Positions 1 through 64,000 of a stretch of DNA of 64,000 nt are shown here, one piece after another. Under the pieces are notes generated by a model. That model was not told the origin of the DNA. It saw only the letters and a list, made by a program, of their open reading frames with translations, and did not search any database. Location: positions 1-64,000 of the forward strand of contig WRAQ01000010.1 in the NCBI GenBank assembly GCA_009780115.1. The letters are read 5' to 3'. Position numbers and translations under genes: made by a program. Positions within the stretch are counted from its first letter, which is position 1. Each line of letters starts with the position of its first letter. The DNA comes from Lachnospiraceae bacterium. Lineage in GTDB: Bacteria; Bacillota; Clostridia; Lachnospirales; Lachnospiraceae.

Positions 1-16
1 CACTTGTTTTACACAA

Positions 17-60
17 TAAATTAAAAAAGAGCTCCTTCGTTTATGTTGAAGAAGCTCTTT
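17..60 (-). terminator. Rho-independent terminator after the sensor kinase
   Basis: A 13-bp stem with one mismatch (AAAGAGCTcCTTC at 26-38 with GAAGaAGCTCTTT at 48-60) is followed, on the minus strand, by a run of six T and an AT-rich tail. It lies downstream of the minus-strand kinase gene and would end the kinase/regulator transcript. Confidence 0.65.
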
Positions 61-71
61 GGAAGTTGTTT

Positions 72-120
72 GGGTGAAAAGTTGGACTTTGTCAACAGCT
101 CCAAAATGACCCTTTTCACT
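72..120. other. Nested hairpin between the kinase gene and its terminator
   Basis: GTGAAAAG (74-81) pairs with CTTTTCAC (112-119), and inside it TTGGA (82-86) pairs with TCCAA (100-104). There is no T-run, so this is probably not a terminator. No open frame resembling an autoinducing peptide was seen here. Confidence 0.4.
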
Positions 121-151
121 CCGATTAATATTATTCGAAATACTTGGTATA

Positions 152-1450
152 TTATCCCCGTTGATTTATATAAAGAAAAATTTTCACCGAAAAAATTTTA
201 TTCGTATGACTAATATCCACACAACCATTATATTTTTCCGCGGCTTTTTTGATATTCTTTAAACCATAGCCATGTCCGGCACCGTTTTTCGAGGTGGTTA
301 TTTGCTTTTCCTCACCAATTTTACCTTCGGAATATTTTACAAAACCATCAAAAGAATTATCGGCCCTTATGAACAAACTATCTTTATTGAACTCAATATA
401 AAGGTTTAAAATTTTTTCATCAACTTTTGCGATAGCATCTAAGGCATTATCCAAAAGATTAGCTAGTATCGTTACAACATCGGTCACCTCAATACTGATG
501 ACTTGGGGGATAAATAAACTGACGTCAAGCTGAATGTTATCTTGTCTGGCATTTCTAAGTTTGTAATTGATAATGCTGTCAAAAGCGATGTTTCCGGTTT
601 CGCTGTAGACTTCACTTACTTCAATTTCCCCAAGCAGCCTATCAAAATACATCGTTGCATCCGCAGGATTGCTTTTTAAGAAATATTCCTTTAAGGCGGT
701 TAAGTGGCTTCTTATATCATGTTTAAAGGCTTTCATTCTCTCAACTGATTCCTGCATCAAAAGAGATTGGGATAAGTAATAATCTTTTTCCTGGGATTGT
801 AATGCTGAATTGAGCTTCTCCTCATACATTCCCGAAATAGAATCATAAAGATACAAGATAAATAAGTTAGTTGTTAAAAAAATAGTGGTAATTAAAAGAT
901 TATTGCCCATTATCACATTTTCCGGATTGTTGGAGAAATAACCAATTAGCGTAAGAATTTGCACAAAAAGGATAGAACCCCAAAGTTTAGGCAAAGCAAG
1001 TTGATTTTTCCTAATATATTTTAAACGTCTAAGCAAAGAAGCCGTTAAATAAGAAAGCAAACTGCCGCACGAATAAATTATAACCGATGCAATTTGAAGA
1101 TTATCAAGTAAAGACTCATAAAATATACTAATCAAACCATACGGTATTGCAACAAGCATTGTAAATAGTACATAATTACAAGCTACGGCAACCAGCTTTT
1201 TTATCATCGGTGCCCCGTAATTCAGCGAAATTACAAAAAGCACCGGGATTACAGTTAAATGAGAAAAAGAAAAATCAGTAAATAATAATAAACGCTCGGC
1301 TGATGCTAAAACAAAATAAAGTAAATATGATAATGCCATGACTTTAAAAGATGTTTTTCTCTTTTCAAAGAAAACCCCCATAAATCTTTCAATGGCAAGC
1401 AGATAAAAAACATTGGCAATAAGAAAGCCTATTGTGACGAAAATGTTCAT
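152..1450 (-). CDS. AgrC-like GHKL-domain sensor histidine kinase
   Basis: A 432-residue membrane sensor kinase. The first about 205 residues are strongly hydrophobic, with around six membrane segments. A short coiled region follows, then a cytoplasmic kinase core: phospho-acceptor His at about 244 in FKHDIRSHL, an N-box LLDNALDA near 333-340 and a G-box GHGYGLKNI near 392-400. This arrangement is typical of the AgrC/ComD peptide-sensing group (GHKL ATPase fold). The gene follows the LytTR regulator on the same strand, so the two form a two-component pair. Its start is preceded by GGGAG inside a hairpin repeat. The ligand is unknown, and no AgrB or peptide gene is in view. Confidence 0.88.
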   Translation of the reverse strand: MNIFVTIGFLIANVFYLLAIERFMGVFFEKRKTSFKVMALSYLLYFVLASAERLLLFTDFSFSHLTVIPVLFVISLNYGAPMIKKLVAVACNYVLFTMLVAIPYGLISIFYESLLDNLQIASVIIYSCGSLLSYLTASLLRRLKYIRKNQLALPKLWGSILFVQILTLIGYFSNNPENVIMGNNLLITTIFLTTNLFILYLYDSISGMYEEKLNSALQSQEKDYYLSQSLLMQESVERMKAFKHDIRSHLTALKEYFLKSNPADATMYFDRLLGEIEVSEVYSETGNIAFDSIINYKLRNARQDNIQLDVSLFIPQVISIEVTDVVTILANLLDNALDAIAKVDEKILNLYIEFNKDSLFIRADNSFDGFVKYSEGKIGEEKQITTSKNGAGHGYGLKNIKKAAEKYNGCVDISHTNKIFSVKIFLYINQRG

Positions 1451-1515
1451 GTTAACTCCCGTCTACCTGCCTTAGCAGGTCTTAAAAATCAAGATTGTGA
1501 AAGATTTATCTTTCA
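1451..1515 (-). repeat. Hairpin repeat D, copy 1
   Basis: On the minus strand this holds TGAAAGATAAATCTTTCA, a palindrome that begins with the TGA stop of the regulator gene. It then has AATCTTGATTT, a CCTGC-TAAG-GCAGG hairpin and AGACGGGAGTT, whose GGGAG is the ribosome-binding site of the kinase gene. The same order of blocks recurs at 14337-14391. Confidence 0.5.
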
Positions 1516-2310
1516 TGTTATCATCCGTCTCCGATCCATTATTGCGCAACAGGCCGCTTTTATTTCTTTTCGTTTTGGCTGGCTGATAGGTAAAGTACGG
1601 TTATCATGAGTTAAAATCAGTTCATTATATTTAATCACCGCTACATAGTCATAGTTAACCACATATTTAGCATGGATAAAGAGGAAATCGAACCGCTTGA
1701 GCTGTTCTTGATAAATTTTATTTAAAGACCCATAAAATTCTTCTTTTTTGCCGTTTGAAAGATGAAGGATAAGTTTCCGGTCATTGCTTTCCAGATAAAT
1801 AATATCTTTTATGTGCACCTTAAAAATATCGTAACCTATTTTGTACGTAAACTCACTTGACCAAAGTTCGGCTACTTTCAAGTATGTCAAAACCGCATTT
1901 TCGATTCGTGGATAATCAAGTGGTTTAATCAGGAAATTCAAAGGGCGGATATCGAATAACTGCATAGAGTATTTCATATACCAAGAGATATATATAATCG
2001 AAACCATATTATTATTGTGGGCTTCCCTGATTTGCCTGCCAATATCGACACCGCTTGATTCATTCTTTCCAAACTCGATATCCAGAAAAATCAAATCATA
2101 ATACGAACCGGTTTTCATTTTTTCGCATAATTCTTTCCCGGTAAAATAAACGTCAATTTCGCATTTTAAATTTAACTTGCCAAATATCTTTAGTAAATCT
2201 CTTTCTAATTCCGCCGCAATTTTATTTTCATCATCACAAATAGCAATAAATATGCCATAACGGTACCCCGCGTGCTGTTTTAAAGCAATCCTGATTTTAT
2301 ACTTTATCAT
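1513..2310 (-). CDS. LytTR-family response regulator (AgrA-like)
   Basis: A 265-residue regulator with a CheY-like receiver (about 20-140) and a C-terminal LytTR DNA-binding domain (about 150-250). The acidic pair is in ICDDE (26-27), the phospho-acceptor Asp is about residue 77 in LIFLDIEF, and the conserved Lys is at 129 in FLIKPLD. It would be phosphorylated by the adjacent GHKL kinase and bind LytTR direct repeats. The start is uncertain: family members usually begin just before FIAICDDE, and the ATG used here has no clear Shine-Dalgarno site, so the first 15-18 residues may not be real. The stop codon lies in hairpin repeat D. Confidence 0.85.
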   Translation of the reverse strand: MIKYKIRIALKQHAGYRYGIFIAICDDENKIAAELERDLLKIFGKLNLKCEIDVYFTGKELCEKMKTGSYYDLIFLDIEFGKNESSGVDIGRQIREAHNNNMVSIIYISWYMKYSMQLFDIRPLNFLIKPLDYPRIENAVLTYLKVAELWSSEFTYKIGYDIFKVHIKDIIYLESNDRKLILHLSNGKKEEFYGSLNKIYQEQLKRFDFLFIHAKYVVNYDYVAVIKYNELILTHDNRTLPISQPKRKEIKAACCAIMDRRRMIT

Positions 2311-2438
2311 ATATTTATTGGATAAACAACTTAAATTACTGCAAATATTACCTAGTTTACTACAATTCGCCGCACAGCCGCAGATTTTTGCTAAAATAGT
2401 GACTTAGTATAGCTTATTAAGATGGGAGAGTATTTACG

Positions 2439-3101
2439 ATGAATACAAGTGATTCGAAAAACAAAAAAGATATATTTAAATGGGGGCTTAGCCTTACGTT
2501 AGGTACGATGGTGGTTTTATGGCGGGTAGTATTTACGACAAGAATGGAAATTACAATTAATACCGTCATATTAGTAATGACACTGGACTTGCTGCTTACA
2601 TTAACTTTAATTTTCATAAACAGACATGAATTGAAAGAAGCATTTTCCCGCAAAATCGTAAAAAAAGATTTTCTTATTTTGGGGTTATGGTTCATAATTT
2701 ATCTTGCGGTAAGTGTTTTGGCGGAATTAATTAATGGATTTCTTTCATTGCCATATGCCCCGGCGGCTTGGGTAAGCGGCGAATTTAATACGATTTTCCC
2801 GTTAGGAATGGTGGTGTGCGGCGTGCTAACTGCCCCGGTATGGGAAGAAATTGCGTTCAGGATGGCAGGAAGAAATTTATTCAAAAATAAGTTCTTATTC
2901 GTATTTATAACTACATTTCTATTCACATTTATCCACACCGGCCTGGCTTTAAAAACTGGTTTGGGATATGTCGCCGTTGGGGTTGTATTAGCAGTTATGT
3001 ATTTAAAAACCAAAGATATAAGGATGGTTATTGCCATACATTTTGTGACTAATTGTATTGGAATTTTGCCGAACTTTTTTTATAGTTTGTTTAATGGGTG
3101 A
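2439..3101 (+). CDS. CPBP (Abi) family intramembrane metalloprotease
   Basis: A 220-residue protein with about six membrane segments. It carries the three motifs of the CPBP/CAAX-protease family: EEIAFR (136-141), FTFIH (162-166) and HFVTN (201-205), which supply the catalytic Glu and metal-binding His residues. The start has GGGAGAG about 9 bases upstream. It is divergent from an AgrC/AgrA-like pair. In Lactobacillales such proteins sit in peptide-bacteriocin loci and give immunity, so a link to peptide processing or self-protection is possible but inferred. The substrate is unknown. Confidence 0.85.
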   Translation: MNTSDSKNKKDIFKWGLSLTLGTMVVLWRVVFTTRMEITINTVILVMTLDLLLTLTLIFINRHELKEAFSRKIVKKDFLILGLWFIIYLAVSVLAELINGFLSLPYAPAAWVSGEFNTIFPLGMVVCGVLTAPVWEEIAFRMAGRNLFKNKFLFVFITTFLFTFIHTGLALKTGLGYVAVGVVLAVMYLKTKDIRMVIAIHFVTNCIGILPNFFYSLFNG

Positions 3102-3322
3102 TGAAAGATATGAGCTTGTTGCTTTGGTATTTCGGCTGGCAGAACAGCAGATACCGGATGAGCTTTTAGATTCTTTTGCTCCAATGATAGCTTTTTCCGG
3201 AAGTTCTCATCATGCCAATAGTTATATTTGCAATTGCTGCGTTTTTAACAGCAATTTGTGCGGTTCTGATAAGAAGACGGAGAAAACGCCGCCGGCTTAC
3301 CCCTTCACAGCCCCGGCGGTGA
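3094..3322 (+). pseudogene. Possible relic of a membrane-anchored protein gene
   Basis: An ATG at 3094, overlapping the end of the protease gene, opens a frame reading MGDERYELVALVFRLAEQQ, which resembles real coding sequence. In another frame, from 3191 to 3322, there is a C-terminal-like hydrophobic segment followed by a very basic tail (RRRRKRRR) and a stop. Start-like and end-like pieces in different frames, with stops between, suggest a decayed gene with an internal deletion. The ABC permease gene overlaps its end from the other strand. No function is claimed. Confidence 0.3.
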
Positions 3323-4136
3323 CACCTTTCGTAATCTGATTACGGAAAATCATATAGAATATCAAAATCGGAATCAGCGAAATGGATAGGGCGGCGAAAA
3401 GTCTGCCATAATCTGTGCCTAGCGAACCGGCAAAACGGCCGACTGCTGCCGGTATTGATTTAAGCCTGTCACCGGAGGTAAGAAGATTCATCAAAATAAA
3501 CTCGTTCCATGTGCCGGTAAAGGTAATAATTGCCAAAGTAACTGAAACCGGGGCGCACATCGGGAATACGATACTAATAAATGTCCGTAAATATCCGGCT
3601 CCGTCAATCCGTGCCGATTCAAGCAATTCATCGGGAATATGCTTAACAAAGTCGGTACATAGGTAAACTGCCATCGGAAGCCCAAGGCCAATATAAGGAA
3701 TCAGGATTCCCAGACGGGTATTAAGCAGGCCAACCGAATTAACCATAAGAAAGAGGGGAATCAAAATCGATTGGATAGTTAGCAGGATACCGATAATAAA
3801 TAATCCATGTAACCATTTGGATATTTTGAAGTTAATTTTAGCAAAACCAAATCCGGCCATATTAGCAAGCAATACCACAAAAAATACGGTAATTAAAGTG
3901 TATATCACACTATTAACAATGAAAACACTAAATCCGCCGTGGGTCCAAACGAAAGGGTAATTATCGAAGAACCACTCGACCGGTAAAGCCAATTTGTTGG
4001 TCGTCAAGTAAGATTGGGTGGACTTAAATGATTGGATAAACAGCCATATAATCGGATAAATCGCCAACACCGTAAAAATAATTAATATTGTATAAAGGAT
4101 GACTTTGCTAAAAATACTAAGTGCTTTTTCCATCAT
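3297..4136 (-). CDS. Sugar ABC transporter permease (MalG-type, CUT1)
   Basis: A 279-residue inner-membrane permease with about six membrane helices. The ABC-binding loop is visible as ESARIDGAGYLRTFISIVFP near 185-204, a variant of the EAA motif, and the C-terminal segment is typical of MalG-type subunits. It would pair with the MalF-type permease 3 bases upstream and dock a shared ATPase. It is the last gene of the binding protein-MalF-MalG operon. No ATPase gene is present, so a multitask MsmX-type ATPase encoded elsewhere is expected. The sugar cannot be read from the sequence. Confidence 0.92.
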   Translation of the reverse strand: MMEKALSIFSKVILYTILIIFTVLAIYPIIWLFIQSFKSTQSYLTTNKLALPVEWFFDNYPFVWTHGGFSVFIVNSVIYTLITVFFVVLLANMAGFGFAKINFKISKWLHGLFIIGILLTIQSILIPLFLMVNSVGLLNTRLGILIPYIGLGLPMAVYLCTDFVKHIPDELLESARIDGAGYLRTFISIVFPMCAPVSVTLAIITFTGTWNEFILMNLLTSGDRLKSIPAAVGRFAGSLGTDYGRLFAALSISLIPILIFYMIFRNQITKGVTAGAVKG

Positions 4137-4139
4137 GGC

Positions 4140-5063
4140 TTATACCTCCTTATCATTAAATATGTTGCCAACCGCACGGGTGATAATAATCAACGCAATA
4201 CTAATCAACACCATGACTGTTGAGATGGCATTTGCCATCGGATAATTTGCCGAGCCCTGGAAAGCTTGCTCATACATATAAATTGAAAGTACCCGCGTTT
4301 GGCCGGCCGGCCCGCCGCTGGTCATTACATATATCAAGTCAAAGGTCCTAAGTGACCCGGAGATAGCAAGAATTGATGAGGTGACGATAACATTGGTCAT
4401 TGCCGGCAGGATAATATGCCACAGGACTCTGGATTCGGAAGCGCCGTCAATCCGGGCTGCTTCGATAATCGAAGGGTCGATTCGCTGCATATTAGCAAGG
4501 AAAATAATCATATAAAAACCCGTAAACATCCATAAGATAACAACTAATACTGGAATCATCGGGGTATTATTCAAAGTAAATTCGGCGCTTGGGTCAAAAA
4601 ACCGGACGATTTCCATATATACTGAATCGCGGTTATAGACAAAATTCTTGAAAAGGACACCGATAATAACCGGTGAAATAACATTGGGCAGGAAAATCAT
4701 CGTTTGGAAAAATCCCCCGCCCCGTTTAATCAGCTTGCGGGTTAAGATATAAGCGAGGATAAAACCAAGCGGAATCTGGCCAAAAACGGAAACGGCCACG
4801 ATATACATATTGTTGCGGAGGGCGGTGTAAAAAGCTTTGGACGGGTCATTAAACAGCATCCATTCATAACTTCGGAACCCGACAAAGTGTAAATTGTCGG
4901 CACCGAATATCTTGCCGCCGTTGTAATCGGTCAGGCTTAGCATTATTGAAAATATGGTAGGAAAGGCCACAACCACCAGGTAGATTAGCACCGCCGGTAA
5001 AACCAGCACCGCATAAGAAAACTTTTTTTCACCCTTTATAGTCATAGACCTTTCCTCCATCAA
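4140..5063 (-). CDS. Sugar ABC transporter permease (MalF-type, CUT1)
   Basis: A 307-residue permease with about six membrane helices. A clear EAA loop, EAARIDGASESRVLWHIILP, lies in the C-terminal third and contacts the ATPase. It sits between the binding protein and MalG-type genes with short gaps of about 24 and 3 bases, so all three are probably co-transcribed. The start has an AGGAAAGG-type ribosome site. It would form the membrane channel with the MalG-type partner for uptake of an oligosaccharide or related solute. Confidence 0.92.
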   Translation of the reverse strand: MMEERSMTIKGEKKFSYAVLVLPAVLIYLVVVAFPTIFSIMLSLTDYNGGKIFGADNLHFVGFRSYEWMLFNDPSKAFYTALRNNMYIVAVSVFGQIPLGFILAYILTRKLIKRGGGFFQTMIFLPNVISPVIIGVLFKNFVYNRDSVYMEIVRFFDPSAEFTLNNTPMIPVLVVILWMFTGFYMIIFLANMQRIDPSIIEAARIDGASESRVLWHIILPAMTNVIVTSSILAISGSLRTFDLIYVMTSGGPAGQTRVLSIYMYEQAFQGSANYPMANAISTVMVLISIALIIITRAVGNIFNDKEV

Positions 5064-5087
5064 GTTAAATACTTATTTTAATTGTGT

Positions 5088-6437
5088 TTATTGTGCTGCT
5101 TTCCAAGCTTCAAACTGATTTTGAACATTTTGAGCAACTTCCATTGGGGTAATTGTTCCTAAACCAAGTGCTTGCAGGCCGTCATTAAGCGGGGTATAAA
5201 CCTGACCGTCAAAAGCGGCATCGATAACAACGTTTGAACGGTTGTAATGTTGGCCGAGATTGGCAACAGCTACTTGCATCGGTTCTAAATCTAAAGAAGC
5301 AAGGTCGATATCAGTTCTTGAAGGGACAGGAAGGCCGCCGGAGTCAACACGGAAAGTGAGGACTTCTTTGCCAACCAGCCATTTAAGTAATGTCCAGGCT
5401 GCTTCTAATTTATCAGAGCCATCTTCAAGATTTGCATTGAGTCCCCAGCCGGTACCAAGAACTACAGAGTTGTTGGCATTGTATTTTACACCGGGAAGGT
5501 CAATTTCAGGGAACACAGTGATTAAGATTTTTTCTTGTCTAACCGGATCAATCAAAACTTGGCCGGTAGCAGCATCGGTGATGAAATCGCCGACACGCCA
5601 GTCGCCGTCGATCATATAGGCCGCTCTGTTGGTCGCAAAGAGACCGGGAGAGGAACCATAGTCAACAGCTACGGTTGAGCGGTCAAGGACACCGTCAACA
5701 TACATTCTTTCAATAAATTCAATAGCTGCAACGAAATCGGGGTCGGTAAATTTCGCTGTTCCGGCATGGATTGCTTTTTCCCAGCCTTCACCGGCAAAAC
5801 GGCCGGCAATAGCTGACATAAGGCATGACTGCATAACCCATGTAGCTTCATTTGCCATTAGGATGGTTTCATAACCGGCTTCACGAAGAATCGGGACTTG
5901 CGCTACTAATTCTGAATAAGTTTTGGCAGGTTCAAGCCCAACGGATTCAAGGACTTCCAGATTCACATAGAAAGCGTGGGTTGCGGTTACGCCATTGGGA
6001 ATCATTGCAAGATACCCGCCGCCCATTGCATCGGGATTTAATACCGTACTGTTAAAGTTCGCGCCGAAATTGTCGCGGGCAACAAGAGGGGCCAAATCTT
6101 TCAGCAGACGGTTGGTATGTAAGGCGGAAGAACGTCCGGACGGCCAGCAATAGATAACATCAGGCAGTGTACCGGCAGCGGCATGAGCTTCAGTTGCGAA
6201 ATGGAAGGGCTCTTCAAATTCATCTTCTCTAATGAGTTTGATGTTCGGATGAGCGGCTTCAAAAGCATCCCAAACTCTTTCTACTTCTTCAAGCGCGCCA
6301 GGGTTGGCGATGGAAAAATAATTCAATACACGAAGCTCAATAACATTGGAACTTCCTGCATTTCCACAGCCGGCTAAGCTGAGCGCAAGTACCAGTACCA
6401 GCATGATACTGATCAGAGATTTAATACTTCTTTTCAT
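5088..6437 (-). CDS. Extracellular solute-binding lipoprotein (sugar ABC transporter)
   Basis: A 449-residue lipoprotein. A basic start (MKRSIKSL), a hydrophobic core and a lipobox LALSLAGC place the acylated Cys near residue 24. The mature part looks like a family-1 extracellular solute-binding protein: an N-terminal strand ending FSIANPG, a mid-region DGDWRVGDF typical of sugar-binding proteins, and a C-terminal helix ending FEAWKAA. It should capture a carbohydrate outside the membrane and pass it to the two permeases. It is the first gene of the operon, with an AGGAGGTA ribosome site at 6441-6448 and a strong promoter upstream. Confidence 0.92.
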   Translation of the reverse strand: MKRSIKSLISIMLVLVLALSLAGCGNAGSSNVIELRVLNYFSIANPGALEEVERVWDAFEAAHPNIKLIREDEFEEPFHFATEAHAAAGTLPDVIYCWPSGRSSALHTNRLLKDLAPLVARDNFGANFNSTVLNPDAMGGGYLAMIPNGVTATHAFYVNLEVLESVGLEPAKTYSELVAQVPILREAGYETILMANEATWVMQSCLMSAIAGRFAGEGWEKAIHAGTAKFTDPDFVAAIEFIERMYVDGVLDRSTVAVDYGSSPGLFATNRAAYMIDGDWRVGDFITDAATGQVLIDPVRQEKILITVFPEIDLPGVKYNANNSVVLGTGWGLNANLEDGSDKLEAAWTLLKWLVGKEVLTFRVDSGGLPVPSRTDIDLASLDLEPMQVAVANLGQHYNRSNVVIDAAFDGQVYTPLNDGLQALGLGTITPMEVAQNVQNQFEAWKAAQ

Positions 6438-6476
6438 AAATACCTCCTAAGATAAGTTGTATATAACATCTCTGTA

Positions 6477-6506
6477 TTTATATCATATTTATGAGCTTTT
6501 TGTCAA
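6477..6506 (-). promoter_or_regulatory. SigA-type promoter of the sugar ABC operon
   Basis: On the minus strand TTGACA (6506-6501) is followed after 18 bases by TATAAA (6482-6477). It lies about 40 bases before the start codon of the solute-binding protein. Confidence 0.65.
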
Positions 6507-6512
6507 GTTAAT

Positions 6513-6540
6513 ATTAAGAGTTACATAATTTTCTCTTAAT
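6513..6540. promoter_or_regulatory. Dyad between divergent promoters, operator candidate
   Basis: A perfect 8-bp inverted repeat ATTAAGAG (6513-6520) and CTCTTAAT (6533-6540) sits just upstream of the ABC operon promoter and overlaps a weaker plus-strand promoter (TTGTCA 6500-6505, CATAAT 6524-6529) in front of the dismutase gene. It could be a binding site for a regulator of either gene; none is identified. Confidence 0.4.
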
Positions 6541-6588
6541 CATATATTAAAATTATATAAAGAAATATGAGAAAATGGAGGAAACATA

Positions 6589-7242
6589 TTGCAATTGTAC
6601 AACTCTGCCGCGGTGCCGATTGGTGCGCATACATTACCGCCCCTTCTTTATCCTTATCATGCCCTTGAACCGGTAATTGATGAGGAAACTCTAAGGATTC
6701 ATCACGATAAACTTCATAAAGGAATTGTCGAGGCTTTGAATAAAACCGAATTAAAGCTCGCCGAAGTTAGGAAACAGGGAAATTATGAGTATATTGAGTA
6801 TTATGAAAAGCAACTTGCGTTTTTAGGTTCCGGGCATATTCTGCATAGTATTTATTGGATGAATATGACATATCCCGGCGCCGGCGGGACTCCATCCGAA
6901 TATCTGATTCGTTTCATTAATTTAAGTTTTGGCAGTTTAACCGCATTTAAGGACCAATTTCTTGCAGCAACGAAAAATGTTGAAGCCTCCGGTTTTGGTA
7001 TCTTAGGTTACAACCCGGCTTTCAAACGCCTTGAAATCTTACAGTGCGGAAATTTTCAGAATCTGACCCAATGGGGCATTATCCCGATTCTGGTCTGCGA
7101 TGTGTGGGAGCATTCCTTTTTTATTAAGTATCATGAAAATTTAAGCGGTTATGTTGATGCATGGTGGAACTTGATTAACTGGCAAGATGTAAAAGAGCGC
7201 CTTGTTTATGCAGTTGAAGCCAATTTACCTTTACAAACTTAA
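6589..7242 (+). CDS. Iron/manganese superoxide dismutase family protein
   Basis: A 217-residue protein of the Fe/Mn superoxide dismutase family. The four metal ligands are visible: His38 (RIHHDKLH), His in GHILHSIYW (about 87), and Asp and His in CDVWEHSF. The Gln of CGNFQN matches the second-sphere Gln. The residue at the position of the active-site gateway Tyr34 of E. coli MnSOD is Ile46, which is unusual and may lower dismutase activity. The start is TTG, chosen because GGAGGA lies 6 bases before it and the protein aligns from there. The insert around 50-80 is shared with clostridial and Bacillus SodF-like proteins. It likely acts against superoxide, possibly in spores. Confidence 0.82.
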   Translation: MQLYNSAAVPIGAHTLPPLLYPYHALEPVIDEETLRIHHDKLHKGIVEALNKTELKLAEVRKQGNYEYIEYYEKQLAFLGSGHILHSIYWMNMTYPGAGGTPSEYLIRFINLSFGSLTAFKDQFLAATKNVEASGFGILGYNPAFKRLEILQCGNFQNLTQWGIIPILVCDVWEHSFFIKYHENLSGYVDAWWNLINWQDVKERLVYAVEANLPLQT

Positions 7243-7262
7243 ATATAGTTACAAACTTAAAT
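7231..7262 (+). repeat. 14-bp direct repeat before the carbonic anhydrase gene
   Basis: TTACAAACTTAAAT occurs at 7231-7244, covering the last codons of the dismutase gene, and again at 7249-7262. The second copy may supply the -35 of a promoter whose -10 is TACACT. Function unknown. Confidence 0.35.
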
Positions 7263-7296
7263 TTTTATGCTACACTAAACGCGGAGGTGTAGCAAA

Positions 7297-7911
7297 ATGG
7301 AAAGAAAAAACTTATTTGAACAAGTCGGCAGTGAAGAGGCCTTAAAACTGCTGAAAGAAGGAAACAAACGTTATCTTAATAACCAGCCGTCCGGCAATCA
7401 TGACCCTGCCGGAGTAAGGGCTGGCTTAGCTTCAAAAGGACAAGTCCCTTTTGCGGTTATCCTTGGCTGTGCGGATTCCCGGGTCCCGCCCGAAATCATT
7501 TTTGATGCCGGGGCCGGCCAGCTTTTTGTTGTCCGTACCGCCGGAAATGTCGCGGACAAAGTTGCCGTTGGCAGTATCGAGTTTGCCGTTGAGCAATTAA
7601 AGGCACGGTTAATAGTCGTTCTTGGACATGATAAATGCGGGGCGGTAGCAGCCGCAATCAGCGGCGGTGATTTCGGGCCGAACCTTACCGCGATTATTTC
7701 TGAAATAAAACCGTCAGTCGATAAGCTTAGAGAATTTGAAAAAGATGAAAATTTTCTTGCCAAGTGCGAGGATGAAAATATTTCAAATACCGTAGAAAAG
7801 CTTAAAAAAAGCGATATTTTAGGTAAATATCTTGCCGATGGCTCACTTGAAATTACCGGGGCAAAATACGACTTGGAATCGGGTGTGGTTACATATATAG
7901 AATCGTTATGA
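7297..7911 (+). CDS. Beta-class carbonic anhydrase
   Basis: A 204-residue cytosolic zinc enzyme interconverting CO2 and bicarbonate. The zinc ligands and catalytic dyad are in place: Cys58, Asp60 and Arg62 in GCADSRVPPE, and His111 and Cys114 in LGHDKCGA. Length and motif spacing match bacterial beta-carbonic anhydrases. It has a GGAGGTG ribosome site. It lies between the dismutase-like gene and a purine permease with no obvious pathway link; it may supply bicarbonate for carboxylations such as purine synthesis. Confidence 0.93.
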   Translation: MERKNLFEQVGSEEALKLLKEGNKRYLNNQPSGNHDPAGVRAGLASKGQVPFAVILGCADSRVPPEIIFDAGAGQLFVVRTAGNVADKVAVGSIEFAVEQLKARLIVVLGHDKCGAVAAAISGGDFGPNLTAIISEIKPSVDKLREFEKDENFLAKCEDENISNTVEKLKKSDILGKYLADGSLEITGAKYDLESGVVTYIESL

Positions 7912-7928
7912 AGAATATCGCTTTACAC

Positions 7929-7955
7929 TTGACACAAAAATAAAAATACTATAAA
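7929..7955 (+). promoter_or_regulatory. Promoter of the NCS2 permease gene
   Basis: TTGACA at 7929-7934 is followed after 15 bases by TATAAA (7950-7955), or after 17 bases by TAAATT. About 70 bases of leader follow before the start codon. No purine riboswitch core was found in the leader. Confidence 0.45.
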
Positions 7956-8025
7956 TTTAGGTTGTTAGATTGTATATGCCCATTTATTTTATTTTTACAC
8001 ACGAACCTTATGGAGGAGAGAATTA

Positions 8026-9390
8026 ATGACAGCTTTTCTTAACAAATTCTTCAAACTAGAAGAGAAGGGTACCACGATAAAAACCGAGGTACTCGCAGGA
8101 ATTACCACCTTTGCCACCATGGCATATATATTAGCGGTTAACGCCAATATTTTATCTGCCGCCGGCCTCGACCAAGGTGCCGTATTTGTCGCGACCGCAA
8201 TCGCTTCAGTGGTTGGTACCGTTGCGATGGCTTTATTGGCGAACTTGCCGTTCGCGGTAGCACCGGGAATGGGGCTTAATGCTTTCTTTGCTTATACGGT
8301 TGTTATCGGGATGGGGTTCAGCCCTCAGCTTGCACTTGCAGCTATTTTTACAGAAGGTATCCTCTTTATTATCTTGAGTAAATCAGGAATCCGGACCGCT
8401 TTGTTTAATTCAATCCCGATGACCCTTAAATATGCGGTTGGTGCCGGGATTGGTTTATTTATCCTTTTCATCGGGTTAAAGAATGCCGGTGTTGTTATTG
8501 CTGACGGCGCGACTTTCGTTACGATGGGCAGCCTGAAAAATGCCGCCCCCGCTTTATGCCTGATTGGTGTCGTATTTACGATTATCCTGATGCTGAAAAA
8601 AGTCAAAGGTGCATTACTTATCGGTATCGTTGCCACTTGGCTGCTTGGTATTATGGCTCAATTATTTGGCTGGTATCAAGTTGACGTTACTTCCGGTGCA
8701 TATGATTTAGTCCCGAACAGCTTTATTGACCTTCCGCCAAGCCTTGCCCCGACATGGCTGCTCTTTATTGAAGGTTTCAAAGAAGTCTTCAATACGGCAA
8801 ACGGCTTCTTTACATTCTTGTCAGTGACCCTTACATTCTTATTTATTGATATTTTTGATACTGTTGGTACGCTGGCCGGGCTTGCTTCCAAAGCAAAAAT
8901 GCTTGATGCGCAAGGCAGGTTGGAAAAATCTGACGAAGCCCTTCTTGCTGATGCCCTTAGCACCAGCTTAGGCGCTGCCCTTGGTACTTCAACGACTACG
9001 ACTTATATCGAGTCAGCCTCCGGTGTTCAGGAAGGCGGCCGGACAGGCCTTACCGCGATGGTAGTAGCCGGGTTCTTTGCAATCAGCTTGTTCTTTGCCC
9101 CGATTTTCTTAACGATTCCGGCATTTGCGACCGCAACCGCTTTAGTTGTTGTTGGTGTCTTAATGCTTGAGCCGATTGGAAACCTGAAGCTTGATAGTCT
9201 TGAAGATTTGATTCCGCTGGGTATCACAATTGTTACAATGCCGTTATTCTTCTCGATTTCACACGGCCTTGCGTTTGGTTTTATCAGCTATGTTGTTGTT
9301 AAAGCTGCCGCCGGCAAGTTTAAAGATATTAGTATCTTGATGTGGATATTAGCCATCTTGTTCTTATTGCAGATGGTATTAGCTGGATAA
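8026..9390 (+). CDS. NCS2 family purine permease (AzgA/PbuG-like)
   Basis: A 454-residue membrane transporter with about 12-14 hydrophobic segments. The N-terminal LKTEVLAGITTF-like stretch, the MAYILAVN segment and the FDTVGTLAGLA segment near 280 are hallmarks of the AzgA/PbuG branch of the NCS2 family, which imports adenine, guanine or hypoxanthine with protons. A GGAGGAG ribosome site precedes the ATG. A strong terminator follows, and a phosphoribosyltransferase gene lies convergently downstream, which fits purine salvage. The exact base is not predictable here. Confidence 0.9.
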   Translation: MTAFLNKFFKLEEKGTTIKTEVLAGITTFATMAYILAVNANILSAAGLDQGAVFVATAIASVVGTVAMALLANLPFAVAPGMGLNAFFAYTVVIGMGFSPQLALAAIFTEGILFIILSKSGIRTALFNSIPMTLKYAVGAGIGLFILFIGLKNAGVVIADGATFVTMGSLKNAAPALCLIGVVFTIILMLKKVKGALLIGIVATWLLGIMAQLFGWYQVDVTSGAYDLVPNSFIDLPPSLAPTWLLFIEGFKEVFNTANGFFTFLSVTLTFLFIDIFDTVGTLAGLASKAKMLDAQGRLEKSDEALLADALSTSLGAALGTSTTTTYIESASGVQEGGRTGLTAMVVAGFFAISLFFAPIFLTIPAFATATALVVVGVLMLEPIGNLKLDSLEDLIPLGITIVTMPLFFSISHGLAFGFISYVVVKAAAGKFKDISILMWILAILFLLQMVLAG

Positions 9391-9410
9391 TATAATATTA
9401 GTATGACATA

Positions 9411-9443
9411 AAAAATCGCGCCGCTTTCGACGGCGCGATTTTT
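9411..9443. terminator. Bidirectional Rho-independent terminator
   Basis: A perfect 13-bp stem (AAAAATCGCGCCG at 9411-9423 with CGGCGCGATTTTT at 9431-9443) has A-runs and T-runs on its flanks. It lies between the convergent permease and phosphoribosyltransferase genes and can end both transcripts. Confidence 0.92.
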
Positions 9444-9456
9444 GCGTATAAAATTT

Positions 9457-10014
9457 TTATACTGGTTTTCCTTCACTATTTAACAACGGTAAGTACTCAA
9501 GGAAGATGATGTCATCACGATATTTCGCATCCCCTTCGGCGAGAATCGCCATTTTCCCGACAATATCCCCCCCGGCTTCTTTAACCAGTTTTTCAACTGC
9601 CCTTAGCGATTCACCGGTACTGATTACATCATCAACGATTAAAACCCTTTTACCCTTCATTAACTCGGCTTCGGCGGTATCAATATAAAGATGCTGCTTT
9701 TTCTGGGTGGTAATTGATTGAAGTGAGACGGAGAAAACTTCTTTCATATATAATTTGACAACTTTGCGGGCGATAATATAACGGCTTTCATTATTTTGTT
9801 TTGCCATTTCATGAACCAGCGGAATCCCTTTTGCTTCGGCGGTAATCAGAATATCATGTTCCGGTGCGGCTTTTAATAAATGGGCAGCCCCCGCTACCGT
9901 CATTTCGACGTCACCAAACAAGACGAAAGCAGCGATACTTAAATCATCAGTTATTTTGCAGACCGGCAAATCTCTTTCAAGGCCGGCTACTTTGATATGG
10001 TAGAATTGTTCCAT
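9457..10014 (-). CDS. Adenine phosphoribosyltransferase-like protein
   Basis: A 185-residue type I phosphoribosyltransferase. The PRPP-binding loop VLIVDDVISTGESL is at 124-137 with the acidic pair at 128-129. The N-terminal part GLERDLPV followed by ILITAEAKGIPL resembles adenine and xanthine phosphoribosyltransferases. It would join a free purine base to PRPP to make the nucleotide. It is convergent with a purine permease and separated from it by a shared terminator, so import and salvage may be linked. A GGGAGG ribosome site precedes the ATG. Substrate choice (adenine or another base) is uncertain. Confidence 0.8.
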   Translation of the reverse strand: MEQFYHIKVAGLERDLPVCKITDDLSIAAFVLFGDVEMTVAGAAHLLKAAPEHDILITAEAKGIPLVHEMAKQNNESRYIIARKVVKLYMKEVFSVSLQSITTQKKQHLYIDTAEAELMKGKRVLIVDDVISTGESLRAVEKLVKEAGGDIVGKMAILAEGDAKYRDDIIFLEYLPLLNSEGKPV

Positions 10015-10078
10015 AGTAAATTATTATCCTCCCTTTATGGTTTAACGACATTATATCATATATTTCAAAAAAAGAATA

Positions 10079-10131
10079 TTGACAATTTCATCGGTTTATG
10101 ATAATATGAACACATGAGCAAATGAACATAT
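10079..10131 (+). promoter_or_regulatory. Promoter and likely metal-sensor operator
   Basis: TTGACA (10079-10084), a 17-base spacer and TAATAT (10102-10107) with a TG extension form a strong promoter. Overlapping the -10 and start site is ATATGAACA-CA-TGAGCAAAT, an imperfect dyad with the ATATGAACA half-site typical of SmtB/CzrA/CadC operators, followed by a second ATGAACATAT. This suggests autorepression of the ArsR/ATPase operon, relieved by metal. Confidence 0.6.
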
Positions 10132-10154
10132 ATAAAATATCAAGGAGAAATTTA

Positions 10155-10508
10155 ATGAAACAAACCGAAACTTGTAATTGCCGGCACCTTAACCCGGAAA
10201 CAGCAGCACATATCCGCGCCGTAATGCCTGCGGAGGATGCCTTATATGACCTTGCTGATTTTTTCAAAATATTTGCCGACTCAACGAGAATAAAGATGCT
10301 CTACACCCTTTCTTATTCGGAAATGTGTGTTTGTGACCTTGCGGAAATGCTCTCTATGAATCAGTCGGCAATTTCTCATCAGCTTAGAACACTTAAACAA
10401 ATGAATCTAGTCCGGAACCGCCGGGAAGGCAAGACGATTTTTTATTCGCTTGCTGATGACCATATTAAAGCGATTTTGAATCAAGGAATGGAACATATTG
10501 AAGAATAA
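10155..10508 (+). CDS. ArsR/SmtB family metal-sensing repressor (CadC-like)
   Basis: A 117-residue winged-helix repressor. The start chosen is the ATG with AAGGAG just upstream; an earlier ATG at 10122 lies in the operator region. A Cys pair near the N-terminus (CNC, 7 and 9) and the alpha-3 motif EMCVCDL (Cys58 and Cys60) match the thiolate metal site of CadC-type sensors for Cd, Pb or Zn. The recognition helix is NQSAISHQLRTLKQ. It lies 29 bases before a heavy-metal P-type ATPase gene and probably represses it until metal binds. Confidence 0.9.
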   Translation: MKQTETCNCRHLNPETAAHIRAVMPAEDALYDLADFFKIFADSTRIKMLYTLSYSEMCVCDLAEMLSMNQSAISHQLRTLKQMNLVRNRREGKTIFYSLADDHIKAILNQGMEHIEE

Positions 10509-10537
10509 TCCAAGCTTTTGGCAGAATGGAGAAACAG

Positions 10538-12508
10538 ATGAAAAAAACACATAATAAAGAAGCCGGGTGCGCTTGCACCGGGGGCGGCGATGGGTATGGA
10601 ATCAAAAAAAATTTGATAAGAGTAATTACCGGAGCAATCGTATATACCCTTGCGATTCTGGTTAATGCTTATCTTGCAGTTCCGACAGCATATATATTGA
10701 TAATATATTTGACAGCTTATTTTGTTATTGGCGGCTTAGTAGTAAAAACGGCAGTTATGAATATCTTCCGGGGCCGGATTTTTGATGAGAACTTTTTGAT
10801 GACTGTTGCGACAACCGGGGCATTTTTTATCGGCGATTATTCGGAAGCGGTTGCGGTAATGCTCTTTTTCCAGGTTGGCGAATTGTTCCAGTCTTATGCC
10901 GTAGGGAAATCACGGCGCTCAATAGCCGGTTTGATGGATCTTAGACCTGACTTTGCTTTTGTCCGCCGGGAAATTGATTTCGTAAGGGTAGCACCGGAAG
11001 AGGTAAAAAAAGGAGAAATAATTCAAATAAAACCCGGTGAAAAAATTCCTCTTGACGGCTTAATAACAGCCGGAACAAGTTATATTGATACCAAAGCTTT
11101 GACCGGGGAAAGTGTACCCCGCGAAATGCTGACAGGTACGCAGGTAATCAGCGGTTGTATTAATTTAACCGGTGTACTTGAAGTTAAAACGGAAAAAGAA
11201 TATAGCGAGTCTACAGTAGCGAAAATTTTGGAATTAGTCGAAAATGCCGGGAGTCGTAAAGCAACAGCCGAAAATTTCATCACCAAATTTGCCCGTATAT
11301 ATACCCCATTAGTTGTTGGGGCAGCGATTTTGCTTGCCCTGCTTCCTCCGCTTATCACCGGAGATGATTTCCAGACTTGGCTTTACCGGGCTTTGACTTT
11401 CCTGGTGATTTCCTGCCCTTGTGCTTTGGTCATCAGCATTCCCCTAGGCTTTTTCGGTGGAATTGGCGGGGCGAGCCGAGCCGGTATTCTTATCAAAGGA
11501 AGCAACTATTTGGAAGCTCTTCGTTATGTTGACACGGTTGTAATGGATAAAACCGGAACATTAACAAAGGGTAACTTCAAAGTATGTCATGTTAACCCGG
11601 TGTTCCCGGTTAATGCGGAAGAACTTTTGGAAATTGCTGCTTATTCCGAGAGTTTTTCCTTACATCCGATTGCAAAATCAATTTTATCCGCCTATGACAA
11701 AGAAATTGACAAATCCCGGCTGACAAATATCGAAGAAATCGCCGGCCTTGGCGTTAAAGCGGTTTTAGATAAACGTAAAATCTATGTTGGTAATGAAAAA
11801 ATGATGAAACTGGCGGGGCTTGATGCTGGCATAGGGGTTGATTTTAACGTTTTGACCGACCCGGTCGGACAAAAATCACCTGGATACCAATCGCAACCAG
11901 CCGGAACTATCGTTCATATTGCATATGAAAACCAATATCTTGGGAACATACTTATTGCTGATGAAATAAAAGAAGATGCCGCGCAAGCGGTCGGGTTATT
12001 AAAAGCCGCCGGAATAAAAACGATAATGCTGACCGGTGACAATAATTCGGTTGCCCTGTATGTTGCGGCAAAGCTGGGGATTGATGAATATTATAGTGAA
12101 CTTTTACCGGCGGCAAAAGTCGAAAAAGTGGAAGCGCTTCTTGCGGCAGAAAAACCCGGTTCACGGGGTAAATTAGCTTTTGTTGGTGATGGAATCAATG
12201 ATGCGCCGGTTCTTAGCCGGGCTGATATCGGCATTGCGATGGGTGGGCTTGGTTCTGATGCCGCAATTGAAGCCGCTGATGTTGTTATCATGAATGACAA
12301 ACCGTCACAGATTTTTACGGCGATACAAATTTCAAAGCGCACCGTAAAAATCGTAAGAGAAAATATTATCTTTTCATTAGTCGTAAAAGCGGCCGTTTTG
12401 CTTCTTGCCGCCTTAGGATATGCGACAATGTGGGCGGCAGTATTTGCTGATGTTGGAGTTGCTTTTCTTGCAATTCTAAATGCAATGCGGGTAATGAAAG
12501 TAAAATAA
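10538..12508 (+). CDS. Heavy-metal P1B-type ATPase (Cd/Zn/Pb exporter)
   Basis: A cation pump of about 656 residues. Visible parts: the actuator loop TGES, the membrane motif SCPCALVIS that binds soft metal, the phosphorylation site DKTGTLTKG, the HP motif in SLHPIAKS and the hinge GDGINDAPVL. The CPC motif with this layout fits ZntA/CadA-type exporters of Zn, Cd or Pb. Unlike many members, it has no full ferredoxin-like metal-binding domain at the N-terminus, only a short Cys motif (CACTGGGDG). The start at 10538 has GGAG upstream; an ATG at 10526 is also in frame. A 25-bp palindrome at 11850-11874 encodes an unusual stretch in the nucleotide-binding part. Partner of the ArsR regulator. Confidence 0.92.
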   Translation: MKKTHNKEAGCACTGGGDGYGIKKNLIRVITGAIVYTLAILVNAYLAVPTAYILIIYLTAYFVIGGLVVKTAVMNIFRGRIFDENFLMTVATTGAFFIGDYSEAVAVMLFFQVGELFQSYAVGKSRRSIAGLMDLRPDFAFVRREIDFVRVAPEEVKKGEIIQIKPGEKIPLDGLITAGTSYIDTKALTGESVPREMLTGTQVISGCINLTGVLEVKTEKEYSESTVAKILELVENAGSRKATAENFITKFARIYTPLVVGAAILLALLPPLITGDDFQTWLYRALTFLVISCPCALVISIPLGFFGGIGGASRAGILIKGSNYLEALRYVDTVVMDKTGTLTKGNFKVCHVNPVFPVNAEELLEIAAYSESFSLHPIAKSILSAYDKEIDKSRLTNIEEIAGLGVKAVLDKRKIYVGNEKMMKLAGLDAGIGVDFNVLTDPVGQKSPGYQSQPAGTIVHIAYENQYLGNILIADEIKEDAAQAVGLLKAAGIKTIMLTGDNNSVALYVAAKLGIDEYYSELLPAAKVEKVEALLAAEKPGSRGKLAFVGDGINDAPVLSRADIGIAMGGLGSDAAIEAADVVIMNDKPSQIFTAIQISKRTVKIVRENIIFSLVVKAAVLLLAALGYATMWAAVFADVGVAFLAILNAMRVMKVK

Positions 12509-12552
12509 AAGTTAAATGTAAAATAAAGCCAAGCTTAACGGTCAAATTAAAG

Positions 12553-12587
12553 TTTACTTTGACATTTAAGTAAAATATTGATAATAT
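12553..12587 (+). promoter_or_regulatory. Promoter with overlapping dyad before the HD-GYP gene
   Basis: TTGACA (12559-12564), a 17-base spacer and TAATAT (12582-12587). TTTACTT (12553-12559) and AAGTAAA (12568-12574) form an inverted repeat over the -35, a possible operator. Bases 12553-12569 can also pair with 12512-12528, just after the ATPase stop, with two mismatches. Confidence 0.5.
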
Positions 12588-12624
12588 TATTATATCATGT
12601 GATGTGTTTTACGATGAGGCTTAA

Positions 12625-13701
12625 ATGAGAAAAGTACCCCTTAATCTGATTACCCCGGAAATGAAATTAGGAAAATCCATTTATCATGAAAACTTCTTGT
12701 TATTAAGGCAGGGTACTGCAAACCTGCAAAGATATACTAACAAATTGAAGGAACTTGATATTGGCAGTATTTATGTCGACGACAGTTTAAGTGATGATAT
12801 TGATGTTCATGATGCTATATCCGAAGAAACCAGACAACAATGCAAAGAGGCTTTATCTGATACTTTTAACCATCTTCTGGCAAACAACCGGATTGAAATG
12901 TCGAAGGTCAATGATGTTGTCAGTAAAATGATGGATGAGATTATGAGTCAGCCTAATATCATCGTCAGCCTTCAAGATATAGGAAGTTCGAAAGATGAAA
13001 CCCTCCTGCACTCCGTAAATACCACGGTATATGGATTGGTTCTTGCTAACCGGATGGGTATTAGTGCGGTATCGCAGCGCGATCTTGCCCAAGGCCTGTT
13101 ATTGCATGATATTGGAAAAATGATGTTGGATCAAGAAATTCTGTATAAAAGTTCAGCCCTTACCCGTGAGGAATTTGAACATATTAAGCAGCACACATCT
13201 TTAGGTTACGAAATACTTAAGAAAGACCCGTTGTTAACTGAAGTATCAAGGCGGGTGGCATTAGAGCACCATGAGCGGCTTGACGGCTCCGGTTACAGCC
13301 ATGTTCAGGGATGTGAAATTAGTACTTCAGTAAGAATCGCTGCTATCGTTGATGTATATGAAGCATTAACAGTTGACCGTTGTTACCGGAAAGGTTTTAC
13401 GCCAAGTAAGGCCGCCGACATTCTGATTAAAGCGGCGGTTAGTGAGTTGGATGCTGATTTGTGCGCGAACTTTTTCCAGTGTATCGCAATTTATCCCAAC
13501 GGTGCGATGCTTAAGCTTTCAAATGGTAAACTTGCAATAGTTAAAGAGCAAAATATTGGCGTGCCTTTCCGTCCGATTATCCGTTTAATTGAGAAAAAAG
13601 ACGGAAGACATACTCCCGGCGAAGTAATTGATTTGTCGAAAACTTTGAATATTACGGTGATTGAGGATGATCCGGAAATCCTTGCAGAGTTGATGAAATA
13701 A
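12625..13701 (+). CDS. HD-GYP domain protein, putative c-di-GMP phosphodiesterase
   Basis: A 358-residue protein. An N-terminal region of about 110 residues (the PLNLITPEMKLGKSIYHENF type found before many HD-GYP domains) is followed by the HD-GYP domain: HSVNT (about 129), HDIGK (161-165), an EHIKQHT helix and HHERLDGSGY (215-224). Such domains hydrolyse cyclic di-GMP or related dinucleotides. The GYP triad itself reads GYS here, so activity or partner binding may differ. No receiver domain is present. It has its own promoter, and a flavin reductase gene follows 10 bases later. Confidence 0.88.
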   Translation: MRKVPLNLITPEMKLGKSIYHENFLLLRQGTANLQRYTNKLKELDIGSIYVDDSLSDDIDVHDAISEETRQQCKEALSDTFNHLLANNRIEMSKVNDVVSKMMDEIMSQPNIIVSLQDIGSSKDETLLHSVNTTVYGLVLANRMGISAVSQRDLAQGLLLHDIGKMMLDQEILYKSSALTREEFEHIKQHTSLGYEILKKDPLLTEVSRRVALEHHERLDGSGYSHVQGCEISTSVRIAAIVDVYEALTVDRCYRKGFTPSKAADILIKAAVSELDADLCANFFQCIAIYPNGAMLKLSNGKLAIVKEQNIGVPFRPIIRLIEKKDGRHTPGEVIDLSKTLNITVIEDDPEILAELMK

Positions 13702-13711
13702 GGAGGAGATT

Positions 13712-14338
13712 ATGAACCCGAATACTTTTAGGCATTTATCTTATGGCGTTTATGTAATCAGCACCTGGGACGGCAACCGCCCCACCGGCTGCGCGGCGAA
13801 CAGTGCAATGCAAATCACTTCCGAACCGGCAACGATTGCAATTAGTATCAATCACAATAATTATACTAATGGGTTAATTGATTCGAATGGGAAATTTGCG
13901 ATTTCTATTTTAAATGAAGAATCTGATTCTGCTTTGATTGGACGGTTTGGTTTTCAATCGGGGAAAGATACGGACAAGTTCGCCGGTATCGAATATGAAA
14001 CAGTCGGCGGGTTGCCGGTTTTGACCGATACCTGCGGTTATATCATCTGCAAAGTGGTTAACAAGATGGAAACAGCGACCCACACGGTTTTCCTCGGTGA
14101 AGTAATTGATGCGGAGGTTAGTAAGGGCGGCGAAGCGATGACATATGCTTATTATCATAAAGTTGTTAAAGGAAAAAGCCCGAAAAATGCCCCGACTTAT
14201 CTGTCGCCGGAAACCGAAGTAAAAACGGCACAAGTGAAATATATATGCAAGGTTTGCGCATATGTCCATGAGGGTGAGATGCCTGATGATTTCAAATGCC
14301 CGATTTGCGGGGTGGGCAAAGAGCGGTTTGAGATATGA
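13712..14338 (+). CDS. Flavin reductase-rubredoxin fusion (high-molecular-weight rubredoxin)
   Basis: A 208-residue fusion. The first about 160 residues are a flavin reductase-like FMN-binding split barrel (RHLSYGVYVIST, then TGCAANSAMQ). The last about 35 residues are a rubredoxin domain with the iron-binding pairs CKVC and CPIC. This matches the Hrb family of anaerobes, which passes electrons from NAD(P)H to flavodiiron proteins or rubrerythrins for oxygen or peroxide reduction. AAGGAGGAG precedes the ATG. The rubredoxin shows EGEMPDDFKCPICG; its length is slightly short of free rubredoxins, as usual in fusions. The stop codon lies in hairpin repeat D. Confidence 0.9.
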   Translation: MNPNTFRHLSYGVYVISTWDGNRPTGCAANSAMQITSEPATIAISINHNNYTNGLIDSNGKFAISILNEESDSALIGRFGFQSGKDTDKFAGIEYETVGGLPVLTDTCGYIICKVVNKMETATHTVFLGEVIDAEVSKGGEAMTYAYYHKVVKGKSPKNAPTYLSPETEVKTAQVKYICKVCAYVHEGEMPDDFKCPICGVGKERFEI

Positions 14339-14391
14339 ATCTTTCATAATCCTGATTTGTCTGCCTGTTAATGCAGACAGACGGGAGTTGG
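14337..14391 (+). repeat. Hairpin repeat D, copy 2
   Basis: TATGAATCTTTCATA overlaps the TGA stop of the upstream gene. It is followed by AATCCTGATTT, a stem of GTCTGC with GCAGAC, and AGACGGGAGTT. Block order and sequence match copy 1 at 1451-1515. Here the GGGAG is not next to a start codon on the same strand. Confidence 0.5.
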
Positions 14392-14401
14392 TGTGAAGAA
14401 T

Positions 14402-15340
14402 TTAACTGACCTGATTTACCACCGTCCCCTTTATATCATCCTCAATTAAATTCAATTTGCTGATTATTTTTTTGGCTTCTGCTTGAATGTTGATATCTTT
14501 ATCTAATGTAAGTATATTTTGGGTTATTTCACTGATATAATACGAGTTATCTTCTTTGCTTTCTTTTATTTTTTCAATAAATTCCCGTTGCTTTTTCTGT
14601 TTTTCGGCTACTTCACCGGCCTGCTTTTCTTGTTTTTCAGATTCATCCTTAATATGAGTTATGCTATCTTTGGAAATCATTCCGATTATTTCGCCGCTTG
14701 CTGCTTTCAAGATATCTTCAGCGCTTTCGGTGGCATCAAGCATATGGCGAAGCTGGTTCCGCGCCAGTTTAGTTGCTGTGATGATTGCATTTTCCATCTT
14801 GATTTTGCTTTCAAGTTGCTTGATATCTAACGAAGATTGCTGTCTTTCATCTAACTTTCTAATCCGTTCTTGATATTCAAGTAAACGCCCGTCCTCAAAT
14901 ATATAATCAAGACGTTCCAATTCATCTTTTGTAAAATTTTCGCGATTAGGGTCTTTTTGATATCGTTCCAATATTTTTAAATTTTCTTGGGTATTCTCAT
15001 CATCTAAACCATAGATTTTTTTTAGGCTCTCTCTTTCCTCATTAACAATGGTTAGTTCATTTTTAGCTTCAATTATGCTTGCTTCGATATCTTTCACCCG
15101 TTGCTTGCGATCTGCCAAGCCATTATCAATTTCTTTATCAATAGCAAAAGCATTCATGATAAGCTTTAATGCTTGTTCATGTGCTTGTTTTTGCTTCTCT
15201 GAAACTTTGTCCGCGGGTAAATTAAGGTCACCGGCAAAAACAGACTTTCCGTCTCCATTTTTGCTGTCGTTTATTTTCTGGCTTTCTCCGGCCCGATTGC
15301 TATCGCCGGGATAAATAGTCGGGTTATTTTGAATTTTCAT
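14402..15340 (-). CDS. Hypothetical coiled-coil protein
   Basis: A 312-residue hydrophilic protein that I do not recognise. The first about 50 residues are polar and low in structure (Asn/Ser/Gly rich), with FAGDLNLP near 35-42. From about 50 to the end it is Lys/Glu/Gln-rich with heptad-like runs, such as KQKQAHEQALKLIMNAFAID and EKQAGEVAEKQKKQREFIEK, so long coiled coils are likely. No signal peptide, membrane segment or Cys pattern is seen. It is transcribed towards the Hrb gene and lies downstream of a CYTH gene on the same strand. The start has only a weak ribosome site. Function unknown. Confidence 0.7.
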   Translation of the reverse strand: MKIQNNPTIYPGDSNRAGESQKINDSKNGDGKSVFAGDLNLPADKVSEKQKQAHEQALKLIMNAFAIDKEIDNGLADRKQRVKDIEASIIEAKNELTIVNEERESLKKIYGLDDENTQENLKILERYQKDPNRENFTKDELERLDYIFEDGRLLEYQERIRKLDERQQSSLDIKQLESKIKMENAIITATKLARNQLRHMLDATESAEDILKAASGEIIGMISKDSITHIKDESEKQEKQAGEVAEKQKKQREFIEKIKESKEDNSYYISEITQNILTLDKDINIQAEAKKIISKLNLIEDDIKGTVVNQVS

Positions 15341-15426
15341 GTTTTGCCCCGTAATCCTAAAAGTATGGTTTTCTACTAATTATATCGGGTCATTATTATA
15401 TAAATATTATGCGAAATCGTAAAAAT

Positions 15427-15972
15427 TTATTTGTTGCGCCTGTTAATGGACAAATTAATATCACTTAAATTCATCACACTCAAATTCGAATTACGATACT
15501 TCATATCCATTGTAATTTCTTCGCCAAACCAATCCGGGGGTATGAAGCTGTTTGCGGTTTCTAAATCGGGAAATTCGACTTCGGCAATGATTAGGGGGGC
15601 AAAGGGCGGGTCAAAAATATCAAGTTCGGCGACAAGTGGAGATTCATTGTTTGTTGACGAATCGCTGGGCGGTTGACCGGATGAGTCGGAGATATCCAAC
15701 GGGATGAGATATCTTTTCTTAGAAATGACATTGCCGTCAGCTTTAGATTTCATATGAAAATAGGATGATTCATCAAGCGGGAGATTGTATTCTTCACGGA
15801 TTAGTAAGCCTTTTTTCTTGTAAGTCAGAAAATGCTCCTCATTTTCTTTTCTGACACGTATGACCGGGTCGGTATTCAAATATGCCTGCTCAATAATCTT
15901 GCATTCATATTGTGATAGGTTATCCGGTATGGTTTTTACTTTAAACTTTTTTTCGATTTCCATATTATCCAT
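15427..15972 (-). CDS. CYTH domain protein (triphosphate tunnel enzyme family)
   Basis: A 181-residue protein with the CYTH signature MEIEKKF (ExExK) right at the N-terminus, Arg-rich strands such as VIRVRKE and LTYKKKG, and late acidic strands LIIAEVEFPDLE. CYTH proteins bind triphosphates in a beta-barrel tunnel and act as inorganic triphosphatases or thiamine triphosphatases, among other roles. The start chosen (MDNMEIEKKF) has AGGAGC upstream; a longer version would add 11 unlikely residues. A Ser/Pro-rich loop around 105-120 is an insertion compared with short CYTH proteins. Divergent from the DJ-1 gene. Confidence 0.82.
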   Translation of the reverse strand: MDNMEIEKKFKVKTIPDNLSQYECKIIEQAYLNTDPVIRVRKENEEHFLTYKKKGLLIREEYNLPLDESSYFHMKSKADGNVISKKRYLIPLDISDSSGQPPSDSSTNNESPLVAELDIFDPPFAPLIIAEVEFPDLETANSFIPPDWFGEEITMDMKYRNSNLSVMNLSDINLSINRRNK

Positions 15973-16053
15973 CGTATCAGCTCCTACAATATGATATACT
16001 AACAATTATAACCCAAATTATCAATAACGTCCATAAACGGAAAGGAGCAGATT

Positions 16054-16605
16054 ATGAGTAAAGTTGCAGTATTTTTTGCCGCCGGTTTTGAAGAGGTTGA
16101 AGCAATTACCACCGTTAATATATTACGGCGTGCAGAAATTGAAGCATTGATGGTTTCGGTAAGCGGTGAACTTCTGGTAAAAGGCGCCCGGGGAATCGCA
16201 ATTCAAACAGAAGCACTTATCGCTGATCTTGATTTTGGTACCATTGATATGATTGTTTTACCCGGCGGATATCCCGGTTATGAAAATCTTGAAGCCTGTG
16301 AAGAATTAATGGAACAGGTTTTACTTTTCCATAAGCAAAAGAAACCGATTGCCGCTATCTGCGGTGCTCCCGGCATCCTTGGCCGGCGCGGCATTTTGTC
16401 AGGAAGCATTGCTTGTGTTTATCCCGGCCATGAAGCTGAACTCGCCGGAGCAACACTGGTGACAGAACCGGCAGTTTGGGACGGAAACTTAATTACCGGC
16501 CGGGCGATGGGTTGTTCGGTTGATTTTGCCCTTGCGATTGTGGCTTATTTTAAAGGATTTGATGCTGCGGATAAAATTGCGGCAACTATCGTTTATAGCA
16601 AGTAA
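16054..16605 (+). CDS. DJ-1/PfpI family protein
   Basis: A 183-residue cytosolic protein of the DJ-1/ThiJ/PfpI family. Visible features are the N-terminal strand VAVFFAAGFEEVEA with the conserved Glu, VLPGGYPG (about 70-77) and the nucleophile elbow AAICGAPGIL with its Cys near 107. Members work as glyoxalases, deglycases or stress chaperones; the exact activity cannot be assigned. An AAGGAG site precedes the ATG. It is probably monocistronic, ending at a terminator at 16655-16682. Confidence 0.88.
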   Translation: MSKVAVFFAAGFEEVEAITTVNILRRAEIEALMVSVSGELLVKGARGIAIQTEALIADLDFGTIDMIVLPGGYPGYENLEACEELMEQVLLFHKQKKPIAAICGAPGILGRRGILSGSIACVYPGHEAELAGATLVTEPAVWDGNLITGRAMGCSVDFALAIVAYFKGFDAADKIAATIVYSK

Positions 16606-16654
16606 AATAAACTATTTATACGTTGCTATGAACAACGTTAGCTGTGATTAGTAA

Positions 16655-16682
16655 TGATGGAATAACTTTCCATCATATTTTT
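16655..16682 (+). terminator. Terminator after the DJ-1 gene
   Basis: TGATGGAA (16655-16662) and TTCCATCA (16668-16675) form a perfect 8-bp stem with loop TAACT, followed by TATTTTT. Confidence 0.7.
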
Positions 16683-16702
16683 CACCTCTCCGTTTCATAC
16701 TA
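16673..16702 (+). promoter_or_regulatory. Candidate SigG (forespore) promoter of the SASP gene
   Basis: TCATA (16673-16677), an 18-base spacer and CATACTA (16696-16702) resemble the SigG consensus (gHATR, then CATnnTA). It lies 85 bases before the SASP start and partly overlaps the preceding terminator. A SigG promoter is what a SASP gene should have. The assignment rests on this short match only. Confidence 0.4.
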
Positions 16703-16786
16703 TTCATTAGATAGCCAATGGCTTATCTAGCGGGCATTTTGCCCAAATGGAAAATGTATAATGAAAAATTACGGAGGTAAAATAAA

Positions 16787-17089
16787 GTGGCAACGAGTAA
16801 AACTACAAAAACCAAAGCTACCAGCAAAACCGGCAGCAAGGCGACAAGTAAGTCAAGCACTCCTTCGGCCAAGTCATCGACAAAGTCATCAGCTAAGTCG
16901 GGGACATCATCGGCCAAGTCACGTGTTTCTCAGTCAAAATCAGCAATGGAACGTTTCAAAACGGAAGTTGCTTCTGAACTTGGTGTAAATCTGAAAGCCG
17001 GCGGCGATTTGACAGCCAGACAAGCAGGAAAAATCGGCGGTGAAATGGTTCGGAGAATGATTAAGCAACAATCAGATCAGATGAAATAA
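16787..17089 (+). CDS. Alpha/beta-type SASP with a basic histone-H1-like N-terminal tail
   Basis: A 100-residue protein. Its second half matches alpha/beta-type small acid-soluble spore proteins: the GPR protease site KTEVASE, then LGVNLKAGG, LTARQAGKIGGEMVRRMI. These proteins coat spore DNA and are cleaved by GPR at germination. The first about 45 residues are a low-complexity run of Lys, Ser, Thr and Ala (SKTGSKATSKSSTPSAKSS), like the tail of histone H1 or HctB-type proteins, which ordinary 60-70 residue SASPs lack. The start is GTG with GGAGGT 8 bases upstream. It has its own strong terminator and a possible SigG promoter. Confidence 0.85.
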   Translation: MATSKTTKTKATSKTGSKATSKSSTPSAKSSTKSSAKSGTSSAKSRVSQSKSAMERFKTEVASELGVNLKAGGDLTARQAGKIGGEMVRRMIKQQSDQMK

Positions 17090-17125
17090 AGTGAAAGGGA
17101 TACCGGAAGGTATCCCTTTCACTTT
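17088..17125 (+). terminator. Terminator after the SASP gene
   Basis: A perfect 17-bp stem (arms 17088-17104 and 17109-17125) with a GGAA tetraloop lies directly at the stop codon and is followed by an AT-rich stretch. It would also stabilise the transcript end. Confidence 0.88.
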
Positions 17126-17226
17126 ATTTATATATTAGATACCTACGAGTTGCTTAGCGTTTAGCGCTTTCGCAACTCTAAAAAATTCGAAATCCGCCCT
17201 AATCGGGCTTCTTTCTCATTTTTTGC

Positions 17227-17281
17227 GGGTCTCAAAGTCATGTATTATCATGCTAGCATGAAATACATGACCTTTTGACCC
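17227..17281. repeat. 55-bp near-perfect palindrome
   Basis: The centre CATGCTAGCATG is flanked by GTCATGTATT on the left and AATACATGAC on the right, forming a 35-bp dyad at 17237-17271. The outer sequences GGGTC (17227) and GACCC (17281) extend it. It has no T-run, so it is not a simple terminator; it could be a protein-binding site or a mobile palindromic element. Confidence 0.6.
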
Positions 17282-17320
17282 TGGTATCGAAAATTTTTAC
17301 TAGTATTTACCTCATCATTA

Positions 17321-17329
17321 TGATATAAT
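17321..17329 (+). promoter_or_regulatory. Extended -10 promoter of tig
   Basis: TG-A-TATAAT at 17321-17329 is a consensus extended -10 about 72 bases before the trigger factor start. No good -35 is seen at the usual distance. Confidence 0.45.
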
Positions 17330-17400
17330 CATTAATTGATTGCAATACGCGGCAATTTGTTTAGTGTGCGAAGAACGTTGGAAGGAACAGGAATAAGAGA

Positions 17401-18684
17401 ATGAATTTACAAGTAGAAAAATTAGAAAAAAGCATGGCGAAACTGACCATCGAAGTTCCGGCAAGTGAGCTGGAAAAAGCAATTGAAAAAGCTTATCAGA
17501 AAAATAAGGGAAAAATCAGTATTCCCGGCTTTCGTAAAGGCAAAGTCCCGCGCCCGATGATAGAAAAAATGTATGGTAAAGAGATTTTTTATGATGATGC
17601 CGCCAATGAACTGATTCCCGGCGCATATGAAAAAGCCCTTGATGAATGCACCGAAGAGGTTGTTTCTTCACCGAAGATTGAAGTAGTTCGGATTGAAGCC
17701 GGCGAACCCTTTGTTTTTACCGCCGAAGTTGCTTTGAAGCCGGAAATAAAACTTGGCAAGTATAAAGGTGTCAAAGTAGCTAAATCAGATAATAAAGTTA
17801 CTGATGAAGAAATTACCGCTGCAATTGATAAAGAAAGAGAACGGAATGCCCGCAACATCGTTGTAGAAAACCGCGCGGTTAAAGACGGCGATATGACGAT
17901 TCTTGATTTTGAAGGTTTTGTTGACGATGTCCCTTTTCCCGGCGGAAAAGGTGACGATTATGCCTTGACGATTGGTTCCGGCTCTTTTATCCCCGGTTTT
18001 GAAGACCAATTAATCGGTGCCGAAATTGGTAAAGAGTTGGCGGTAAACGTTACTTTCCCGGAAGATTATAATGCGGTAGAGCTTGCCGGAAAAGATGCGG
18101 TATTTAAATGTACAATCAAAGAAATAAAAGAAAAAGAGTTACCCGAGCTTGATGATGAGTTTGCCGCAGAAGTGTCCGAGTTTGAGACTTTGACTGAATA
18201 CAAAGATGATGTCAAGGCAAAACTTATGAAGGATAAAGAAAAGGCTGCCCTTGAAGCCAAAGAAGATGCTGTAATTGAAGCAATTATCAACGACAGTGAT
18301 ATCGAAATCCCTGCGCCGATGCTTGAGACCCAGAAACGTCAAATCGTTGATGAATTTGCCCAAAATATCCGGATGCAAGGTTTAGATATGGAACAATATC
18401 TTCAGTATACCGGGTTGACTGTTCAGACAATGGCCGACCAGATGGCACCGCAGGCGGAAAAAAGAATCCGGACCCGCCTTGTTTTAGAAGCGGTTGTTGC
18501 TGCAGAAAATATTGAAGCAACCGAAGAAGATTTTGAAGAAGAAATCACGAAAATGGCGGAAAATTACCGCATGGAAGTAGATAAAGTTAAAGAAATGATG
18601 AGTGAAAACGGCAAAGTACAGATAATGAAAGACATTGCCGTAAAGAAAGCTGTTGATTTTGTAGTTGCAAGTGCGAAAGCGTGA
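17401..18684 (+). CDS. tig: Trigger factor
   Basis: A 427-residue ribosome-associated chaperone and peptidyl-prolyl isomerase that receives nascent chains. The N-terminal ribosome-binding domain shows the GFRKGKVPRPMIEKMYG signature (about 44-60). The FKBP-like domain follows (about 160-245, DGDMTILDFEGF to FKCTIKEIKEKELPELDDEF), then the helical C-terminal arms. Length is normal. It heads the block tig-clpP-clpX-lon-engB, the usual clostridial order. Its TGA stop lies inside repeat element A1. Confidence 0.97.
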   Translation: MNLQVEKLEKSMAKLTIEVPASELEKAIEKAYQKNKGKISIPGFRKGKVPRPMIEKMYGKEIFYDDAANELIPGAYEKALDECTEEVVSSPKIEVVRIEAGEPFVFTAEVALKPEIKLGKYKGVKVAKSDNKVTDEEITAAIDKERERNARNIVVENRAVKDGDMTILDFEGFVDDVPFPGGKGDDYALTIGSGSFIPGFEDQLIGAEIGKELAVNVTFPEDYNAVELAGKDAVFKCTIKEIKEKELPELDDEFAAEVSEFETLTEYKDDVKAKLMKDKEKAALEAKEDAVIEAIINDSDIEIPAPMLETQKRQIVDEFAQNIRMQGLDMEQYLQYTGLTVQTMADQMAPQAEKRIRTRLVLEAVVAAENIEATEEDFEEEITKMAENYRMEVDKVKEMMSENGKVQIMKDIAVKKAVDFVVASAKA

Positions 18685-18777
18685 AGAGTTTATCTAAGGC
18701 ATCGGACAGAGGTCCGACACCAAAGAAAAACTAGACTTCACGCGGCAAATTTGCGCCTTTCGGCTCAAAGTTTGCAG
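18681..18777 (+). repeat. Structured intergenic repeat A, copy A1
   Basis: Hairpin 1 has an outer stem GTGAAG (18681-18686) with CTTCAC (18736-18741), a middle part AGTTTATCT with AGA-AAACT, and an inner stem ATCGGAC with GTCCGA. Hairpin 2 is GCAAATTTG...CAAAGTTTGC (18744-18775). The outer arm includes the stop codon of tig. The element lies between tig and clpP. Confidence 0.7.
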
Positions 18778-18803
18778 ACTTAGAAAGGTATAGGTTTAAT
18801 AGA

Positions 18804-19394
18804 ATGAGTTTAGTCCCTATCGTAGTAGAACAAACCAGCCGCGGAGAACGTTCTTATGATATTTTCTCCCGTTTACTTAAAGAAAGAATTGTTTTCCTTG
18901 GTGAAGACGTTAATGATGTTACCGCTAGTTTAATCGTGGCGCAAATGCTTTTTCTTGAAGCTGACGACCCGGAAAAAGATATTGAATTTTATATCAATAG
19001 CCCCGGTGGTTCGGTTACGGCCGGAATGGCGATTTTTGATACAATGAATTTCATTAAATGTGATGTTTCGACTATCTGTACCGGAATGGCAGCAAGTATG
19101 GGCGCGTTTTTACTTGCCGGCGGTACCAAAGGCAAACGGATGGCCCTGCCTAACGCCGAAATTATGATTCATCAGCCGCTGGGCGGCGCCCGCGGCCAGG
19201 CGACCGAAATTGAAATTGCTGCGCGTCATATCTTGAAAACAAAAGAAAAAATCAATCGTATTCTTGCGGAACGAACCGGCAAAGACGTTGCAGTTATTGC
19301 CGCTGATACCGACCGTGATAATTGGAAAACGGCAGAAGAAGCGCTTGAATATGGCTTAATTGACAAAATTGTAGTAAGCCGCAAGGAAGGTTAA
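18804..19394 (+). CDS. clpP: ATP-dependent Clp protease proteolytic subunit
   Basis: A 196-residue serine peptidase forming the tetradecameric ClpP barrel. The catalytic triad is visible: Ser98 in GMAASMGAF, His123 in MIHQPLGG and Asp172 in DTDRDNW. It degrades substrates unfolded by ClpX, whose gene starts 1 base after the clpP stop region and is clearly co-transcribed. Length and motifs are standard for Firmicutes. Repeat A1 separates it from tig. Confidence 0.97.
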
Positions 19395-19395
19395 T

Positions 19396-20658
19396 ATGAA
19401 AAATAACGAAAACGTCAGATGCTCATTTTGCAATAAAAGCGGTGAGCAGGTGCGGAAAATGATATCCGGGCCGGCCGGAGTATTTATTTGCGATGAGTGT
19501 GTGGAAATATGCTCGGATATTGTTGAAGAAGAATGCGAAGAGGCCGTGGCGCCTGAAAGCACCGAGCTGAATATCAATCTCTTGACCCCGATGGAAATCA
19601 AGGGTTTTCTTGATGAGTACGTGATTGGCCAGGAAGAGGCAAAAAAAGTTCTTTCGGTTGCAGTTTATAATCACTATAAACGAATTTTGGCTCCGGCGGA
19701 TGAAGATGATATTGAATTGCAAAAAAGCAATATCATTTTAATCGGCCCGACCGGGTCAGGTAAGACCTATCTTGCGCAAACATTAGCGAAGATTATTAAT
19801 GTCCCTTTTGCGATTGCCGATGCGACGACATTAACCGAAGCCGGATATGTCGGTGAGGACGTGGAAAACATTTTGCTGAAACTGGTGCAAAATGCGGATT
19901 ATGATGTTGAAAATACCTGCCTTGGGATTATTTATATTGATGAAATTGACAAAATAACCAAAAAAAGCGAAAATGTATCGATTACCCGCGATGTTTCCGG
20001 TGAAGGTGTGCAGCAGGCCCTGCTTAAAATTATCGAAGGGACCGTTGCCAGCGTGCCTCCCCAGGGCGGCCGGAAGCACCCCCACCAGGAATTAATTCAA
20101 ATTGATACAACCAATATTCTCTTTATTTGCGGCGGGGCATTTGACGGGTTGGAAAAAATCATTGAAAAACGCCTTAACAAAAACTCAATCGGTTTTAATG
20201 CAACGGTTGCTACCAAAAGCAGTATGGAATTAGGCGATTTATTAAGCGATGTCACTCCGCAGGATTTGGTCAAATTTGGCTTGATACCGGAGTTTGTCGG
20301 CCGGATGCCGATTAATGTCGGCCTTCATGGCCTTGACGAAGAAGCCCTTGTCCGGATTCTTAAGGAGCCAAAAAACGCTTTAATTAAGCAATACAAGAAG
20401 CTTTTTGATTTGGATGAAGTAAAATTGAGCTTTGAGAATGATGCGATTCTTGCGATTGCCGAAAAAGCCGCTGAGCGGAAAACCGGCGCAAGGGGGCTCC
20501 GCTCGATTATGGAAAAAGTACTTATGGATGCAATGTACCGGATTCCTTCTGACGATACGATTTCCGAATGTGTTATCACAAAAGGCGCCATCGACGGCAC
20601 TAGTGAACCGTTGATTATCCACCGGGAAAAAATAGCAAAGACTTATACCTCGGCTTAA
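19396..20658 (+). CDS. clpX: ATP-dependent Clp protease ATP-binding subunit ClpX
   Basis: A 420-residue AAA+ unfoldase that feeds ClpP. An N-terminal zinc-binding domain ([11 protein letters not shown], then CDECVEIC) precedes the AAA+ module with Walker A GPTGSGKT (about 116-123), Walker [10 protein letters not shown] and the [15 protein letters not shown] region ([19 protein letters not shown]). The ClpP-binding loop IGF is present (NSIGFNA). Gene order clpP-clpX-lon is typical. Repeat B1, in reverse orientation, lies between clpX and lon. Confidence 0.97.
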
Positions 20659-20679
20659 ATTATGATTTGCAGCACTAGT

Positions 20680-20781
20680 CAGGCAAAAAACTCTCCGCCT
20701 CTACGGCCTAATTGAATGTAAGATACAAGTTTCAGCTCGGGAAGAAGGCGGCCTAAGGTGGCTGCGAGTTGTTTTTGCCTG
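20680..20781 (-). repeat. Structured intergenic repeat B, copy B1 (reverse orientation)
   Basis: Terminal inverted repeats CAGGCAAAAA and TTTTTGCCTG bound a 102-bp element. Read on the minus strand it carries the family core ACTCGCAG, CCTTAGGCCGCCTTCTTCCC and TTAGGCCGTAG. The inner pair is GCC with GGC where copy B5 has GTTGC with GCAAC. It lies just before the lon start. Confidence 0.75.
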
Positions 20782-20799
20782 CCCTGTGAAGGAATACCA

Positions 20800-23229
20800 A
20801 TGTTTAACAAAATAAAAGAACAAATGATGCCGGCGGTTGCCCTTAAAGGGATAACTGTCCTGCCCGGGACTATCATTCACTTTGATATCAACCGGCCTAA
20901 ATCCGTGCTGGCAATCGAAAAGGCTATGACCTTAGAACAGCGCATTTTTCTTGTTGTCCAAAAAGATGACGAATCAGCATACCCCGGATTTGCGATGTTG
21001 AATAATATCGGGACAATTGCGATTATCAGGCAGGTAACGAAATTGCCGGGTAAAGTAATTAGGATTTTGGTCGAAGGGATTAACCGTGCCTTTCTTATGG
21101 CGGTTGATGAAGGGAACCCGGACTATCTTTCTGCTGAAATTCAAAAAATTGAAGATATAAAAGATATTGATGAAATAACTGAAGAAGCGATGCTGCGCCA
21201 TACCCGTGAACTATTGGAACAGTACGGTTCTTTTACCCCCCGTTTCGGCGGGGGCAATACCATTGACCGCTATAATCATATCAACCGGCTTGGCGAATAT
21301 ATTGACCGCACCGGAATGAATATACCGATTGGCAATGAAAACAAACAAAAGCTTCTCGAAGCAATTCGCATAAGAGAGCGTTATGAAATATTTTCCGATA
21401 TTTTGATTAATGAGATTGAAGTCCTGCAAGTTAAGGGTGAGCTTGCGACAAAAATCAAAGCTAAAGTTGATAAAAATCAACGTGATTATCTATTGCGTGA
21501 GCAAATGCACGTCATTCGTGAAGAACTTGGTGACAATGATTCATTCTCTGAAGCGGACCAGTTTACTAAAGCGATGGAAGAACTTGATGCTGACCAGGAA
21601 GTAAAGGACAAGCTGAAAAAAGAAATCAAGCGCTTCAAAAGCCTTAACGCTTCAAGCTCGGAAAGCGCGGTTGAACGGGCTTATATCGAAACAATTTTGG
21701 AGCTGCCATGGAATAAAGTTTCGCTTGACAGTATTGATTTGGCTAATGCCGAAGAAGTTTTGAACCGCGACCATTATGGCCTAAAACAAGTTAAAGAGCG
21801 GATTTTGGAATTTCTGGCCGTCCGGCTCCTTTCGGCTCAAAGCGGCAATGCTGAAAGTCCGGTTATCTGCCTGGTTGGCCCCCCCGGGACCGGCAAAACT
21901 TCAATTGCAAGAAGTATCGCGGAAGCCCTTGGCCGCAAATATGTCCGGATTTCTCTTGGTGGTGTCCGTGATGAGGCGGAAATCCGCGGCCACCGTAAGA
22001 CCTATGTCGGGGCAATGCCCGGCCGGATTGCGGCCGGCCTTAAGCAAGCCGGTGTTGCGAATCCCCTGCTGCTGCTCGATGAAATAGACAAAGTCAGCAA
22101 TGATTATAAGGGTGATACTTTTTCGGCTCTTTTAGAAGTGCTTGACAGTGAGCAAAATATCCGTTTCCGTGACCATTATATTGAGATTCCCATCAACCTT
22201 GCCCCGGTGATGTTTATTTGCACCGCCAATACCACCACAACTATTCCCCGGCCGCTTCTTGACCGGATGGAAATCATCGAAGTAAATAGCTATACCGCAA
22301 ATGAAAAATATCATATCGCCAAAGAACATTTACTTAAAAAGCAGTTTGCCAAAAATGGAATAACACCTGTTATGTTATCGATTGAGGATGAAGCGCTTAA
22401 GAAAATCATCTCGGGTTATACTAAAGAAGCGGGCGTTCGTGAGTTGGAGCGGAAAATCCGCCAGATTTGCCGGAAAGCTGCCCGCGAAATTATGGCACGC
22501 CAGCAGGAAAACAAGCGACTGCAAAGCAGTCATTTGTGTTCACCTGACGTGACAGCGATAGAGCAAAGCTCTAAAGATAAGTGTAGCGAATCACATCACA
22601 ATTGCATAATTATATCTTGTGAAAAACTTGAAGAATATCTAAAAAAACCAAAGTATACCCAGGAAAAAGCCCGCGACCTAAATGAAGTTGGGGTGGTAAG
22701 GGGCCTTGCCTGGACTAGTGTCGGCGGTGATACCTTGGAAATTGAGGTCAACGTTATGCCCGGTAAAGGCGAAGTTGACTTAACCGGTCAGATGGGTGAT
22801 ATCATGAAAGAATCAGCCCGGGCGGCCTTAAGTTATGTCCGTTCAGTTTCCGGGCGTTACAAACTGTCTGATGAATTATTTCAAAAGCATGACTTCCATA
22901 TTCATATTCCGGAAGGGGCAGTCCCCAAAGACGGCCCTTCGGCCGGCATCACTATGGCTTGCGCTCTGCTTTCGGCGGTCACCTTGATCCCGGTCCGGTC
23001 TGATGTAGCAATGACCGGTGAAGTCACTCTAAGAGGCCGTGTCCTGCCAATTGGCGGGCTTAAGGAAAAACTTTTGGCCGCGAAGATGGCCGATATATTG
23101 ACTGTGCTGGTACCATTAGAAAATAAAAAAGACATCCGCGAAATCGACGACGAGATTAAAGAAGGTTTAGATATCAAATATGTTGAAGCGATGGAAGAGG
23201 TGTTAAAATATGCGCTGGCAGAAGTATGA
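20800..23229 (+). CDS. lon: ATP-dependent protease Lon
   Basis: An 809-residue cytosolic AAA+ protease. In order: N-terminal substrate-binding domain (ALKGITVLPG), coiled region, AAA+ module with Walker A GPPGTGKT and LLLDEIDK, and a C-terminal Ser-Lys protease domain with Ser in KDGPSAGIT and Lys in LPIGGLKEKLLAA. The start chosen is the ATG at 20800 with AAGGA upstream; a GTG at 20758 is in frame but lies in repeat B1. Residues of about 570-604 are a Ser/Cys/His-rich insert encoded by three small DNA hairpins, absent from typical Lon. The TGA stop lies in repeat A2. Confidence 0.96.
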   Translation: MFNKIKEQMMPAVALKGITVLPGTIIHFDINRPKSVLAIEKAMTLEQRIFLVVQKDDESAYPGFAMLNNIGTIAIIRQVTKLPGKVIRILVEGINRAFLMAVDEGNPDYLSAEIQKIEDIKDIDEITEEAMLRHTRELLEQYGSFTPRFGGGNTIDRYNHINRLGEYIDRTGMNIPIGNENKQKLLEAIRIRERYEIFSDILINEIEVLQVKGELATKIKAKVDKNQRDYLLREQMHVIREELGDNDSFSEADQFTKAMEELDADQEVKDKLKKEIKRFKSLNASSSESAVERAYIETILELPWNKVSLDSIDLANAEEVLNRDHYGLKQVKERILEFLAVRLLSAQSGNAESPVICLVGPPGTGKTSIARSIAEALGRKYVRISLGGVRDEAEIRGHRKTYVGAMPGRIAAGLKQAGVANPLLLLDEIDKVSNDYKGDTFSALLEVLDSEQNIRFRDHYIEIPINLAPVMFICTANTTTTIPRPLLDRMEIIEVNSYTANEKYHIAKEHLLKKQFAKNGITPVMLSIEDEALKKIISGYTKEAGVRELERKIRQICRKAAREIMARQQENKRLQSSHLCSPDVTAIEQSSKDKCSESHHNCIIISCEKLEEYLKKPKYTQEKARDLNEVGVVRGLAWTSVGGDTLEIEVNVMPGKGEVDLTGQMGDIMKESARAALSYVRSVSGRYKLSDELFQKHDFHIHIPEGAVPKDGPSAGITMACALLSAVTLIPVRSDVAMTGEVTLRGRVLPIGGLKEKLLAAKMADILTVLVPLENKKDIREIDDEIKEGLDIKYVEAMEEVLKYALAEV
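22517..22601 (+). repeat. In-frame palindromic insert within lon
   Basis: Three hairpins are packed in 85 bp: GACTGC-AAA-GCAGTC (22517-22531), TCAC-CTGAC-GTGA (22540-22552) and TAGAGC-AAA-GCTCTA (22559-22573), enclosed by TTGTG (22534) and CACAA (22597). It encodes a Ser/His/Cys-rich stretch between the AAA+ and protease domains of Lon. The length keeps the frame open. Confidence 0.5.
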
Positions 23230-23319
23230 AGAGTTTATCTAAGGTGTCGGGCATTGGCCCGAAACCAAAGATGAACTAAAACTTCATACGGCAAATTTGG
23301 CCTATGGCCAAAGTTTGCA
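23225..23319 (+). repeat. Structured intergenic repeat A, copy A2
   Basis: The outer stem TATGAAG (23225-23231) pairs with CTTCATA (23282-23288) and includes the lon stop codon. The middle part is AGTTTATCT with AGATGAACT, the inner stem TCGGGC with GCCCGA. Hairpin 2 is GCAAATTTGGCC with GGCCAAAGTTTGC (23291-23318). The first bases of the outer arms differ from A1 (GTGAAG/CTTCAC) with pairing kept. Confidence 0.75.
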
Positions 23320-23345
23320 GGATATTTGCAGAAATAGAGGTTATC

Positions 23346-23939
23346 ATGATAATTAAAACCGCCGCCCTTGAAACGGTTTGCGGCATTACCAGCAAACTAC
23401 CGGATAATGAACTTGTAGAATTTGCTTTTGCGGGAAAGAGTAACGTTGGCAAATCCACCCTGATTAACGGCTTGATGAACCGCAAATCCTTAGCCCGGAC
23501 CAGTGCAAGCCCCGGTAAAACCCAGACCATCAATTATTATAATATTAATGACCAACTATATTTCGTTGACCTGCCCGGCTACGGATATACAAAAGCAAAT
23601 GTTGAAACCAAAGCTAAATGGGGCAAAATGGTCGATAACTACCTTAATAATTCGCAGAAACTAAACGCCGTCTTCTTATTAGTAGATATCCGCCATAAAC
23701 CATCAGAAAATGATATACAGATGTGTGAATGGATAACTTTAAGCGGCAACCCCCCAATTATTATTGCCACAAAAGCGGATAAAGTAAAACGAAGCCAAAT
23801 AAGCAAACACCTTAATATCATCCGCACCGCCTTAAACCTTGAACGGGAAATCCCCATCATCCCTTACTCCGCCCATACCAAACAAGGCCGCGAGGAAATC
23901 TACGAGATACTGGGAAGTTATATAGATGTTGATAGTTAG
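23346..23939 (+). CDS. engB: Ribosome biogenesis GTP-binding protein YsxC/EngB
   Basis: A 197-residue GTPase needed for late 50S ribosome assembly. G1 GKSNVGKST (about 28-36), G3 DLPGYGY (about 76-82) and G4 TKADK are visible. The start is set at the ATG at 23346 (MIIKTAALE) because an AGAGG site precedes it; the upstream in-frame extension is made of repeat A2 sequence. It follows lon, the standard Firmicutes order. Confidence 0.95.
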   Translation: MIIKTAALETVCGITSKLPDNELVEFAFAGKSNVGKSTLINGLMNRKSLARTSASPGKTQTINYYNINDQLYFVDLPGYGYTKANVETKAKWGKMVDNYLNNSQKLNAVFLLVDIRHKPSENDIQMCEWITLSGNPPIIIATKADKVKRSQISKHLNIIRTALNLEREIPIIPYSAHTKQGREEIYEILGSYIDVDS

Positions 23940-23960
23940 CTTTGTCGCGAATGAGAACGC

Positions 23961-24070
23961 AAGGAGGGCAAAAACATTTCGCAGCCGCCTTAGGTCGCCT
24001 TCTTCCCGAGAGAAAGAGTTCATTAGAACCAATTAGACCATAGCGGCGGAGAAAGTTTATTGTCCGACTT
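23961..24070 (+). repeat. Structured intergenic repeat B, copy B2
   Basis: The core reads CGCAGCCGCCTTAGGTCGCC on the left and TTAGACCATAGCGGCGG on the right. GCCGC pairs with GCGGC and GGTC with GACC, whereas copy B5 has GTTGC/GCAAC and GGCC/GGCC. Both arms have changed together. Confidence 0.7.
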
Positions 24071-24246
24071 GCTTATATACACTTTAGTAGTAGCAACGAA
24101 GAGTGTTTATTGACTGACTTGCTCATAAATATTTAGTAATAGCAATGAAGAAAGTTTATTGTCCGACTTGCTTATATACACTTTAGTAGTAGCAACGAAG
24201 AGTGTTTATTGACTGACTTGCTCATAGATATTTAGTAATAGCAACG
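24049..24246 (+). repeat. Tandem array of four about 49-bp units (two 99-bp dimers)
   Basis: Units begin GAAG-A-(A/G)GTTTATTG and end TAGCAA(C/T), at about 24049, 24099, 24148 and 24198. Units 1 and 3 are nearly identical, as are 2 and 4, so a dimer was duplicated recently. Each unit resembles the right end of repeat B. Confidence 0.8.
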
Positions 24247-24260
24247 GAAAGGAGCAACCC

Positions 24261-25394
24261 ATGTCCCAAATCTGGAAAACCCTTGAAATTTATGTAAAAG
24301 CTATCCTTAATTTAATCGTTTTCGGCATCGTAACCCTGGCAATAATGTTTCTCCTTCCCCGCTTGTTTATCTACTTTATGCCCTTTGTTATTGGTGCAAT
24401 TATCGCTTGGGTAGCAAGCCCGATTATCCGTTTTCTTGAACGAAAACTAAAAGTCCGCCGCAAATTCAGCAGCGCGATAGTTATTATTCTGGTTATAGCC
24501 TTGATTTTAGCCTTAACCTACCTAATTGGGGTTTGGATATTCAACTACATCATTGATTTTCTCGGTGAATGGCCGCTGATGTGGGTTGGAATCCAAAATG
24601 AAGTTGCGGCAATGGGCGACAAATTTGCTTTGGTGATTAACCAGCTTCCTGATGAAGTACGTATTACGATTCTGAATATACCGGCCAACCTAGGCAACTA
24701 TTTTGCTGATATGGTGACTGCTGTCAGTGTCCCGACTTTTGAAGCAGTCGGACGTTTTGCCTCGAATTTGCCGTTAATTATAGTAAATGTTGTCATGTGT
24801 CTGCTCTCATCGTACTTTTTTATCGCTGAACGTGATTATTTTGCTAATATGGGTAAATATGTCCCGCGTACCATCTCATCGAAGTTTGTAGTGATAAAGG
24901 ATAGTATTAAACAATCAGTCGGCGGTTACATTATTGCCCAGTTAAAGATTGAAGTCTGGATTTATCCTATTATCGCAATCGGATTTTTGATTTTAAAAGT
25001 TGAGTATGCCCTCCTGATTGCGGTAGGGATTGCTTTCTTAGATTTTTTACCCATTATCGGGACCGGCCTTGTCCTAATCCCCTGGGCAATTGTTAAACTA
25101 TTTAACGGTGACTATTTTAGCTTTGCCGGCTTATTAATAATTCAAATCGGCAGTCAGATAATCCGTCAAATTATCCAGCCCAAAATCATGGGTGATACCA
25201 TTGGCGTACCCCCGATTCCGACCCTCTTTTTGCTTTACTTAGGTTTTCGGCTTGCCGGGATTTTCGGGATGATTATTGCCCTTCCGGTTGGCATTATTAT
25301 CATTAACCTTTACCAGGCCGGCGTTTTCGAAAGCACAAAGCGTAGTTTACGAATTATTATTGGCGGTTTAAACCGTTTCAGGAAGATACCATAA
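24261..25394 (+). CDS. AI-2E/PerM family membrane protein, YtvI-like
   Basis: A 377-residue integral membrane protein with about 7-8 hydrophobic segments and the AI-2E transporter (PerM) family layout: an N-terminal pair of helices, PFVIGAIIAWVASPIIRFLE, a soluble middle part, then LDFLPIIGTGLVLIPWAI near the C-terminal third. In spore formers, close relatives are named sporulation integral membrane protein YtvI, and the context near sporulation genes fits that. The transported substrate, if any, is unknown. AAGGAG precedes the ATG. Confidence 0.8.
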   Translation: MSQIWKTLEIYVKAILNLIVFGIVTLAIMFLLPRLFIYFMPFVIGAIIAWVASPIIRFLERKLKVRRKFSSAIVIILVIALILALTYLIGVWIFNYIIDFLGEWPLMWVGIQNEVAAMGDKFALVINQLPDEVRITILNIPANLGNYFADMVTAVSVPTFEAVGRFASNLPLIIVNVVMCLLSSYFFIAERDYFANMGKYVPRTISSKFVVIKDSIKQSVGGYIIAQLKIEVWIYPIIAIGFLILKVEYALLIAVGIAFLDFLPIIGTGLVLIPWAIVKLFNGDYFSFAGLLIIQIGSQIIRQIIQPKIMGDTIGVPPIPTLFLLYLGFRLAGIFGMIIALPVGIIIINLYQAGVFESTKRSLRIIIGGLNRFRKIP

Positions 25395-25402
25395 AATCTA
25401 TC

Positions 25403-25541
25403 GTGAGGACAATTATATGTTCTCAAATGCAACCCTGGAAAAACGTTGTTACTTAGCCTGCGTTTTTTGCAGATTTATGTAACGTAACGTTTTTCTCGGA
25501 GCAAAAGCGCGTTGCAGTGAGAATATATAGATTGTCCACGC
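25403..25541 (+). repeat. Giant nested hairpin upstream of valS (element C)
   Basis: GGACAAT (25407-25413) pairs with ATTGTCC (25531-25537), TTCTCA with TGAGAA, TGCAAC with GTTGCA, AAAACGTTGTTAC with GTAACGTAACGTTTT, and an inner CTGC with GCAG. Nearly the whole 139-bp spacer can fold into one arm. It has no T-box GGGTGGNACCGCG sequence, so it does not look like a classical aminoacyl-tRNA synthetase leader. Confidence 0.55.
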
Positions 25542-25569
25542 GGATATATAAATATAAGGAGTCCCACCT

Positions 25570-28290
25570 ATGCAAAAAACCTATAACCCCAAAGAAATGG
25601 AAGACAAGCTATATCAAAAATGGGTTGAAAAAAACTACTTCCATGCGGAAGTTGACCATACCCGCATCCCTTATACAATTGTGATTCCCCCGCCCAACAT
25701 CACCGGCCAGCTCCACATGGGACATGCCCTTGACAATACTATTCAAGATATCTTGATCCGTTTCAAACGAATGCAGGGTTTTAATGCCCTGTGGCAGCCC
25801 GGCACCGACCATGCAAGTATCGCAACCGAGCTGAAGATAATGGAAAAATTAGCCGGAGAGGGGACAAGTAAAGAAGAGCTGGGCCGGGAAAAATTCCTTG
25901 AGCGGGCTTGGAAATGGAAAGAAGAATACGGCGGACAGATTGTTAACCAGTTGAAAAAATTAGGTTCTTCCTGTGATTGGGAACGCGAACGTTTTACTAT
26001 GGATGATGGCTGTAATAAAGCCGTAATTAATGTCTTTTGCAAAATGTATGAAGAAGGTTTAATATACAAGGGTAACCGGATGATTAACTGGTGCCCGGTT
26101 TGTAATACTTCAATATCTGATGCCGAAGTTGAACATGAGGAAAAAAATGCCCATTTATGGCATATGAAATATCCGTTAATAGAAAATGACGGAACTGTCA
26201 GTTCTGAAACATTCCTGACTTTCGTTACCAGCCGGCCGGAAACAATCCTTGGTGATACGGCTGTCGCGGTTAATCCAAATGATGACCGTTACCGTCATCT
26301 TGTTGGCCGGAAAGTTTTGATTCCGCTGCTTGGCCGGGCTATTCCCGTTGTCGCTGATGATTACGTAGACATAGAGTTCGGCACCGGGGTGGTAAAAATC
26401 ACCCCCGCCCATGACCCCAACGATTTTGAAGTAGCAAAACGTAATAATCTTCCGGAAATTAATGTCCTTAATGATGATGCGACGATTAATGAAAACGGCG
26501 GCCCTTTTGCCGGAATGACCCGTGAGGCTGCCCGCAAAGCAATCGTCAAAGATTTTGATGAACGGGGTTTATTAGTAAAAGTTGAGGATTATACTCACAA
26601 TGTCGGCACCCATGACCGTTGTGATACAATCATCGAGCCGATGGTCAAATCACAATGGTTTGTCCGGATGGATAAATTAATCAAACCGGCTATAAATGCG
26701 GTAAAAACCGGGGAAATCAGGCTCATACCCGAACGGATGGACAAACTTTACTATAACTGGACCGACAATATACGTGATTGGTGTATCAGCCGTCAACTGT
26801 GGTGGGGGCACCGGATTCCGGCTTATTATTGTTTAGATTGCGGGGAAATCACTATCAGCAAAACCGCTGTAAGAAGCTGCCCGAAATGTCAAAGTGAGAA
26901 AATAGAACAAGACCCCGATACCCTTGATACCTGGTTTTCTTCAGCATTATGGCCGTTTTCCACCCTTGGCTGGCCGGAAAAAACGGACGACCTTAAATAT
27001 TTTTACCCAACTAATGTTTTAGTTACAAGTTACGATATTATTTTCTTCTGGGTTATCCGGATGATATTTTCCGGTTATGCCCATATGGGCGAAAAACCTT
27101 TTAATACCGTCTTCCTTCATGGTTTAATTCGCGATTCCCAAGGTAAGAAAATGAGCAAGTCATCAGGGAACGGGATTGACCCGCTGGAAATCATTGAGCA
27201 ATACGGGGCTGATGCCCTCCGTTTTGCCCTGTTGTCTGGCAGCTCACCCGACCATGATATGCGCTTTCACATTGAAAAAGTGGAAGCAAGCCGTAATTTT
27301 GCCAACAAAATTTGGAATGCGGCCCGGTTTATATTGATGAAATTGGAAAACGAAGCCGGGACAGACGGCAAATTGACTGAATCAGTCAACGCATCAGCCG
27401 GCCAAACCGCCACCGAACCAATCAACGCACCTCTCGAACCCGTTGATAAGTGGATTTTGCACAAAATGAACCAGTTAGTTAAGGAAGTAACCGACCACCT
27501 GGAAAACTTTGATTTGGGTATTGCTGTTCAAAAAATATATGACTTTGTCTGGGACGAATACTGTGACTGGTATATTGAAATGGTGAAACCCGGCGGCGAA
27601 AACTTCCGCCCCGGTGCCCGTTTTACCCTGATTCATGTTTTTACCACGGCTTTAAAGCTTTTACATCCTTTTATGCCTTTTATTACCGAGGAAATTTTCT
27701 TGAGTTTAAATAGTGCAACATGCGAAAGTGCGCTAAACTTGGACGAAGAATCAATTATGATTTCCAAGTGGCCGGAATATAATCAAGACTTTGATTTTGC
27801 CAAAGAAGAAAAAGAAGTTGAAATTATAAAAGAAGCAGTTCGCGGCATTCGTAATATCCGGGCCGAAATGCAGGTACCGCCGGGAAAACCGCTGGAAATT
27901 TATGTTGTTTGCGAAAAAACGGAAAATGCGGAGACGTTTATCCGTGGTTTAGAATTTTTTGCTGCCCTGGCAAGGGCCGGAAAAGTAAATATTCAAGCGG
28001 ATAAAGAAGGGATTCCTGCCGATGCTGTTTCACAGGTGACATCCGGTGCGGTTATTTATATTGCACTAACCGAACTTGTCAATATTGACAACGAAATAGA
28101 GCGGCTTAATAAAGAAGCAAAACGGCTTGATGATGAAATAAATCGTGTCGAAACGATGCTTAAAAACCCTCGCTTTATGGAAAAAGCCCCGGCGGAAAAA
28201 ATCGCAGCGGAGCGCGAAAAGCAAGAGAAATTTATCCAAATGAAAGAACAGGTTAAGATACGCTTGCAACAACTGGTTGATTTGAGGTAA
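25570..28290 (+). CDS. valS: Valyl-tRNA synthetase
   Basis: A 906-residue class I synthetase charging tRNA-Val. The HIGH motif is seen as HMGHALDN (about 47), the editing (CP1) domain contains TSRPETILGDTAVAV, KMSKS lies near 525 (KKMSKSSGNG), and a C-terminal coiled coil runs from about 840 (IERLNKEAKRLDDEINRVE). Length is normal. An AAGGAG site precedes the ATG. A large hairpin element rather than a T-box lies upstream. Confidence 0.97.
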   Translation: MQKTYNPKEMEDKLYQKWVEKNYFHAEVDHTRIPYTIVIPPPNITGQLHMGHALDNTIQDILIRFKRMQGFNALWQPGTDHASIATELKIMEKLAGEGTSKEELGREKFLERAWKWKEEYGGQIVNQLKKLGSSCDWERERFTMDDGCNKAVINVFCKMYEEGLIYKGNRMINWCPVCNTSISDAEVEHEEKNAHLWHMKYPLIENDGTVSSETFLTFVTSRPETILGDTAVAVNPNDDRYRHLVGRKVLIPLLGRAIPVVADDYVDIEFGTGVVKITPAHDPNDFEVAKRNNLPEINVLNDDATINENGGPFAGMTREAARKAIVKDFDERGLLVKVEDYTHNVGTHDRCDTIIEPMVKSQWFVRMDKLIKPAINAVKTGEIRLIPERMDKLYYNWTDNIRDWCISRQLWWGHRIPAYYCLDCGEITISKTAVRSCPKCQSEKIEQDPDTLDTWFSSALWPFSTLGWPEKTDDLKYFYPTNVLVTSYDIIFFWVIRMIFSGYAHMGEKPFNTVFLHGLIRDSQGKKMSKSSGNGIDPLEIIEQYGADALRFALLSGSSPDHDMRFHIEKVEASRNFANKIWNAARFILMKLENEAGTDGKLTESVNASAGQTATEPINAPLEPVDKWILHKMNQLVKEVTDHLENFDLGIAVQKIYDFVWDEYCDWYIEMVKPGGENFRPGARFTLIHVFTTALKLLHPFMPFITEEIFLSLNSATCESALNLDEESIMISKWPEYNQDFDFAKEEKEVEIIKEAVRGIRNIRAEMQVPPGKPLEIYVVCEKTENAETFIRGLEFFAALARAGKVNIQADKEGIPADAVSQVTSGAVIYIALTELVNIDNEIERLNKEAKRLDDEINRVETMLKNPRFMEKAPAEKIAAEREKQEKFIQMKEQVKIRLQQLVDLR

Positions 28291-28348
28291 TATATTAATA
28301 GTATAAATAGTACATATTTAACCCATATTTGATGTAAGGGTACTATAA

Positions 28349-29791
28349 ATGGTGCAATGGACAGAAGTTGACATTACTCAAAATAATGATGCCGGAGATT
28401 TATTATCCCGCCTTGCGACGAATCAATCTTATGTTCGCATTGAATCGGACAATATGAAGGCATGGTTATTTTTGATGCCGGTAAAACCGGATGAAAAGCC
28501 ATACACAATCGAAGAAGTTGAAGAATTTTTGATTAGTCACGGTATTGTATTTGGTTATCATACATCAAATTTGAGTGCGATGTGTAAAAAGGGTATTTAT
28601 CAGCGTGAAGTCATTATCGCAAATGGCGAAGAGCCGAAGAACGGTATCGAAGGGTATTATGAACTTCATTTTGCCCCCCAGAGAAAAGCACCTGAGGTAA
28701 AAGATGATGGGACTGTTGATTACGCATCGGTTAATAAACTGATCAATGTCCGGGTTGGGGACAAATTGGCAACCTATCATCCGGCGGTTCAGGGTACCGA
28801 TGGCTCTGATGTGCAGGGGAACCCCATCAAAGCGACAATAGCCAAAGAATTGCTGCCGCTCCGGGGGACCCATATCAGCCGCCGCGATGATTTGTATTTT
28901 GCCGAACGTGAAGGAAAGATTCAAATCCAGGATGGAAAAATTGATATCCAGAATGTCCATGAGGTTTATGGCGATGTGGATTTAACGATTGGCAAAATTG
29001 AGTTTTTCGGTGATGTGATTATTAATGGCAATGTCGAAACCGGTGTGACCATCCGTGCCGGCCGCAATATCGAAGTACGAGGTTCAGTCGAAGCCGCCTC
29101 TTTATTTGCCGGTGGTGATATCATTCTTCAGCGTGGTATCCAGGGTCAGCAAAAAGGCCGGGTTTCTGCCCGCGGCCAAATTTTTGCCAAATTTATTGAA
29201 CAAACAATTATAACTGCCGGCGGTGATATATTTGCTGACAGTATTATGAACTCACGGATTAATACCGACGGAAAGGTTATCCTTTCCGGAAAACGCGGAA
29301 TGTTAATTGGCGGTTATACCCATGCTTTACTTGGGGTTTCGACAACATCAATCGGCAATGATGTTGAAACGCGGACGGTAGTTCATGTCGGTTGTGAAGC
29401 GGAAGTGATTGAAAAAGGGATTTCCTTAAAGAAACGGGAAGTCCAAGTCCGCAATATGCTTGAAGAAATTGAAGAAGAATTGGACGATTTGAAAAAGAAG
29501 TCGTCAATTTATGGTGATAAACAGCAAAAAATGCTGGAAGTTACTGCCTCAAAGGTATTACCCCAGGAAAAGGCACTGAAAGAGGAACTGGCGGTTTTAC
29601 TTGATGACCAAAAAGAAATTCAAGGGATGATATTGCGAGGAAAAGGGGCCAGCATCCGGATTGACGGCAATATCTACCGCGGTACCGTTGTATGTATATC
29701 GCAGTTACAAATGCCGATTGAAAAAAATACAATGTTTATGGAATATACGATTCAAGGTGGCTTAATTGTTGGAAATGTCATTATCAGGTAA
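28349..29791 (+). CDS. DUF342 / FapA family protein
   Basis: A 480-residue protein with an N-terminal mixed domain, a long central region of short Gly/Val/Ile-rich repeats (GDVDLTIGKIEFFGDVIING, then AGRNIEVRGSVEAASLFAGG) typical of the right-handed beta-helix of the DUF342/FapA (flagellar assembly protein A) family, and a coiled-coil segment near 355-430. FapA-like proteins affect polar protein placement in some bacteria, but many Clostridia without flagella carry them, so the role is not settled. No flagellar gene is nearby. It lies between valS and folC and overlaps folC by 17 bases. Confidence 0.8.
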   Translation: MVQWTEVDITQNNDAGDLLSRLATNQSYVRIESDNMKAWLFLMPVKPDEKPYTIEEVEEFLISHGIVFGYHTSNLSAMCKKGIYQREVIIANGEEPKNGIEGYYELHFAPQRKAPEVKDDGTVDYASVNKLINVRVGDKLATYHPAVQGTDGSDVQGNPIKATIAKELLPLRGTHISRRDDLYFAEREGKIQIQDGKIDIQNVHEVYGDVDLTIGKIEFFGDVIINGNVETGVTIRAGRNIEVRGSVEAASLFAGGDIILQRGIQGQQKGRVSARGQIFAKFIEQTIITAGGDIFADSIMNSRINTDGKVILSGKRGMLIGGYTHALLGVSTTSIGNDVETRTVVHVGCEAEVIEKGISLKKREVQVRNMLEEIEEELDDLKKKSSIYGDKQQKMLEVTASKVLPQEKALKEELAVLLDDQKEIQGMILRGKGASIRIDGNIYRGTVVCISQLQMPIEKNTMFMEYTIQGGLIVGNVIIR

Positions 29792-31148
29792 AAAAGTGCC
29801 GCCCGGCAGCGACATTTCTGCGAGAACGCTGCAATCCTTGCAAAGCACGGATTTGTTCTCCTTAAATGATTCGCATAATGGCGATGAAACGTTTTCATAT
29901 CTCGAATGTGAACAATATATTTTGAAAATTCCCCGCTTTACAACAGAAAAGCATTCGCTAACCGACCTGCGCCGCTTTCTTTCCGGCCTTGGTGACCCCC
30001 ATCGCGGAAAGAAGATTATTCATGTTGCAGGCACAAATGGAAAAGGCAGTGTTTGTGCTTACTTGCAAGCAATTTTTTCCGCTTCCGGAATTTCGGCCGG
30101 TTTATTTACTTCGCCCCACTTAAGTTCTATGCGTGAGCGGATCAAAATAAACGGCTGCATTTGTACCGAAGAGGAATTTGTCGCCGCGTTTTTAACCGTA
30201 AAAGAAAAAATCACCGATTTTCACCCGACTTTTTTTGAATTTTTGTTCCTGATGGCGATGGTGATATTCGATAAAACGGATATTGAGTGCCTTATCCTGG
30301 AAACCGGCTTAGGCGGGCGCCTTGATGCGACGAATGTTATCGAGGATAAAGACCTTACAATTATCACCCCCATTAGCTATGACCACATGGAATATTTGGG
30401 GACAACCCTTAAAGAAATTGCGGGCGAAAAAGCCGGAATCATGCGCCCCGGGACTCCTTTAGTGACATCCGGCCAGGAGGCGGAGGTTATAGATTTATTG
30501 CGGGACAGAGCCGCTGAATATGATTCGCCGATTGCGGAAATAAATAGTAATGCGATAAAAATTAATAAAATAGCATCAAAAACCATTGATTTTTCTTATC
30601 AATATCGTTATGATATAATAGTTAGGATTATGCTGACGACAAAAGCATTGTATCAGATCGAAAATGCATCTTTAGCGATTCATTCGGCTCTGATTTTTAA
30701 TGATGAACGGATATCAATAGATTCAATCAAACTTGGGCTTGGACAAACAGTCTGGCCGGGGCGGATGGAAGAAATTGAAACCGGGATTGTCATTGACGGT
30801 GCCCACAATGAAGCCGGAATTTCGGCATTCGTTACCTCGGTTAAAGCTATCCCTTGTACCGGCCGGAAATTCCTGTTATTTGGCGGTGTCCGGGAAAAGC
30901 GGAGCCGGGAGATGATAACCAGCCTTAAAAAGGACGGGGTTTTTACAGAAATAATTACCTGCCCTTTGAATAACCCCCGCTCGCTTACGCCGGAAGATTT
31001 TCTTGCATTATTTCCGCCGGGGCAGATTTTTACAAATGTCGAAAGCGGTTTAGCTTATTTGCTTAAGAAGAAGCAAGCCGGCGACTTGATATTTATCACT
31101 GGCTCACTATATTTATATGATGAAATTAAAACACTTTTAATTCGTTAA
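29775..31148 (+). CDS. folC: Folylpolyglutamate/dihydrofolate synthase
   Basis: A Mur-ligase-fold enzyme that adds glutamate to folates and may make dihydrofolate. The P-loop HVAGTNGKGSV lies about 80 residues in, followed by TSPHLSSMRERI, the Mur-type region ETGLGGRLDATN and the C-terminal VIDGAHNEAG. The start is uncertain: the only in-frame ATG before the conserved part is 29775, which gives some 45 extra residues at the N-terminus, largely encoded by repeat element E. Family members usually begin near YLECEQYILKIPRF. A non-ATG start further in is possible. Confidence 0.9.
   Translation: MSLSGKKVPPGSDISARTLQSLQSTDLFSLNDSHNGDETFSYLECEQYILKIPRFTTEKHSLTDLRRFLSGLGDPHRGKKIIHVAGTNGKGSVCAYLQAIFSASGISAGLFTSPHLSSMRERIKINGCICTEEEFVAAFLTVKEKITDFHPTFFEFLFLMAMVIFDKTDIECLILETGLGGRLDATNVIEDKDLTIITPISYDHMEYLGTTLKEIAGEKAGIMRPGTPLVTSGQEAEVIDLLRDRAAEYDSPIAEINSNAIKINKIASKTIDFSYQYRYDIIVRIMLTTKALYQIENASLAIHSALIFNDERISIDSIKLGLGQTVWPGRMEEIETGIVIDGAHNEAGISAFVTSVKAIPCTGRKFLLFGGVREKRSREMITSLKKDGVFTEIITCPLNNPRSLTPEDFLALFPPGQIFTNVESGLAYLLKKKQAGDLIFITGSLYLYDEIKTLLIR
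29798..29871 (+). repeat. Hairpin element E, copy 1 (inside the 5' end of folC)
   Basis: Blocks GCCGCCCGGCAGCGA (29798-29812), GAGAACGCTGC (29822-29832) and TTCTCCTTAAATGATT (29856-29871) recur in the same order at 33323-33378. GAGAAC pairs with GTTCTC. This copy is read in frame by folC. Confidence 0.5.
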
Positions 31149-31171
31149 AGTATTTTTAAAGGGGTGTACCG

Positions 31172-31330
31172 ATGATTAATTTTGAAGAAGAACTAAAAAA
31201 ATTCCATCCAAGTCTCGAAGTTGAGGATGCTGAGGAAGCAATATACAATCAAGACCTTACCGACATGACCGATATTTTGCTGAAGCTGTTAGGAAAAGGC
31301 GGCATGTTTGAGGGGGAAGCGAGAGACTAA
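31172..31330 (+). CDS. Small acidic hypothetical protein (52 aa)
   Basis: A 52-residue protein beginning MINFEEELKKFHPSLEVEDA and continuing with EEAIYNQDLTDMTDILLK. It is acidic and probably helical, with no membrane segment or Cys. AAAGGGG lies 8 bases before the ATG, and the stop is followed within 11 bases by the next start, so it is probably translated in the folC-TPR operon. I recall similar short proteins at this place in Lachnospiraceae, but no function is known. Confidence 0.72.
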   Translation: MINFEEELKKFHPSLEVEDAEEAIYNQDLTDMTDILLKLLGKGGMFEGEARD

Positions 31331-31340
31331 GGAGAACGTC

Positions 31341-32774
31341 ATGGTATGTTATCAATGCGGAGTACGTTTATCCGAACATGATTTTTGTACCGGCTGCGGA
31401 GCGGATGTTGCCCTTTACAAAAAGCTTTTATCCGCTTCAAACCGATTATATAATGAAGCACTTGAGAAAGCCGGGGTCAGAGATTTGGCCGGTGCTGTTA
31501 GTGTGCTGAAACAAAGCCTTAAGTACAACAAAAACAATATCAAAGCGCGAAATCTTTTAGGACTTTGTTATTTTGAAACAGGTGAGGCGGTTTCCGCTTT
31601 AAGCGAATGGGTCATCAGCAAAAATATCCGCCCGGCGAAAAACATCGCCGATGATTATATCTCGATGATTCAAACGAACCAAACCAGGCTTGACACTATT
31701 AACTCAACGATTAAAAAGTACAATCAGGCGTTAGCTTACTGTTATCAGGACAGCCGCGATTTAGCCATTATTCAGTTGAAAAAAGTTCTTTCTTACAATC
31801 CGAAATACGTCCGGGCACATCAATTGCTTGCCTTGCTTTATATCGGTGAAGAAGAATGGAACCTGGCAAAAAACGAGCTGCTGAAATGTAATGAAATAGA
31901 TGCCAACAATACAATTACCCTTAGATATTTACAAGAAGTCAACCGGATGATGATGCCGGAAGATATGGTCAAGGGTAGTGGAAAAAATAAAGCCGCCGAT
32001 GATATTGTCCGTTACCAAAGCGGCAATGAAACGATTATTCAACCCGGCCGGTCACGAGATTTCCGTATTTTTTCGACCCTCTTTAATATTGGGATCGGAA
32101 TTGCCATCGGGGTTGCAATTGCGGTTAGCCTGGTCCTTCCGGGGCGGCTTAAGCAAGCCCAATCCAACCATGCGGATCAAATCCGGATTATCAGCGAAGA
32201 AATGGATATAAAAACCGCAGCAATAAATGCGTTGGAGCAGCGGGAAAAAAGATTGCTCGATGAAAATGAAAATTTGACCGCCGAGCTTAATGAAATCCGT
32301 AGTGTCCCGCTTAGCAGCGAAACCAGTGACAATTTACTTCAGGTAGCAGCTTTATATATTTTGGGGCCGCCCGAAGACGATGACGATGAAATTTCCCAAA
32401 TCGAGCGGATTGCTGCATATATGGATGGCGTATCTTTGGACGAGCTTACCTATGGGGACCCGGCTTTCAAGATACTTTACGATAGTATTATCGCTGTTAT
32501 CGGCAAAGAACTCGGCGATTTATGCTATGAAACCGGGTACGGTTTCTATCGGATTGAAGAATTTGCCAGTGCGATTCCCCACCTTCTCCGGGCCTTTCAA
32601 TATGATCCTGAAAACGGTGAAGCCCTGTGGAACCTCGCAAATGCTTACGAGCAAAATAACGAAATAGACAAAGCAAAAGAAGCATATGCACAAGTCATCG
32701 AATTTTTCCCTGACACCGACAAAGCCCGCCGCGCCGATGCCCGCCTGGTCGAGATTAATATTACCGGTGCATGA
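31341..32774 (+). CDS. Zinc-ribbon and TPR membrane protein
   Basis: A 477-residue protein. It starts with a zinc ribbon (CYQCG...CTGCG, residues 3-22), continues with several TPR-like helical pairs (about 45-210), one membrane helix near 248-270 (IGIGIAIGVAIAVSLVLPG), a coiled coil (about 275-320), and a second TPR set outside or in the periplasm-like side (about 385-470). The ATG at 31341 is chosen because AAGGAG precedes it. TPRs suggest a protein-protein scaffold at the membrane. It lies between folC and the sporulation operon; its partners are unknown. Confidence 0.78.
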   Translation: MVCYQCGVRLSEHDFCTGCGADVALYKKLLSASNRLYNEALEKAGVRDLAGAVSVLKQSLKYNKNNIKARNLLGLCYFETGEAVSALSEWVISKNIRPAKNIADDYISMIQTNQTRLDTINSTIKKYNQALAYCYQDSRDLAIIQLKKVLSYNPKYVRAHQLLALLYIGEEEWNLAKNELLKCNEIDANNTITLRYLQEVNRMMMPEDMVKGSGKNKAADDIVRYQSGNETIIQPGRSRDFRIFSTLFNIGIGIAIGVAIAVSLVLPGRLKQAQSNHADQIRIISEEMDIKTAAINALEQREKRLLDENENLTAELNEIRSVPLSSETSDNLLQVAALYILGPPEDDDDEISQIERIAAYMDGVSLDELTYGDPAFKILYDSIIAVIGKELGDLCYETGYGFYRIEEFASAIPHLLRAFQYDPENGEALWNLANAYEQNNEIDKAKEAYAQVIEFFPDTDKARRADARLVEINITGA

Positions 32775-32784
32775 AGTGGCGGTG

Positions 32785-32903
32785 AGTAAGGCGGATAAAG
32801 ATGTCTCGCAGTCACCTTAGGCCGCCTTCTTCCCGAAAAAATACTTTTATTTTACACCAGTTAGGCCGCAGAGACGGAGAGACATACTTTTTCTGACTTA
32901 CGT
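32785..32903 (+). repeat. Structured intergenic repeat B, copy B3
   Basis: The ends GTAAG and CTTAC pair. ATGTCTC pairs with GAGACAT where other copies have CATCTC with GAGAG. The core CCTTAGGCCGCCTTCTTCCC and TTAGGCCGCAG is conserved. It lies after the TPR gene. Confidence 0.7.
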
Positions 32904-32920
32904 GCGGTATTAAACTTACA

Positions 32921-32953
32921 AAAGAAGAACATAGCAAACAGCTATGTTCTTTT
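32921..32953 (+). terminator. Terminator before the spoIIA operon
   Basis: GAACATAGC (32927-32935) and GCTATGTTC (32941-32949) form a 9-bp stem with loop AAACA, followed by TTTT. It separates the folC-TPR transcript from the sporulation operon. Confidence 0.75.
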
Positions 32954-33012
32954 CGTTATGTACACACTCGCGAAGACACCCGATAGAACAAAACCCTGGA
33001 AAGGAGACTTAT

Positions 33013-33318
33013 ATGGATGATTTCAAAGTAATCGACAATTACCTTATGATAAAAATGCCCGAAGAAATCGATCATCACAAGTCAACTTACATCAGCAAAA
33101 CCGCCGATGACTTTATCCTTCGTGAAAAAATCGGCAACATCGTTTTTGATTTTGAGGATACCCGTTTTATGGATAGCTCCGGTATTGGCATCATCATGGG
33201 ACGTTACAAAAAAATCACCTATTTTGGCGGAAAAGTATATACCATCAATACCGATACCCGCATCCGCCGGACCCTGATGATATCAGGCCTTCACAAAATT
33301 ATCGAAATAATGGAGTAA
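33013..33318 (+). CDS. spoIIAA: Anti-sigma F factor antagonist SpoIIAA
   Basis: A 101-residue STAS-domain protein. The phosphorylation site is in MDSSGIGIIMGRYK, typical of SpoIIAA. Unphosphorylated, it binds SpoIIAB and frees SigF in the forespore. The start at 33013 has AAGGAG; an in-frame upstream extension lacks a ribosome site and runs into the terminator region. First gene of spoIIAA-spoIIAB-sigF, although here the gap to spoIIAB is 134 bp and holds hairpin element E, which is unusual for this tightly packed operon. Confidence 0.95.
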   Translation: MDDFKVIDNYLMIKMPEEIDHHKSTYISKTADDFILREKIGNIVFDFEDTRFMDSSGIGIIMGRYKKITYFGGKVYTINTDTRIRRTLMISGLHKIIEIME

Positions 33319-33322
33319 TATA

Positions 33323-33390
33323 GCATCGCCCGGCGGCGATGCATTAAGAGAATGCTGCGCATTCTCCTTGAAATGATTTACACTGTTTCA
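33323..33390 (+). repeat. Hairpin element E, copy 2 (between spoIIAA and spoIIAB)
   Basis: GCATCGCC-CGGC-GGCGATGC (33323-33342), GAGAATGC-TGC-GCATTCTC (33348-33366) and TTGAAA...TTTCAA (33368-33391) are three consecutive hairpins. Sequence blocks match copy 1 in folC, with paired changes in the GAGAA stem. Confidence 0.65.
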
Positions 33391-33452
33391 ATGTATAGTA
33401 ATAGCAAAAAATGTCAAAACTAAGAAAAAAAGCTAATATCAAGGAGGACGAT

Positions 33453-34031
33453 ATGAATAAATTAAAAGCAAGTTTTGTAACAGCTAATACAATCACTGAA
33501 GAACAATTTCTACTGAATCGGATGAAAGAGAAAGAAATTGGCCGGCGGGTTGAAAATCATATTCATAACGAAATGAAACTCGATTTTGATGCCCTGTCAG
33601 TTAATGAGTCTTTTGCCCGTACCGCGGTTGCTGCTTTTATATCCCCGCTGAACCCGACACTCGAAGAATTATCGGACGTCAAAACGGCTATTTCGGAAGC
33701 GGTGACGAATGCGGTAATTCATGCCTATGATGAAGAGTATTATTTGAAACACCATAAACCAGACCCCGAAAATGATGAAAAAATGAAAGTCTACATACAT
33801 TGTGAACTGGATAAAGACACACTCCATGTGGAAATTTGGGATAAAGGAAAAGGAATTGCCAATATCGACCTGGCAATGGAACCGCTATATACCGAAAAAC
33901 CGGAGCAGGACCGGTCGGGAATGGGTTTTGCTTTTATGGAAGCATTTATGGATGACCTTGAAGTTATTTCCGAGCCTGGTTTCGGGACAACGGTTTTAAT
34001 GAAAAAAAATCTGCGAAACAATAGGGGTTAG
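33453..34031 (+). CDS. spoIIAB: Anti-sigma F factor SpoIIAB (extended N-terminus)
   Basis: A 192-residue anti-sigma factor and serine kinase. It holds SigF inactive and phosphorylates SpoIIAA. The GHKL ATPase core is clear: FDALSVNESFARTAVAAF, the N-box SEAVTNAVIHAY, the G1 box WDKGKGI and the G2 box DRSGMGFAFMEAF. Usual SpoIIAB proteins have about 140-146 residues and start near MKLDFDALSVNES. Here the ATG at 33453 has a perfect AAGGAGG site and adds about 46 charged residues (ITEEQFLLNRMKEKEIGRRV). The downstream ATG before KLDFDA lacks a ribosome site, so the extension is probably real. Confidence 0.94.
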   Translation: MNKLKASFVTANTITEEQFLLNRMKEKEIGRRVENHIHNEMKLDFDALSVNESFARTAVAAFISPLNPTLEELSDVKTAISEAVTNAVIHAYDEEYYLKHHKPDPENDEKMKVYIHCELDKDTLHVEIWDKGKGIANIDLAMEPLYTEKPEQDRSGMGFAFMEAFMDDLEVISEPGFGTTVLMKKNLRNNRG

Positions 34032-34032
34032 T

Positions 34033-34746
34033 ATGGAAGAGCTCACAGTTCTGATTGAACGTTCACAGGCTGGAGAAAAGGAAGCGCGAGAAGTACTAAT
34101 TGAAAAAAACATGGGTCTTGTTCATCATATTGCCAGGCGCTTTATCGGCCGTGGTTGTGAAGTTGATGACCTTTTACAGATTGGCACAATTGGTTTGATG
34201 AAAGCGATTGACAAATTCGACATGAGTTTTGAAGTCAAATTTTCCACTTATGCAGTGCCGATGATTAGCGGCGAAATAAAACGCTTTCTCCGCGATGACG
34301 GTTTAATCAAAGTAAGCCGTTCGCTCAAAGAAAATAGCTACAAAATCAAACGCGCCGCCGAACGGTTAACACAAATTCATGGCCGTGACCCGACTTTGAA
34401 TGAAATTGCCGGTGAAACCGGAATTATGACGGAAGATATAGTTCTTGCTTTGGAAGCGGGGGCGGAAGTTGAGTCGATTTATAAAACGGTTTATCAATCT
34501 GACGGCAATGAAGTTTTTTTGATGGACAAACTGGCCGACCCGGACAAAGTAGACAAAGTCGTCAACAAAATGTTACTTAAGCAACTCCTTTCCGAGCTTG
34601 ATGAATCCGAACGGGAACTGATTATGCTTAGATATTTTCATGATAAAACCCAAACCGAAGTTGCCGGAAGGCTTGGTATTTCACAAGTGCAAGTCAGCCG
34701 AATGGAGAAAAAAATATTACTGACGATGAGGAGGAAAATAGGGTGA
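34033..34746 (+). CDS. sigF: RNA polymerase sporulation sigma factor SigF
   Basis: A 237-residue sigma-70 family factor that starts forespore gene expression. Region 2 shows EVDDLLQIGTIGLMKAIDKFD and FSTYAVPMISGEIKRFLRDD; region 3 has ERLTQIHGRDPTLNEIAGETG; region 4 has TQTEVAGRLGISQVQVSRME. It starts 1 base after the spoIIAB stop, so translation is coupled. It should drive forespore genes; the SASP gene nearby would be expected under SigG, which follows SigF. Confidence 0.96.
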   Translation: MEELTVLIERSQAGEKEAREVLIEKNMGLVHHIARRFIGRGCEVDDLLQIGTIGLMKAIDKFDMSFEVKFSTYAVPMISGEIKRFLRDDGLIKVSRSLKENSYKIKRAAERLTQIHGRDPTLNEIAGETGIMTEDIVLALEAGAEVESIYKTVYQSDGNEVFLMDKLADPDKVDKVVNKMLLKQLLSELDESERELIMLRYFHDKTQTEVAGRLGISQVQVSRMEKKILLTMRRKIG

Positions 34747-34772
34747 GGTACAAAAACATCTCGCAGGCTGAT
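34747..34772 (+). repeat. Fragment of repeat B (copy B4, left part only)
   Basis: GGTACAAAAACATCTCGCAG matches the left end of repeat B, but no core or right end follows. It appears to be a truncated copy between sigF and the PHP gene. Confidence 0.4.
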
Positions 34773-34801
34773 TTGCTTTCCTTATACAATCATGCTAAAA
34801 T
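34773..34801 (+). promoter_or_regulatory. Promoter of a probably leaderless PHP gene
   Basis: TTGCTT (34773-34778), a 17-base spacer ending in TGC, and TAAAAT (34796-34801) form an extended -10 promoter. Only six bases (ATCAGC) separate the -10 from the ATG at 34808, so transcription should start at or next to the start codon. No ribosome site is present. Confidence 0.5.
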
Positions 34802-34807
34802 ATCAGC

Positions 34808-35599
34808 ATGGGCAAAATAATTCTACCGCCGGAATATCCGTATCTTTTTGAAACTCATTTGCATACAAACCGTGGTAGTTCTTGTGCTTCGTGCGACCCG
34901 GTTGAGGCCGCCAAAGCATACAAACAAGCAGGCTACAGTGGAATTATTGTCACCGAACACAACTGGGGCGGCAATACTGCAATCAGCCGTTATTTGGCCT
35001 GGGAAGATTGGGTGCGGAAATTTATCCGCAGTTATCAGGAAGCCGAAGCCTGGGGGCGCAAAAATGGTTTGACGGTTTTGTGGGGATATGAGGCCGGATT
35101 TAACGGCACTGAATTTTTGATTTATGGACTGACCCCCGATTTTTTAATAAAGTACCCGGAGATAAGGTATGCGGGAGTAGAAGAGCAATACCGAATCGTT
35201 CATGAGGCCGGAGGTATCGTCGTCCATGCCCACCCTTTCCGCGAAGCTTATCATATTCCGGAAATCAGGCTTTACCCGGATTACGTTGATGCTATTGAAG
35301 GGTTCAACTGTGCGCATTTTAACCGGTTATCCAAAAATGATTTTGGTCTTTATGGTTACAAAGAAATGTATAACCGCAAAGCGATAGAATATGCCAACGA
35401 AAATGATTTTCCGATTACGGCCGGTTCCGATACCCATAGTACCAACTTGAGAGGCGGCGGGATGGCTTTTAAAACCTTACCAAGAGACGGGCGGCATTTC
35501 ATTGCAAGACTGCTTTCCCGCGAAGAATACCTCCTAACCGATGGCATAAATTGGTACGACCCCTACGGCAACCCGGTCGCGGAAGTAGAGGTTAGGTGA
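34808..35599 (+). CDS. PHP domain metal-dependent hydrolase
   Basis: A 263-residue protein of the PHP family. Metal-binding motifs in order: THLHTN near the N-terminus, TEHNWGG, an EAG segment, HAHPFR in the middle and GSDTHS near 220. PHP proteins hydrolyse phosphoesters; relatives include histidinol phosphatase and nucleoside monophosphate phosphatases. The substrate cannot be told. There is no Shine-Dalgarno site; a promoter with only six bases to the ATG suggests a leaderless mRNA. Not obviously part of the sigF operon. Confidence 0.85.
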   Translation: MGKIILPPEYPYLFETHLHTNRGSSCASCDPVEAAKAYKQAGYSGIIVTEHNWGGNTAISRYLAWEDWVRKFIRSYQEAEAWGRKNGLTVLWGYEAGFNGTEFLIYGLTPDFLIKYPEIRYAGVEEQYRIVHEAGGIVVHAHPFREAYHIPEIRLYPDYVDAIEGFNCAHFNRLSKNDFGLYGYKEMYNRKAIEYANENDFPITAGSDTHSTNLRGGGMAFKTLPRDGRHFIARLLSREEYLLTDGINWYDPYGNPVAEVEVR

Positions 35600-35657
35600 T
35601 GGGACGGTATAATGGAAGTGAAAGTGCGGGGGTAAATTACTTGAATTATACGAAGAT

Positions 35658-35770
35658 TAAGGCAGATAAAAACATCTCGCAGTTGCCTTAGGCCGCCTTC
35701 TTCCCCAGAGAAAACTTATATTTTACACCTATTAGGCCGTAGCAACGAAGAGAGTTTATTATCTGCCTTA
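35658..35770 (+). repeat. Structured intergenic repeat B, copy B5 (best-preserved)
   Basis: Perfect 12-bp terminal inverted repeats TAAGGCAGATAA (35658-35669) and TTATCTGCCTTA (35759-35770) bound a 113-bp element. Inner pairs are CATCTC with GAGAG, GTTGC with GCAAC, and GGCC with GGCC. The loop carries the conserved CGCCTTCTTCCC. It lies between the PHP gene and the convergent parvulin gene and covers the region just past both stops. Confidence 0.8.
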
Positions 35771-35774
35771 CTTT

Positions 35775-36815
35775 CTAAAAGTACTTCAAGTAAACATCAA
35801 AAAAATCTTTCGTCTGCACTTCACTATTATTTATAAAAGTAACCTGCTCCCACAAAACCTGATTAATATTCCTGGTTAAGGTACTAAGAAAAGCATTATA
35901 TTCCTGGCTAAAAACATCTTCACGCCGCTTTTCAACGATTTTAATTTTGTTATTGTCTGTTTCTTCGCGGTTAAAAGTATTAACACATTTGATAATATGA
36001 TAACCAAAACTAGTTTCAACGATTTCGCTTACTTCGCCGGTCCCTAATAAAAATGCCGCTTCTTCAAAGGGGGCCTCCATACCACCTTTGCCAAAAGAAT
36101 ACGCCGTTTGCTCATCTTCGCTGTAAAGCATCATCAGCCGCTCAAAATCCTCCCCGTTAAGGACTTGGTCATAGATTTTCTTAATCCGGTTGAAAGCATC
36201 AGCCCGGGCGGTTTCAGTATACTCAATTTTTTTGCCGGTCCCGTCAAGGGCATAAGTCTTTATCAAAATATGCCAAACAGTAATTGTCCGCGCCTCATCA
36301 TCACTAATTTCCGGATTCACATCTTTAATGATATAATGATAAATCTTGTCAGCGAGGGCATATTCACTATAAAGTGTTTCAATCGTCGCAAGTGTTACGC
36401 CCATCACTTCTTTTTCAATCCCGCTAAGTGAATTATAATATTCGGCGGCAGCAGCCTTAGCCAACTCAATTTCTTCTTCATCTAAGGAAATATCGTGTTT
36501 GGCCGCGAGCAAATTCATTGTTTTAATCTGGGCAATTTGTGCCAAAGCAATATCTTTGATACTATCTTCAAGTGTCTCACCGCCAAAGTCAACTGACCAA
36601 ATCTGGCGGCCGAAAACATTTTCATATTGGTTTTGGGCATTAGTCAGATAAACGCGGATTTCCGGAAGCAAGCATGACATTGTTTCAATCCGGAATACCT
36701 CATCACGCTGAAAGCCGGTCGTAAGAACGACCCTCATATCCGGGTCGTCTATTTCCCGGCAGGCACCTGCCGGGAGCAAAAATAAAATTAGTAAAAAAAA
36801 TAAAACCTTTTTCAT
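35775..36815 (-). CDS. Parvulin-type peptidyl-prolyl isomerase lipoprotein (PrsA-like)
   Basis: A 346-residue exported foldase. A signal peptide ends in the lipobox LLPAGAC with Cys19 as the lipid site. An N-terminal chaperone-like helical part follows, then a parvulin (rotamase) domain at about 176-285 (TVWHILIKTY, then FGKGGMEAPFEEAAFLLGTG and FGYHIIKC). It probably helps secreted proteins fold on the outer face of the membrane, as PrsA does. It is the downstream gene of a minus-strand pair with the FAD oxidoreductase, with no obvious functional link. Confidence 0.88.
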   Translation of the reverse strand: MKKVLFFLLILFLLPAGACREIDDPDMRVVLTTGFQRDEVFRIETMSCLLPEIRVYLTNAQNQYENVFGRQIWSVDFGGETLEDSIKDIALAQIAQIKTMNLLAAKHDISLDEEEIELAKAAAAEYYNSLSGIEKEVMGVTLATIETLYSEYALADKIYHYIIKDVNPEISDDEARTITVWHILIKTYALDGTGKKIEYTETARADAFNRIKKIYDQVLNGEDFERLMMLYSEDEQTAYSFGKGGMEAPFEEAAFLLGTGEVSEIVETSFGYHIIKCVNTFNREETDNNKIKIVEKRREDVFSQEYNAFLSTLTRNINQVLWEQVTFINNSEVQTKDFFDVYLKYF

Positions 36816-36844
36816 AATATATATCTTTCTATAAGAATGTCAGT

Positions 36845-38242
36845 TTATGGACATTCTTCACGTTCTATACTTCGTGCAAGGCTAATCCCGTTTGCCGATG
36901 CTTGCTGCAGCCCCCGGGTAATCCCGGCCCCATCCCCAATCGCATAAAGCCCTTTGATACTTGTTTCAAAATTCTTGTCAACAACGACCTTATTGGAATA
37001 AAACTTAACCTCAACGCCATAAAGTAAGGTTTCGTCACCGGCAATACCGGGCGTTATTTTGTCAAGGGCGACAATCATTTCCTCGATTGCAATCATAATC
37101 CGGTGCGGGAAAACTAATGATAAATCACCGGGAACCGCATCTTTTAATGTTGGCATCAAATTGTTGCGGCATAACCGCTCCTCGGTCGTCCGCCGGCCCC
37201 GGCGCAAATCACCGAAAGTCTGGACGAGAATCCGGCCGCCGCAAAGCATATTGGAAAGCTGGGCTATCTGCTTACCATATTCTATGGGTGTTTTAAACGG
37301 TTTAGTAAAGTTTTTGCTGACCAGAATAGCAAAGTTGGTATTATTCGTCTTAAATTCGCCGGATTTGTAAGCATGGCCGTTTACGACCGCAAGGCCGCCT
37401 TCGTAGTACTCGGTTGCCACTTCACCGGAAGGGTTTGTACAAAAAGTACGGACTTTGTCGTCAAAGGTCGGAGTATGATAAATCAGCTTTGCCTCATAAA
37501 GATTCTCATTAAGAAACTGCATGATTTCATCGCGGACTTCAACCCGGACACCGATATCAACCGTACCGGGTTTCGTTTCAATCCCGATTTCATCACATTT
37601 GTTTTTGAACCAGTCCGCCCCTTCACGGCCGACGGCACACACGATATGCTTAGCCCGGAAGATATCCCCTTTGTCGGTTTCAATCCCGGCCGCCCGGCCA
37701 TTTTCAAGCAAAATCTCCCGCGCCATCACTCCAAACATAAGCTCGATGCCGGCATCAATTAAATGTTGCTGCAATTTGCCGTAAATTTTGTAACCTTCTT
37801 CAGTACCAAGGTGACGAATCGGACATTCGACAAGCTTGAGATTAGCAACGATAGCTTTTTTGCGGATTTCACGGATTTCTTCATCTTTGTCCAAACCATA
37901 GACATTTTCATCAGCCCCGAATTTGAGATAAATTTGGTCGGATTCATTTATCAATTTCAATGTTTCGTCATAGCCTAAAATATTCGGCAGATTGCCGCCG
38001 ACATCAGGGGAGAGTGAAAGTTTTCCGTCTGAAAAAGCCCCGGCCCCGGCGAAGCCGGTGGTGATGGAACAGGGGTTGCAGCCAATACATTGCTTTGTCT
38101 TTCGTTTCGGGCAAAGCCGCTTCTCAATTGAGCGCCCCTTTTCAACAATGAGGATTTTTAAGTTTTCATTTTTTTCGATTAGTTCATAGGCACAGAATAT
38201 TCCGCTTGGTCCTGCACCGATGATAATTACATCATATGTCAT
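36845..38242 (-). CDS. FAD-dependent oxidoreductase with Cys cluster
   Basis: A 465-residue flavoprotein. The dinucleotide-binding motif IIIGAGPSGIFCAYEL is at the N-terminus. A cluster CPKRKTKQCIGCNPC follows (Cys about 44, 52, 55 and 58), then FAGAGAFSDGKL. The C-terminal FAD site reads YAIGDGAGITRGLQQA. The Cys spacing is compatible with an iron-sulphur or metal site. This is a widespread family of FAD-dependent dehydrogenases of unknown substrate. The start MTYDV is chosen because a TATAAT box ends six bases before it, implying a leaderless transcript; a TTG 12 codons upstream is the -35 sequence itself. Confidence 0.87.
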   Translation of the reverse strand: MTYDVIIIGAGPSGIFCAYELIEKNENLKILIVEKGRSIEKRLCPKRKTKQCIGCNPCSITTGFAGAGAFSDGKLSLSPDVGGNLPNILGYDETLKLINESDQIYLKFGADENVYGLDKDEEIREIRKKAIVANLKLVECPIRHLGTEEGYKIYGKLQQHLIDAGIELMFGVMAREILLENGRAAGIETDKGDIFRAKHIVCAVGREGADWFKNKCDEIGIETKPGTVDIGVRVEVRDEIMQFLNENLYEAKLIYHTPTFDDKVRTFCTNPSGEVATEYYEGGLAVVNGHAYKSGEFKTNNTNFAILVSKNFTKPFKTPIEYGKQIAQLSNMLCGGRILVQTFGDLRRGRRTTEERLCRNNLMPTLKDAVPGDLSLVFPHRIMIAIEEMIVALDKITPGIAGDETLLYGVEVKFYSNKVVVDKNFETSIKGLYAIGDGAGITRGLQQASANGISLARSIEREECP

Positions 38243-38248
38243 ATAATC

Positions 38249-38278
38249 ATTATAGCAATAATTGGGTTTACTTTTCAA
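38249..38278 (-). promoter_or_regulatory. Promoter of a probably leaderless FAD oxidoreductase gene
   Basis: On the minus strand TTGAAA (38278-38273), an 18-base spacer ending in TGC and TATAAT (38254-38249) are followed by GATTAT and then the ATG at 38242. No Shine-Dalgarno site is present. The same TGC-TAnAAT arrangement precedes the PHP gene. Confidence 0.6.
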
Positions 38279-38372
38279 GTGTTTTTTAGTATAATAAACG
38301 CGTAAACTGATTTAGCAGTTTATACACCTACAGTTTGCTTTTGCATAAATACATAAAAAGGAGAGATTTACA

Positions 38373-40493
38373 ATGGCAACAAAACAAGGCAACCTATCCA
38401 TTAACAGTGAGAATATTTTCCCGATTATCAAAAAGTGGCTCTATTCCGACCACGATATCTTTTTCCGGGAACTTATCTCCAATGGCTGTGATGCCATCAC
38501 TAAACTGAAAAAGTTAGAAATGATGGGCGAATGTGAACTACCCGCCGAATTTAAACCACGGATGTCTGTAGTGGTTAGTCCGGAAGCAAAAACGATTACC
38601 TTTTCCGACAATGGTTTAGGTATGACCGCATCAGAAGTCGAGGAGTATATCAATCAGATTGCTTTCTCCGGCGCGACCGATTTTATTGACAAATACAAGG
38701 ACAAAACGAACGAAGACCAGATTATTGGCCATTTCGGCTTAGGTTTTTATTCTTCATTTATGGTCGCAGATGAAGTACATATCGATTCCTTGTCCTATCA
38801 AGATGGGGCACAAGCTGTCCATTGGGAATGTGACGGCGGAACGGAATTTTCCTTAACCGAAGGGGCGCGTACCGAAGTTGGTACGACCGTGACCCTGTTC
38901 CTCAACGAAGACTGCGTTGAGTTTTGTAATGAATACCGTGCCCGCGAAGTTATTAAAAAATATTGTTCATTTATGCCGACCGAGATTTATCTTTCCAAAG
39001 CCGATACTACCGATACCCAGACTATCGAGGTTGACGAAAAGCTTGACTCGGATACCGTTATTGAAGAAATCAAACCGGAAAAAGAAGAGGACAAGCCAAA
39101 GCTTAAAATCAAAAAACGGCCGGAACTTTTAAATGAAACTAACCCGCTGTGGATGCGCCATCCCAATGAATGTGAAAAAGAAGATTACCTCACTTTCTAC
39201 CGGACTGTTTTCCAGGATTACAAAGAGCCCCTATTCTGGATTCACCTGAATATGGATTACCCCTTTAATTTGAAAGGTATCCTTTACTTCCCGAAAATTA
39301 ATACCGAGTACGAATCAATCGAGGGTGTAATCAAGCTTTACAACAATCAGGTTTTTATCGCGGACAATATCAAAGAAGTTATTCCCGAATTTTTGTTGTT
39401 ACTAAAAGGGGTCATCGACTGCCCTGACCTGCCTTTGAATGTATCCCGTTCAGCCTTGCAAAATGACGGTTTTGTGAAGAAAATCGCCGACTATATTTCC
39501 AAAAAAGTGGCCGACAAACTTTCCGGAATGTGCAAAACCGAAAAAGATGAGTATGAGAAATACTGGGATGATATCAGCCCTTTCATCAAGTTCGGCTGCT
39601 TGCGTGATGACAAATTCTGCGTAAAAATGACCGATTATATCCTGTTCAAAAATCTTGACGGCAAGTATATGACTCTGCCTGAATGTTTGGAAGTAGCAAA
39701 GATTGACCCGGATGAAGTTGGGGAAGGTGAAGATACCGATACAAACGACGAAAAAGAAACCGGCGAAGATACTGATGCCGCCGCGGGGGATGCCAATGTT
39801 GTTGAAGCAGAAATCGTTGACGATGAAGGTAATCCCATTGACACTGATGACGAAGAAGATGCCGACGGAGACAAAAAAGACGACAAAGTCATTTATTACG
39901 TAACCGATGAACTTCAGCAAAGCCAGTATATCAAGATGTTCAAGGCAGCGAAAAAAAGTGCGGTTATTTTGACCCACCATATTGACCAGCCTTTCGTTAC
40001 CCAGCTTGAATCAAAAAATGAAAACGTCAAGTTCCAGCGGATTGACGGCGATTTAACCGACGATTTCAAAGCGAAAACTTCGAAAAAAGTTGAAAAAGAA
40101 CTTGAAGAACAAGCTGAAAAAATCGGTGACATCATGAAAAAAGTTCTTAAAAAAGACAAAATCACGATAAAGGTTGAAAAGCTCAAAAATAAAAAGATTT
40201 CCGCAATGATTACTATTTCCGAAGATAGCCGCCGGATGCAGGATATGATGAAGATGTACTCAATGCCGGGAATGGATACTGGTATGTTCGGCAAAGAAGG
40301 CGAAACCCTCGTCTTAAATGCCAATCACCCCCTCGTCCAATATGTCCTAAATAATAAAAATGACAGCAATGTCAGTTTGATATGCGAACAGCTCTATGAT
40401 CTTGCCCTGCTCCAGCACTCACCCCTTGATGCTGATGCAATGACGAAGTTCGTCACCCGCTCGAATGATATTATGATGTTGCTTGCGAAGTAA
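38373..40493 (+). CDS. htpG: Chaperone protein HtpG (Hsp90)
   Basis: A 706-residue Hsp90 homologue. The N-terminal ATPase domain has FFRELISNGCDAITKLKKLE, FSDNGLGMTASEVEEYI and GHFGLGFYSSFMVAD; the middle and C-terminal domains follow (PLFWIHLNMDYPFNLKG, LPLNVSRSALQ). It is longer than the usual 620-640 residues because of a strongly acidic insert at about 447-507 (runs such as DTDDEEDADGDKKDD) placed before the IYYVTDELQQSQYI segment. An AAAGGAGAG site precedes the ATG. It leads a row of five large genes of a conserved-looking cluster. Confidence 0.96.
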   Translation: MATKQGNLSINSENIFPIIKKWLYSDHDIFFRELISNGCDAITKLKKLEMMGECELPAEFKPRMSVVVSPEAKTITFSDNGLGMTASEVEEYINQIAFSGATDFIDKYKDKTNEDQIIGHFGLGFYSSFMVADEVHIDSLSYQDGAQAVHWECDGGTEFSLTEGARTEVGTTVTLFLNEDCVEFCNEYRAREVIKKYCSFMPTEIYLSKADTTDTQTIEVDEKLDSDTVIEEIKPEKEEDKPKLKIKKRPELLNETNPLWMRHPNECEKEDYLTFYRTVFQDYKEPLFWIHLNMDYPFNLKGILYFPKINTEYESIEGVIKLYNNQVFIADNIKEVIPEFLLLLKGVIDCPDLPLNVSRSALQNDGFVKKIADYISKKVADKLSGMCKTEKDEYEKYWDDISPFIKFGCLRDDKFCVKMTDYILFKNLDGKYMTLPECLEVAKIDPDEVGEGEDTDTNDEKETGEDTDAAAGDANVVEAEIVDDEGNPIDTDDEEDADGDKKDDKVIYYVTDELQQSQYIKMFKAAKKSAVILTHHIDQPFVTQLESKNENVKFQRIDGDLTDDFKAKTSKKVEKELEEQAEKIGDIMKKVLKKDKITIKVEKLKNKKISAMITISEDSRRMQDMMKMYSMPGMDTGMFGKEGETLVLNANHPLVQYVLNNKNDSNVSLICEQLYDLALLQHSPLDADAMTKFVTRSNDIMMLLAK

Positions 40494-40518
40494 GAAAGTT
40501 TAATGAAGTAAGACATTT

Positions 40519-40541
40519 CGGGCGGTCGCAAGGCCGCCCGA
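40519..40541 (+). other. GC-rich hairpin with GNRA tetraloop after htpG
   Basis: CGGGCGGTC and GGCCGCCCG form a 9-bp stem (one T-G pair) closed by a GCAA tetraloop. There is no T-run after it. It could be a processing or stabilising structure between htpG and the next gene. Confidence 0.55.
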
Positions 40542-40565
40542 TAGAATGATAAAGGGTATTTCACA

Positions 40566-43500
40566 ATGAAAAGCATCATCACCCGCATTTTGGAAGGCGA
40601 CCTTCACCCTAATGCCGGCATCCTCGATTTTTCTTGCGCGAAAATCGATTTAGAACTTTGCCCCGGCGAGGATTACGAAGGTACCTTTCAAATCTATGGC
40701 CCATCTGGAAAACCCACTGAAGGCTTTGTCTATACCGACGACTTGGACATGGAGTTGTACACCCGCGAGTTCGCCGGAAGAGAATCAGAGATAGCCTTCT
40801 GTTTTCATTCGGGCAAAACTATCCCCGGTGATACCCGTAATGGTGAATTTGTCATTATCTCCAATCACGGTGAATTTGCTATCCCTTACCATATTACTAT
40901 TATCGCAAAAGAAATCGAATCAAGCCTGGGGCCGGTAAAAAATCTTTTCCATTTTACAAACCTGGCAAAAACTAACTGGGGTGAAGCGCTTAACCTCTTT
41001 AATAGTTCTTCGTTTCTTGAACTATTAAAAGGGGCGGACAAACAGTACATAACTATCTACCGCGGCCTCTCCGGCGGGAATAAGAACGATCAAAACATGG
41101 AAGAATTTTTGCTTGCCATCAAGAAAAAGCAAAAAATTGAGTTTTTTGCCGGAGAATCAAATATAAATTTAAAGGTTACTAATGAGCCAATCGAATACTT
41201 GCTCCCAGTCACCCGCAATGGCTGGGGTTTTTCAAATCTCTACTGCCAGTTGGAAGGGGACTTTCTGACTTGTGATAAAGAAGTCATTCGCGAAGAAGAT
41301 TATTTAGCCAATACCTATAAGCTACCTTATTATATAAATTTTGATAAGCTTTATTCCGGAAAAAACTTCGGCCGGATTAGACTTTTTAATGCCGATACGG
41401 AAATTAACATCCCGGTAACAGTTTCAAAAACTGACACCGGTGTCAGAAAAAAAACCCGCCGTTTGCATGAACATAAAAGTGACATTTTTAAGTTGATGAA
41501 CCTTTATATTGATTTTCGCGCTAAACAACTAAGTCAGGCGGCCTGGCGAAAAGAAACAGAACAACTAATCGATAGGATGATAAGCGCTTCCGACAAAGAC
41601 CTTTTGCCAAAGCTCTACCGCATCCAATTACTTATCACTGAAAACCGGATTAATGAAGCAAGCAGGTTGCTAAATCATGCTGATAGTTTGCTGGCGGGGC
41701 GGGAAAGGGAAATGCCGGAGTTATGGTGCTATTATCTATACCTAACGACTTTGGAAAACCGTGATGTCGCAATTACCAGCCGGGTTGCTTATGAAGTGGA
41801 GCGGTTTTATCTTAAGGACAGAGGTAATTGGCGGATTGGCTGGTTGCTTTGTTATCTAAAAGAGGAATATGTAGCAAATCCGGCCAAAAAGTGGGCGTTT
41901 TTGCGGGAATTGATTAAACAGGGTAATAACAGCCCGGTAATTCTTGTAGAAGCCTGGCAATTACTTAAACAAAAGCCGGAATATTTAACCAGGCTGGATG
42001 AATTTGAAATCCGCTTACTTTTATTTGCCGCCCGCCGCGGTTTAATCCCTAAAAGTTTAATCCCGCAGATTGTTTATTTAGCTGGAAAAAGTAAAAGCTT
42101 TTCCAACTTTTTGTACCAGATTTTGACAGCTTGTTATGAGATTTCAAATTCTGACGAAGTGGTGCAGGCGATATGTGAACTTTTGATAAAGGGCGAAAAA
42201 ACCGGGCCAGATTACTTTTCTTGGTATTTAGGAGGTGTCGGCCGTGATATTAATGTGACTAAACTTTATGAATATTTCATCTTTTCCCTTGACCAGGAAA
42301 ACGAGGCGGAAATCCCTAAACAGGTATTATTGTATTTTGCTTATAATAGTGAGATTGATTACCGCTATCAAGCGTATGTTTACGCATTTGTACACAAAAA
42401 CCGTGATATTTATCCCGAAATATATGCAAATTATTCCGGCAAAATAGAGCGTTTTGTGGCTAACCAGCTTTCCCGGGCCCGCACCGGAAAATGGCTTGCT
42501 TATCTTTACAAAAATTATATTACCCAAGCGATGATAAATGACGATAATGTGAACGGCCTTGCTGATATCTTGTTTACGGTCAAAATCGAGATATTAAAGG
42601 AAAATATCCGCGAAATTATTGTTTTATATGACAAAGTGAATTTGGAAATCACAAACCGGGCCGGCGGAAAAGTAAACTATATTATTTTGTACGGCATGGA
42701 ATATCAAATAATTTTGGTTGATTCCGAAGGAAACCGTTATGCCGGCCCGGAAAATTACCGGATTGAAAGATGGTTAAATCCGGATAAAATTGGCCGGATG
42801 ATTGCGCCGATGGTAAAAGAGCGGATCGGGTTTGATATTTGGGTTTGTGAGCAGGGCGACGAAATTGCAGTCGTGACACGAAGTAATCTTTCTGCTTATG
42901 AGCGGATTTGTTTAACCGATTATTTGGTGTCACCGTACCGTGAAACGTTATGCTTAAATCTGATTCGCTTTTATCATGATTTTGAAGAAAATGAATCCTT
43001 GGATAAAATCCTTAAAACGCTGAAATTAGCTGACATTGACTGCCGTTATCATGAGGAAATTCTGAAGATATTGACCGTCCGTCAATTATACTTCGAAGCT
43101 TATGAATGGTTAAGCAAAATTAGTACGCAGATACTTGATACAAAACTGATTTTGCGGATTTTACGTTATATAATACCCGATGAGGGTGCGGCGGCTGACC
43201 GGATGATTTTAAACCTTGCTTTTCAGTCATTTAAAGCGGCGAAATACGATGAAAAAATTCTCAATTATTTAATCAATTTTTATACCGGCTCAATTCGCAA
43301 GCAACGTGATATTTGGCTGGCGGGAAAAAGTTTTGGGCTTGATACCTTTAACCTTTCGGAAAGGTTATTAACGCAAATTCTTTATACCGGCACTTTTGTC
43401 GGCGAGCAGATGGAAATCTTCCGCGATTATGTCACGGGCGGCGGAAAAGGCGATATTATTAAGGCTTTTATTATCCAAAATGCGTATGAATATTTTGCAA

Positions 43501-44174
43501 ATGACAAGGTGATAGATGCGGCAATAATCAGACAGATGGAGAAATTTGTTGAAAATAATGAAGTTTTGGATTTTATTTGCCAATTAGCCTTTATAAAATA
43601 TTTTGCCGAAAATAAAGAAGAAATTAATGATAACAATTATCATAATTTAATTTACTTTGTACAAAATCTACTTGACCAAAATATTTACTTTGCCTTTTTC
43701 AAAGAATATATCGGTATTTTACCGATGATGGATCAATTCATCGACAAAACAATTATTGAATACCGGACCGGCCCCGGCCGGCGAATTATGATTCATTATT
43801 TAATTGAAGGCAAGCAAGATTATATAATCGAACCGATGATAGAAATGTACGATGGTATATTTGTAAAACAATTCCTGTTATTCTATGGTGAAAGCATTAG
43901 TTATTATATTGCCGAGGAAAAAGAGGGACAGGAAGCCGAAGATTCCGGTACGGCAGAGGATGCTCCAAATAAAACGCAATTGACAGAAAGCGGGAATATT
44001 AGTGTTCAGGAAGTTTCCGATACCTTTGCCGGTTCTCGCTTTAACCGGATTAACGACATCGGAATCGCCCGGCAGATGCAAGATACTGAAACATTAAATG
44101 CCTTGCTTGCCGAATATAAACAGCTTGAATTTTTGGTAGATGAAATTTTCGTAGGAGTAAAGTATGAAGAATAA
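40566..44174 (+). CDS. Very large solenoid protein (DUF5717-like)
   Basis: A 1202-residue protein without signal peptide or membrane segment. The first about 300 residues are beta-rich and look like two Ig-like domains (GEFVIISNHGEFAIPYHITI near 95-114, then GRIRLFNADTEINIPVTVSK). From about 310 on it is helical, with repeated hairpins like a TPR or alpha-solenoid (RIQLLITENRINEASRLLNH, ILTVRQLYFEAYEWLSKIS). The acidic tail (EEKEGQEAEDSGTAEDA) is probably flexible. I recall this as the DUF5717 family of Lachnospiraceae, usually next to DUF5716; no function is known. It follows htpG and precedes an actin/Hsp70-like gene. Confidence 0.82.
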   Translation: MKSIITRILEGDLHPNAGILDFSCAKIDLELCPGEDYEGTFQIYGPSGKPTEGFVYTDDLDMELYTREFAGRESEIAFCFHSGKTIPGDTRNGEFVIISNHGEFAIPYHITIIAKEIESSLGPVKNLFHFTNLAKTNWGEALNLFNSSSFLELLKGADKQYITIYRGLSGGNKNDQNMEEFLLAIKKKQKIEFFAGESNINLKVTNEPIEYLLPVTRNGWGFSNLYCQLEGDFLTCDKEVIREEDYLANTYKLPYYINFDKLYSGKNFGRIRLFNADTEINIPVTVSKTDTGVRKKTRRLHEHKSDIFKLMNLYIDFRAKQLSQAAWRKETEQLIDRMISASDKDLLPKLYRIQLLITENRINEASRLLNHADSLLAGREREMPELWCYYLYLTTLENRDVAITSRVAYEVERFYLKDRGNWRIGWLLCYLKEEYVANPAKKWAFLRELIKQGNNSPVILVEAWQLLKQKPEYLTRLDEFEIRLLLFAARRGLIPKSLIPQIVYLAGKSKSFSNFLYQILTACYEISNSDEVVQAICELLIKGEKTGPDYFSWYLGGVGRDINVTKLYEYFIFSLDQENEAEIPKQVLLYFAYNSEIDYRYQAYVYAFVHKNRDIYPEIYANYSGKIERFVANQLSRARTGKWLAYLYKNYITQAMINDDNVNGLADILFTVKIEILKENIREIIVLYDKVNLEITNRAGGKVNYIILYGMEYQIILVDSEGNRYAGPENYRIERWLNPDKIGRMIAPMVKERIGFDIWVCEQGDEIAVVTRSNLSAYERICLTDYLVSPYRETLCLNLIRFYHDFEENESLDKILKTLKLADIDCRYHEEILKILTVRQLYFEAYEWLSKISTQILDTKLILRILRYIIPDEGAAADRMILNLAFQSFKAAKYDEKILNYLINFYTGSIRKQRDIWLAGKSFGLDTFNLSERLLTQILYTGTFVGEQMEIFRDYVTGGGKGDIIKAFIIQNAYEYFANDKVIDAAIIRQMEKFVENNEVLDFICQLAFIKYFAENKEEINDNNYHNLIYFVQNLLDQNIYFAFFKEYIGILPMMDQFIDKTIIEYRTGPGRRIMIHYLIEGKQDYIIEPMIEMYDGIFVKQFLLFYGESISYYIAEEKEGQEAEDSGTAEDAPNKTQLTESGNISVQEVSDTFAGSRFNRINDIGIARQMQDTETLNALLAEYKQLEFLVDEIFVGVKYEE

Positions 44175-44252
44175 TTCTAAAGCATGGAAATACCATGCCA
44201 AGAATTATTAAAATTTCATACGGGAAGAATGCTCATAAAGACGGCATTCTTC
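44163..44252 (+). repeat. Structured intergenic repeat A, copy A3
   Basis: TATGAA (44163-44168) pairs with TTCATA (44215-44220). The middle part is GAATAATTCT with AGAATTATT, the inner stem GCATGG-AAATA-CCATGC. Hairpin 2 is GAAGAATGC (44224-44232) with GCATTCTTC (44244-44252). The left arm covers the last codons and the TAA stop of the large solenoid gene. Confidence 0.72.
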
Positions 44253-44282
44253 TGGATTATTTAAATTGCGCAAAGGAGTATA

Positions 44283-45599
44283 ATGAGCAAAAAAAACACC
44301 GGGACAACTATCATCGGTTATGACCTGAATGATAAATATGCGCAAATCAGCTTTCTGAAAGCAGGCGCCGCGGAGCCGGAAACCGCTTCCATGGTTCTTG
44401 GTGCCGAACAGTTTAATATTCCGGTGGCCTTGCGTAAAAAGCCGGACAGCAATTTGTGGCTCTATGGCAAAGAAGCCCTGCAGGAAGAGGGGGCCTTTAC
44501 CCATCTTCTTAGCCTGGCTATTGCCGGTACCGAGGTCGTGGCAGCGAATGAACATGTTGCCCCCGGGCAGGTTGACAAGGAGCTAAATATTAAGGAGCAA
44601 TTTGCTCCGGAACAAATAGACCCGGTTGCTTTACTTGCTTTATTTATTAAGCGCAGCTTATCCATATTGACTATTCAAGTCAATAAAAATGACATCGCCG
44701 CTTTTATGTTTACTACTAAATCGATTACCCCCCGGATTGTCGAAATAATCGAAGAAGTTGCCTTAAGCCTTGATTTGCCGCCGGAGCGGGTATACTTGCA
44801 AAGTTATCGTGAAAGTATTTATCAATATGTAGTTCATCAACCTAAAGAGCTGTGGAACCATCAGGTATTGCTTTTTGACTATAGCAGTCATATGAAAGTT
44901 TTCCGGATGGAGGGAAATAAGAAAACGACTCCGATAGTCGTTTTCATCGAGAACGAAAGTTTTCCGGCTCTGCGATATTCGCAAGCGCCATCCGAAAGAG
45001 TGAAAAAAGAATGGGATGAACAATTTCTTGCTATTAGTGAAGATATAATTAAGGGGCAAATGATTTCAAGCATTTATTTGGTTGGCGAAGGCTTCAAAGA
45101 TGAATGGATGAGTGAATCATTAAAATACCTTTGTCAGGGGCGGCGTGTTTTTCGCGGTAACAACCTTTACAGTAAAGGGGCATGTTATGGCGCGATGGAA
45201 AAATTCAGCCCGTCCGAAATCAGCGAAACGATGATTTTTCTTGGCGAAGACAAATTGAAAGCAAACGTTGGGCTTCGCTTATTACGGAATGGCCTTGAAT
45301 CTTATTATGCTATCCTGGATGCCGGTGCGAACTGGCATGAATGTGAAACCGATTTTGAATTGATTCTTGATGAAGAACCGGAGCTAAGCTTAATTATTAC
45401 TTCCCTGACCGGCGGACACATATCGGAGTGCCTTATCCCCCTGGACGGCTTGCCCGAACGCCCCCCCCGCACTACCCGCCTTAACTTTGCTATCCACCTA
45501 GAGTCCCCCGGCACCGCCCTTGTCACCATCACCGACCTAGGTTTCGGCGACCTCTTCCATACCACCGGGAGAGAGTGGGTGCGGGAGATAGCTTTGTGA
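44283..45599 (+). CDS. Actin/Hsp70-fold-like protein (DUF5716-like)
   Basis: A 438-residue soluble protein. The start TTIIGYDLNDKYAQISF, followed by PVALRKKPDSNLWLYGKEAL, is laid out like the first lobe of Hsp70/actin-type ATPases (phosphate-1 loop with Asp, then PSVV-like and GKxA-like segments). IYLVGEGFKDEWM resembles the adenosine segment. I recall this as DUF5716 of Lachnospiraceae. The C-terminal part is beta-rich. It lies between the 1202-residue solenoid gene and a TPR gene. ATP binding is inferred from the pattern only. Confidence 0.72.
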   Translation: MSKKNTGTTIIGYDLNDKYAQISFLKAGAAEPETASMVLGAEQFNIPVALRKKPDSNLWLYGKEALQEEGAFTHLLSLAIAGTEVVAANEHVAPGQVDKELNIKEQFAPEQIDPVALLALFIKRSLSILTIQVNKNDIAAFMFTTKSITPRIVEIIEEVALSLDLPPERVYLQSYRESIYQYVVHQPKELWNHQVLLFDYSSHMKVFRMEGNKKTTPIVVFIENESFPALRYSQAPSERVKKEWDEQFLAISEDIIKGQMISSIYLVGEGFKDEWMSESLKYLCQGRRVFRGNNLYSKGACYGAMEKFSPSEISETMIFLGEDKLKANVGLRLLRNGLESYYAILDAGANWHECETDFELILDEEPELSLIITSLTGGHISECLIPLDGLPERPPRTTRLNFAIHLESPGTALVTITDLGFGDLFHTTGREWVREIAL

Positions 45600-45604
45600 T
45601 ACAG

Positions 45605-45700
45605 AGTAAGACAGATAAAAACATCTCGCAGGAGCCTTAGGCCGCCTTCTATCCCTACGATGGGGAAGGAGTGGGGCCATGAGATTTTGTTGTAGAAAAG
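45605..45700 (+). repeat. Degenerate repeat B, copy B6
   Basis: The left part GACAGATAAAAACATCTCGCAG and the core CCTTAGGCCGCCTTCT are clear; the right half is altered (GGGGCCATGAGATTTTGTTGT). It is followed directly by copy B7. Confidence 0.55.
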
Positions 45701-45805
45701 AAAGGCAAAAATAACTCGCAGTTGCCTTAGGTCGCCTTCTTCCCGAGATAAAGTGTGCATTGGAGCCAATTAGACCGTAGCAACGGAGAGTATTTATTGC
45801 CTTAC
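45701..45805 (+). repeat. Structured intergenic repeat B, copy B7
   Basis: AAGGCAAAAATA at the left pairs with TATTTATTGCCTT at the right. The core is CCTTAGGTCGCCTTCTTCCC with TTAGACCGTAGCAAC; GGTC pairs with GACC and GTTGC with GCAAC. Confidence 0.75.
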
Positions 45806-45822
45806 ATATATAAGGAGAACCC

Positions 45823-46650
45823 ATGCCCCCCCTACTTACCGTGGGCCATCGCGCCCCAACCCCCTATATCTTCAACCGCCTTCTTGTTTCGGTTTATAGC
45901 ATCGAGGAACTTTGCTACCTTTTTAAAACAAACCCCTTTATCCTCGACTCCGGGGTTCTCGACCGCCGCTTAACCGCCTGGCTTGCTGAAGCGTGCGGCC
46001 TTCCTGACCTGGCAAAGAGCCTTGAAATAATTTTAAAGAAAAGCAAAAGCCCGGAAGAATTTATAATGACTATCCTTGAATATGCCGGTTATTTAAGTCC
46101 CGGTGAAATAAACCGCATTGCGGATATCTTTAATGGAAATATTGGTTTGAATGATTATGAAAAGGAAATAAACCGCGCCGATTTTTTACTTAATAGCGGT
46201 AAATATCAGCGCGCGCGGCACGAATATGACCGAATCCTGATGAACATACCGGCCGGGGAAAGACTATTAAGCGGCCGCCTTTATCATAACCGTGGTGTCA
46301 CGATGGCGCGGTTATTTCTGTTTGAACAGGCGGCGGAAAGCTTCTTGAAAGCTTATGAACTAAGCAACAGCCCGGAATCAGGGCGGGCTTACCTAGCAAG
46401 TATCCGTTTGAATATGGATGAGGTTGACTATATCCGCTTTATATCTGAACATCCATCCTTTCATGATTTTTCTCTGGAAGTTGAGCATATTTACAATCAG
46501 GCAATGAGCGTATATAATGAAACAGATGCCAAGATAGAGTTAGATGAACTGATTTTGGATAAAGCAATGGGAAACGGCAACTCTTATAATACCGGCATTG
46601 AGTTTATGATTAAGGAAGCCAAGAAAAAATACTGCAATGCCGTTGATTAA
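45823..46650 (+). CDS. TPR-like protein of the htpG-linked cluster
   Basis: A 275-residue soluble protein. The N-terminal part (LLVSVYSIEELCYLFKTNPF, then an acidic-helical LTAWLAEACGLPDLAKSL) precedes TPR-like helices at about 115-200 (RADFLLNSGKYQRARHEYDR, AAESFLKAYELSNSPESG). No signal or membrane segment. AAGGAG precedes the ATG. It is read in the same direction as its neighbours and probably works with them as an adaptor; the function is unknown. Confidence 0.72.
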   Translation: MPPLLTVGHRAPTPYIFNRLLVSVYSIEELCYLFKTNPFILDSGVLDRRLTAWLAEACGLPDLAKSLEIILKKSKSPEEFIMTILEYAGYLSPGEINRIADIFNGNIGLNDYEKEINRADFLLNSGKYQRARHEYDRILMNIPAGERLLSGRLYHNRGVTMARLFLFEQAAESFLKAYELSNSPESGRAYLASIRLNMDEVDYIRFISEHPSFHDFSLEVEHIYNQAMSVYNETDAKIELDELILDKAMGNGNSYNTGIEFMIKEAKKKYCNAVD

Positions 46651-46651
46651 C

Positions 46652-46712
46652 GTGAAGAGATTTCTAAGGTGACGGACAACGGTCCGCCACTAAAGAAAAT
46701 CTAAAACTTCAC
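46652..46712 (+). repeat. Structured intergenic repeat A, copy A4
   Basis: GTGAAG (46652-46657) pairs with CTTCAC (46707-46712), AGATTTCT with AGAAAATCT, and GTGACGGAC with GTCCGCCAC with one internal mismatch. It begins 2 bases after the TAA of the TPR gene. Confidence 0.75.
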
Positions 46713-46713
46713 A

Positions 46714-46799
46714 AAACGAAGAGATTTTCAAAGTCAGTAAAGAACACTAACTAAGAAAATCTAATGCTTCGTTTAGGAAGAACGCAAATCGCGTTCTTC
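46714..46799 (+). repeat. Structured intergenic repeat A, copy A5 (tandem to A4)
   Basis: AAACGAAG (46714-46721) pairs with CTTCGTTT (46767-46774), AGATTTTC with GAAAATCT, GTCAGT with ACTAAC. Hairpin 2 is GAAGAACGC (46777-46785) with GCGTTCTTC (46791-46799). Outer arms differ from A4 with pairing kept. Confidence 0.75.
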
Positions 46800-46811
46800 A
46801 TGAGTTTTTGA

Positions 46812-46829
46812 GTCGAACCAGAGGTTCGG
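46812..46829 (+). promoter_or_regulatory. Hairpin hiding the ribosome site of the coiled-coil gene
   Basis: GTCGAACC-AGA-GGTTCGGC (one T-G pair) ends one base before the ATG at 46831. The best Shine-Dalgarno match, AGAGG, is in its loop and right arm. Confidence 0.45.
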
Positions 46830-46830
46830 C

Positions 46831-48027
46831 ATGGATGTTAGTATGAAAATTTTCCGCAAAATTTTAAAACGTTTTCGTAAAGAACATAATTATCCTGATA
46901 AGTTTGACGTTTGGGATGATGTAGTTTTTAACCGTGGAAATATCGATTTTCATGATCGTGAGCAGCGCTTTGATTATATTAAAAATTGCCTTAATCAAAT
47001 CAAAGATGCTACAATGGAAATTGATAACCTGAATGCGGAATACAATGTTGTCACCTCACAATTAAAGGATATGGAAGAAATAGAATCACTTCCGGCCGAA
47101 GATGCACTTTTACTTAAAGATGCGGCAACTAAGCTGATTAATATCAACAAAACCAGAAGCGGATATGAACAAAAACCGGTTCCGATTGAAGAAGCTGCCT
47201 ATCACAAAATAGATGCCCTGCATGACCAAGTGGAAGAGGGGCTTTTCAAATTGGAAGAGGCGGAAGTATATCAGGTCAAAATAAAACAGGATATGAAACA
47301 TCTTGCCGGCGAAAAAGAAGCTTATACCTATCGTAAATATGATTTACAGCGCTTAATTGAAGATTTGCGGGCGATAATGGTGGTCTGCCTAACCGCGGTT
47401 GCCCTTTGTATAGTTTTATTATTAATATTACAGTTCGGTTTTGCAATGAATACCCAAATCGGTTATCTGCTTGCCGCCGGGGCGACAGCGATAGCGATAA
47501 CCCTTATTTTTATGAAACACAACAATGGAATGCGTGAATTAAAGCGGGTTGAAAAAAGTATCAATAAAATAATTTTGTTACACAATAGCGTAAAAATACG
47601 TTATATCAACAATACCAATCTGCTTGAATATCTGCATATCAAATATGGTGTTCGCAATTCATCAGAGCTTAAAAAGGTCTATGGGCTTTATCTTGAAGAA
47701 AAGAAACGGCGGGAAGATTTTAAACAGATGGAAAAGGATTTGGATCTTGCGGAACGGGGGATTTTACGGATTTTACGAAGCATGAGACTAAGTGACCCGA
47801 TGATTTGGCTTCATCAACCGGCCGCAATCCTCGACCGGAAAGAAATGGTTGAAGTAAGGCACAATTTGATTATTCGCCGTCAGTCACTTAGAAAGCGGAT
47901 GGATTACAATAGAGAAATAGTTGCCAAAAAAGCCCAGGATGAAATAAAGGACATGGTTGATATGTATCCAAGTTATGCCGCCGGAATCCTTGACTTGGTG
48001 GCGGATTATGAAAAGAGGTTTAAATAA
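46831..48027 (+). CDS. Coiled-coil protein with two central membrane helices
   Basis: A 398-residue protein I do not recognise. A charged N-terminal part with long coiled coils (about 45-185) is followed by two adjacent membrane helices (AIMVVCLTAVALCIVLLLIL and IGYLLAAGATAIAITLIF, about 188-230), then a second cytosolic coiled-coil half. This gives a hairpin anchored in the membrane with both ends in the cytoplasm. An alternative ATG lies four codons in. It starts 34 bases after repeat A5 and is followed after 2 bases by the PurF-like gene, so the two are co-translated. It may tether the cluster's soluble proteins to the membrane. Confidence 0.75.
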   Translation: MDVSMKIFRKILKRFRKEHNYPDKFDVWDDVVFNRGNIDFHDREQRFDYIKNCLNQIKDATMEIDNLNAEYNVVTSQLKDMEEIESLPAEDALLLKDAATKLININKTRSGYEQKPVPIEEAAYHKIDALHDQVEEGLFKLEEAEVYQVKIKQDMKHLAGEKEAYTYRKYDLQRLIEDLRAIMVVCLTAVALCIVLLLILQFGFAMNTQIGYLLAAGATAIAITLIFMKHNNGMRELKRVEKSINKIILLHNSVKIRYINNTNLLEYLHIKYGVRNSSELKKVYGLYLEEKKRREDFKQMEKDLDLAERGILRILRSMRLSDPMIWLHQPAAILDRKEMVEVRHNLIIRRQSLRKRMDYNREIVAKKAQDEIKDMVDMYPSYAAGILDLVADYEKRFK

Positions 48028-48029
48028 AA

Positions 48030-49436
48030 ATGAGTGGATTTTTTGGAATTGCATCAAAAGAAGATTGCGTATTTAATTTATTTTTCGGGACTGATTATCA
48101 CTCCCATTTAGGCGCAAGGCGGGCCGGGATGGCAGTTTATTCCCGGGGTAAAGGTTTTGACCGGGCGATTCACAATATCGAAAACGCCCCCTTCCGGACG
48201 AAATTCGAAAAAGATGCAAACAATATGAAAGGCCGGTTTGGGATTGGCTGTATTTCCGATTACGAACCTCAACCCTTGATTATCCGCTCACATCATGGTA
48301 CATATGCGATAATGACGGTGGGTAAAATAAATAATACTCAATCAATTGTCAAGAAAATATTCAAAAACGGCCATTCCCATTTTCTGGAAATGAGTGGCGG
48401 CGATATCAATGCGACTGAACTTTGTGCGGCAATCATCAATCAAAAAGACCATTTCGTTGAAGGGATCCGTTATGCCCAGGAGATTATCGAAGGTTCAATG
48501 ACGATAGCGATAATGACCCCAAAGGGGATTTATGTTGCCCGCGACCGGATGGGGCGCACCCCGGTATCAATTGGTTACAAAAAAGATGCTTATTGCATTT
48601 CATTTGAAAGTTTTGCATATCTTAACCTTGGTTTTATTACCGAACGGGAATTGGGCCCCGGTGAGATTGTTGTTGTTACACCGGAAAGTGCGGAAACTCT
48701 ACACGCCCCAGGCAAGGAAATGAAAATCTGCACTTTTATGTGGATTTATTATGGTTATTCATCATCTTCATATGAGGGGATCGGGGTTGAAGAAGTGCGT
48801 TACCGCTGCGGCAAATCGCTGGCGAAACAGGATAATATCGTTGCTGACAATGTTGTTGGTGTCCCGGATTCCGGTGTTGCCCATGCGATTGGCTATTCAA
48901 ATGCATCGGGAATCCCTTTTTCCCGGCCATTAATTAAATATACTCCGACCTGGCCCCGTTCATTTCTTTCAACAATGCAAAAACAGCGCGAATTAATCGC
49001 CAGGATGAAAATGATTCCGGTTCGTGAGTTAATCCGTGACAAAACTTTGTTGATTATTGATGATTCAATTGTGCGGGGGACACAGTTACGCGAAACAACG
49101 GAATTTTTGAAGCAAATGGGGGCAAAAGCAATTCATGTCCGCCCGGCTTGCCCGCCGCTTTTATTTAGTTGCAAGTATCTCAATTTTTCCCGTTCAAGTT
49201 CCGAACTTGAATTAATAACCAGACGGGTTATCAGTGAGATTGAAAAAGAAAATAAATATGTTGACCTTGCGGTTTATACAAATCCCGACCGCGAAGAATA
49301 TCAACAAATGGTGAATCTTATCAGTCAAAAATTGCAATTTGATTCATTAAAATATCATCGCCTTGATGATATGCTTGCTGCGGTTGGCTTAGAAGAAGAG
49401 AAACTTTGTACTTATTGTTGGTCGGGCAAAGAATAA
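48030..49436 (+). CDS. PurF-like amidophosphoribosyltransferase paralogue lacking the catalytic Cys
   Basis: A 468-residue protein with the two-domain plan of glutamine PRPP amidotransferase: an N-terminal Ntn glutaminase-like domain (YHSHLGARRAGMAVY, GIGCISDYEPQPL, ARDRMGRTPVSIGYK) and a C-terminal phosphoribosyltransferase domain (VVGVPDSGVAHAIGYS, TLLIIDDSIVRGTQLRETTE). True PurF begins MCG, with Cys1 as nucleophile. Here the start is MSGFFGIAS, so position 1 after Met is Ser and the glutaminase step is doubtful. PRPP binding looks intact. Its place behind the coiled-coil membrane gene, not in a purine operon, suggests a regulatory or modified role. Confidence 0.85.
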   Translation: MSGFFGIASKEDCVFNLFFGTDYHSHLGARRAGMAVYSRGKGFDRAIHNIENAPFRTKFEKDANNMKGRFGIGCISDYEPQPLIIRSHHGTYAIMTVGKINNTQSIVKKIFKNGHSHFLEMSGGDINATELCAAIINQKDHFVEGIRYAQEIIEGSMTIAIMTPKGIYVARDRMGRTPVSIGYKKDAYCISFESFAYLNLGFITERELGPGEIVVVTPESAETLHAPGKEMKICTFMWIYYGYSSSSYEGIGVEEVRYRCGKSLAKQDNIVADNVVGVPDSGVAHAIGYSNASGIPFSRPLIKYTPTWPRSFLSTMQKQRELIARMKMIPVRELIRDKTLLIIDDSIVRGTQLRETTEFLKQMGAKAIHVRPACPPLLFSCKYLNFSRSSSELELITRRVISEIEKENKYVDLAVYTNPDREEYQQMVNLISQKLQFDSLKYHRLDDMLAAVGLEEEKLCTYCWSGKE

Positions 49437-49437
49437 A

Positions 49438-49524
49438 ACGAAGAGATATTCTAAGCCATGTATAAAACCATGACTAATAATATCTAAATGTGTTTGGGAG
49501 ATTTGTGCTACGCACAAAGTCTCC
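49438..49524 (+). repeat. Structured intergenic repeat A, copy A6
   Basis: A weaker hairpin 1 (AGATATT with AATATCT, CATG with CATG) is followed by a strong hairpin 2: GGAGATTTGTGC-TAC-GCACAAAGTCTCC (49497-49524). It starts right after the TAA of the PurF-like gene. Confidence 0.55.
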
Positions 49525-49539
49525 GGACTTTGAAGGAGT

Positions 49540-50394
49540 ATGGTTATGAAAGATTTTGGGAAAAGTTTCGGCTGGTTTTTGATGAGTACCTTACCGCTTG
49601 TCGCTAGTATCCTGATGCAAATAATTGTCGGCGGGATAGCGATGGCAATCCATGCTGTTATTGTGACTTTAAGAACAGGCATTGTTTATGGAGATTCAGA
49701 ATCTTTTATGGCAGCCTATATGGATAATGTGATGACCGTTGCAAGTACCGGCATCTTTGGTTATCATGCTGCTGCGACAGCGGCTTTTTTCTTATGGTAT
49801 TATCTGCTTTGTATCCGGCCAAACCGTGATATCCCAAGAACCGGCAAAATCCTGACCGCCCCAATGGTTGGCTGGTCGGTTGTAATTGGTATCACCCTTT
49901 GTGTTTTCAGTACCCAGATGGTTTATCTTGGCGAATATGTTGTACCTGACCGGATTGAACAGTTTTATGAGATGATTGAAAGTGCCGGGTTCGGAGTTAA
50001 TGGGCTGGCGATTATCGCAGCGGTTATTTTGGCCCCGATTGGCGAAGAATTATTATGCCGTGGTATTATCCAGCATTATGCCTTAAAAGCCTCCCGCCGT
50101 TTCTGGATTGCGAATGTGATTCAGGCGCTGATGTTTGGCCTGATGCATCTTAACTGGGTCCAAGGGACATATGCTTTCTTTATCGGCTTGGTTTTAGGCT
50201 GGCTCCGTCATCGTTACAAAACATTGTGGGTGCCGATTATTATCCATTTTGTGGTCAATTTTTCGACTTCATCCTGGTTGGGTTATCTATTGGAAGAAAT
50301 TCCCCGCAGCCTGACAGTTGACCTGGGCCTCTTTGGCCTTTCGATTGCGGCAACCGCCGGGGTTTTGGTAGTTATCGGCAAGGGAAAAGAATGA
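49540..50394 (+). CDS. CPBP family intramembrane metalloprotease (second)
   Basis: A 284-residue protein with about seven membrane segments. The three CPBP motifs are present: GEELLCRG (EExxxR-like, about 169-175), FGLMHLNW and IIIHFVVN. In this family these residues form the zinc site of an intramembrane protease. GAAGGAG precedes the ATG, and its stop overlaps the queH start (ATGA), so the two are coupled. The substrate is unknown. Confidence 0.85.
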   Translation: MVMKDFGKSFGWFLMSTLPLVASILMQIIVGGIAMAIHAVIVTLRTGIVYGDSESFMAAYMDNVMTVASTGIFGYHAAATAAFFLWYYLLCIRPNRDIPRTGKILTAPMVGWSVVIGITLCVFSTQMVYLGEYVVPDRIEQFYEMIESAGFGVNGLAIIAAVILAPIGEELLCRGIIQHYALKASRRFWIANVIQALMFGLMHLNWVQGTYAFFIGLVLGWLRHRYKTLWVPIIIHFVVNFSTSSWLGYLLEEIPRSLTVDLGLFGLSIAATAGVLVVIGKGKE

Positions 50395-51038
50395 AACCGG
50401 CAGAAACATTGACTATGAACAATAAAATAAAAACGCTTCTTTTGCATAGTTGCTGTGCCCCTTGCAGCAGTTACGTTTTGGAATATTTAGAAAATGATTT
50501 TTGTGTCACGGTCTTTTTTTATAACCCCAATATAACCAGCCGGCCGGAATATGAGCTTCGCCGTGATGAACAAAAACGGTTACCGGCATTACTATTTACA
50601 GAACCTCGCGGAACAGTGACTGTAGATAGTAACTGGTTTGCTCCTTTTTTCATCGAAGGCGATTATAAACCTGAAAGTTTTTATGATATAACCAAGGGTC
50701 TTGAAGCTTGCCCCGAAGGCGGAGAGCGGTGCTTTTGCTGCTTTGAGCTGCGGCTTAAAGAAACAGCACGAGTCGCATATGAGCGCGGGTTTGACTACTT
50801 TGCCACCACCCTCACCGTAAGCCCGCACAAGAACGCCGAAAAAATCAATGAAATCGGCAAGCAGGTTGCTGTTGAATACAACGGGCTATTATATTTACCC
50901 TCTGACTTCAAAAAGAAGGGCGGTTATCAGCGCTCTATCGAATTATCGAAAAAGTACGGCCTTTACCGGCAAAATTATTGTGGCTGCGAATTTTCCAGGT
51001 ATAGAAAGGAAGGCAAAAACATCTTGAAGTCACCTTAG
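50391..51038 (+). CDS. queH: Epoxyqueuosine reductase QueH
   Basis: A 215-residue enzyme reducing epoxyqueuosine to queuosine in tRNA. Cys motifs of the family are visible: HSCCAPCSSYVLEYL at the N-terminus, RCFCCFELRL in the middle, TLTVSPHKN, and YRQNYCGCEFS near the end, which hold the iron-sulphur cluster and disulphide. The start overlaps the preceding stop. The last about ten codons and the TAG stop are part of repeat element B8, so the C-terminus KEGKNILKSP is repeat-derived. Confidence 0.92.
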   Translation: MKPAETLTMNNKIKTLLLHSCCAPCSSYVLEYLENDFCVTVFFYNPNITSRPEYELRRDEQKRLPALLFTEPRGTVTVDSNWFAPFFIEGDYKPESFYDITKGLEACPEGGERCFCCFELRLKETARVAYERGFDYFATTLTVSPHKNAEKINEIGKQVAVEYNGLLYLPSDFKKKGGYQRSIELSKKYGLYRQNYCGCEFSRYRKEGKNILKSP

Positions 51039-51112
51039 GTCGCCTTCTTCCCGAGATAATATGTAAATTAGAACCAATTAGACCGTAGCAACGAAGAGTA
51101 TTTATTGCCTGA
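51010..51112 (+). repeat. Structured intergenic repeat B, copy B8
   Basis: AGGCAAAAAC at the left and TTTATTGCCT at the right pair; the core CCTTAGGTCGCCTTCTTCCC is conserved, and TTAGACCGTAGCAAC matches with GGTC/GACC. The left third encodes the end of QueH. Confidence 0.75.
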
Positions 51113-51135
51113 CTTACTAATATTAAGGAGCATAC

Positions 51136-52950
51136 ATGAAAAAATTTATTGACCAAATCAGCAGCGAAATCAAACAAGCCTTTTCTGTTTTAGGTTACAA
51201 TCCTGACCTCGGCAAGGTAACGGTTTCTAACCGCCCGGATTTGTGCGAATATCAATGTAATGGTGCGATGGCCGGGGCTAAGGAGTACCGGAAAGCACCA
51301 TTAGTGATTGCCAATGAAGTAGCGGAAAAATTAAAAGACAGCCGGGTTTTCAGTGAAATAAAAGTCGCCCCGCCCGGCTTTTTAAATCTTAAAGTAAAAC
51401 CTTCCTTTGTTTGCGCTTATCTTAAGCAAATGATAAAATCGCCGAAATTTGGCTTGGAAGAACCCAAACAACCGCTAACTATCATCGTTGACTATGGCGG
51501 TCCCAATGTCGCAAAACCGCTTCATATCGGCCACCTTCGTTCAGCGATTATCGGCGAAAGCATAAAGCGGATTATTCGCTATGCAGGCCATACTGCAATC
51601 GGTGATGTTCACTTAGGTGACTGGGGGCTGCAAATGGGTTTGATTATCGTGGAATTAAACGAACGCAAACCGGAACTAGTGTATTTTGACCCGGGATATG
51701 ACGGTGAGTACCCGGCCGAACCCCCCTTTTCAATTGCTGAATTGGGAGAGATATACCCATTTGCTTCGGCGCGTTCAAAAGTTGATGAAAGTTACCGCGA
51801 AAAAGCTTTACAAGCTACTTTTGAGCTGCAAAACGGGCGGATTGGATATCGTGCTTTATGGCAGCACATTATGCGTATTTCACTTGTTGATTTAAAGGAA
51901 AACTATCGCAATCTTGATGTTGATTTTGATTTGTGGAAAGGTGAATCCGATGTTCAAGACTTAATTCCGGCGATGATTGACAAATTTAAGGAAGATGGTT
52001 TTGCTTACCTTAGTAATGGTGCCTTTGTTATTGATATTAAAGAAGAAACCGATACCAAAGAAATGCCGCCGGGATTAATTGTCAAATCTGACGGCGCTTA
52101 TCTATATCTAACCACTGACCTTGCGACAATTTTAGAACGGATGAAAAATTATTCGCCGGAGATGATGATTTATACAACTGACAAAAGACAAAGTATGCAC
52201 TTTGAGCAACTTTTCCGCTGTGCCCGCAAGACCGGAATCGTACCACCCGAAATGAATCTTCGGTTCCTTGGTTTTGGTACGATGAACGGGGCTGACGGGA
52301 AACCATTTAAAACCAGAGACGGCGGAGTTATGCGCCTTGAAGATTTGGTATCATTAATCAATGAAGAAATGTACAAAAAAATCATAGCTAACCGGGATGT
52401 TTGTGAAGATGAAGCCCGCAAAACAGCTCAAATTGTCGGCCTTGCCGCATTGAAATATGGTGATTTATCGAATCAGGCAGCGAAAGATTATATCTTCGAT
52501 ATTGACCGCTTTACCTCTTTTGAAGGTGATACCGGCCCCTACATTTTGTATACCATTGTCAGGATAAAATCAATTTTGCAAAAGTATACCGAAGCTGGCG
52601 GGGTTATCAATAAAGAAGCCTTACTTGCGCCGGAAGAAATTTGCGCAAACGAAACCGGAGCGAGTGAGAAATCCTTTGCAAGCGATTTTGGGGATAAAGC
52701 CCTGATGCTTACTATCGCTGGTTTTAATGCCATGATTGAAACGGCTTACGAGGAAATTGCCCCTCACCGTATCGCCGCTTATATCTATGAATTAGCTAAT
52801 GCTTTGAATACTTTTTATCATCAAACCAAGATATTGACCGAGCCAGTCAATGAAAAACAAAATTATTATATTGCTTTACTTGATTTAACGAGAGATATTT
52901 TGGAAACCTGTATTGACTTGTTAGGTTTTTCGGCTCCGGAACGGATGTGA
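51136..52950 (+). CDS. argS: Arginyl-tRNA synthetase
   Basis: A 604-residue class I synthetase charging tRNA-Arg. An N-terminal Arg-tRNA domain (about 1-100) precedes the catalytic domain with PNVAKPLHIGHLRSAIIGES (HIGH motif near 130), and a KMSK-like GKPFKTRDGG segment, degenerate as in most bacterial ArgS. The C-terminal helical DALR anticodon domain follows (ETAYEEIAPHRIAAYIYELA). AAGGAG precedes the ATG. Repeat B8 lies before it and repeat A7 after it. Confidence 0.97.
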   Translation: MKKFIDQISSEIKQAFSVLGYNPDLGKVTVSNRPDLCEYQCNGAMAGAKEYRKAPLVIANEVAEKLKDSRVFSEIKVAPPGFLNLKVKPSFVCAYLKQMIKSPKFGLEEPKQPLTIIVDYGGPNVAKPLHIGHLRSAIIGESIKRIIRYAGHTAIGDVHLGDWGLQMGLIIVELNERKPELVYFDPGYDGEYPAEPPFSIAELGEIYPFASARSKVDESYREKALQATFELQNGRIGYRALWQHIMRISLVDLKENYRNLDVDFDLWKGESDVQDLIPAMIDKFKEDGFAYLSNGAFVIDIKEETDTKEMPPGLIVKSDGAYLYLTTDLATILERMKNYSPEMMIYTTDKRQSMHFEQLFRCARKTGIVPPEMNLRFLGFGTMNGADGKPFKTRDGGVMRLEDLVSLINEEMYKKIIANRDVCEDEARKTAQIVGLAALKYGDLSNQAAKDYIFDIDRFTSFEGDTGPYILYTIVRIKSILQKYTEAGGVINKEALLAPEEICANETGASEKSFASDFGDKALMLTIAGFNAMIETAYEEIAPHRIAAYIYELANALNTFYHQTKILTEPVNEKQNYYIALLDLTRDILETCIDLLGFSAPERM

Positions 52951-52953
52951 GAA

Positions 52954-53068
52954 AATTGAAGAGTTTATCTAAAATGTAGTGCAATGGCACGACATCAAAG
53001 ATAAACTAAACTTCAATTGGCAAATTTGCGCAAAATGGAACTCCTGTTTTGGCACAAAAGTTTGTAGT
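52954..53068 (+). repeat. Structured intergenic repeat A, copy A7
   Basis: AATTGAAG (52954-52961) pairs with CTTCAATT (53011-53018), AGTTTATCT with AGATAAACT, and ATGTAGTGC with GCACGACAT with one mismatch. Hairpin 2 is longer than in other copies (CAAATTTGCGC... GGCACAAAAGTTTG, 53020-53065). Confidence 0.78.
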
Positions 53069-53085
53069 TTTTGAAAGGGATAACT

Positions 53086-54258
53086 ATGATACCGGAAAAT
53101 ATTATCCAACATAGCTGTTTGAATGAAGGTAACAAAACCCGGCTTGCGGAAAAATTAAGAAAAGCCGCGCAGGGAAATGACATTACTGTCACTTTCATTG
53201 GCGGGTCAATTACCCAACGGTTTGATGCAGAAGCTCATGAATGTTACTGCCGTTTGACTGCGGATTGGTTTTGCCGCTCATTTCCTGACATAAATGTCAC
53301 ATATATCAATGCCGGAATCGGGGCAACCGGTTCTTATATCGGTGTTCACCGGGTTGATGATGATATCCTCAAATTTAACCCCGATTTAGTTTTCGTTGAG
53401 TTTTCCGTTAATGATACAGAGGATGGCCTCGCCCGGAATATTGAAGCTTATGATAATCTGCTTCGTAAAATTTGGTTTCATGAAAACAGCCCCGCAATTA
53501 TCACAGTCGCAATGACAATGGAAGATGGCTGGAGTTTTCAAGATGAGCATTTGAAAGTAGTAATGTATTATGATATTCCGATGATTTCTTATCGAAATGC
53601 AATTCTTACCGGCATTAATTCAGGAGTGATAAAATGGCCGGATATATCCGATGATGATATTCACCCGAATACAAATGGCCATCGGGTTTTATCCGAACTA
53701 ATTATTGCTTATCTAAAAGACGTGAAGCAGAAAAGCATCAGCGGGATTCAAAATAAAGAAAATGACTTCATCATCCCTTATACCACGGAAAAGTATATTC
53801 AGGCAACTTTAATCCGCTCCGGCACATATAACAGTAATAATGAGTGTTGTTGCAGAGGTCAAAACAAGGTTTTTGGAAAATTAATTTCTGCCGGGGGTTT
53901 TGAAACCAGTGATGAAGATTTTGGTAATCTGATTGGTTACTGGCAATTAGAAAGCAGAATGACTTTTGCCGTAAAGTGCCGGAATATCGGTTTACTTTAT
54001 GCGAAACTAAGTGAGGGCGGCGGTGATTTTACAGTTTTTGTCGATGGTATCAAAGTTGCAGATTTAAGCGCCGACTTTTCTGATGGCTGGGGCGATTATG
54101 TAGAGGCCGAAGAAATTTTTGCCGCTGAAGAAACGGCAGAGCATATTATTGAGATAGTGAAAACGCAAGATAGCTTAGCGCAGAAAGAAAATAATGCAGG
54201 GCAAAACAGCACCGGAAAGAACGGAATGGTACTAGTATCAGCCTTAGCGGTGAGTTGA
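53086..54258 (+). CDS. SGNH/GDSL-family hydrolase with C-terminal beta domain
   Basis: A 390-residue protein. Residues 1-210 are an SGNH hydrolase: block I FIGGSITQ with the catalytic Ser (about 39), GIGATGS (block II Gly), FSVND (block III Asn) and DDIHPNTNGH (block V Asp-His). The C-terminal part is beta-rich (FAVKCRNIGLLYAKLSEGGG), perhaps sugar-binding. Such enzymes remove acyl or acetyl groups from carbohydrates. No signal peptide is seen. The ATG at 53086 has AAAGGG upstream; a TTG five codons earlier is less likely. It is the last host gene before the prophage. Confidence 0.85.
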   Translation: MIPENIIQHSCLNEGNKTRLAEKLRKAAQGNDITVTFIGGSITQRFDAEAHECYCRLTADWFCRSFPDINVTYINAGIGATGSYIGVHRVDDDILKFNPDLVFVEFSVNDTEDGLARNIEAYDNLLRKIWFHENSPAIITVAMTMEDGWSFQDEHLKVVMYYDIPMISYRNAILTGINSGVIKWPDISDDDIHPNTNGHRVLSELIIAYLKDVKQKSISGIQNKENDFIIPYTTEKYIQATLIRSGTYNSNNECCCRGQNKVFGKLISAGGFETSDEDFGNLIGYWQLESRMTFAVKCRNIGLLYAKLSEGGGDFTVFVDGIKVADLSADFSDGWGDYVEAEEIFAAEETAEHIIEIVKTQDSLAQKENNAGQNSTGKNGMVLVSALAVS

Positions 54259-54260
54259 AA

Positions 54261-54337
54261 AATTCAAGGAGTAAGAAATGAAATATTGATAACTAACGGC
54301 AGCGTAATCAGGATTACGCCGCCGGAAAGTTAATCAT
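54261..54337 (+). other. Prophage junction candidate with truncated host reading frame
   Basis: CAAGGAG followed by an ATG at 54278 is a strong translation start, but the frame ends after three codons (MKY, TGA). A perfect-looking hairpin (GCGTAATC-AG-GATTACGC, about 54302-54319) follows. This is where host genes stop and minus-strand phage genes begin, so it may mark an attachment site within the 5' end of a disrupted gene. No second att copy or integrase is in the window. Confidence 0.35.
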
Positions 54338-54364
54338 AAAATAAGCGGTTAAGCCGCTTTATTT
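54338..54364 (-). terminator. Terminator of the prophage lysis cassette
   Basis: On the minus strand CCGCTT with AAGCGG and AT-rich outer arms form a stem around the lysin TAA stop (54349-54351), followed by TTTT. It ends the late phage transcript. Confidence 0.65.
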
Positions 54365-55041
54365 GTTAATTGGCTTTTTGTAGCCGGACCGACCAAACCG
54401 TCAACGGCCAGCCTATGATTACGCTGGAAAGTCAAAACTGCATCCTGTGTCCGCGGGCCCCAGATACCATCAACCACCAATGGATAACCAAGGTCATTGA
54501 GCTGCCATTGCAGCCACTGCACATGAACCTTGGGGCTGCCCTGCCTGATGGTTGGCGCCGGCGTGGGAAAGGGATTGTTTTTGCCGTGGAGAGCTGAACT
54601 CACTGACCCGGCTTGCGTAAGAAAGAGCACCCTTTCTGCTTCGCGGCGGCGGACAAGGCCGGCAAGAACCTGGCCGGCGGATTTATTATATAGAGGCATC
54701 GCCGCCGCAATCTGTGCTTTCGTCCGTTTGCCGTTTTGCGTAAGCTGGTTTATTGAGCCGACATTATAAGCAAAGCTAACCAACGCATCAAATTCGTTTT
54801 GGTTCCACTTATATGTAGGGTTAAATTTCATAACATTATTAATAAATCGCCGAATATCATTTTCTTTCCATTCCCTTGCTTGATTTTCGGTACATTTATC
54901 ACCTTTTTTAACCGCTGTGCCATTTGGATATCTAGTTGTGCCATAACCAATCGTCCAAACCCCGCCCGGGCATAGATATGCTTCACTGCGGTAACCCTCG
55001 AATTGCTTTATCAAGTTCCATCCCGTTTGACTTAGTTTCAT
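54349..55041 (-). CDS. Phage endolysin: GH24 lysozyme with peptidoglycan-binding domain
   Basis: A 230-residue lysin. The N-terminal glycoside hydrolase family 24 muramidase (1-145) has the catalytic pattern Glu-8-Cys-5-Thr: Glu15 in KQFEG, Cys24 and Thr30 in GGVWTIGYGTT. A C-terminal peptidoglycan_binding_1 repeat follows (about 165-228, WLQWQLNDLGYPLVVDGIWG, then VDGLVGPATKSQL). No signal peptide, so it would need the holin encoded just upstream. It is the last gene of the phage late operon. Confidence 0.93.
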   Translation of the reverse strand: MKLSQTGWNLIKQFEGYRSEAYLCPGGVWTIGYGTTRYPNGTAVKKGDKCTENQAREWKENDIRRFINNVMKFNPTYKWNQNEFDALVSFAYNVGSINQLTQNGKRTKAQIAAAMPLYNKSAGQVLAGLVRRREAERVLFLTQAGSVSSALHGKNNPFPTPAPTIRQGSPKVHVQWLQWQLNDLGYPLVVDGIWGPRTQDAVLTFQRNHRLAVDGLVGPATKSQLTNKAA

Positions 55042-55287
55042 TTATTTTTCCTCCATATACCGCTCAAATAATTTCATCGCGGCTTCTTCCTCATATACCC
55101 GGTTTTTTTCTTCACAATACTTGCCAAACCGGGCTTGGCCAAAGTAGCAAATCAGAGCGGCCAGCGTTGTTCTAATTAAATCTTGTGCCAGTTCCAAATA
55201 CTCTAGTTTTATGCATATGGTTATCCATACGATGCACGAAAGGCTGAAAAGGGACATAAATATTTTGCTGGTTTCTGTCTTTTTCAT
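55042..55287 (-). CDS. Putative phage holin
   Basis: An 81-residue protein with a short charged N-terminus, two hydrophobic segments (about 9-27, LFSLSCIVWITICIK, and about 38-52, RTTLAALICYFGQARF) and a charged C-terminal tail (EEEAAMKLFERYMEEK). It lies between a membrane-anchored coiled-coil protein and the lysozyme gene, 0-1 bases apart, the classical place of a holin that lets lysin out. The family was not recognised by sequence. Confidence 0.62.
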   Translation of the reverse strand: MKKTETSKIFMSLFSLSCIVWITICIKLEYLELAQDLIRTTLAALICYFGQARFGKYCEEKNRVYEEEAAMKLFERYMEEK

Positions 55288-55733
55288 TAAATAACCTCAC
55301 TAACATCAATCTTTTTAATAGTTGCCTCTTTGATTAAGCAAGCTTTTATATTATTGGAAGCGGCCTTTAATTCGCCTTTGTGATTTCCCTCCGCAAGGTG
55401 CCCGAGAATGACTTGTTGTGCTTCTAACATGATTGTCATAATGCGTTGCTGCGATTCTACTGCATCCGCCATTGATTTGATGCGCTTATTATCATTATCA
55501 AGCTTTTTACCCATAAGAGTGGATTGACAATTATTGTGATTTTCCTCCAAGGAATTAAGCTGCCTTTGGATAGCCGTCTGGCTGCCTTCAATTTCTTCTA
55601 ATCTAACTTTTGTCTCTTCCTTAAAAATCTCGTTCGGTGAATTTTTCTTAGCAATACGGCCCTGGTTGATAAGGTTTATACCAAGTAACAGATACCCCCC
55701 GGCGGCTGCAGCTATTGTTATCCATTCCGGCAT
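55287..55733 (-). CDS. Small membrane-anchored coiled-coil phage protein
   Basis: A 148-residue protein with one N-terminal hydrophobic segment (ITIAAAAGGYLLLGINLI, about 5-22) and a coiled-coil body (VRLEEIEGSQTAIQRQLNSL, then DAVESQQRIMTIMLEAQQ). Its stop overlaps the holin start. Proteins of this shape in phage lysis modules include XhlA-like holin partners and spanin-like proteins. An involvement in lysis is inferred from position only. Confidence 0.6.
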   Translation of the reverse strand: MPEWITIAAAAGGYLLLGINLINQGRIAKKNSPNEIFKEETKVRLEEIEGSQTAIQRQLNSLEENHNNCQSTLMGKKLDNDNKRIKSMADAVESQQRIMTIMLEAQQVILGHLAEGNHKGELKAASNNIKACLIKEATIKKIDVSEVI

Positions 55734-55753
55734 TTGAAATCCCTCTTTTCTTT

Positions 55754-56029
55754 TTAATTGTCGATGGTTGGATATTCATCATCAACCGGGATACGGTTGA
55801 CAAATTATTTTGGTATTTCTGATTCCGATTGTCTTACAAATTCAATCAATGAAACATCAACCAATTCGTCAACATCGGTTAAAGCATAAAGCTCTTCTAC
55901 GGTATATTCAGATTTATTAATATCGTCATCAATAAATCGTGTTGTAATGCAATGCGATAATATCATATGTTCTGTGTTTGTTTCGACATTCCTCACAATG
56001 TCACCATTATCATATTTAGTTTTTATCAT
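55754..56029 (-). CDS. Small phage protein, possibly interrupted by a stop
   Basis: The 74-residue frame runs from 56029 to a TAA at 55805-55807 (MIKTKYDNGDIVRNVETNTE... ESEIPK). Beyond that TAA the same frame continues for 16 codons, FVNRIPVDDEYPTIDN, before a second TAA at 55754. The tail looks like protein. Either the gene ended longer and acquired a nonsense codon, or the stop is read through. The start has GGAGAA upstream. Function unknown; it sits in the tail-fibre/lysis part of the prophage. Confidence 0.55.
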
Positions 56030-56038
56030 GTTTTCTCC

Positions 56039-56380
56039 TTAAGCTATAAGAATTAATCTCCATTGAATGCCGATAAAATTTACCCAAACTTCATTTGCCA
56101 TACTGCCGCTTGCAGATGTGCCGGAAACTGATACTTCTCCTGTCGTTTGGTTGTAAGTACGCGATGGATTTATTGTTCTGCTTCCATGTCCAGAACCATT
56201 ATTCGGATTTCTAGCAGTAGTAGCGTTAGCACTTGTCACATGTATAAAAAAGTTCTGGGCAGTTATTTTATCTTTATCTATTCCCAGACTTGCAACATTA
56301 TAAGTGCTGATATTTGCACCCAAATCTCTTATTATCTTTGACAAGTCAACTACATTGTTAGCATTCGTTCTTCCTCTCAT
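56039..56380 (-). CDS. Hypothetical phage protein
   Basis: A 113-residue protein, Asn/Ser/Thr-rich in the middle (NPNNGSGHGSRTINPSRTYN), with a hydrophobic C-terminus (VNFIGIQWRLILIA). The composition fits a surface or tail-tip structural protein. It starts 1 base after the preceding tail protein gene ends and 9 bases before the next gene. Not recognised. Confidence 0.55.
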   Translation of the reverse strand: MRGRTNANNVVDLSKIIRDLGANISTYNVASLGIDKDKITAQNFFIHVTSANATTARNPNNGSGHGSRTINPSRTYNQTTGEVSVSGTSASGSMANEVWVNFIGIQWRLILIA

Positions 56381-56381
56381 A

Positions 56382-56756
56382 TCAAATCACCCTTATCCTT
56401 ATCGTTGCAGTTACCGTACCGCTTGGAGTGTTTTTAGCCGTTAGCTCTATCCTTCCGGTATATGTTTCTACTGATACTTCTGCGGCGGAGGCTATGGTTA
56501 TAGTTGCAGCAGTAAAGTACACGTCTGCAAGGCTGTTGGCTGTGATTCGGCTATCGCTGATGATTGCCGTCAAGTTAGTGAATGTGAGATTCTGCTGATT
56601 AGTTAAGATAAAATCGTTAGCTATTTTGTTCTTTTCCGCCGCGCTAATAAACTGATTATTCGAATCAGTTAAAATTTGGCTTGCTGTTGTTTTGGGATAC
56701 AAAGTATCATATCCGCTTGCTGTTCTGATTTTTTGAGTATAATTACGATTTGCCAT
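56382..56756 (-). CDS. Tail-fibre-like phage protein (short)
   Basis: A 124-residue protein starting MANRNYTQKIRTASGYDTLY; this start has AAAGGAG upstream, and a longer in-frame start overlaps the next gene. The N-terminal 45 residues (GYDTLYPKTTASQILTD, then ISAAEKNKI) are related to those of the two neighbouring tail genes. The rest is beta-rich (FTNLTAIISDSRITANSL). Likely a tail or receptor-binding accessory protein sharing a common attachment module. Confidence 0.6.
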   Translation of the reverse strand: MANRNYTQKIRTASGYDTLYPKTTASQILTDSNNQFISAAEKNKIANDFILTNQQNLTFTNLTAIISDSRITANSLADVYFTAATITIASAAEVSVETYTGRIELTAKNTPSGTVTATIRIRVI

Positions 56757-56775
56757 ATATGTCTCCTTTCGAGTA

Positions 56776-57279
56776 TTAATTGTTTTCATCGTACCAAATA
56801 TCACCGACTTTGGGGCCGGCCGGCGTTGTTCTTCCAACGGTAATTACGGGTACGTTTAAGTCGCCTGCACCATGAGAATGGGTACTTGGTGCGGCACCGA
56901 CATTTGCTGCCGTGTGCGTATGGTTGGCTGCTGCCGCGCCGACATTTGCTGCTGTGTGCGTATGGTTAGATGCCGCTGCCCCGACATTTTCCGCCGTATG
57001 TGTGTGATTAGATGTAGCCGCTCCGACTTCGGCTGCTGTATAAGTCGGCTTATTAGCCGCTTTTGCCCATGCCGGTACATCAGATGACGGCAGACTTGCC
57101 GGGAAATCAGTTATCTGACTTCTGGTATGGTTATGTGTGGACGGTGCCGCCCCCTTTGCGATAGCTTCAACCTCATTGATTTTGGGGCTTAACCCTTCGA
57201 CCTGCCCCATACTGGTTTTTGGGTGAAGCGTGTCCCACCCCGCCCCATTGTTTGCCTTCATTGTAAAATTTTTGGCCAT
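56776..57279 (-). CDS. Tail-fibre protein with NHTHT repeats
   Basis: A 167-residue protein. The N-terminus MAKNFTMKANNGAGWDTLHP is almost the same as that of the larger fibre gene upstream. Residues 84-138 are four 14-residue repeats of the form ENVGAAASNHTHTA. HxH motifs in repeated fibre segments bind metal in T4-type trimeric fibres. The C-terminus GPKVGDIWYDE is a common phage tail ending. It probably forms a trimeric rod in the tail tip. AAAGGAAT precedes the ATG. Confidence 0.72.
   Translation of the reverse strand: MAKNFTMKANNGAGWDTLHPKTSMGQVEGLSPKINEVEAIAKGAAPSTHNHTRSQITDFPASLPSSDVPAWAKAANKPTYTAAEVGAATSNHTHTAENVGAAASNHTHTAANVGAAAANHTHTAANVGAAPSTHSHGAGDLNVPVITVGRTTPAGPKVGDIWYDENN
56866..57030 (-). 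repeat. Four 42-bp tandem repeats in a tail-fibre gene
   Basis: Units of 42 bases encode 14-residue repeats with NHTHT or THSHG. The units differ mainly at third codon positions and in a few residues. Confidence 0.8.
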
Positions 57280-57309
57280 TATAAGATTCCTTTCAAAATA
57301 GTTTTTAAT

Positions 57310-57348
57310 AAAAAAGTCCAGTCATTATCTTGGCAACTGGACTTTTTT
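57310..57348. terminator. Terminator inside the tail-fibre region
   Basis: AAAAAAGTCCAGT (57310-57322) pairs perfectly with ACTGGACTTTTTT (57336-57348), with A- and T-runs on both sides. On the minus strand it follows the 123-residue gene and would end or reduce transcription before the NHTHT fibre gene. Confidence 0.8.
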
Positions 57349-57430
57349 CATTTTCAAATCAGAATATATTTAGGTGATGATACTACGGATTTTTTTAACC
57401 CTCTTTTATCATGAAACTAATTAATTCTTA

Positions 57431-57802
57431 TTAATCAATTTGTTTAGATATTGCGGCATTATGCTCTTCAAGCTCTTTCTTTGAACGAATGCGCACTTTT
57501 CCACGGTGATATCTATAAAGTGGTACACCATTATCGTCAAATAGTTTCGGGTTTTCTTCTCCATCAGGGAATAACCTGAATTGGTAACTACCATTTTCAC
57601 TTATAAGCACATCATTTTCGATGGGCTGTTCGAATGCATCACTAAAACCAAAAACTATAAAGCAACCATATACTTCATTTTCTTCATCTGCTTTACGGAT
57701 ATAATGCTTATGAAATGATTCATAAACAAATTGTGGTTCTTCATTTGATGATTGTATTAAATCTTTATATAATTCTTCATGACTTTCATTTAAATAATCC
57801 AT
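57431..57802 (-). CDS. Hypothetical acidic phage protein
   Basis: A 123-residue acidic protein with no signal or membrane segment. It shows alternating charged strands (VYGCFIVFGFSDAFEQPIEN, SYQFRLFPDGEENPKLFDD) and a basic-acidic helix at the end (RIRSKKELEEHNAAISKQ). Position between two fibre genes and composition suggest a fibre assembly or tail-fibre chaperone, but no family was recognised. AAAGGAAAG precedes the ATG. Confidence 0.55.
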   Translation of the reverse strand: MDYLNESHEELYKDLIQSSNEEPQFVYESFHKHYIRKADEENEVYGCFIVFGFSDAFEQPIENDVLISENGSYQFRLFPDGEENPKLFDDNGVPLYRYHRGKVRIRSKKELEEHNAAISKQID

Positions 57803-57816
57803 ATAACTTTCCTTTC

Positions 57817-58764
57817 TTATAAATTAGTGTCAATAATTGTTCTTTCATATAGAGTAAAAGTTGCATCTGTTAGCCCATGAGATGCCTTATTAGCTATTAT
57901 TGTTAATAATCCATTAGATACTACATAGGTAAAATTAAAACCATCTTGAATAGTACCTACCCCAAATACTCTTAAATCAGGATTGCCTATTATTATTGGG
58001 TTTATTCTAAGTGATGTTTCAAGTGGTAATGCAAACTGAAATGAACTTGAATTTCTAAAACTAGCTCTTAATCGCACATGATTATTTAATACAATTTGAT
58101 ACCTCCGGCACACTGCTAATTCTTTGCCATAATCTACCGGCGGGTCATTAACAAGTGTAGAAATGGAACCTAACTCTAATTTTGCCCGGGAAATATTAAA
58201 TGTAGTACCAATTGGTGCGGTATTACCTATAGCGGCGTGAACTTTTAACTCCCCGCTGGTTGCAGAAAGTTCTATTTGAGAATATCTTATGCGCTCTGCA
58301 TCAAGCCACTTTGTCGAACGGAATACACTTGCTGGGGTTGACGATGGTAATGTGGTAGTATTAGTATATATTATCCCATCTGATTCTATAGATAAAGTAA
58401 TTGTTTTTCCGAAATACTGGGCAGGGAAATCTATTAGTTGAGTTAACGTCCGATATCCCATTGCTAAATTAGATAAAGATATGCCGGAACTTATGATATT
58501 TAATTTTGAATCTTGGTTCATAAACCATCTATCAATGGTATATCCAGAGATAGCATACTCCATCAACTCCCTCTGATTAACCGGATTGCAGAAATCCCAA
58601 TTATGTAAAATATTAGGGTTTGATATCCCGGCTACTCTGGCTTTTTCTGCTTCGCTGACAAATTGGCGGTCTGTATTTGTTACAACCTGAGCGGCAGTGG
58701 TTCTTGGGTAAAGTGTGTCCCACCCCGCCCCATTATTTGCCATCATTGTAAAATTTTTAGCCAT
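57817..58764 (-). CDS. Tail-fibre or receptor-binding protein
   Basis: A 315-residue phage structural protein. The N-terminal 40 residues (MAKNFTMMANNGAGWDTLYP, RTTAAQVVTNTDRQFVSEAE) form a shared attachment module. The remainder is beta-rich with a segment typical of tail/spike modules (NPNILHNWDFCNPVNQRELM, then IDRWFM), like carbohydrate-binding C-terminal halves of prophage fibres. It likely decides host surface recognition. It lies downstream of the baseplate genes on the same strand. Confidence 0.68.
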   Translation of the reverse strand: MAKNFTMMANNGAGWDTLYPRTTAAQVVTNTDRQFVSEAEKARVAGISNPNILHNWDFCNPVNQRELMEYAISGYTIDRWFMNQDSKLNIISSGISLSNLAMGYRTLTQLIDFPAQYFGKTITLSIESDGIIYTNTTTLPSSTPASVFRSTKWLDAERIRYSQIELSATSGELKVHAAIGNTAPIGTTFNISRAKLELGSISTLVNDPPVDYGKELAVCRRYQIVLNNHVRLRASFRNSSSFQFALPLETSLRINPIIIGNPDLRVFGVGTIQDGFNFTYVVSNGLLTIIANKASHGLTDATFTLYERTIIDTNL

Positions 58765-58807
58765 TACTAACTTCCTTTCTGAAATTTAAGATTAATTGTG
58801 ACTAATT

Positions 58808-59638
58808 TTAATTACCTTGAGTATGCAGCCAAAAATCAGGATTGCTATGCGGTTCTGTTTCGCTGATTACAGCATTCCCAATCATAATCCCGTTCTCATT
58901 TATTAAAGATAAGCCGTCGGATGTATCAAGCCATAAGCTACCCTCCGGTTGATTGTCTGGCTGATTATCTGATACCGCAACGATGTGGTTAACATGCTCT
59001 TGAATATCAGCTATTGTGACAATATTGTCAGTCTTAACCGAATTTATCCAGGCAATGAAAGCTTCCGCTTTTTGTTCAGCACCGATTTTCAGATTGCTAA
59101 ACCAGCACTGCCAGGCATCATCTAATGCTTGAGTCGGGATGCCGGTTACGCCATCACTCATCAGACCGCAATAAGCCTCGTTTAGCCGCAAATCTGTAAT
59201 ATCAGACATCAGTATTTCTGTAGCCCCGGCCCTGACCCGGATTGCAGCGACATAGATTTCATCATAGTCAAGACTGTTCTGTATAGGCAGGGGCAGGGAG
59301 TTTAAATCAGGGTTTGTGCCGTATGGCCCGTATTTTACTATGGCCTTCCCCTCATTTAAATTCTTATTCAGTTGCAGGCAGATAGCGGCATATCGTGTAA
59401 GCGCCCCATCCGCAGTATCAATGCTAAGCAGGGTAGTGTTTTTTTCAAAAATATTAACCCCCCAAAACTCATCCATTTTGAGCCAGGCAAGGCCGGGGCC
59501 TAAATTGATGGTCATATTCCCGTTAGCAGATACACTAAAATGGTTATCATCAGAAAATACACCGCGTACCCTGGTGCCGCACCATGCGCCGAGTGCCTCG
59601 GCTTCATATTCCATGTTGTCAAGTGGAAAACATATCAT
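58808..59638 (-). CDS. Phage baseplate/tail structural protein
   Basis: A 276-residue protein. The N-terminal part (FPLDNMEYEAEALGAWCGTR, then SANGNMTINLGPGLAWLK) resembles upper-baseplate or DUF2793-type proteins that start tail-fibre modules. The C-terminus has the common phrase QPEGSLWLDTSDGLSL. It starts where the Gp37-like gene ends. Exact role unknown; probably links baseplate to fibres. Confidence 0.62.
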   Translation of the reverse strand: MICFPLDNMEYEAEALGAWCGTRVRGVFSDDNHFSVSANGNMTINLGPGLAWLKMDEFWGVNIFEKNTTLLSIDTADGALTRYAAICLQLNKNLNEGKAIVKYGPYGTNPDLNSLPLPIQNSLDYDEIYVAAIRVRAGATEILMSDITDLRLNEAYCGLMSDGVTGIPTQALDDAWQCWFSNLKIGAEQKAEAFIAWINSVKTDNIVTIADIQEHVNHIVAVSDNQPDNQPEGSLWLDTSDGLSLINENGIMIGNAVISETEPHSNPDFWLHTQGN

Positions 59639-60738
59639 TATAATCCCTCCAATTCAAATTCATCTAAAATAGCTATAATCCGGTTGCCTTCCCGCTCATA
59701 GGCCATCGTCACAGAGGAGATTCTTGCAGTGGCAAAAATCCCGTACTCTGGTATTTTTACGGGAATACGGTCGCCCAGATTATAGTCAATACCATATAAA
59801 ATATTGTTTTGTGTAACTTCGCAGGTAACAAAGAAGGCCCTAAGATGTTCCGCGAGCTTTTCAACCCCCCGCGCATCTAGTAGGGCGTGATACTCTTCAT
59901 CCGTATAAGTATGGGTTTCATTAGTAAAAATTGGGTTTTCATCTTCATCGGTATCACCTGTCTCAATAGAAACTTGATACTGCCTTTTTAAATCATTTGC
60001 ATTAACATATAGCTCCCGGCGGTTTTCGCCGTAAGCATCACCAATTGAAACAATCCGGATAGTGCGGGCTAAACCTTCACCGTCCCCGGCAATAACGGCC
60101 GTATTTTTGTAATCGGTGGTGTCTGATGTCACGGTAACACTTTCGATGCCATCAACATCCGTACCAAAGTAACCAATATAACCATCTGATTTGTCATCAG
60201 AACGGTCAACCCCTTTATAGACTTTAAATATTTCCCCCCCCGTTTCCGGGTCAAAGGTCACTCTAAAACCCAGGCCCGATACTTCTGCAAGCCTTATTTG
60301 TGCATCAAGGACAGAGCCCCATCTTATTTCCATTCCGGCGGTTTCGCTATAACCCTTTGCCATACCGATTTGAATAGGCAGAAAGCGCTGATTTTTGCGA
60401 TAAATATTGTACATGCCTTCTTCAATATTGGTAACATTCACCGCTTCCATAACAACCCGGTTATTTAAAAGCTGCGCGGTTAAGTCGGCACGGGCAATAA
60501 TAATTTCTTCAGTTTCGGTATGACCGATTTCAACGTGGCTGATAATGGCAACAGTATCAGTGTCCGGATTATAAATCCGGTTACCATTAATTAACATTGC
60601 AAGGTTATTAGGAGTAATTTGCGCAATGATTTTGACTTCCCCCGGGGCCTGATAGTATTCAAGCCACTGAACAGATTCAACTTGCTGTAACAAATCAACC
60701 CGTTGCCGGCCGCTATCATAAATAACAAACTTAGACAC
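59638..60738 (-). CDS. Siphovirus Gp37-like baseplate/tail protein
   Basis: A 366-residue protein resembling the siphovirus ReqiPepy6 Gp37-like family: MSKFVIYDSG, SVQWLEYYQAPGEVKI near 23-38, AVNVTNIEEGMYNIY, and the C-terminal YNLGDRIPVKIPEYGI and ISSVTMAYEREG. These are hub-like proteins behind the distal tail protein. It overlaps the neighbouring Dit-like gene by 8 bases. The order tape measure, Dit, Gp37-like is standard for siphoviruses. Confidence 0.82.
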   Translation of the reverse strand: MSKFVIYDSGRQRVDLLQQVESVQWLEYYQAPGEVKIIAQITPNNLAMLINGNRIYNPDTDTVAIISHVEIGHTETEEIIIARADLTAQLLNNRVVMEAVNVTNIEEGMYNIYRKNQRFLPIQIGMAKGYSETAGMEIRWGSVLDAQIRLAEVSGLGFRVTFDPETGGEIFKVYKGVDRSDDKSDGYIGYFGTDVDGIESVTVTSDTTDYKNTAVIAGDGEGLARTIRIVSIGDAYGENRRELYVNANDLKRQYQVSIETGDTDEDENPIFTNETHTYTDEEYHALLDARGVEKLAEHLRAFFVTCEVTQNNILYGIDYNLGDRIPVKIPEYGIFATARISSVTMAYEREGNRIIAILDEFELEGL

Positions 60739-61594
60739 CTGATTTCACCCCCTTTGGTGCTTCAATCCTTACCCTTAACCCTTCCCGGTTATACCCGGCA
60801 TCACAGCGCAGAAGATTGGGTCCGGGAAGTAATGCCATCGAAAGGTCACTATCGATAGATAAATACCGGAAGCCGTTTGTTACCTCACCGGAAGCGCTGA
60901 TTAAGACAGCGCCTTTTTGTCCATAAACGGTAGAAATAATAATCCGTTCCCCGGCGGTCATGACTTTGCGGATAAGAATCCTTTTCCGGGTATCAACATG
61001 ATAAAGTTCCGGGTTTTCGATTTCGCTGCGGGCAATAAAGATAAGCTTAAAATCCATCGGCGTATTACCATTATTGACTACCGTGCTAAAATAGCTGTCG
61101 CTGTATTTGGATAACCACCACTTCCCCCCAGTGCAGAAGGGAAACCTAAAAAGGGCGATTAAACCTGAAAGCTGCATTGCATACGATGAAGTGGTACGCC
61201 AGTAGGGGTATGCGGCATGTAAACGAAGTTGGAAAAACTGCACCCCGTTCCCCGGTGTAACTTCTGGTGTCTTTTCCGGCACAACATCCAGAAACCACGA
61301 CTCACCGTTTTGCTCAACCGTTAGCGTGGCCGGTACTTGCGGGGCAATAATATCAAGCAGCCGTTCCCGGAGGCCCCCTATTGGTTCAAATATTGCCCCG
61401 TCAATAGTAAAAAAGCGGGGTTTAACACTTTGGGCAGTAATGCTTGAGCCGGTTTGCATTGAACTTCGGCTTTCTGAAATATCGACTTCAACGCTGCTTA
61501 TTCCGCCAACATCCGTAATCCATAACCGGGAGTTGTAGCGAAATTCAAGCCGCCCAATCCGGCTTTCGTAGATAAATACTGTTTTTTCGTTCAT
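60731..61594 (-). CDS. Phage distal tail (Dit-like) protein
   Basis: A 287-residue siphovirus tail component. The N-terminal part (IGRLEFRYNSRLWITDVGGI) with RFFTIDGAIFEPIGGLRERL resembles the Dit/phage tail family at the tail tip. The middle part is beta-sandwich-like (LRLHAAYPYWRTTSSYAM). It follows the tape measure gene by 9 bases and overlaps the next gene. It forms the ring that joins tail tube and baseplate. Confidence 0.8.
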   Translation of the reverse strand: MNEKTVFIYESRIGRLEFRYNSRLWITDVGGISSVEVDISESRSSMQTGSSITAQSVKPRFFTIDGAIFEPIGGLRERLLDIIAPQVPATLTVEQNGESWFLDVVPEKTPEVTPGNGVQFFQLRLHAAYPYWRTTSSYAMQLSGLIALFRFPFCTGGKWWLSKYSDSYFSTVVNNGNTPMDFKLIFIARSEIENPELYHVDTRKRILIRKVMTAGERIIISTVYGQKGAVLISASGEVTNGFRYLSIDSDLSMALLPGPNLLRCDAGYNREGLRVRIEAPKGVKSGV

Positions 61595-61603
61595 TGTCCC
61601 TCC

Positions 61604-64000
61604 TTAAGGCAGCTTCCACTTAGCCCGGCGCATCATATCCTGGCCTTCGCGGGTCATTTCCGATGGCGAAAGTGGTTTTGGGGTAGTGATATTTTGGGTA
61701 AGGTTAGTAACATAAGTAACGCCGCCATCCGCACCGGCCAGGGCGGCTTGCGGAAGAAGAGCGGAGCCGAACGCTATATTGGCACCTGACACTGATTTTA
61801 GTTCTTTATAAAGACAATCAAAAACATCCGGCGTTACTGCCAGATGTTTTGCGATGCCATCGGAGATTTCATCAGCTTTGCGGTAAAGCATCCCGCTCAT
61901 CCCGTCCATCCCTTCCCAAATACCCAACATAACAAACTCAAAAAGATTAATCATCACGCGGGAAGGGGAGCGGACGTCTAAAGCACTCGCCATTGTCTTG
62001 GCAATGGTATTGGCAATTTCGGCAGCTTTTTTGAAGAGTTCCCAAGCTTTCCGGTTCATAGCTTCGCGGATGCCGTCCATCATCCTGTTGGTAACGGTTA
62101 TTGCTCCGGAAATCATAGGAATCAAGCTATCTACAATGCCATGCGATACTTCGTCAGCAGAAGAGTTTAGGGTTGGTATTCCCGATATTAAGGCATCATC
62201 CATATCTGTTACCATTTGTGTTGTATGGGTTTCAGCCATGGGTGGTAACTCGCTTATGATTAAATCGACATCGTTAGCTAAGCAATTCACCGCATTTTGA
62301 ACGGAATCGTTTTGAGCAATTTTGTCTCCTTGTGTATCAAAACCATTAGCAGGAGCGTTAATGAAAGCCGGGTCATTATATTCTTGAATGACATATTTAG
62401 TAGATTCTTCTACGGCAGCATTAATTTCATCATTAAACTGAGCCAGCTTTTTACCGCCATTTTCGCGCATTGCATTAATGGCACTCAATGCCCCCGGACC
62501 GAGCTTTTCAAGTTCAGCAAGTGTCTCTGCCGATACTTGGCCGCTGATTTCCGTCATGGCCTCTTTCCACTCGGCATAACGTTGGCGATTAATTGCAAGG
62601 ATATTAATCATATCATCGGCAGACATTTCATATTCTTCGGGTATTTCTTTAAATGAATTGATTATGTTACCCGTATGGGCAGAGATGGCGTTTTGGTAAT
62701 CTTGCCATGCTGCTTGCTGGTTGTCACTCCACTGCTGCATGGAAAGCCCCATATTATCCATTTCGGTCTCGACTTGCTGCGCAGTCATACCCCAGCGTTC
62801 TGCCAATTGCTCAAGGTTTAGCCCCTCTTTGGTATGAGACTTCTCCATATCAGCAACGAACTCGTCAAGATTCATACCCCATTCGTCCATATAAGCTTTA
62901 ACTTCAACCGAAGTCATACCCCATTGATTAGCAACCCCCTCTAAACTTTGCCCGTTTTTGGTAAACCCTTCGGCCATTTTGTCTGACCATTCTTCTAAGG
63001 AAAGTTCTTGCCTTTCCATGTCATTTAGAATTTCATCGGTGGTTAAATTGTGAAGCTTAGCAAGCTGTTTAAGGTTTTTGCCGTTTTTGTCGCGTGCTCT
63101 ATTAATTGCTTCATGGGCATTGGTTTCGGCAATAGCTTTTTTCTTTGCCTCATTGCAGATGATATTGCCAGCTATTTTTGCTTCAATGCCAAGCCTTGTA
63201 TGGGTTTCAGTATAACCATCAAGAAGCTTGTTGCTCTCTTTAAGTAGCTTATTATATTCTTTTCCTGAAATTATGCCAGCATCTTTAAGCTTTTCTAGTT
63301 CTGCCTGGCGGGCTTTTTCATAATTGATTTTTGCTAAGATTGATTGCTCTTCACTAAGAAGACGGTTATATTCATCCTCTTGCGCCCTAATGACAACTAA
63401 TTGGTCTTGAGCTCTAATATAAGCACTAAGCTGATTAATATTTTCGCTAAGGCTTCTTGAATTTTCATCATAGGAAAGCCCTAACCCCTCTACGGAATTA
63501 TTAAGCTTATCTACCGTGCTTGCAATTTCTTCATTTTTCGTTCCACATTTGTAGTTTTCGATAATTAGTTGACGAAGACTATCAACTAAGTCACTATTAG
63601 CCGTGGCTTGTGCTTTTGACATCGCAATAGCATTTTCAGCAGCGGCTTTGTCATCAGCTAATTGGTTTTCGTATTCTTTGTGGGCTTTCGTTAGTTCTTT
63701 TATTTCTTTGTTTTGGGCTTTTGCTTCGTCAGAGCCGCTACGGAGAAACTTGACAAGTGCGCAACCGATAGCTACGAGGGCAACAACTGCGGCAATTAAT
63801 AAACCGATTGGGCTAACTGCTATTGCAGCATTCCATAATAATTGCGCGGCAGCAGCGAGTTTCATATTGCCGGTTACACGACCGACAATAGCATTCTTTG
63901 CCATTAATGCACCACTAAGTAATAATATCTTTGCCGTCTGTAATGTGGTAGCAACAATACCAGCTTTCGTAAGTAAAAGTCCATCAGCATCAACAATCAA
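61604..64000 (-). CDS. Phage tail tape measure protein (partial, 5' end beyond the window)
   Basis: The frame is open through the window edge; 798 residues are visible. It has hydrophobic membrane-like segments (about 65-88, AVSPIGLLIAAVVALVAI), long coiled-coil stretches and a conserved C-terminal region (ALDVRSPSRVMINLFEFVML near 675). Three repeats of about 43 residues (about 305-433; the second begins KNGQSLEGVANQWGMTSVEV) are a distinctive feature. The protein sets tail length and is involved in DNA entry. The TTG at the window edge is not a proven start. Confidence 0.9.
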   Translation of the reverse strand: MIVDADGLLLTKAGIVATTLQTAKILLLSGALMAKNAIVGRVTGNMKLAAAAQLLWNAAIAVSPIGLLIAAVVALVAIGCALVKFLRSGSDEAKAQNKEIKELTKAHKEYENQLADDKAAAENAIAMSKAQATANSDLVDSLRQLIIENYKCGTKNEEIASTVDKLNNSVEGLGLSYDENSRSLSENINQLSAYIRAQDQLVVIRAQEDEYNRLLSEEQSILAKINYEKARQAELEKLKDAGIISGKEYNKLLKESNKLLDGYTETHTRLGIEAKIAGNIICNEAKKKAIAETNAHEAINRARDKNGKNLKQLAKLHNLTTDEILNDMERQELSLEEWSDKMAEGFTKNGQSLEGVANQWGMTSVEVKAYMDEWGMNLDEFVADMEKSHTKEGLNLEQLAERWGMTAQQVETEMDNMGLSMQQWSDNQQAAWQDYQNAISAHTGNIINSFKEIPEEYEMSADDMINILAINRQRYAEWKEAMTEISGQVSAETLAELEKLGPGALSAINAMRENGGKKLAQFNDEINAAVEESTKYVIQEYNDPAFINAPANGFDTQGDKIAQNDSVQNAVNCLANDVDLIISELPPMAETHTTQMVTDMDDALISGIPTLNSSADEVSHGIVDSLIPMISGAITVTNRMMDGIREAMNRKAWELFKKAAEIANTIAKTMASALDVRSPSRVMINLFEFVMLGIWEGMDGMSGMLYRKADEISDGIAKHLAVTPDVFDCLYKELKSVSGANIAFGSALLPQAALAGADGGVTYVTNLTQNITTPKPLSPSEMTREGQDMMRRAKWKLP
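62702..63088 (-). repeat. Three about 43-residue repeats inside the tape measure gene
   Basis: The encoded units share the plan K(N/E)G-x-x-L-x-x-(V/L)A-x-x-(W/H)-(G/N)-(M/L)-T, then a second half with L(S/D)-x-(E/Q)-(E/Q)-(W/F). The repeat is at the protein level; DNA similarity is moderate. Confidence 0.65.

Follow-up and report, generated by a model that had tools for sequence, protein, structure and literature searches.

In-frame copy of a dispersed, structured and probably mobile palindromic element in the lon gene of a Lachnospiraceae bacterium

The window (the whole 64,000-nucleotide stretch of DNA that was analysed) contains a lon gene whose predicted product is approximately 30 residues longer at one place than the Lon of E. 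coli. The reading frame is open throughout and the insert contains no stop codon. Residues 567-602 stand in place of the 6-residue linker in the E. coli structure (6u5z), between the Pfam Lon_lid domain (residues 518-570) and the S16 protease domain Lon_C (residues 605-807). This agrees with an earlier, sequence-only reading of the locus, which proposed a palindromic element in frame in lon, at the boundary of the AAA+ and protease domains and where known Lon proteins have no such insert. The coordinates are collected in Table 1.

Table 1. Features of the lon gene and positions of a further dispersed repeat in the window
Feature	Position	Strand	Basis and remarks
lon gene (809 aa), carrying the insert	20800-23229, stop included	+	Pfam LON_substr_bdg, AAA, Lon_lid, Lon_C; best PDB match E. 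coli Lon 6u5z
Dispersed palindromic element: divergent copy of nearly full length, sharing the lon frame	22489-22593	+	Local alignment to consensus
P1 5' arm (GGCACGCCAG)	22494-22503	+	Window row of alignment A5 and structure; partner 22544-22553, 8/10 pairs kept
Domain I core: P2 (GGAAAACAAG / CATTTGTGTTC), capped by P3 (CTGC-AAA-GCAG)	22506-22541	+	Folding and alignment structure
P1 3' arm (CTGACGTGAC)	22544-22553	+	Alignment A5 and structure
Domain II hairpin (TAGAGC-AAA-GCTCTA)	22559-22573	+	Consensus equivalent CAGACT-GTA-AGTCTG
lon codons 567-602, extra in comparison to E. coli Lon; residues 582-599 predicted disordered	22498-22605	+	Comparison with 6u5z; AlphaFold2
Third dispersed repeat	20677-20783, 23961-24069, 32788-32881, 35661-35773, 45698-45805, 51006-51123	both orientations	

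The insert was found to match the consensus of a dispersed element with a local score of 120 (shuffled sequence: 21 +/- 4), and the covariance model R1 matches lon at 22487-22563 with 57.7 bits. The earlier observation (22511-22611) was confirmed, with the element beginning about 20 bases before 22511, as the consensus alignment covers 22489-22593. From the three hairpins described at the time, the two with AAA loops (22507-22541 and 22559-22573) were recovered, while the third is weak and lies outside the conserved structure. The larger hairpin has its tip (CTGC-AAA-GCAG) at 22519-22529 and its arms at 22507-22522 and 22526-22541. RNA folding of 22500-22615 yields z = -2.3 against shuffles, which is modest by itself; it is the existence of dispersed copies, and not this z-score, that places the lon hairpins beyond chance.

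AlphaFold2, run with 29 Lon sequences, gave a mean pLDDT of 83, with residues 582-599 below 50. The proposed structural check thus shows the insert as a low-confidence stretch between well-folded domains, and in the model these residues probably form a disordered loop after an extended helix. When four same-genus Lon genes were compared, the linkers of G001, G002 and G003 proved to be short and different, so that the insert is not a family-wide trait of Lon. The Lon of G005, a sister species, has a long linker at the same place, and its likeness to the element does not exceed that of shuffled sequence; it was therefore rejected as a decayed copy. The same protein (L076, G005:C11) contains a further extra stretch, HQNAESSMPLGVLGAVEKLPLCQPAHPTES, at residues ~340-370 just upstream of the Walker A motif, for which no DNA match was found among the other loci examined.

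Related DNA is present elsewhere in the host genome (G000, an incomplete assembly, 96% complete), as the sequence-only reading had anticipated. A BLAST search with positions 22480-22640 of the window returned 35 places including lon, with E-values down to 6e-18; many of them are found where contigs end, and several form tandems with ~105-bp spacing. The covariance model detects 40 copies, the lon copy among them. The element is ~105-130 bp long, and the consensus of the most uniform subfamily starts with TGATATAATGACACATCAGCAGGAAAACAAGCGACTGCGAAGCAGGCATTTGTTTTCACCTGATGTGTC, followed by AACGACAGACTGTAAGTCTGGAGTTGT. An exact pattern of the core occurs in at least 110 stretches of species-representative genomes, nearly all of them Lachnospiraceae by record title. 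Among 98 relatives searched with the model, 11 have copies: G000 has 40, G005 has 9 and four other same-genus genomes have none. Candidatus Galacturonibacter soehngenii (L202, G103) has 35 copies in its genome, some of them in tandem runs of up to five, and the G106 genome holds 30. Copies thus occur both singly and in tandem. Such patchy copy numbers are typical of mobile DNA, and it is this distribution that points to mobility of the element. In viral contigs there was a single match, within an open frame, which was judged to be due to chance. No Rfam family matched the 32 sources with copies at the curated gathering score, and relaxed thresholds gave nothing credible. Within the open-licence papers covered, the element is apparently a Lachnospiraceae family that has not been described before.

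Other repeats occur in the same genome. A second palindromic family, starting with TGATATAATGTCGCTAAGACATTATATCAGCGCAGTTTTAGTGCGCATCC, is found at 28 places (e.g. G000:C23:16032-16120, L016, L019, L023, L080); it often adjoins the element studied here and is also bounded by TGATATAATG. The third repeat of Table 1 (~105 bp, 72-83% alike) occupies at least six places in the window and further loci in the genome, and one of its copies lies just upstream of lon. Two 96-bp tandem copies, 99% alike, lie at 24050-24145 and 24149-24244 between an engB-like GTPase gene and the next gene.

The element folds into two domains. Domain I is a long hairpin of which the outer stem P1 and the apical stem P3 vary by compensatory change, and the core (AAGCG...CATTT) is near-invariant among the copies. 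Since the automatic alignment A2 puts P1 out of register, this stem was assessed by arm swapping and in a same-register subset. In the 23 copies of that subset, 93.1% of cells pair and both sides have changed in 16 of 24 pairs. The covariation score is 0.390, compared to 0.156 for shuffled alignments (none of 500 shuffles reaches the observed value) and 0.04-0.09 for slid controls. When P1 arms were swapped among 78 copies from other genomes, the duplexes became weaker, with an average energy of -7.2 kcal/mol in place of -14.3 kcal/mol; the p-value (8e-32) is only indicative because the copies are related. In the host genus, domain II is a single hairpin with GA/GA flanks; many other Lachnospiraceae have a three-way junction (ACGAG...CGAGT) in its place. 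In several G005 copies (L085, L086, L087, L088, L089) a small palindrome (AACGACTGCAAGCAGTCG and similar) is nested in the apical loop, and some of these copies have a second nested palindrome in the outer stem.

Neighbouring genes were assigned with a simple ORF rule. In G000, each copy for which a downstream gene was visible (22 loci) points the same way as that gene, and the same is true of 53 of the 64 copies in other Lachnospiraceae. Most copies are in sense and either follow directly on an extended -10 promoter box (TGATATAAT) or lie at a stop codon. For co-oriented upstream genes, the distance from stop codon to core peaks at 12-13 nt (10/42). Gene ends that we read as groEL-like (ATGATGTAA) are an example. 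A shortened copy, L090 (G005:C14:46016-46044), was seen directly upstream of a putative tmRNA gene. On the strand opposite some copies (L107, L201, L204) there are long ORFs, which look spurious.

The sequence TGATATAA is matched at 7-8 of 8 positions on the 5' side of 49 of 109 copies, compared to ~5 expected, and it mostly lies 20-21 nt before the core. Element-free relatives contain a sequence like this motif at the corresponding sites of polA, folP and the ackA promoter. In polA, relatives without the element read TTTATGATATGATAGAA, with the target-like sequence TATGATATGATA, where L195 has TTTATGATATAATAACCGC and then the element. In folP, G000 reads AATCATGATTTAACT without an element and G005 reads AATCATGATTTACTGTACCAG followed by one; the target-like sequence of element-free relatives is ATCATGATTTA. 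At the ackA promoter, G002 has TGATATAATGACG without the element and G000 has TGATATAATGACGCATCAG followed by it, a comparison limited to the promoter part because the upstream gene differs between the two genomes. These comparisons of sequence suggest that the motif 5' of the element is its target. The possibility that TGATATAAT is simply the element's own end was rejected, as element-free relatives show TGATATAAT, or a closely similar sequence, in that place. In the G000 arrays it is multiplied together with the element, and it is also an extended -10 box; TGATATAATR occurs 114 times in the genome, compared to 32 times for the reversed control. Recent or intergenic G000 copies have TGATATAATG at both ends. 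The polA site of L195 has the motif at its 5' side only and no visible target duplication.

Four copies lie in frame within genes: in lon of the window, in folP of G005, in polA of L195 and in the C-terminal part of a putative DNA methylase gene (L160), so named from our reading of its sequence. In the folP product of G005, residues ~145-196, which include a partial second copy, replace 4 residues of 6pz2. In the polA product of L195, the element accounts for residues ~398-434, a gap in relatives. All four copies are in sense, in frame and free of stops, which fits their translation. Apart from the methylase copy, the inspection of 60 further loci added none that is both in sense and in frame.

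Several other explanations were weighed. That the lon insert is an ordinary, fast-diverging linker with chance hairpins would suit the varying linker lengths among relatives and the unrelated long linker of G005 at the same place. This explanation deserves practically no credit, however: it is refuted by the DNA match to dispersed copies, given that BLAST matches it elsewhere in the genome with E-values as low as 6e-18 and that the consensus score lies far above shuffles. The insert might instead be removed or skipped at the RNA or protein level, by intron-like removal or translational bypass, leaving a normal mature Lon. Strong hairpins do occur at the lon site, and bypassed hairpin inserts exist in some mitochondrial genes. 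Skipping would, however, require neither the kept frame nor the lack of stops seen in the four genic copies, and we regard it as very unlikely.

More weight, although still little, is given to two further explanations. The element could be a cis-acting RNA with a host function, a protein-binding or stabilising leader or intercistronic element kept by selection, with the genic copies as strays; its orientation and its positions at transcript starts and stop codons would then result from this function. Such a function would be in line with the shared orientation (all 22 loci in G000, 53/64 elsewhere), the stems kept through compensatory change and the near-invariant core, which has mismatches and a GA/GA internal loop like a protein-binding RNA. 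Against it stand the very diverse downstream genes (for the same reason a riboswitch-like regulon was rejected), the lack of a model match in four same-genus genomes and of any match in Rfam, and the copies within lon, folP, polA and the methylase gene, which have no obvious leader role; moreover, an oriented target accounts for the orientation without a function. Overall, this explanation seems improbable. A similarly low probability is assigned to a homology-driven spread: tandem arrays would release circles or fragments, and these would recombine where short TGATATAA homologies occur, with no dedicated transposase involved. The ~105-bp tandem arrays, the TGATATAATG sequences at both ends of recent G000 copies and the lack of a detected Y1 transposase speak for this route, whereas the polA copy has the motif 5' only and 8-10 bp of homology is very short for recombination.

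We consider it likely that what has entered lon, in frame, is a copy of a mobile palindromic element of the Lachnospiraceae that is non-autonomous, structured and target-preferring, similar to the Rickettsia palindromic elements (RPE). According to this proposal, the element would insert in a single orientation, immediately 3' of a sequence resembling TGATATAA. Since the motif is oriented, insertion on its 3' side would account for copies being in sense as well as for their location at promoters and gene ends; most copies would lie at transcript starts or stop codons because TGATATAAT boxes and ATGATGTAA ends fit the target. Occasionally a target would be hit inside a gene, and the copy would survive if the frame is kept, no stop is introduced and the position is a tolerated linker or loop, adding ~30-50 residues. 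Lon would be such a case: its copy would have arrived by insertion 3' of the motif, and we infer that the extra residues are translated and tolerated. Movement would proceed by transposition, presumably driven in trans by some enzyme. Some observations count against a mobile element with this target. No strain pair showed a fresh insertion, and no mobilising enzyme turned up. The outer stem P1 is too variable among copies for a simple recent burst, and only ~2% of the copies inspected lie in frame in genes. The target of the lon copy itself, GAAATTATG (GAAATCCTG and the like in relatives), resembles TGATATAA poorly.

A more specific version is proposed only tentatively. The element may home to promoters and act as RNA or single-stranded DNA, inserting after extended -10 boxes and becoming a structured 5' leader. 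Its two-domain fold would then be kept for recognition by the mobilising machinery and perhaps by the host, and the genic copies would be by-products of the target rule.

Rickettsia provides the best-known examples of palindromic mobile DNA inserted in frame. The copies described here are located in housekeeping enzymes (DNA polymerase I, dihydropteroate synthase and Lon) of a family that forms a large group of gut bacteria, and in some species dozens of host transcripts would begin with a structured leader supplied by the element. Because of these housekeeping copies, the motif-bearing element-free relatives and a structure that can be modelled, the choice of sites by such elements and the turning of selfish DNA into protein segments become testable.

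The RPE are hairpin repeats that occur between genes and in frame within genes (Ogata et al. 2000, 2002; PMC10969869, PMC1950309). The resemblance noted in the sequence-only reading proved apt as an analogy. As with the RPE, a family of hairpin repeats of ~100-150 bp, with many copies per genome, is found between genes and in frame in several unrelated genes (lon, folP, polA and the methylase gene), with an open, stop-free frame through the element. In Lon, the one protein modelled, the insert falls between domains in a stretch predicted to be largely disordered, and its position may be a tolerated one. The Lachnospiraceae element differs by its host phylum, its two-domain fold with covarying stems and a near-invariant core, and its preferred oriented upstream motif TGATATAA. 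In addition, nearly half of the RPE copies of R. conorii lie in genes (PMC10969869), compared to ~2% of the inspected copies here. The likeness follows the description of the RPE, and common descent is not claimed.

REP sequences and REPINs, associated with RAYT transposases and also known from within genes (PMC3733652), are likewise dispersed and often grouped palindromes, mostly intergenic with some in genes, and patchy among related species. However, they measure 20-40 bp, in comparison to ~105-130 bp here, and the GTAG or CGTC tag at their hairpin feet is absent from the Lachnospiraceae element: near the feet of 107 copies, GTAG or its complement was found in 2 and CGTC or its complement in 25, with no fixed place by eye. 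A RAYT domain (Y1_Tnp, PF01797) was not matched in G000 (96% complete), G005 or G043 and is present in G013 and G040; having no match in the host, a RAYT/Y1 transposase was rejected as the mobiliser. MITEs and BOX-type repeats (PMC10969869) are similarly short, non-autonomous, repeated, sometimes tandem or nested, and near genes. Unlike MITEs, the element forms one asymmetric two-domain structure without terminal inverted repeats, and its stems vary by compensation; target duplication was not seen at the polA site, and the G000 intergenic copies have TGATATAATG on both sides. Structured RNAs of Rfam (riboswitches and leaders) share the covarying stems, the near-invariant core and the sense orientation at transcript starts, but the element matches none of them, its downstream genes have no common function and some of its copies lie within coding sequences. 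Kinship to RPE or REP is not claimed; in comparison to the known palindromic elements, the occurrence in this group of hosts, the use of an oriented target and the covarying stems of a two-domain fold would be new.

Follow-up and report, generated by a model that had tools for sequence, protein, structure and literature searches.

Two probable leaderless genes behind extended -10 promoters, and a small class of similarly arranged genes, in a Lachnospiraceae genome

Can promoters in a clostridial genome lie so near the start codons of their genes that the messenger would begin with the codon itself? The question is raised by two genes in a stretch of 64,000 nucleotides (positions 1 to 64,000 of contig WRAQ01000010.1; hereafter, the window) from a Lachnospiraceae bacterium (G000), one encoding a PHP-type metallohydrolase and the other an FAD-dependent oxidoreductase. 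A preliminary description of the window read both as probable leaderless genes, each with TGC-TA(A/T)AAT ending six bases before the ATG (34808 for PHP; 38242, minus strand, for FAD), a suitable -35 and no ribosome-binding site, and it raised a link to stress or sporulation. Letters and coordinates of the boxes are as it gave them. The features are listed below, where G005 is the closest relative examined.

34773-34778, plus strand: weak -35-like hexamer TTGCTT of the PHP gene, from the window letters
34793-34801, plus strand: extended -10 TGC-TAAAAT of the PHP gene, ending six bases 5' of the ATG
34808-35599, plus strand: PHP-type metallohydrolase gene (open reading frame), predicted transcription start at the A of the ATG, 34808
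36845-38242, minus strand: FAD-dependent oxidoreductase gene (open reading frame), predicted transcription start at the A of the ATG, 38242
38257-38249, minus strand: extended -10 TGC-TATAAT of the FAD gene, ending six bases 5' of the ATG
38278-38273, minus strand: -35 hexamer TTGAAA of the FAD gene, kept in G005
38267-38295, plus strand: divergent htpG promoter TTTACT-N17-TATAAT from the promoter scan, overlapping the FAD promoter

The FAD promoter (TTGAAA-N18-TGC-TATAAT-N6-ATG) matches the -35 consensus at 5/6 positions and the sigma-A consensus at 11/12 overall, has the TG in addition, and ranks first among the 13 sites that a scan of 3.9 kb detected. The PHP promoter (TTGCTT-N17-TGC-TAAAAT-N6-ATG) matches TTGACA at 3/6 positions with a spacer of 17 and lies below the threshold of the scan of the same 3.9 kb. 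The -35 is thus good for FAD and weak for PHP, whose transcription would lean on the TG extension. At both starts the Shine-Dalgarno (SD) match has length 0, with not even 3 nt scored, and 42 of the 47 genes called in the window have a match of at least 4 nt, which qualifies the earlier remark that almost all neighbors have strong ones. The five without such a match are PHP, FAD and the genes at 2310 (minus), 34033 (sigF, with a short AGG only) and 36815 (minus). The FAD product contains PF07992 and PF21688, and its N-terminus, MTYDVIIIGAGPSG, aligns with those of its orthologues. The PHP product, whose N-terminus also agrees with orthologues, scores above the cut-off for PF13263 (PHP_C) and below the respective cut-offs for PF02811 (PHP) and the CehA/McbA model. 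The 5' ends of the two genes are not unusually unstructured (z of 0.63 and 0.49).

In bacterial promoters, the -10 hexamer spans positions -12 to -7. With six bases between hexamer and start codon, position +1 thus falls on the A of the ATG in both PHP and FAD. We propose that sigma-A RNA polymerase bound at these extended -10 elements would start at this A, give or take a base or two, that the transcripts would carry a 5'-terminal AUG, their leaderless form being encoded by the layout of the DNA, and that the terminal AUG would recruit ribosomes without an SD, most likely as complete 70S particles; 70S ribosomes load on leaderless mRNAs in general. On the sequence evidence set out below, both genes probably have sigma-A extended -10 promoters that yield leaderless mRNAs.

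Whether the layout could be due to chance was assessed by a spacer test. The sample, 60 stretches of the same genome plus the window, comprised 1,262,438 bases (41% of 3.08 Mb) and 867 genes, called with a home-made program that used simple codon usage and SD and was blind to promoters; 111 of the 867 starts were SD-less. Boxes of the form TANAAT were counted at each distance of 0 to 40 from the start, with a split by SD status for spacers 3 to 11, where the counts were 1, 0, 2, 13, 2, 1, 1, 0 and 1 at SD-less starts (n = 111) and 1, 0, 1, 0, 1, 1, 1, 0 and 1 at SD-led starts (n = 756). The sole peak is at spacer 6, with 13/111 SD-less against 0/756 SD-led starts, and PHP and FAD are two of the 13. 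Since a box at this spacing mechanically precludes an SD, the contrast between SD classes (Fisher 1.3e-12) is poorer evidence than the peak among the SD-less starts; in all 867 starts together, spacer 6 has 13 boxes, and the remaining eight spacers from 3 to 11 average 1.75 (Poisson approximately 5e-8). Out-of-frame start codons near the sampled genes had no such peak (24 at spacer 6, within a range of 13 to 31 over spacers 0 to 40). An identical procedure applied to 800,000 bases and 589 genes of G005 found the box at spacer 6 in 7/70 SD-less starts, for which no other spacer between 2 and 15 had more than one, and in 0/519 SD-led starts. A class of SD-less genes with a promoter box at this position exists in the genome.

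The looser pattern TANNNT at spacer 6 adds to the SD-less set, giving 22 genes in G000 and 13 in G005 (35 in all), compared with 2/756 and 6/519 SD-led starts, respectively. All 35 begin with ATG, TG precedes the box in 13/35 (4 to 9% elsewhere), and a pyrimidine stands at -1 in 28/35, as expected for a transcription start at A. Compared with other SD-less starts, pyrimidines are modestly in excess (p = 0.02 with both genomes pooled; 0.22 and 0.06 for each genome by itself). PHP and FAD conform, both starting with ATG, with C and T at -1, respectively, and hence a purine at +1 after a pyrimidine. The class would amount to about 1.5 to 2% of genes, or roughly 13 to 22 in the sampled 41% of the genome. 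The extended -10 signature that PHP and FAD were said to share is indeed present in both and is generic to this class rather than peculiar to the pair. Raw counts of TGNTAWAAT-N6-ATG against the N9 version in 61 genomes (23 versus 9 in G000, 24 versus 19 in G005, near parity in many relatives) did not serve as the main test; they take no account of gene starts and do not cleanly separate lineages. One candidate of the class, an HrcA-like gene at C6:40629 in G000, is probably a false positive beside a CIRCE-like repeat.

Comparison of orthologues indicates how far the layout is kept. In G005, the PHP protein is 81% identical, CAATCATGCTAAAATAT recurs unaltered and N6 is kept amid many differences in the flanking bases, and TTGCCT occupies the -35 position at unchanged spacing. 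In G002 (67%), the sequence upstream of PHP has diverged, and TAAAAT lies six bases 5' of a GTG start, overlapping the sigF stop codon; the layout is absent from G001 and G003. An inverted repeat across the PHP -10 (ATGCT-N8-AGCAT, 34792-34809) was considered as an operator and rejected as chance, its right arm being GGCAT in G005. For FAD, G005 keeps TTGAAA, TATAAT and N6 but not TGC, and in G002 and beyond a leader is present, mostly with an SD. Among 80 named FAD loci, 77 have an SD of at least 4 nt at a plausible start (one of them with a chance box as well), two have a weak one, and only the G005 record is leaderless. The best named relative is from Lachnospiraceae isolate Th196P3bin150 (WRLH01000016.1, 93% identity), followed by WQST01000011.1. 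Across 145 reciprocal-best pairs in the sampled parts of G000 and G005, five G000 genes are leaderless-type, of which three, FAD included, are so in G005, and a further three pairs are leaderless-type in G005 only. PHP falls outside these pairs, its G005 copy running across the end of a sampled stretch. The layout is conserved in the sister species at some loci and has been gained or lost at others; with FAD leaderless in one of 80 named relatives and the PHP layout missing from G001 and G003, it is not deeply conserved. Taken with the genome-wide spacing, its replication in G005 and the bias in start codon and initiator base, the orthologues support the original reading of both genes as probably leaderless well. 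Separately, the DUF5717 gene at 40566 (plus) has an SD-like AAAGG, and its G005 orthologue is SD-less with TANNNT (a TATAAT-like overlap) at spacer 6; the mode of initiation may have changed from one sister species to the other.

An alternative hypothesis is that the boxes are chance matches in AT-rich sequence, that the true promoters lie upstream, and that translation proceeds through SD-poor leaders or, for PHP, by coupling to sigF. About one to two strict boxes per spacer are expected by chance in the sample, so a minority of the spacer-6 cases may be of this kind; PHP begins 61 nt past sigF, with no terminator-like site reported in between by the promoter and terminator scan; and the gene at 36815 (minus) is SD-less without any spacer-6 box. 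Against this, the 47 window genes have two boxes where only about 0.1 would be expected, two sister species retain the PHP box and one retains the FAD box, and FAD has no upstream gene on its own strand, its upstream neighbor htpG being divergent. We consider this explanation unlikely. A leaderless form acting as a regulated stress or sporulation switch, made or translated preferentially when the balance of ribosomes and initiation factors alters, is very improbable: PHP directly follows spoIIAA-spoIIAB-sigF, FAD is divergent from the chaperone gene htpG with overlapping promoters, and butanol or butyrate stress alters which transcripts of Clostridium acetobutylicum are leaderless (PMC4533764), but the promoters of both genes have a sigma-A-like appearance, reading through the sampled leaderless genes brings out no obvious stress theme, and nearly all named FAD relatives are SD-led, which leaves the role suggested at the outset unsupported. 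The sporulation sigma factors found in the genome are SigF, in the window, and, as the strongest match to the SigG model elsewhere, a SigG-like protein whose score of 414 bits falls short of the curated cut-off (457).

A leaderless PHP transcript would not preclude a longer one. As no terminator-like site separates sigF from PHP, read-through from the sporulation operon may also cover the gene; such an mRNA would have no SD for PHP, and the gene's own promoter would therefore be the main source of protein. Upstream sequences place PHP directly after sigF (34033-35599) in G000, G005 and G002 and elsewhere in G001 and G003. On the other side of the pair, the htpG (38267-38295, plus) and FAD (38249-38278, minus) promoters overlap back to back in G000 and likewise in G005, and not in G002. 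In the two former genomes, the FAD -35 sits within the spacer of the htpG promoter, and the two promoters therefore probably compete for polymerase. Downstream, 29 nt past FAD, the peptidyl-prolyl isomerase lipoprotein gene at 36815 (minus) has no clear SD, and its counterparts in G005 and G002 look similarly weak.

Whether the class is specific to this genus was assessed against two comparators. None of 279 genes in 347 kb of G024 was leaderless-type, nor was any of 223 genes in the neighborhoods of 78 of the 80 named FAD loci, a set that leaves out L167 and L168 (same genus) and the FAD genes (0/300 with them). Pooled, G000 and G005 have 20/1456 against 0/502 in the two comparator samples (Fisher 0.004, with the 78 loci sharing neighborhoods and hence non-independent); a comparison with just the 78 loci gives p = 0.08 (G000) and p = 0.20 (G005). 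The share of SD-less starts is no different (29/223 at the 78 loci versus 111/867 in G000; p = 0.91). Because the loci are non-independent and the separate p values weak, a genus-specific expansion of the leaderless class can be put forward only tentatively. We speculate that one Lachnospiraceae genus, of which two close species were examined, gained several dozen SD-less, promoter-encoded leaderless genes that its neighbors do not have, and that SD-led genes such as FAD were converted in place, a scenario we regard as possible though somewhat doubtful. To judge from isolate names, both species' lineages probably come from the termite gut. If the scenario is true, the genus is a natural experiment in which a Gram-positive lineage switches its mode of initiation gene by gene. 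In G044, a genome of the same order, the matches listed include at least 11 copies of the 18-mer TGGTAAAATAATCCTATG, on many contigs; this promoter-like box beside an ATG may belong to a dispersed repeat or a mobile element.

The analysis singles out genes with no ribosome-binding site to fall back on, among them FAD, which has SD-led relatives in other genera. Leaderless translation in Gram-positive anaerobes could be tested on this short list of genes, which is also a caution for gene prediction that depends on SD signals. Wider interest is limited to the class-level signal and its possible enrichment in the genus. The closest known counterpart is the TA-led genes of Zheng et al. (2011), which have TANNNT at about -12 from the start codon and no SD and were read as leaderless; in low-GC genomes their box reads TAtAAT, and several of these genomes also have a TG peak (PMC3160421). 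PHP and FAD share both traits, a box that ends about 6 nt 5' of the start codon and the absence of an SD. In the accessible part of that survey, the TA-led genes of Firmicutes are mainly from Lactobacillales and Mycoplasma and not from Lachnospiraceae, where we find them at about 1.5 to 2% of genes. Within the family, 4% of intergenic sense starts in Clostridium phytofermentans are potentially leaderless, a similarly low frequency; according to the portion available, those genes generally have another upstream start and keep a typical ribosome-binding site, whereas the class here is defined by the absence of an SD (PMC5171806). The authors of that map asked whether close relatives are similar. 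Leaderless transcripts are few as well in solventogenic clostridia (about 2 to 3%; PMC9045289) and Clostridioides difficile (15 genes; PMC7438776), which belong to other families; these are experimental maps, and their available sections describe no SD-less promoter class. Excerpts of further maps give 212 leaderless genes among those detected by proteomics in C. acetobutylicum (PMC4533764), none strictly leaderless in Bacillus methanolicus (PMC4342826), and, in a mouse-gut community that includes a Lachnospiraceae bacterium, 10 to 15% leaderless transcripts named only for Akkermansia and Bifidobacterium (PMC4782308). No description of an SD-less leaderless class in Lachnospiraceae was found among the open-license papers listed by the searches. 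Low-level leaderless transcripts in clostridia are of a kind already known; the novelty, a modest one, lies in a promoter-encoded class without SD within a single Lachnospiraceae genus.
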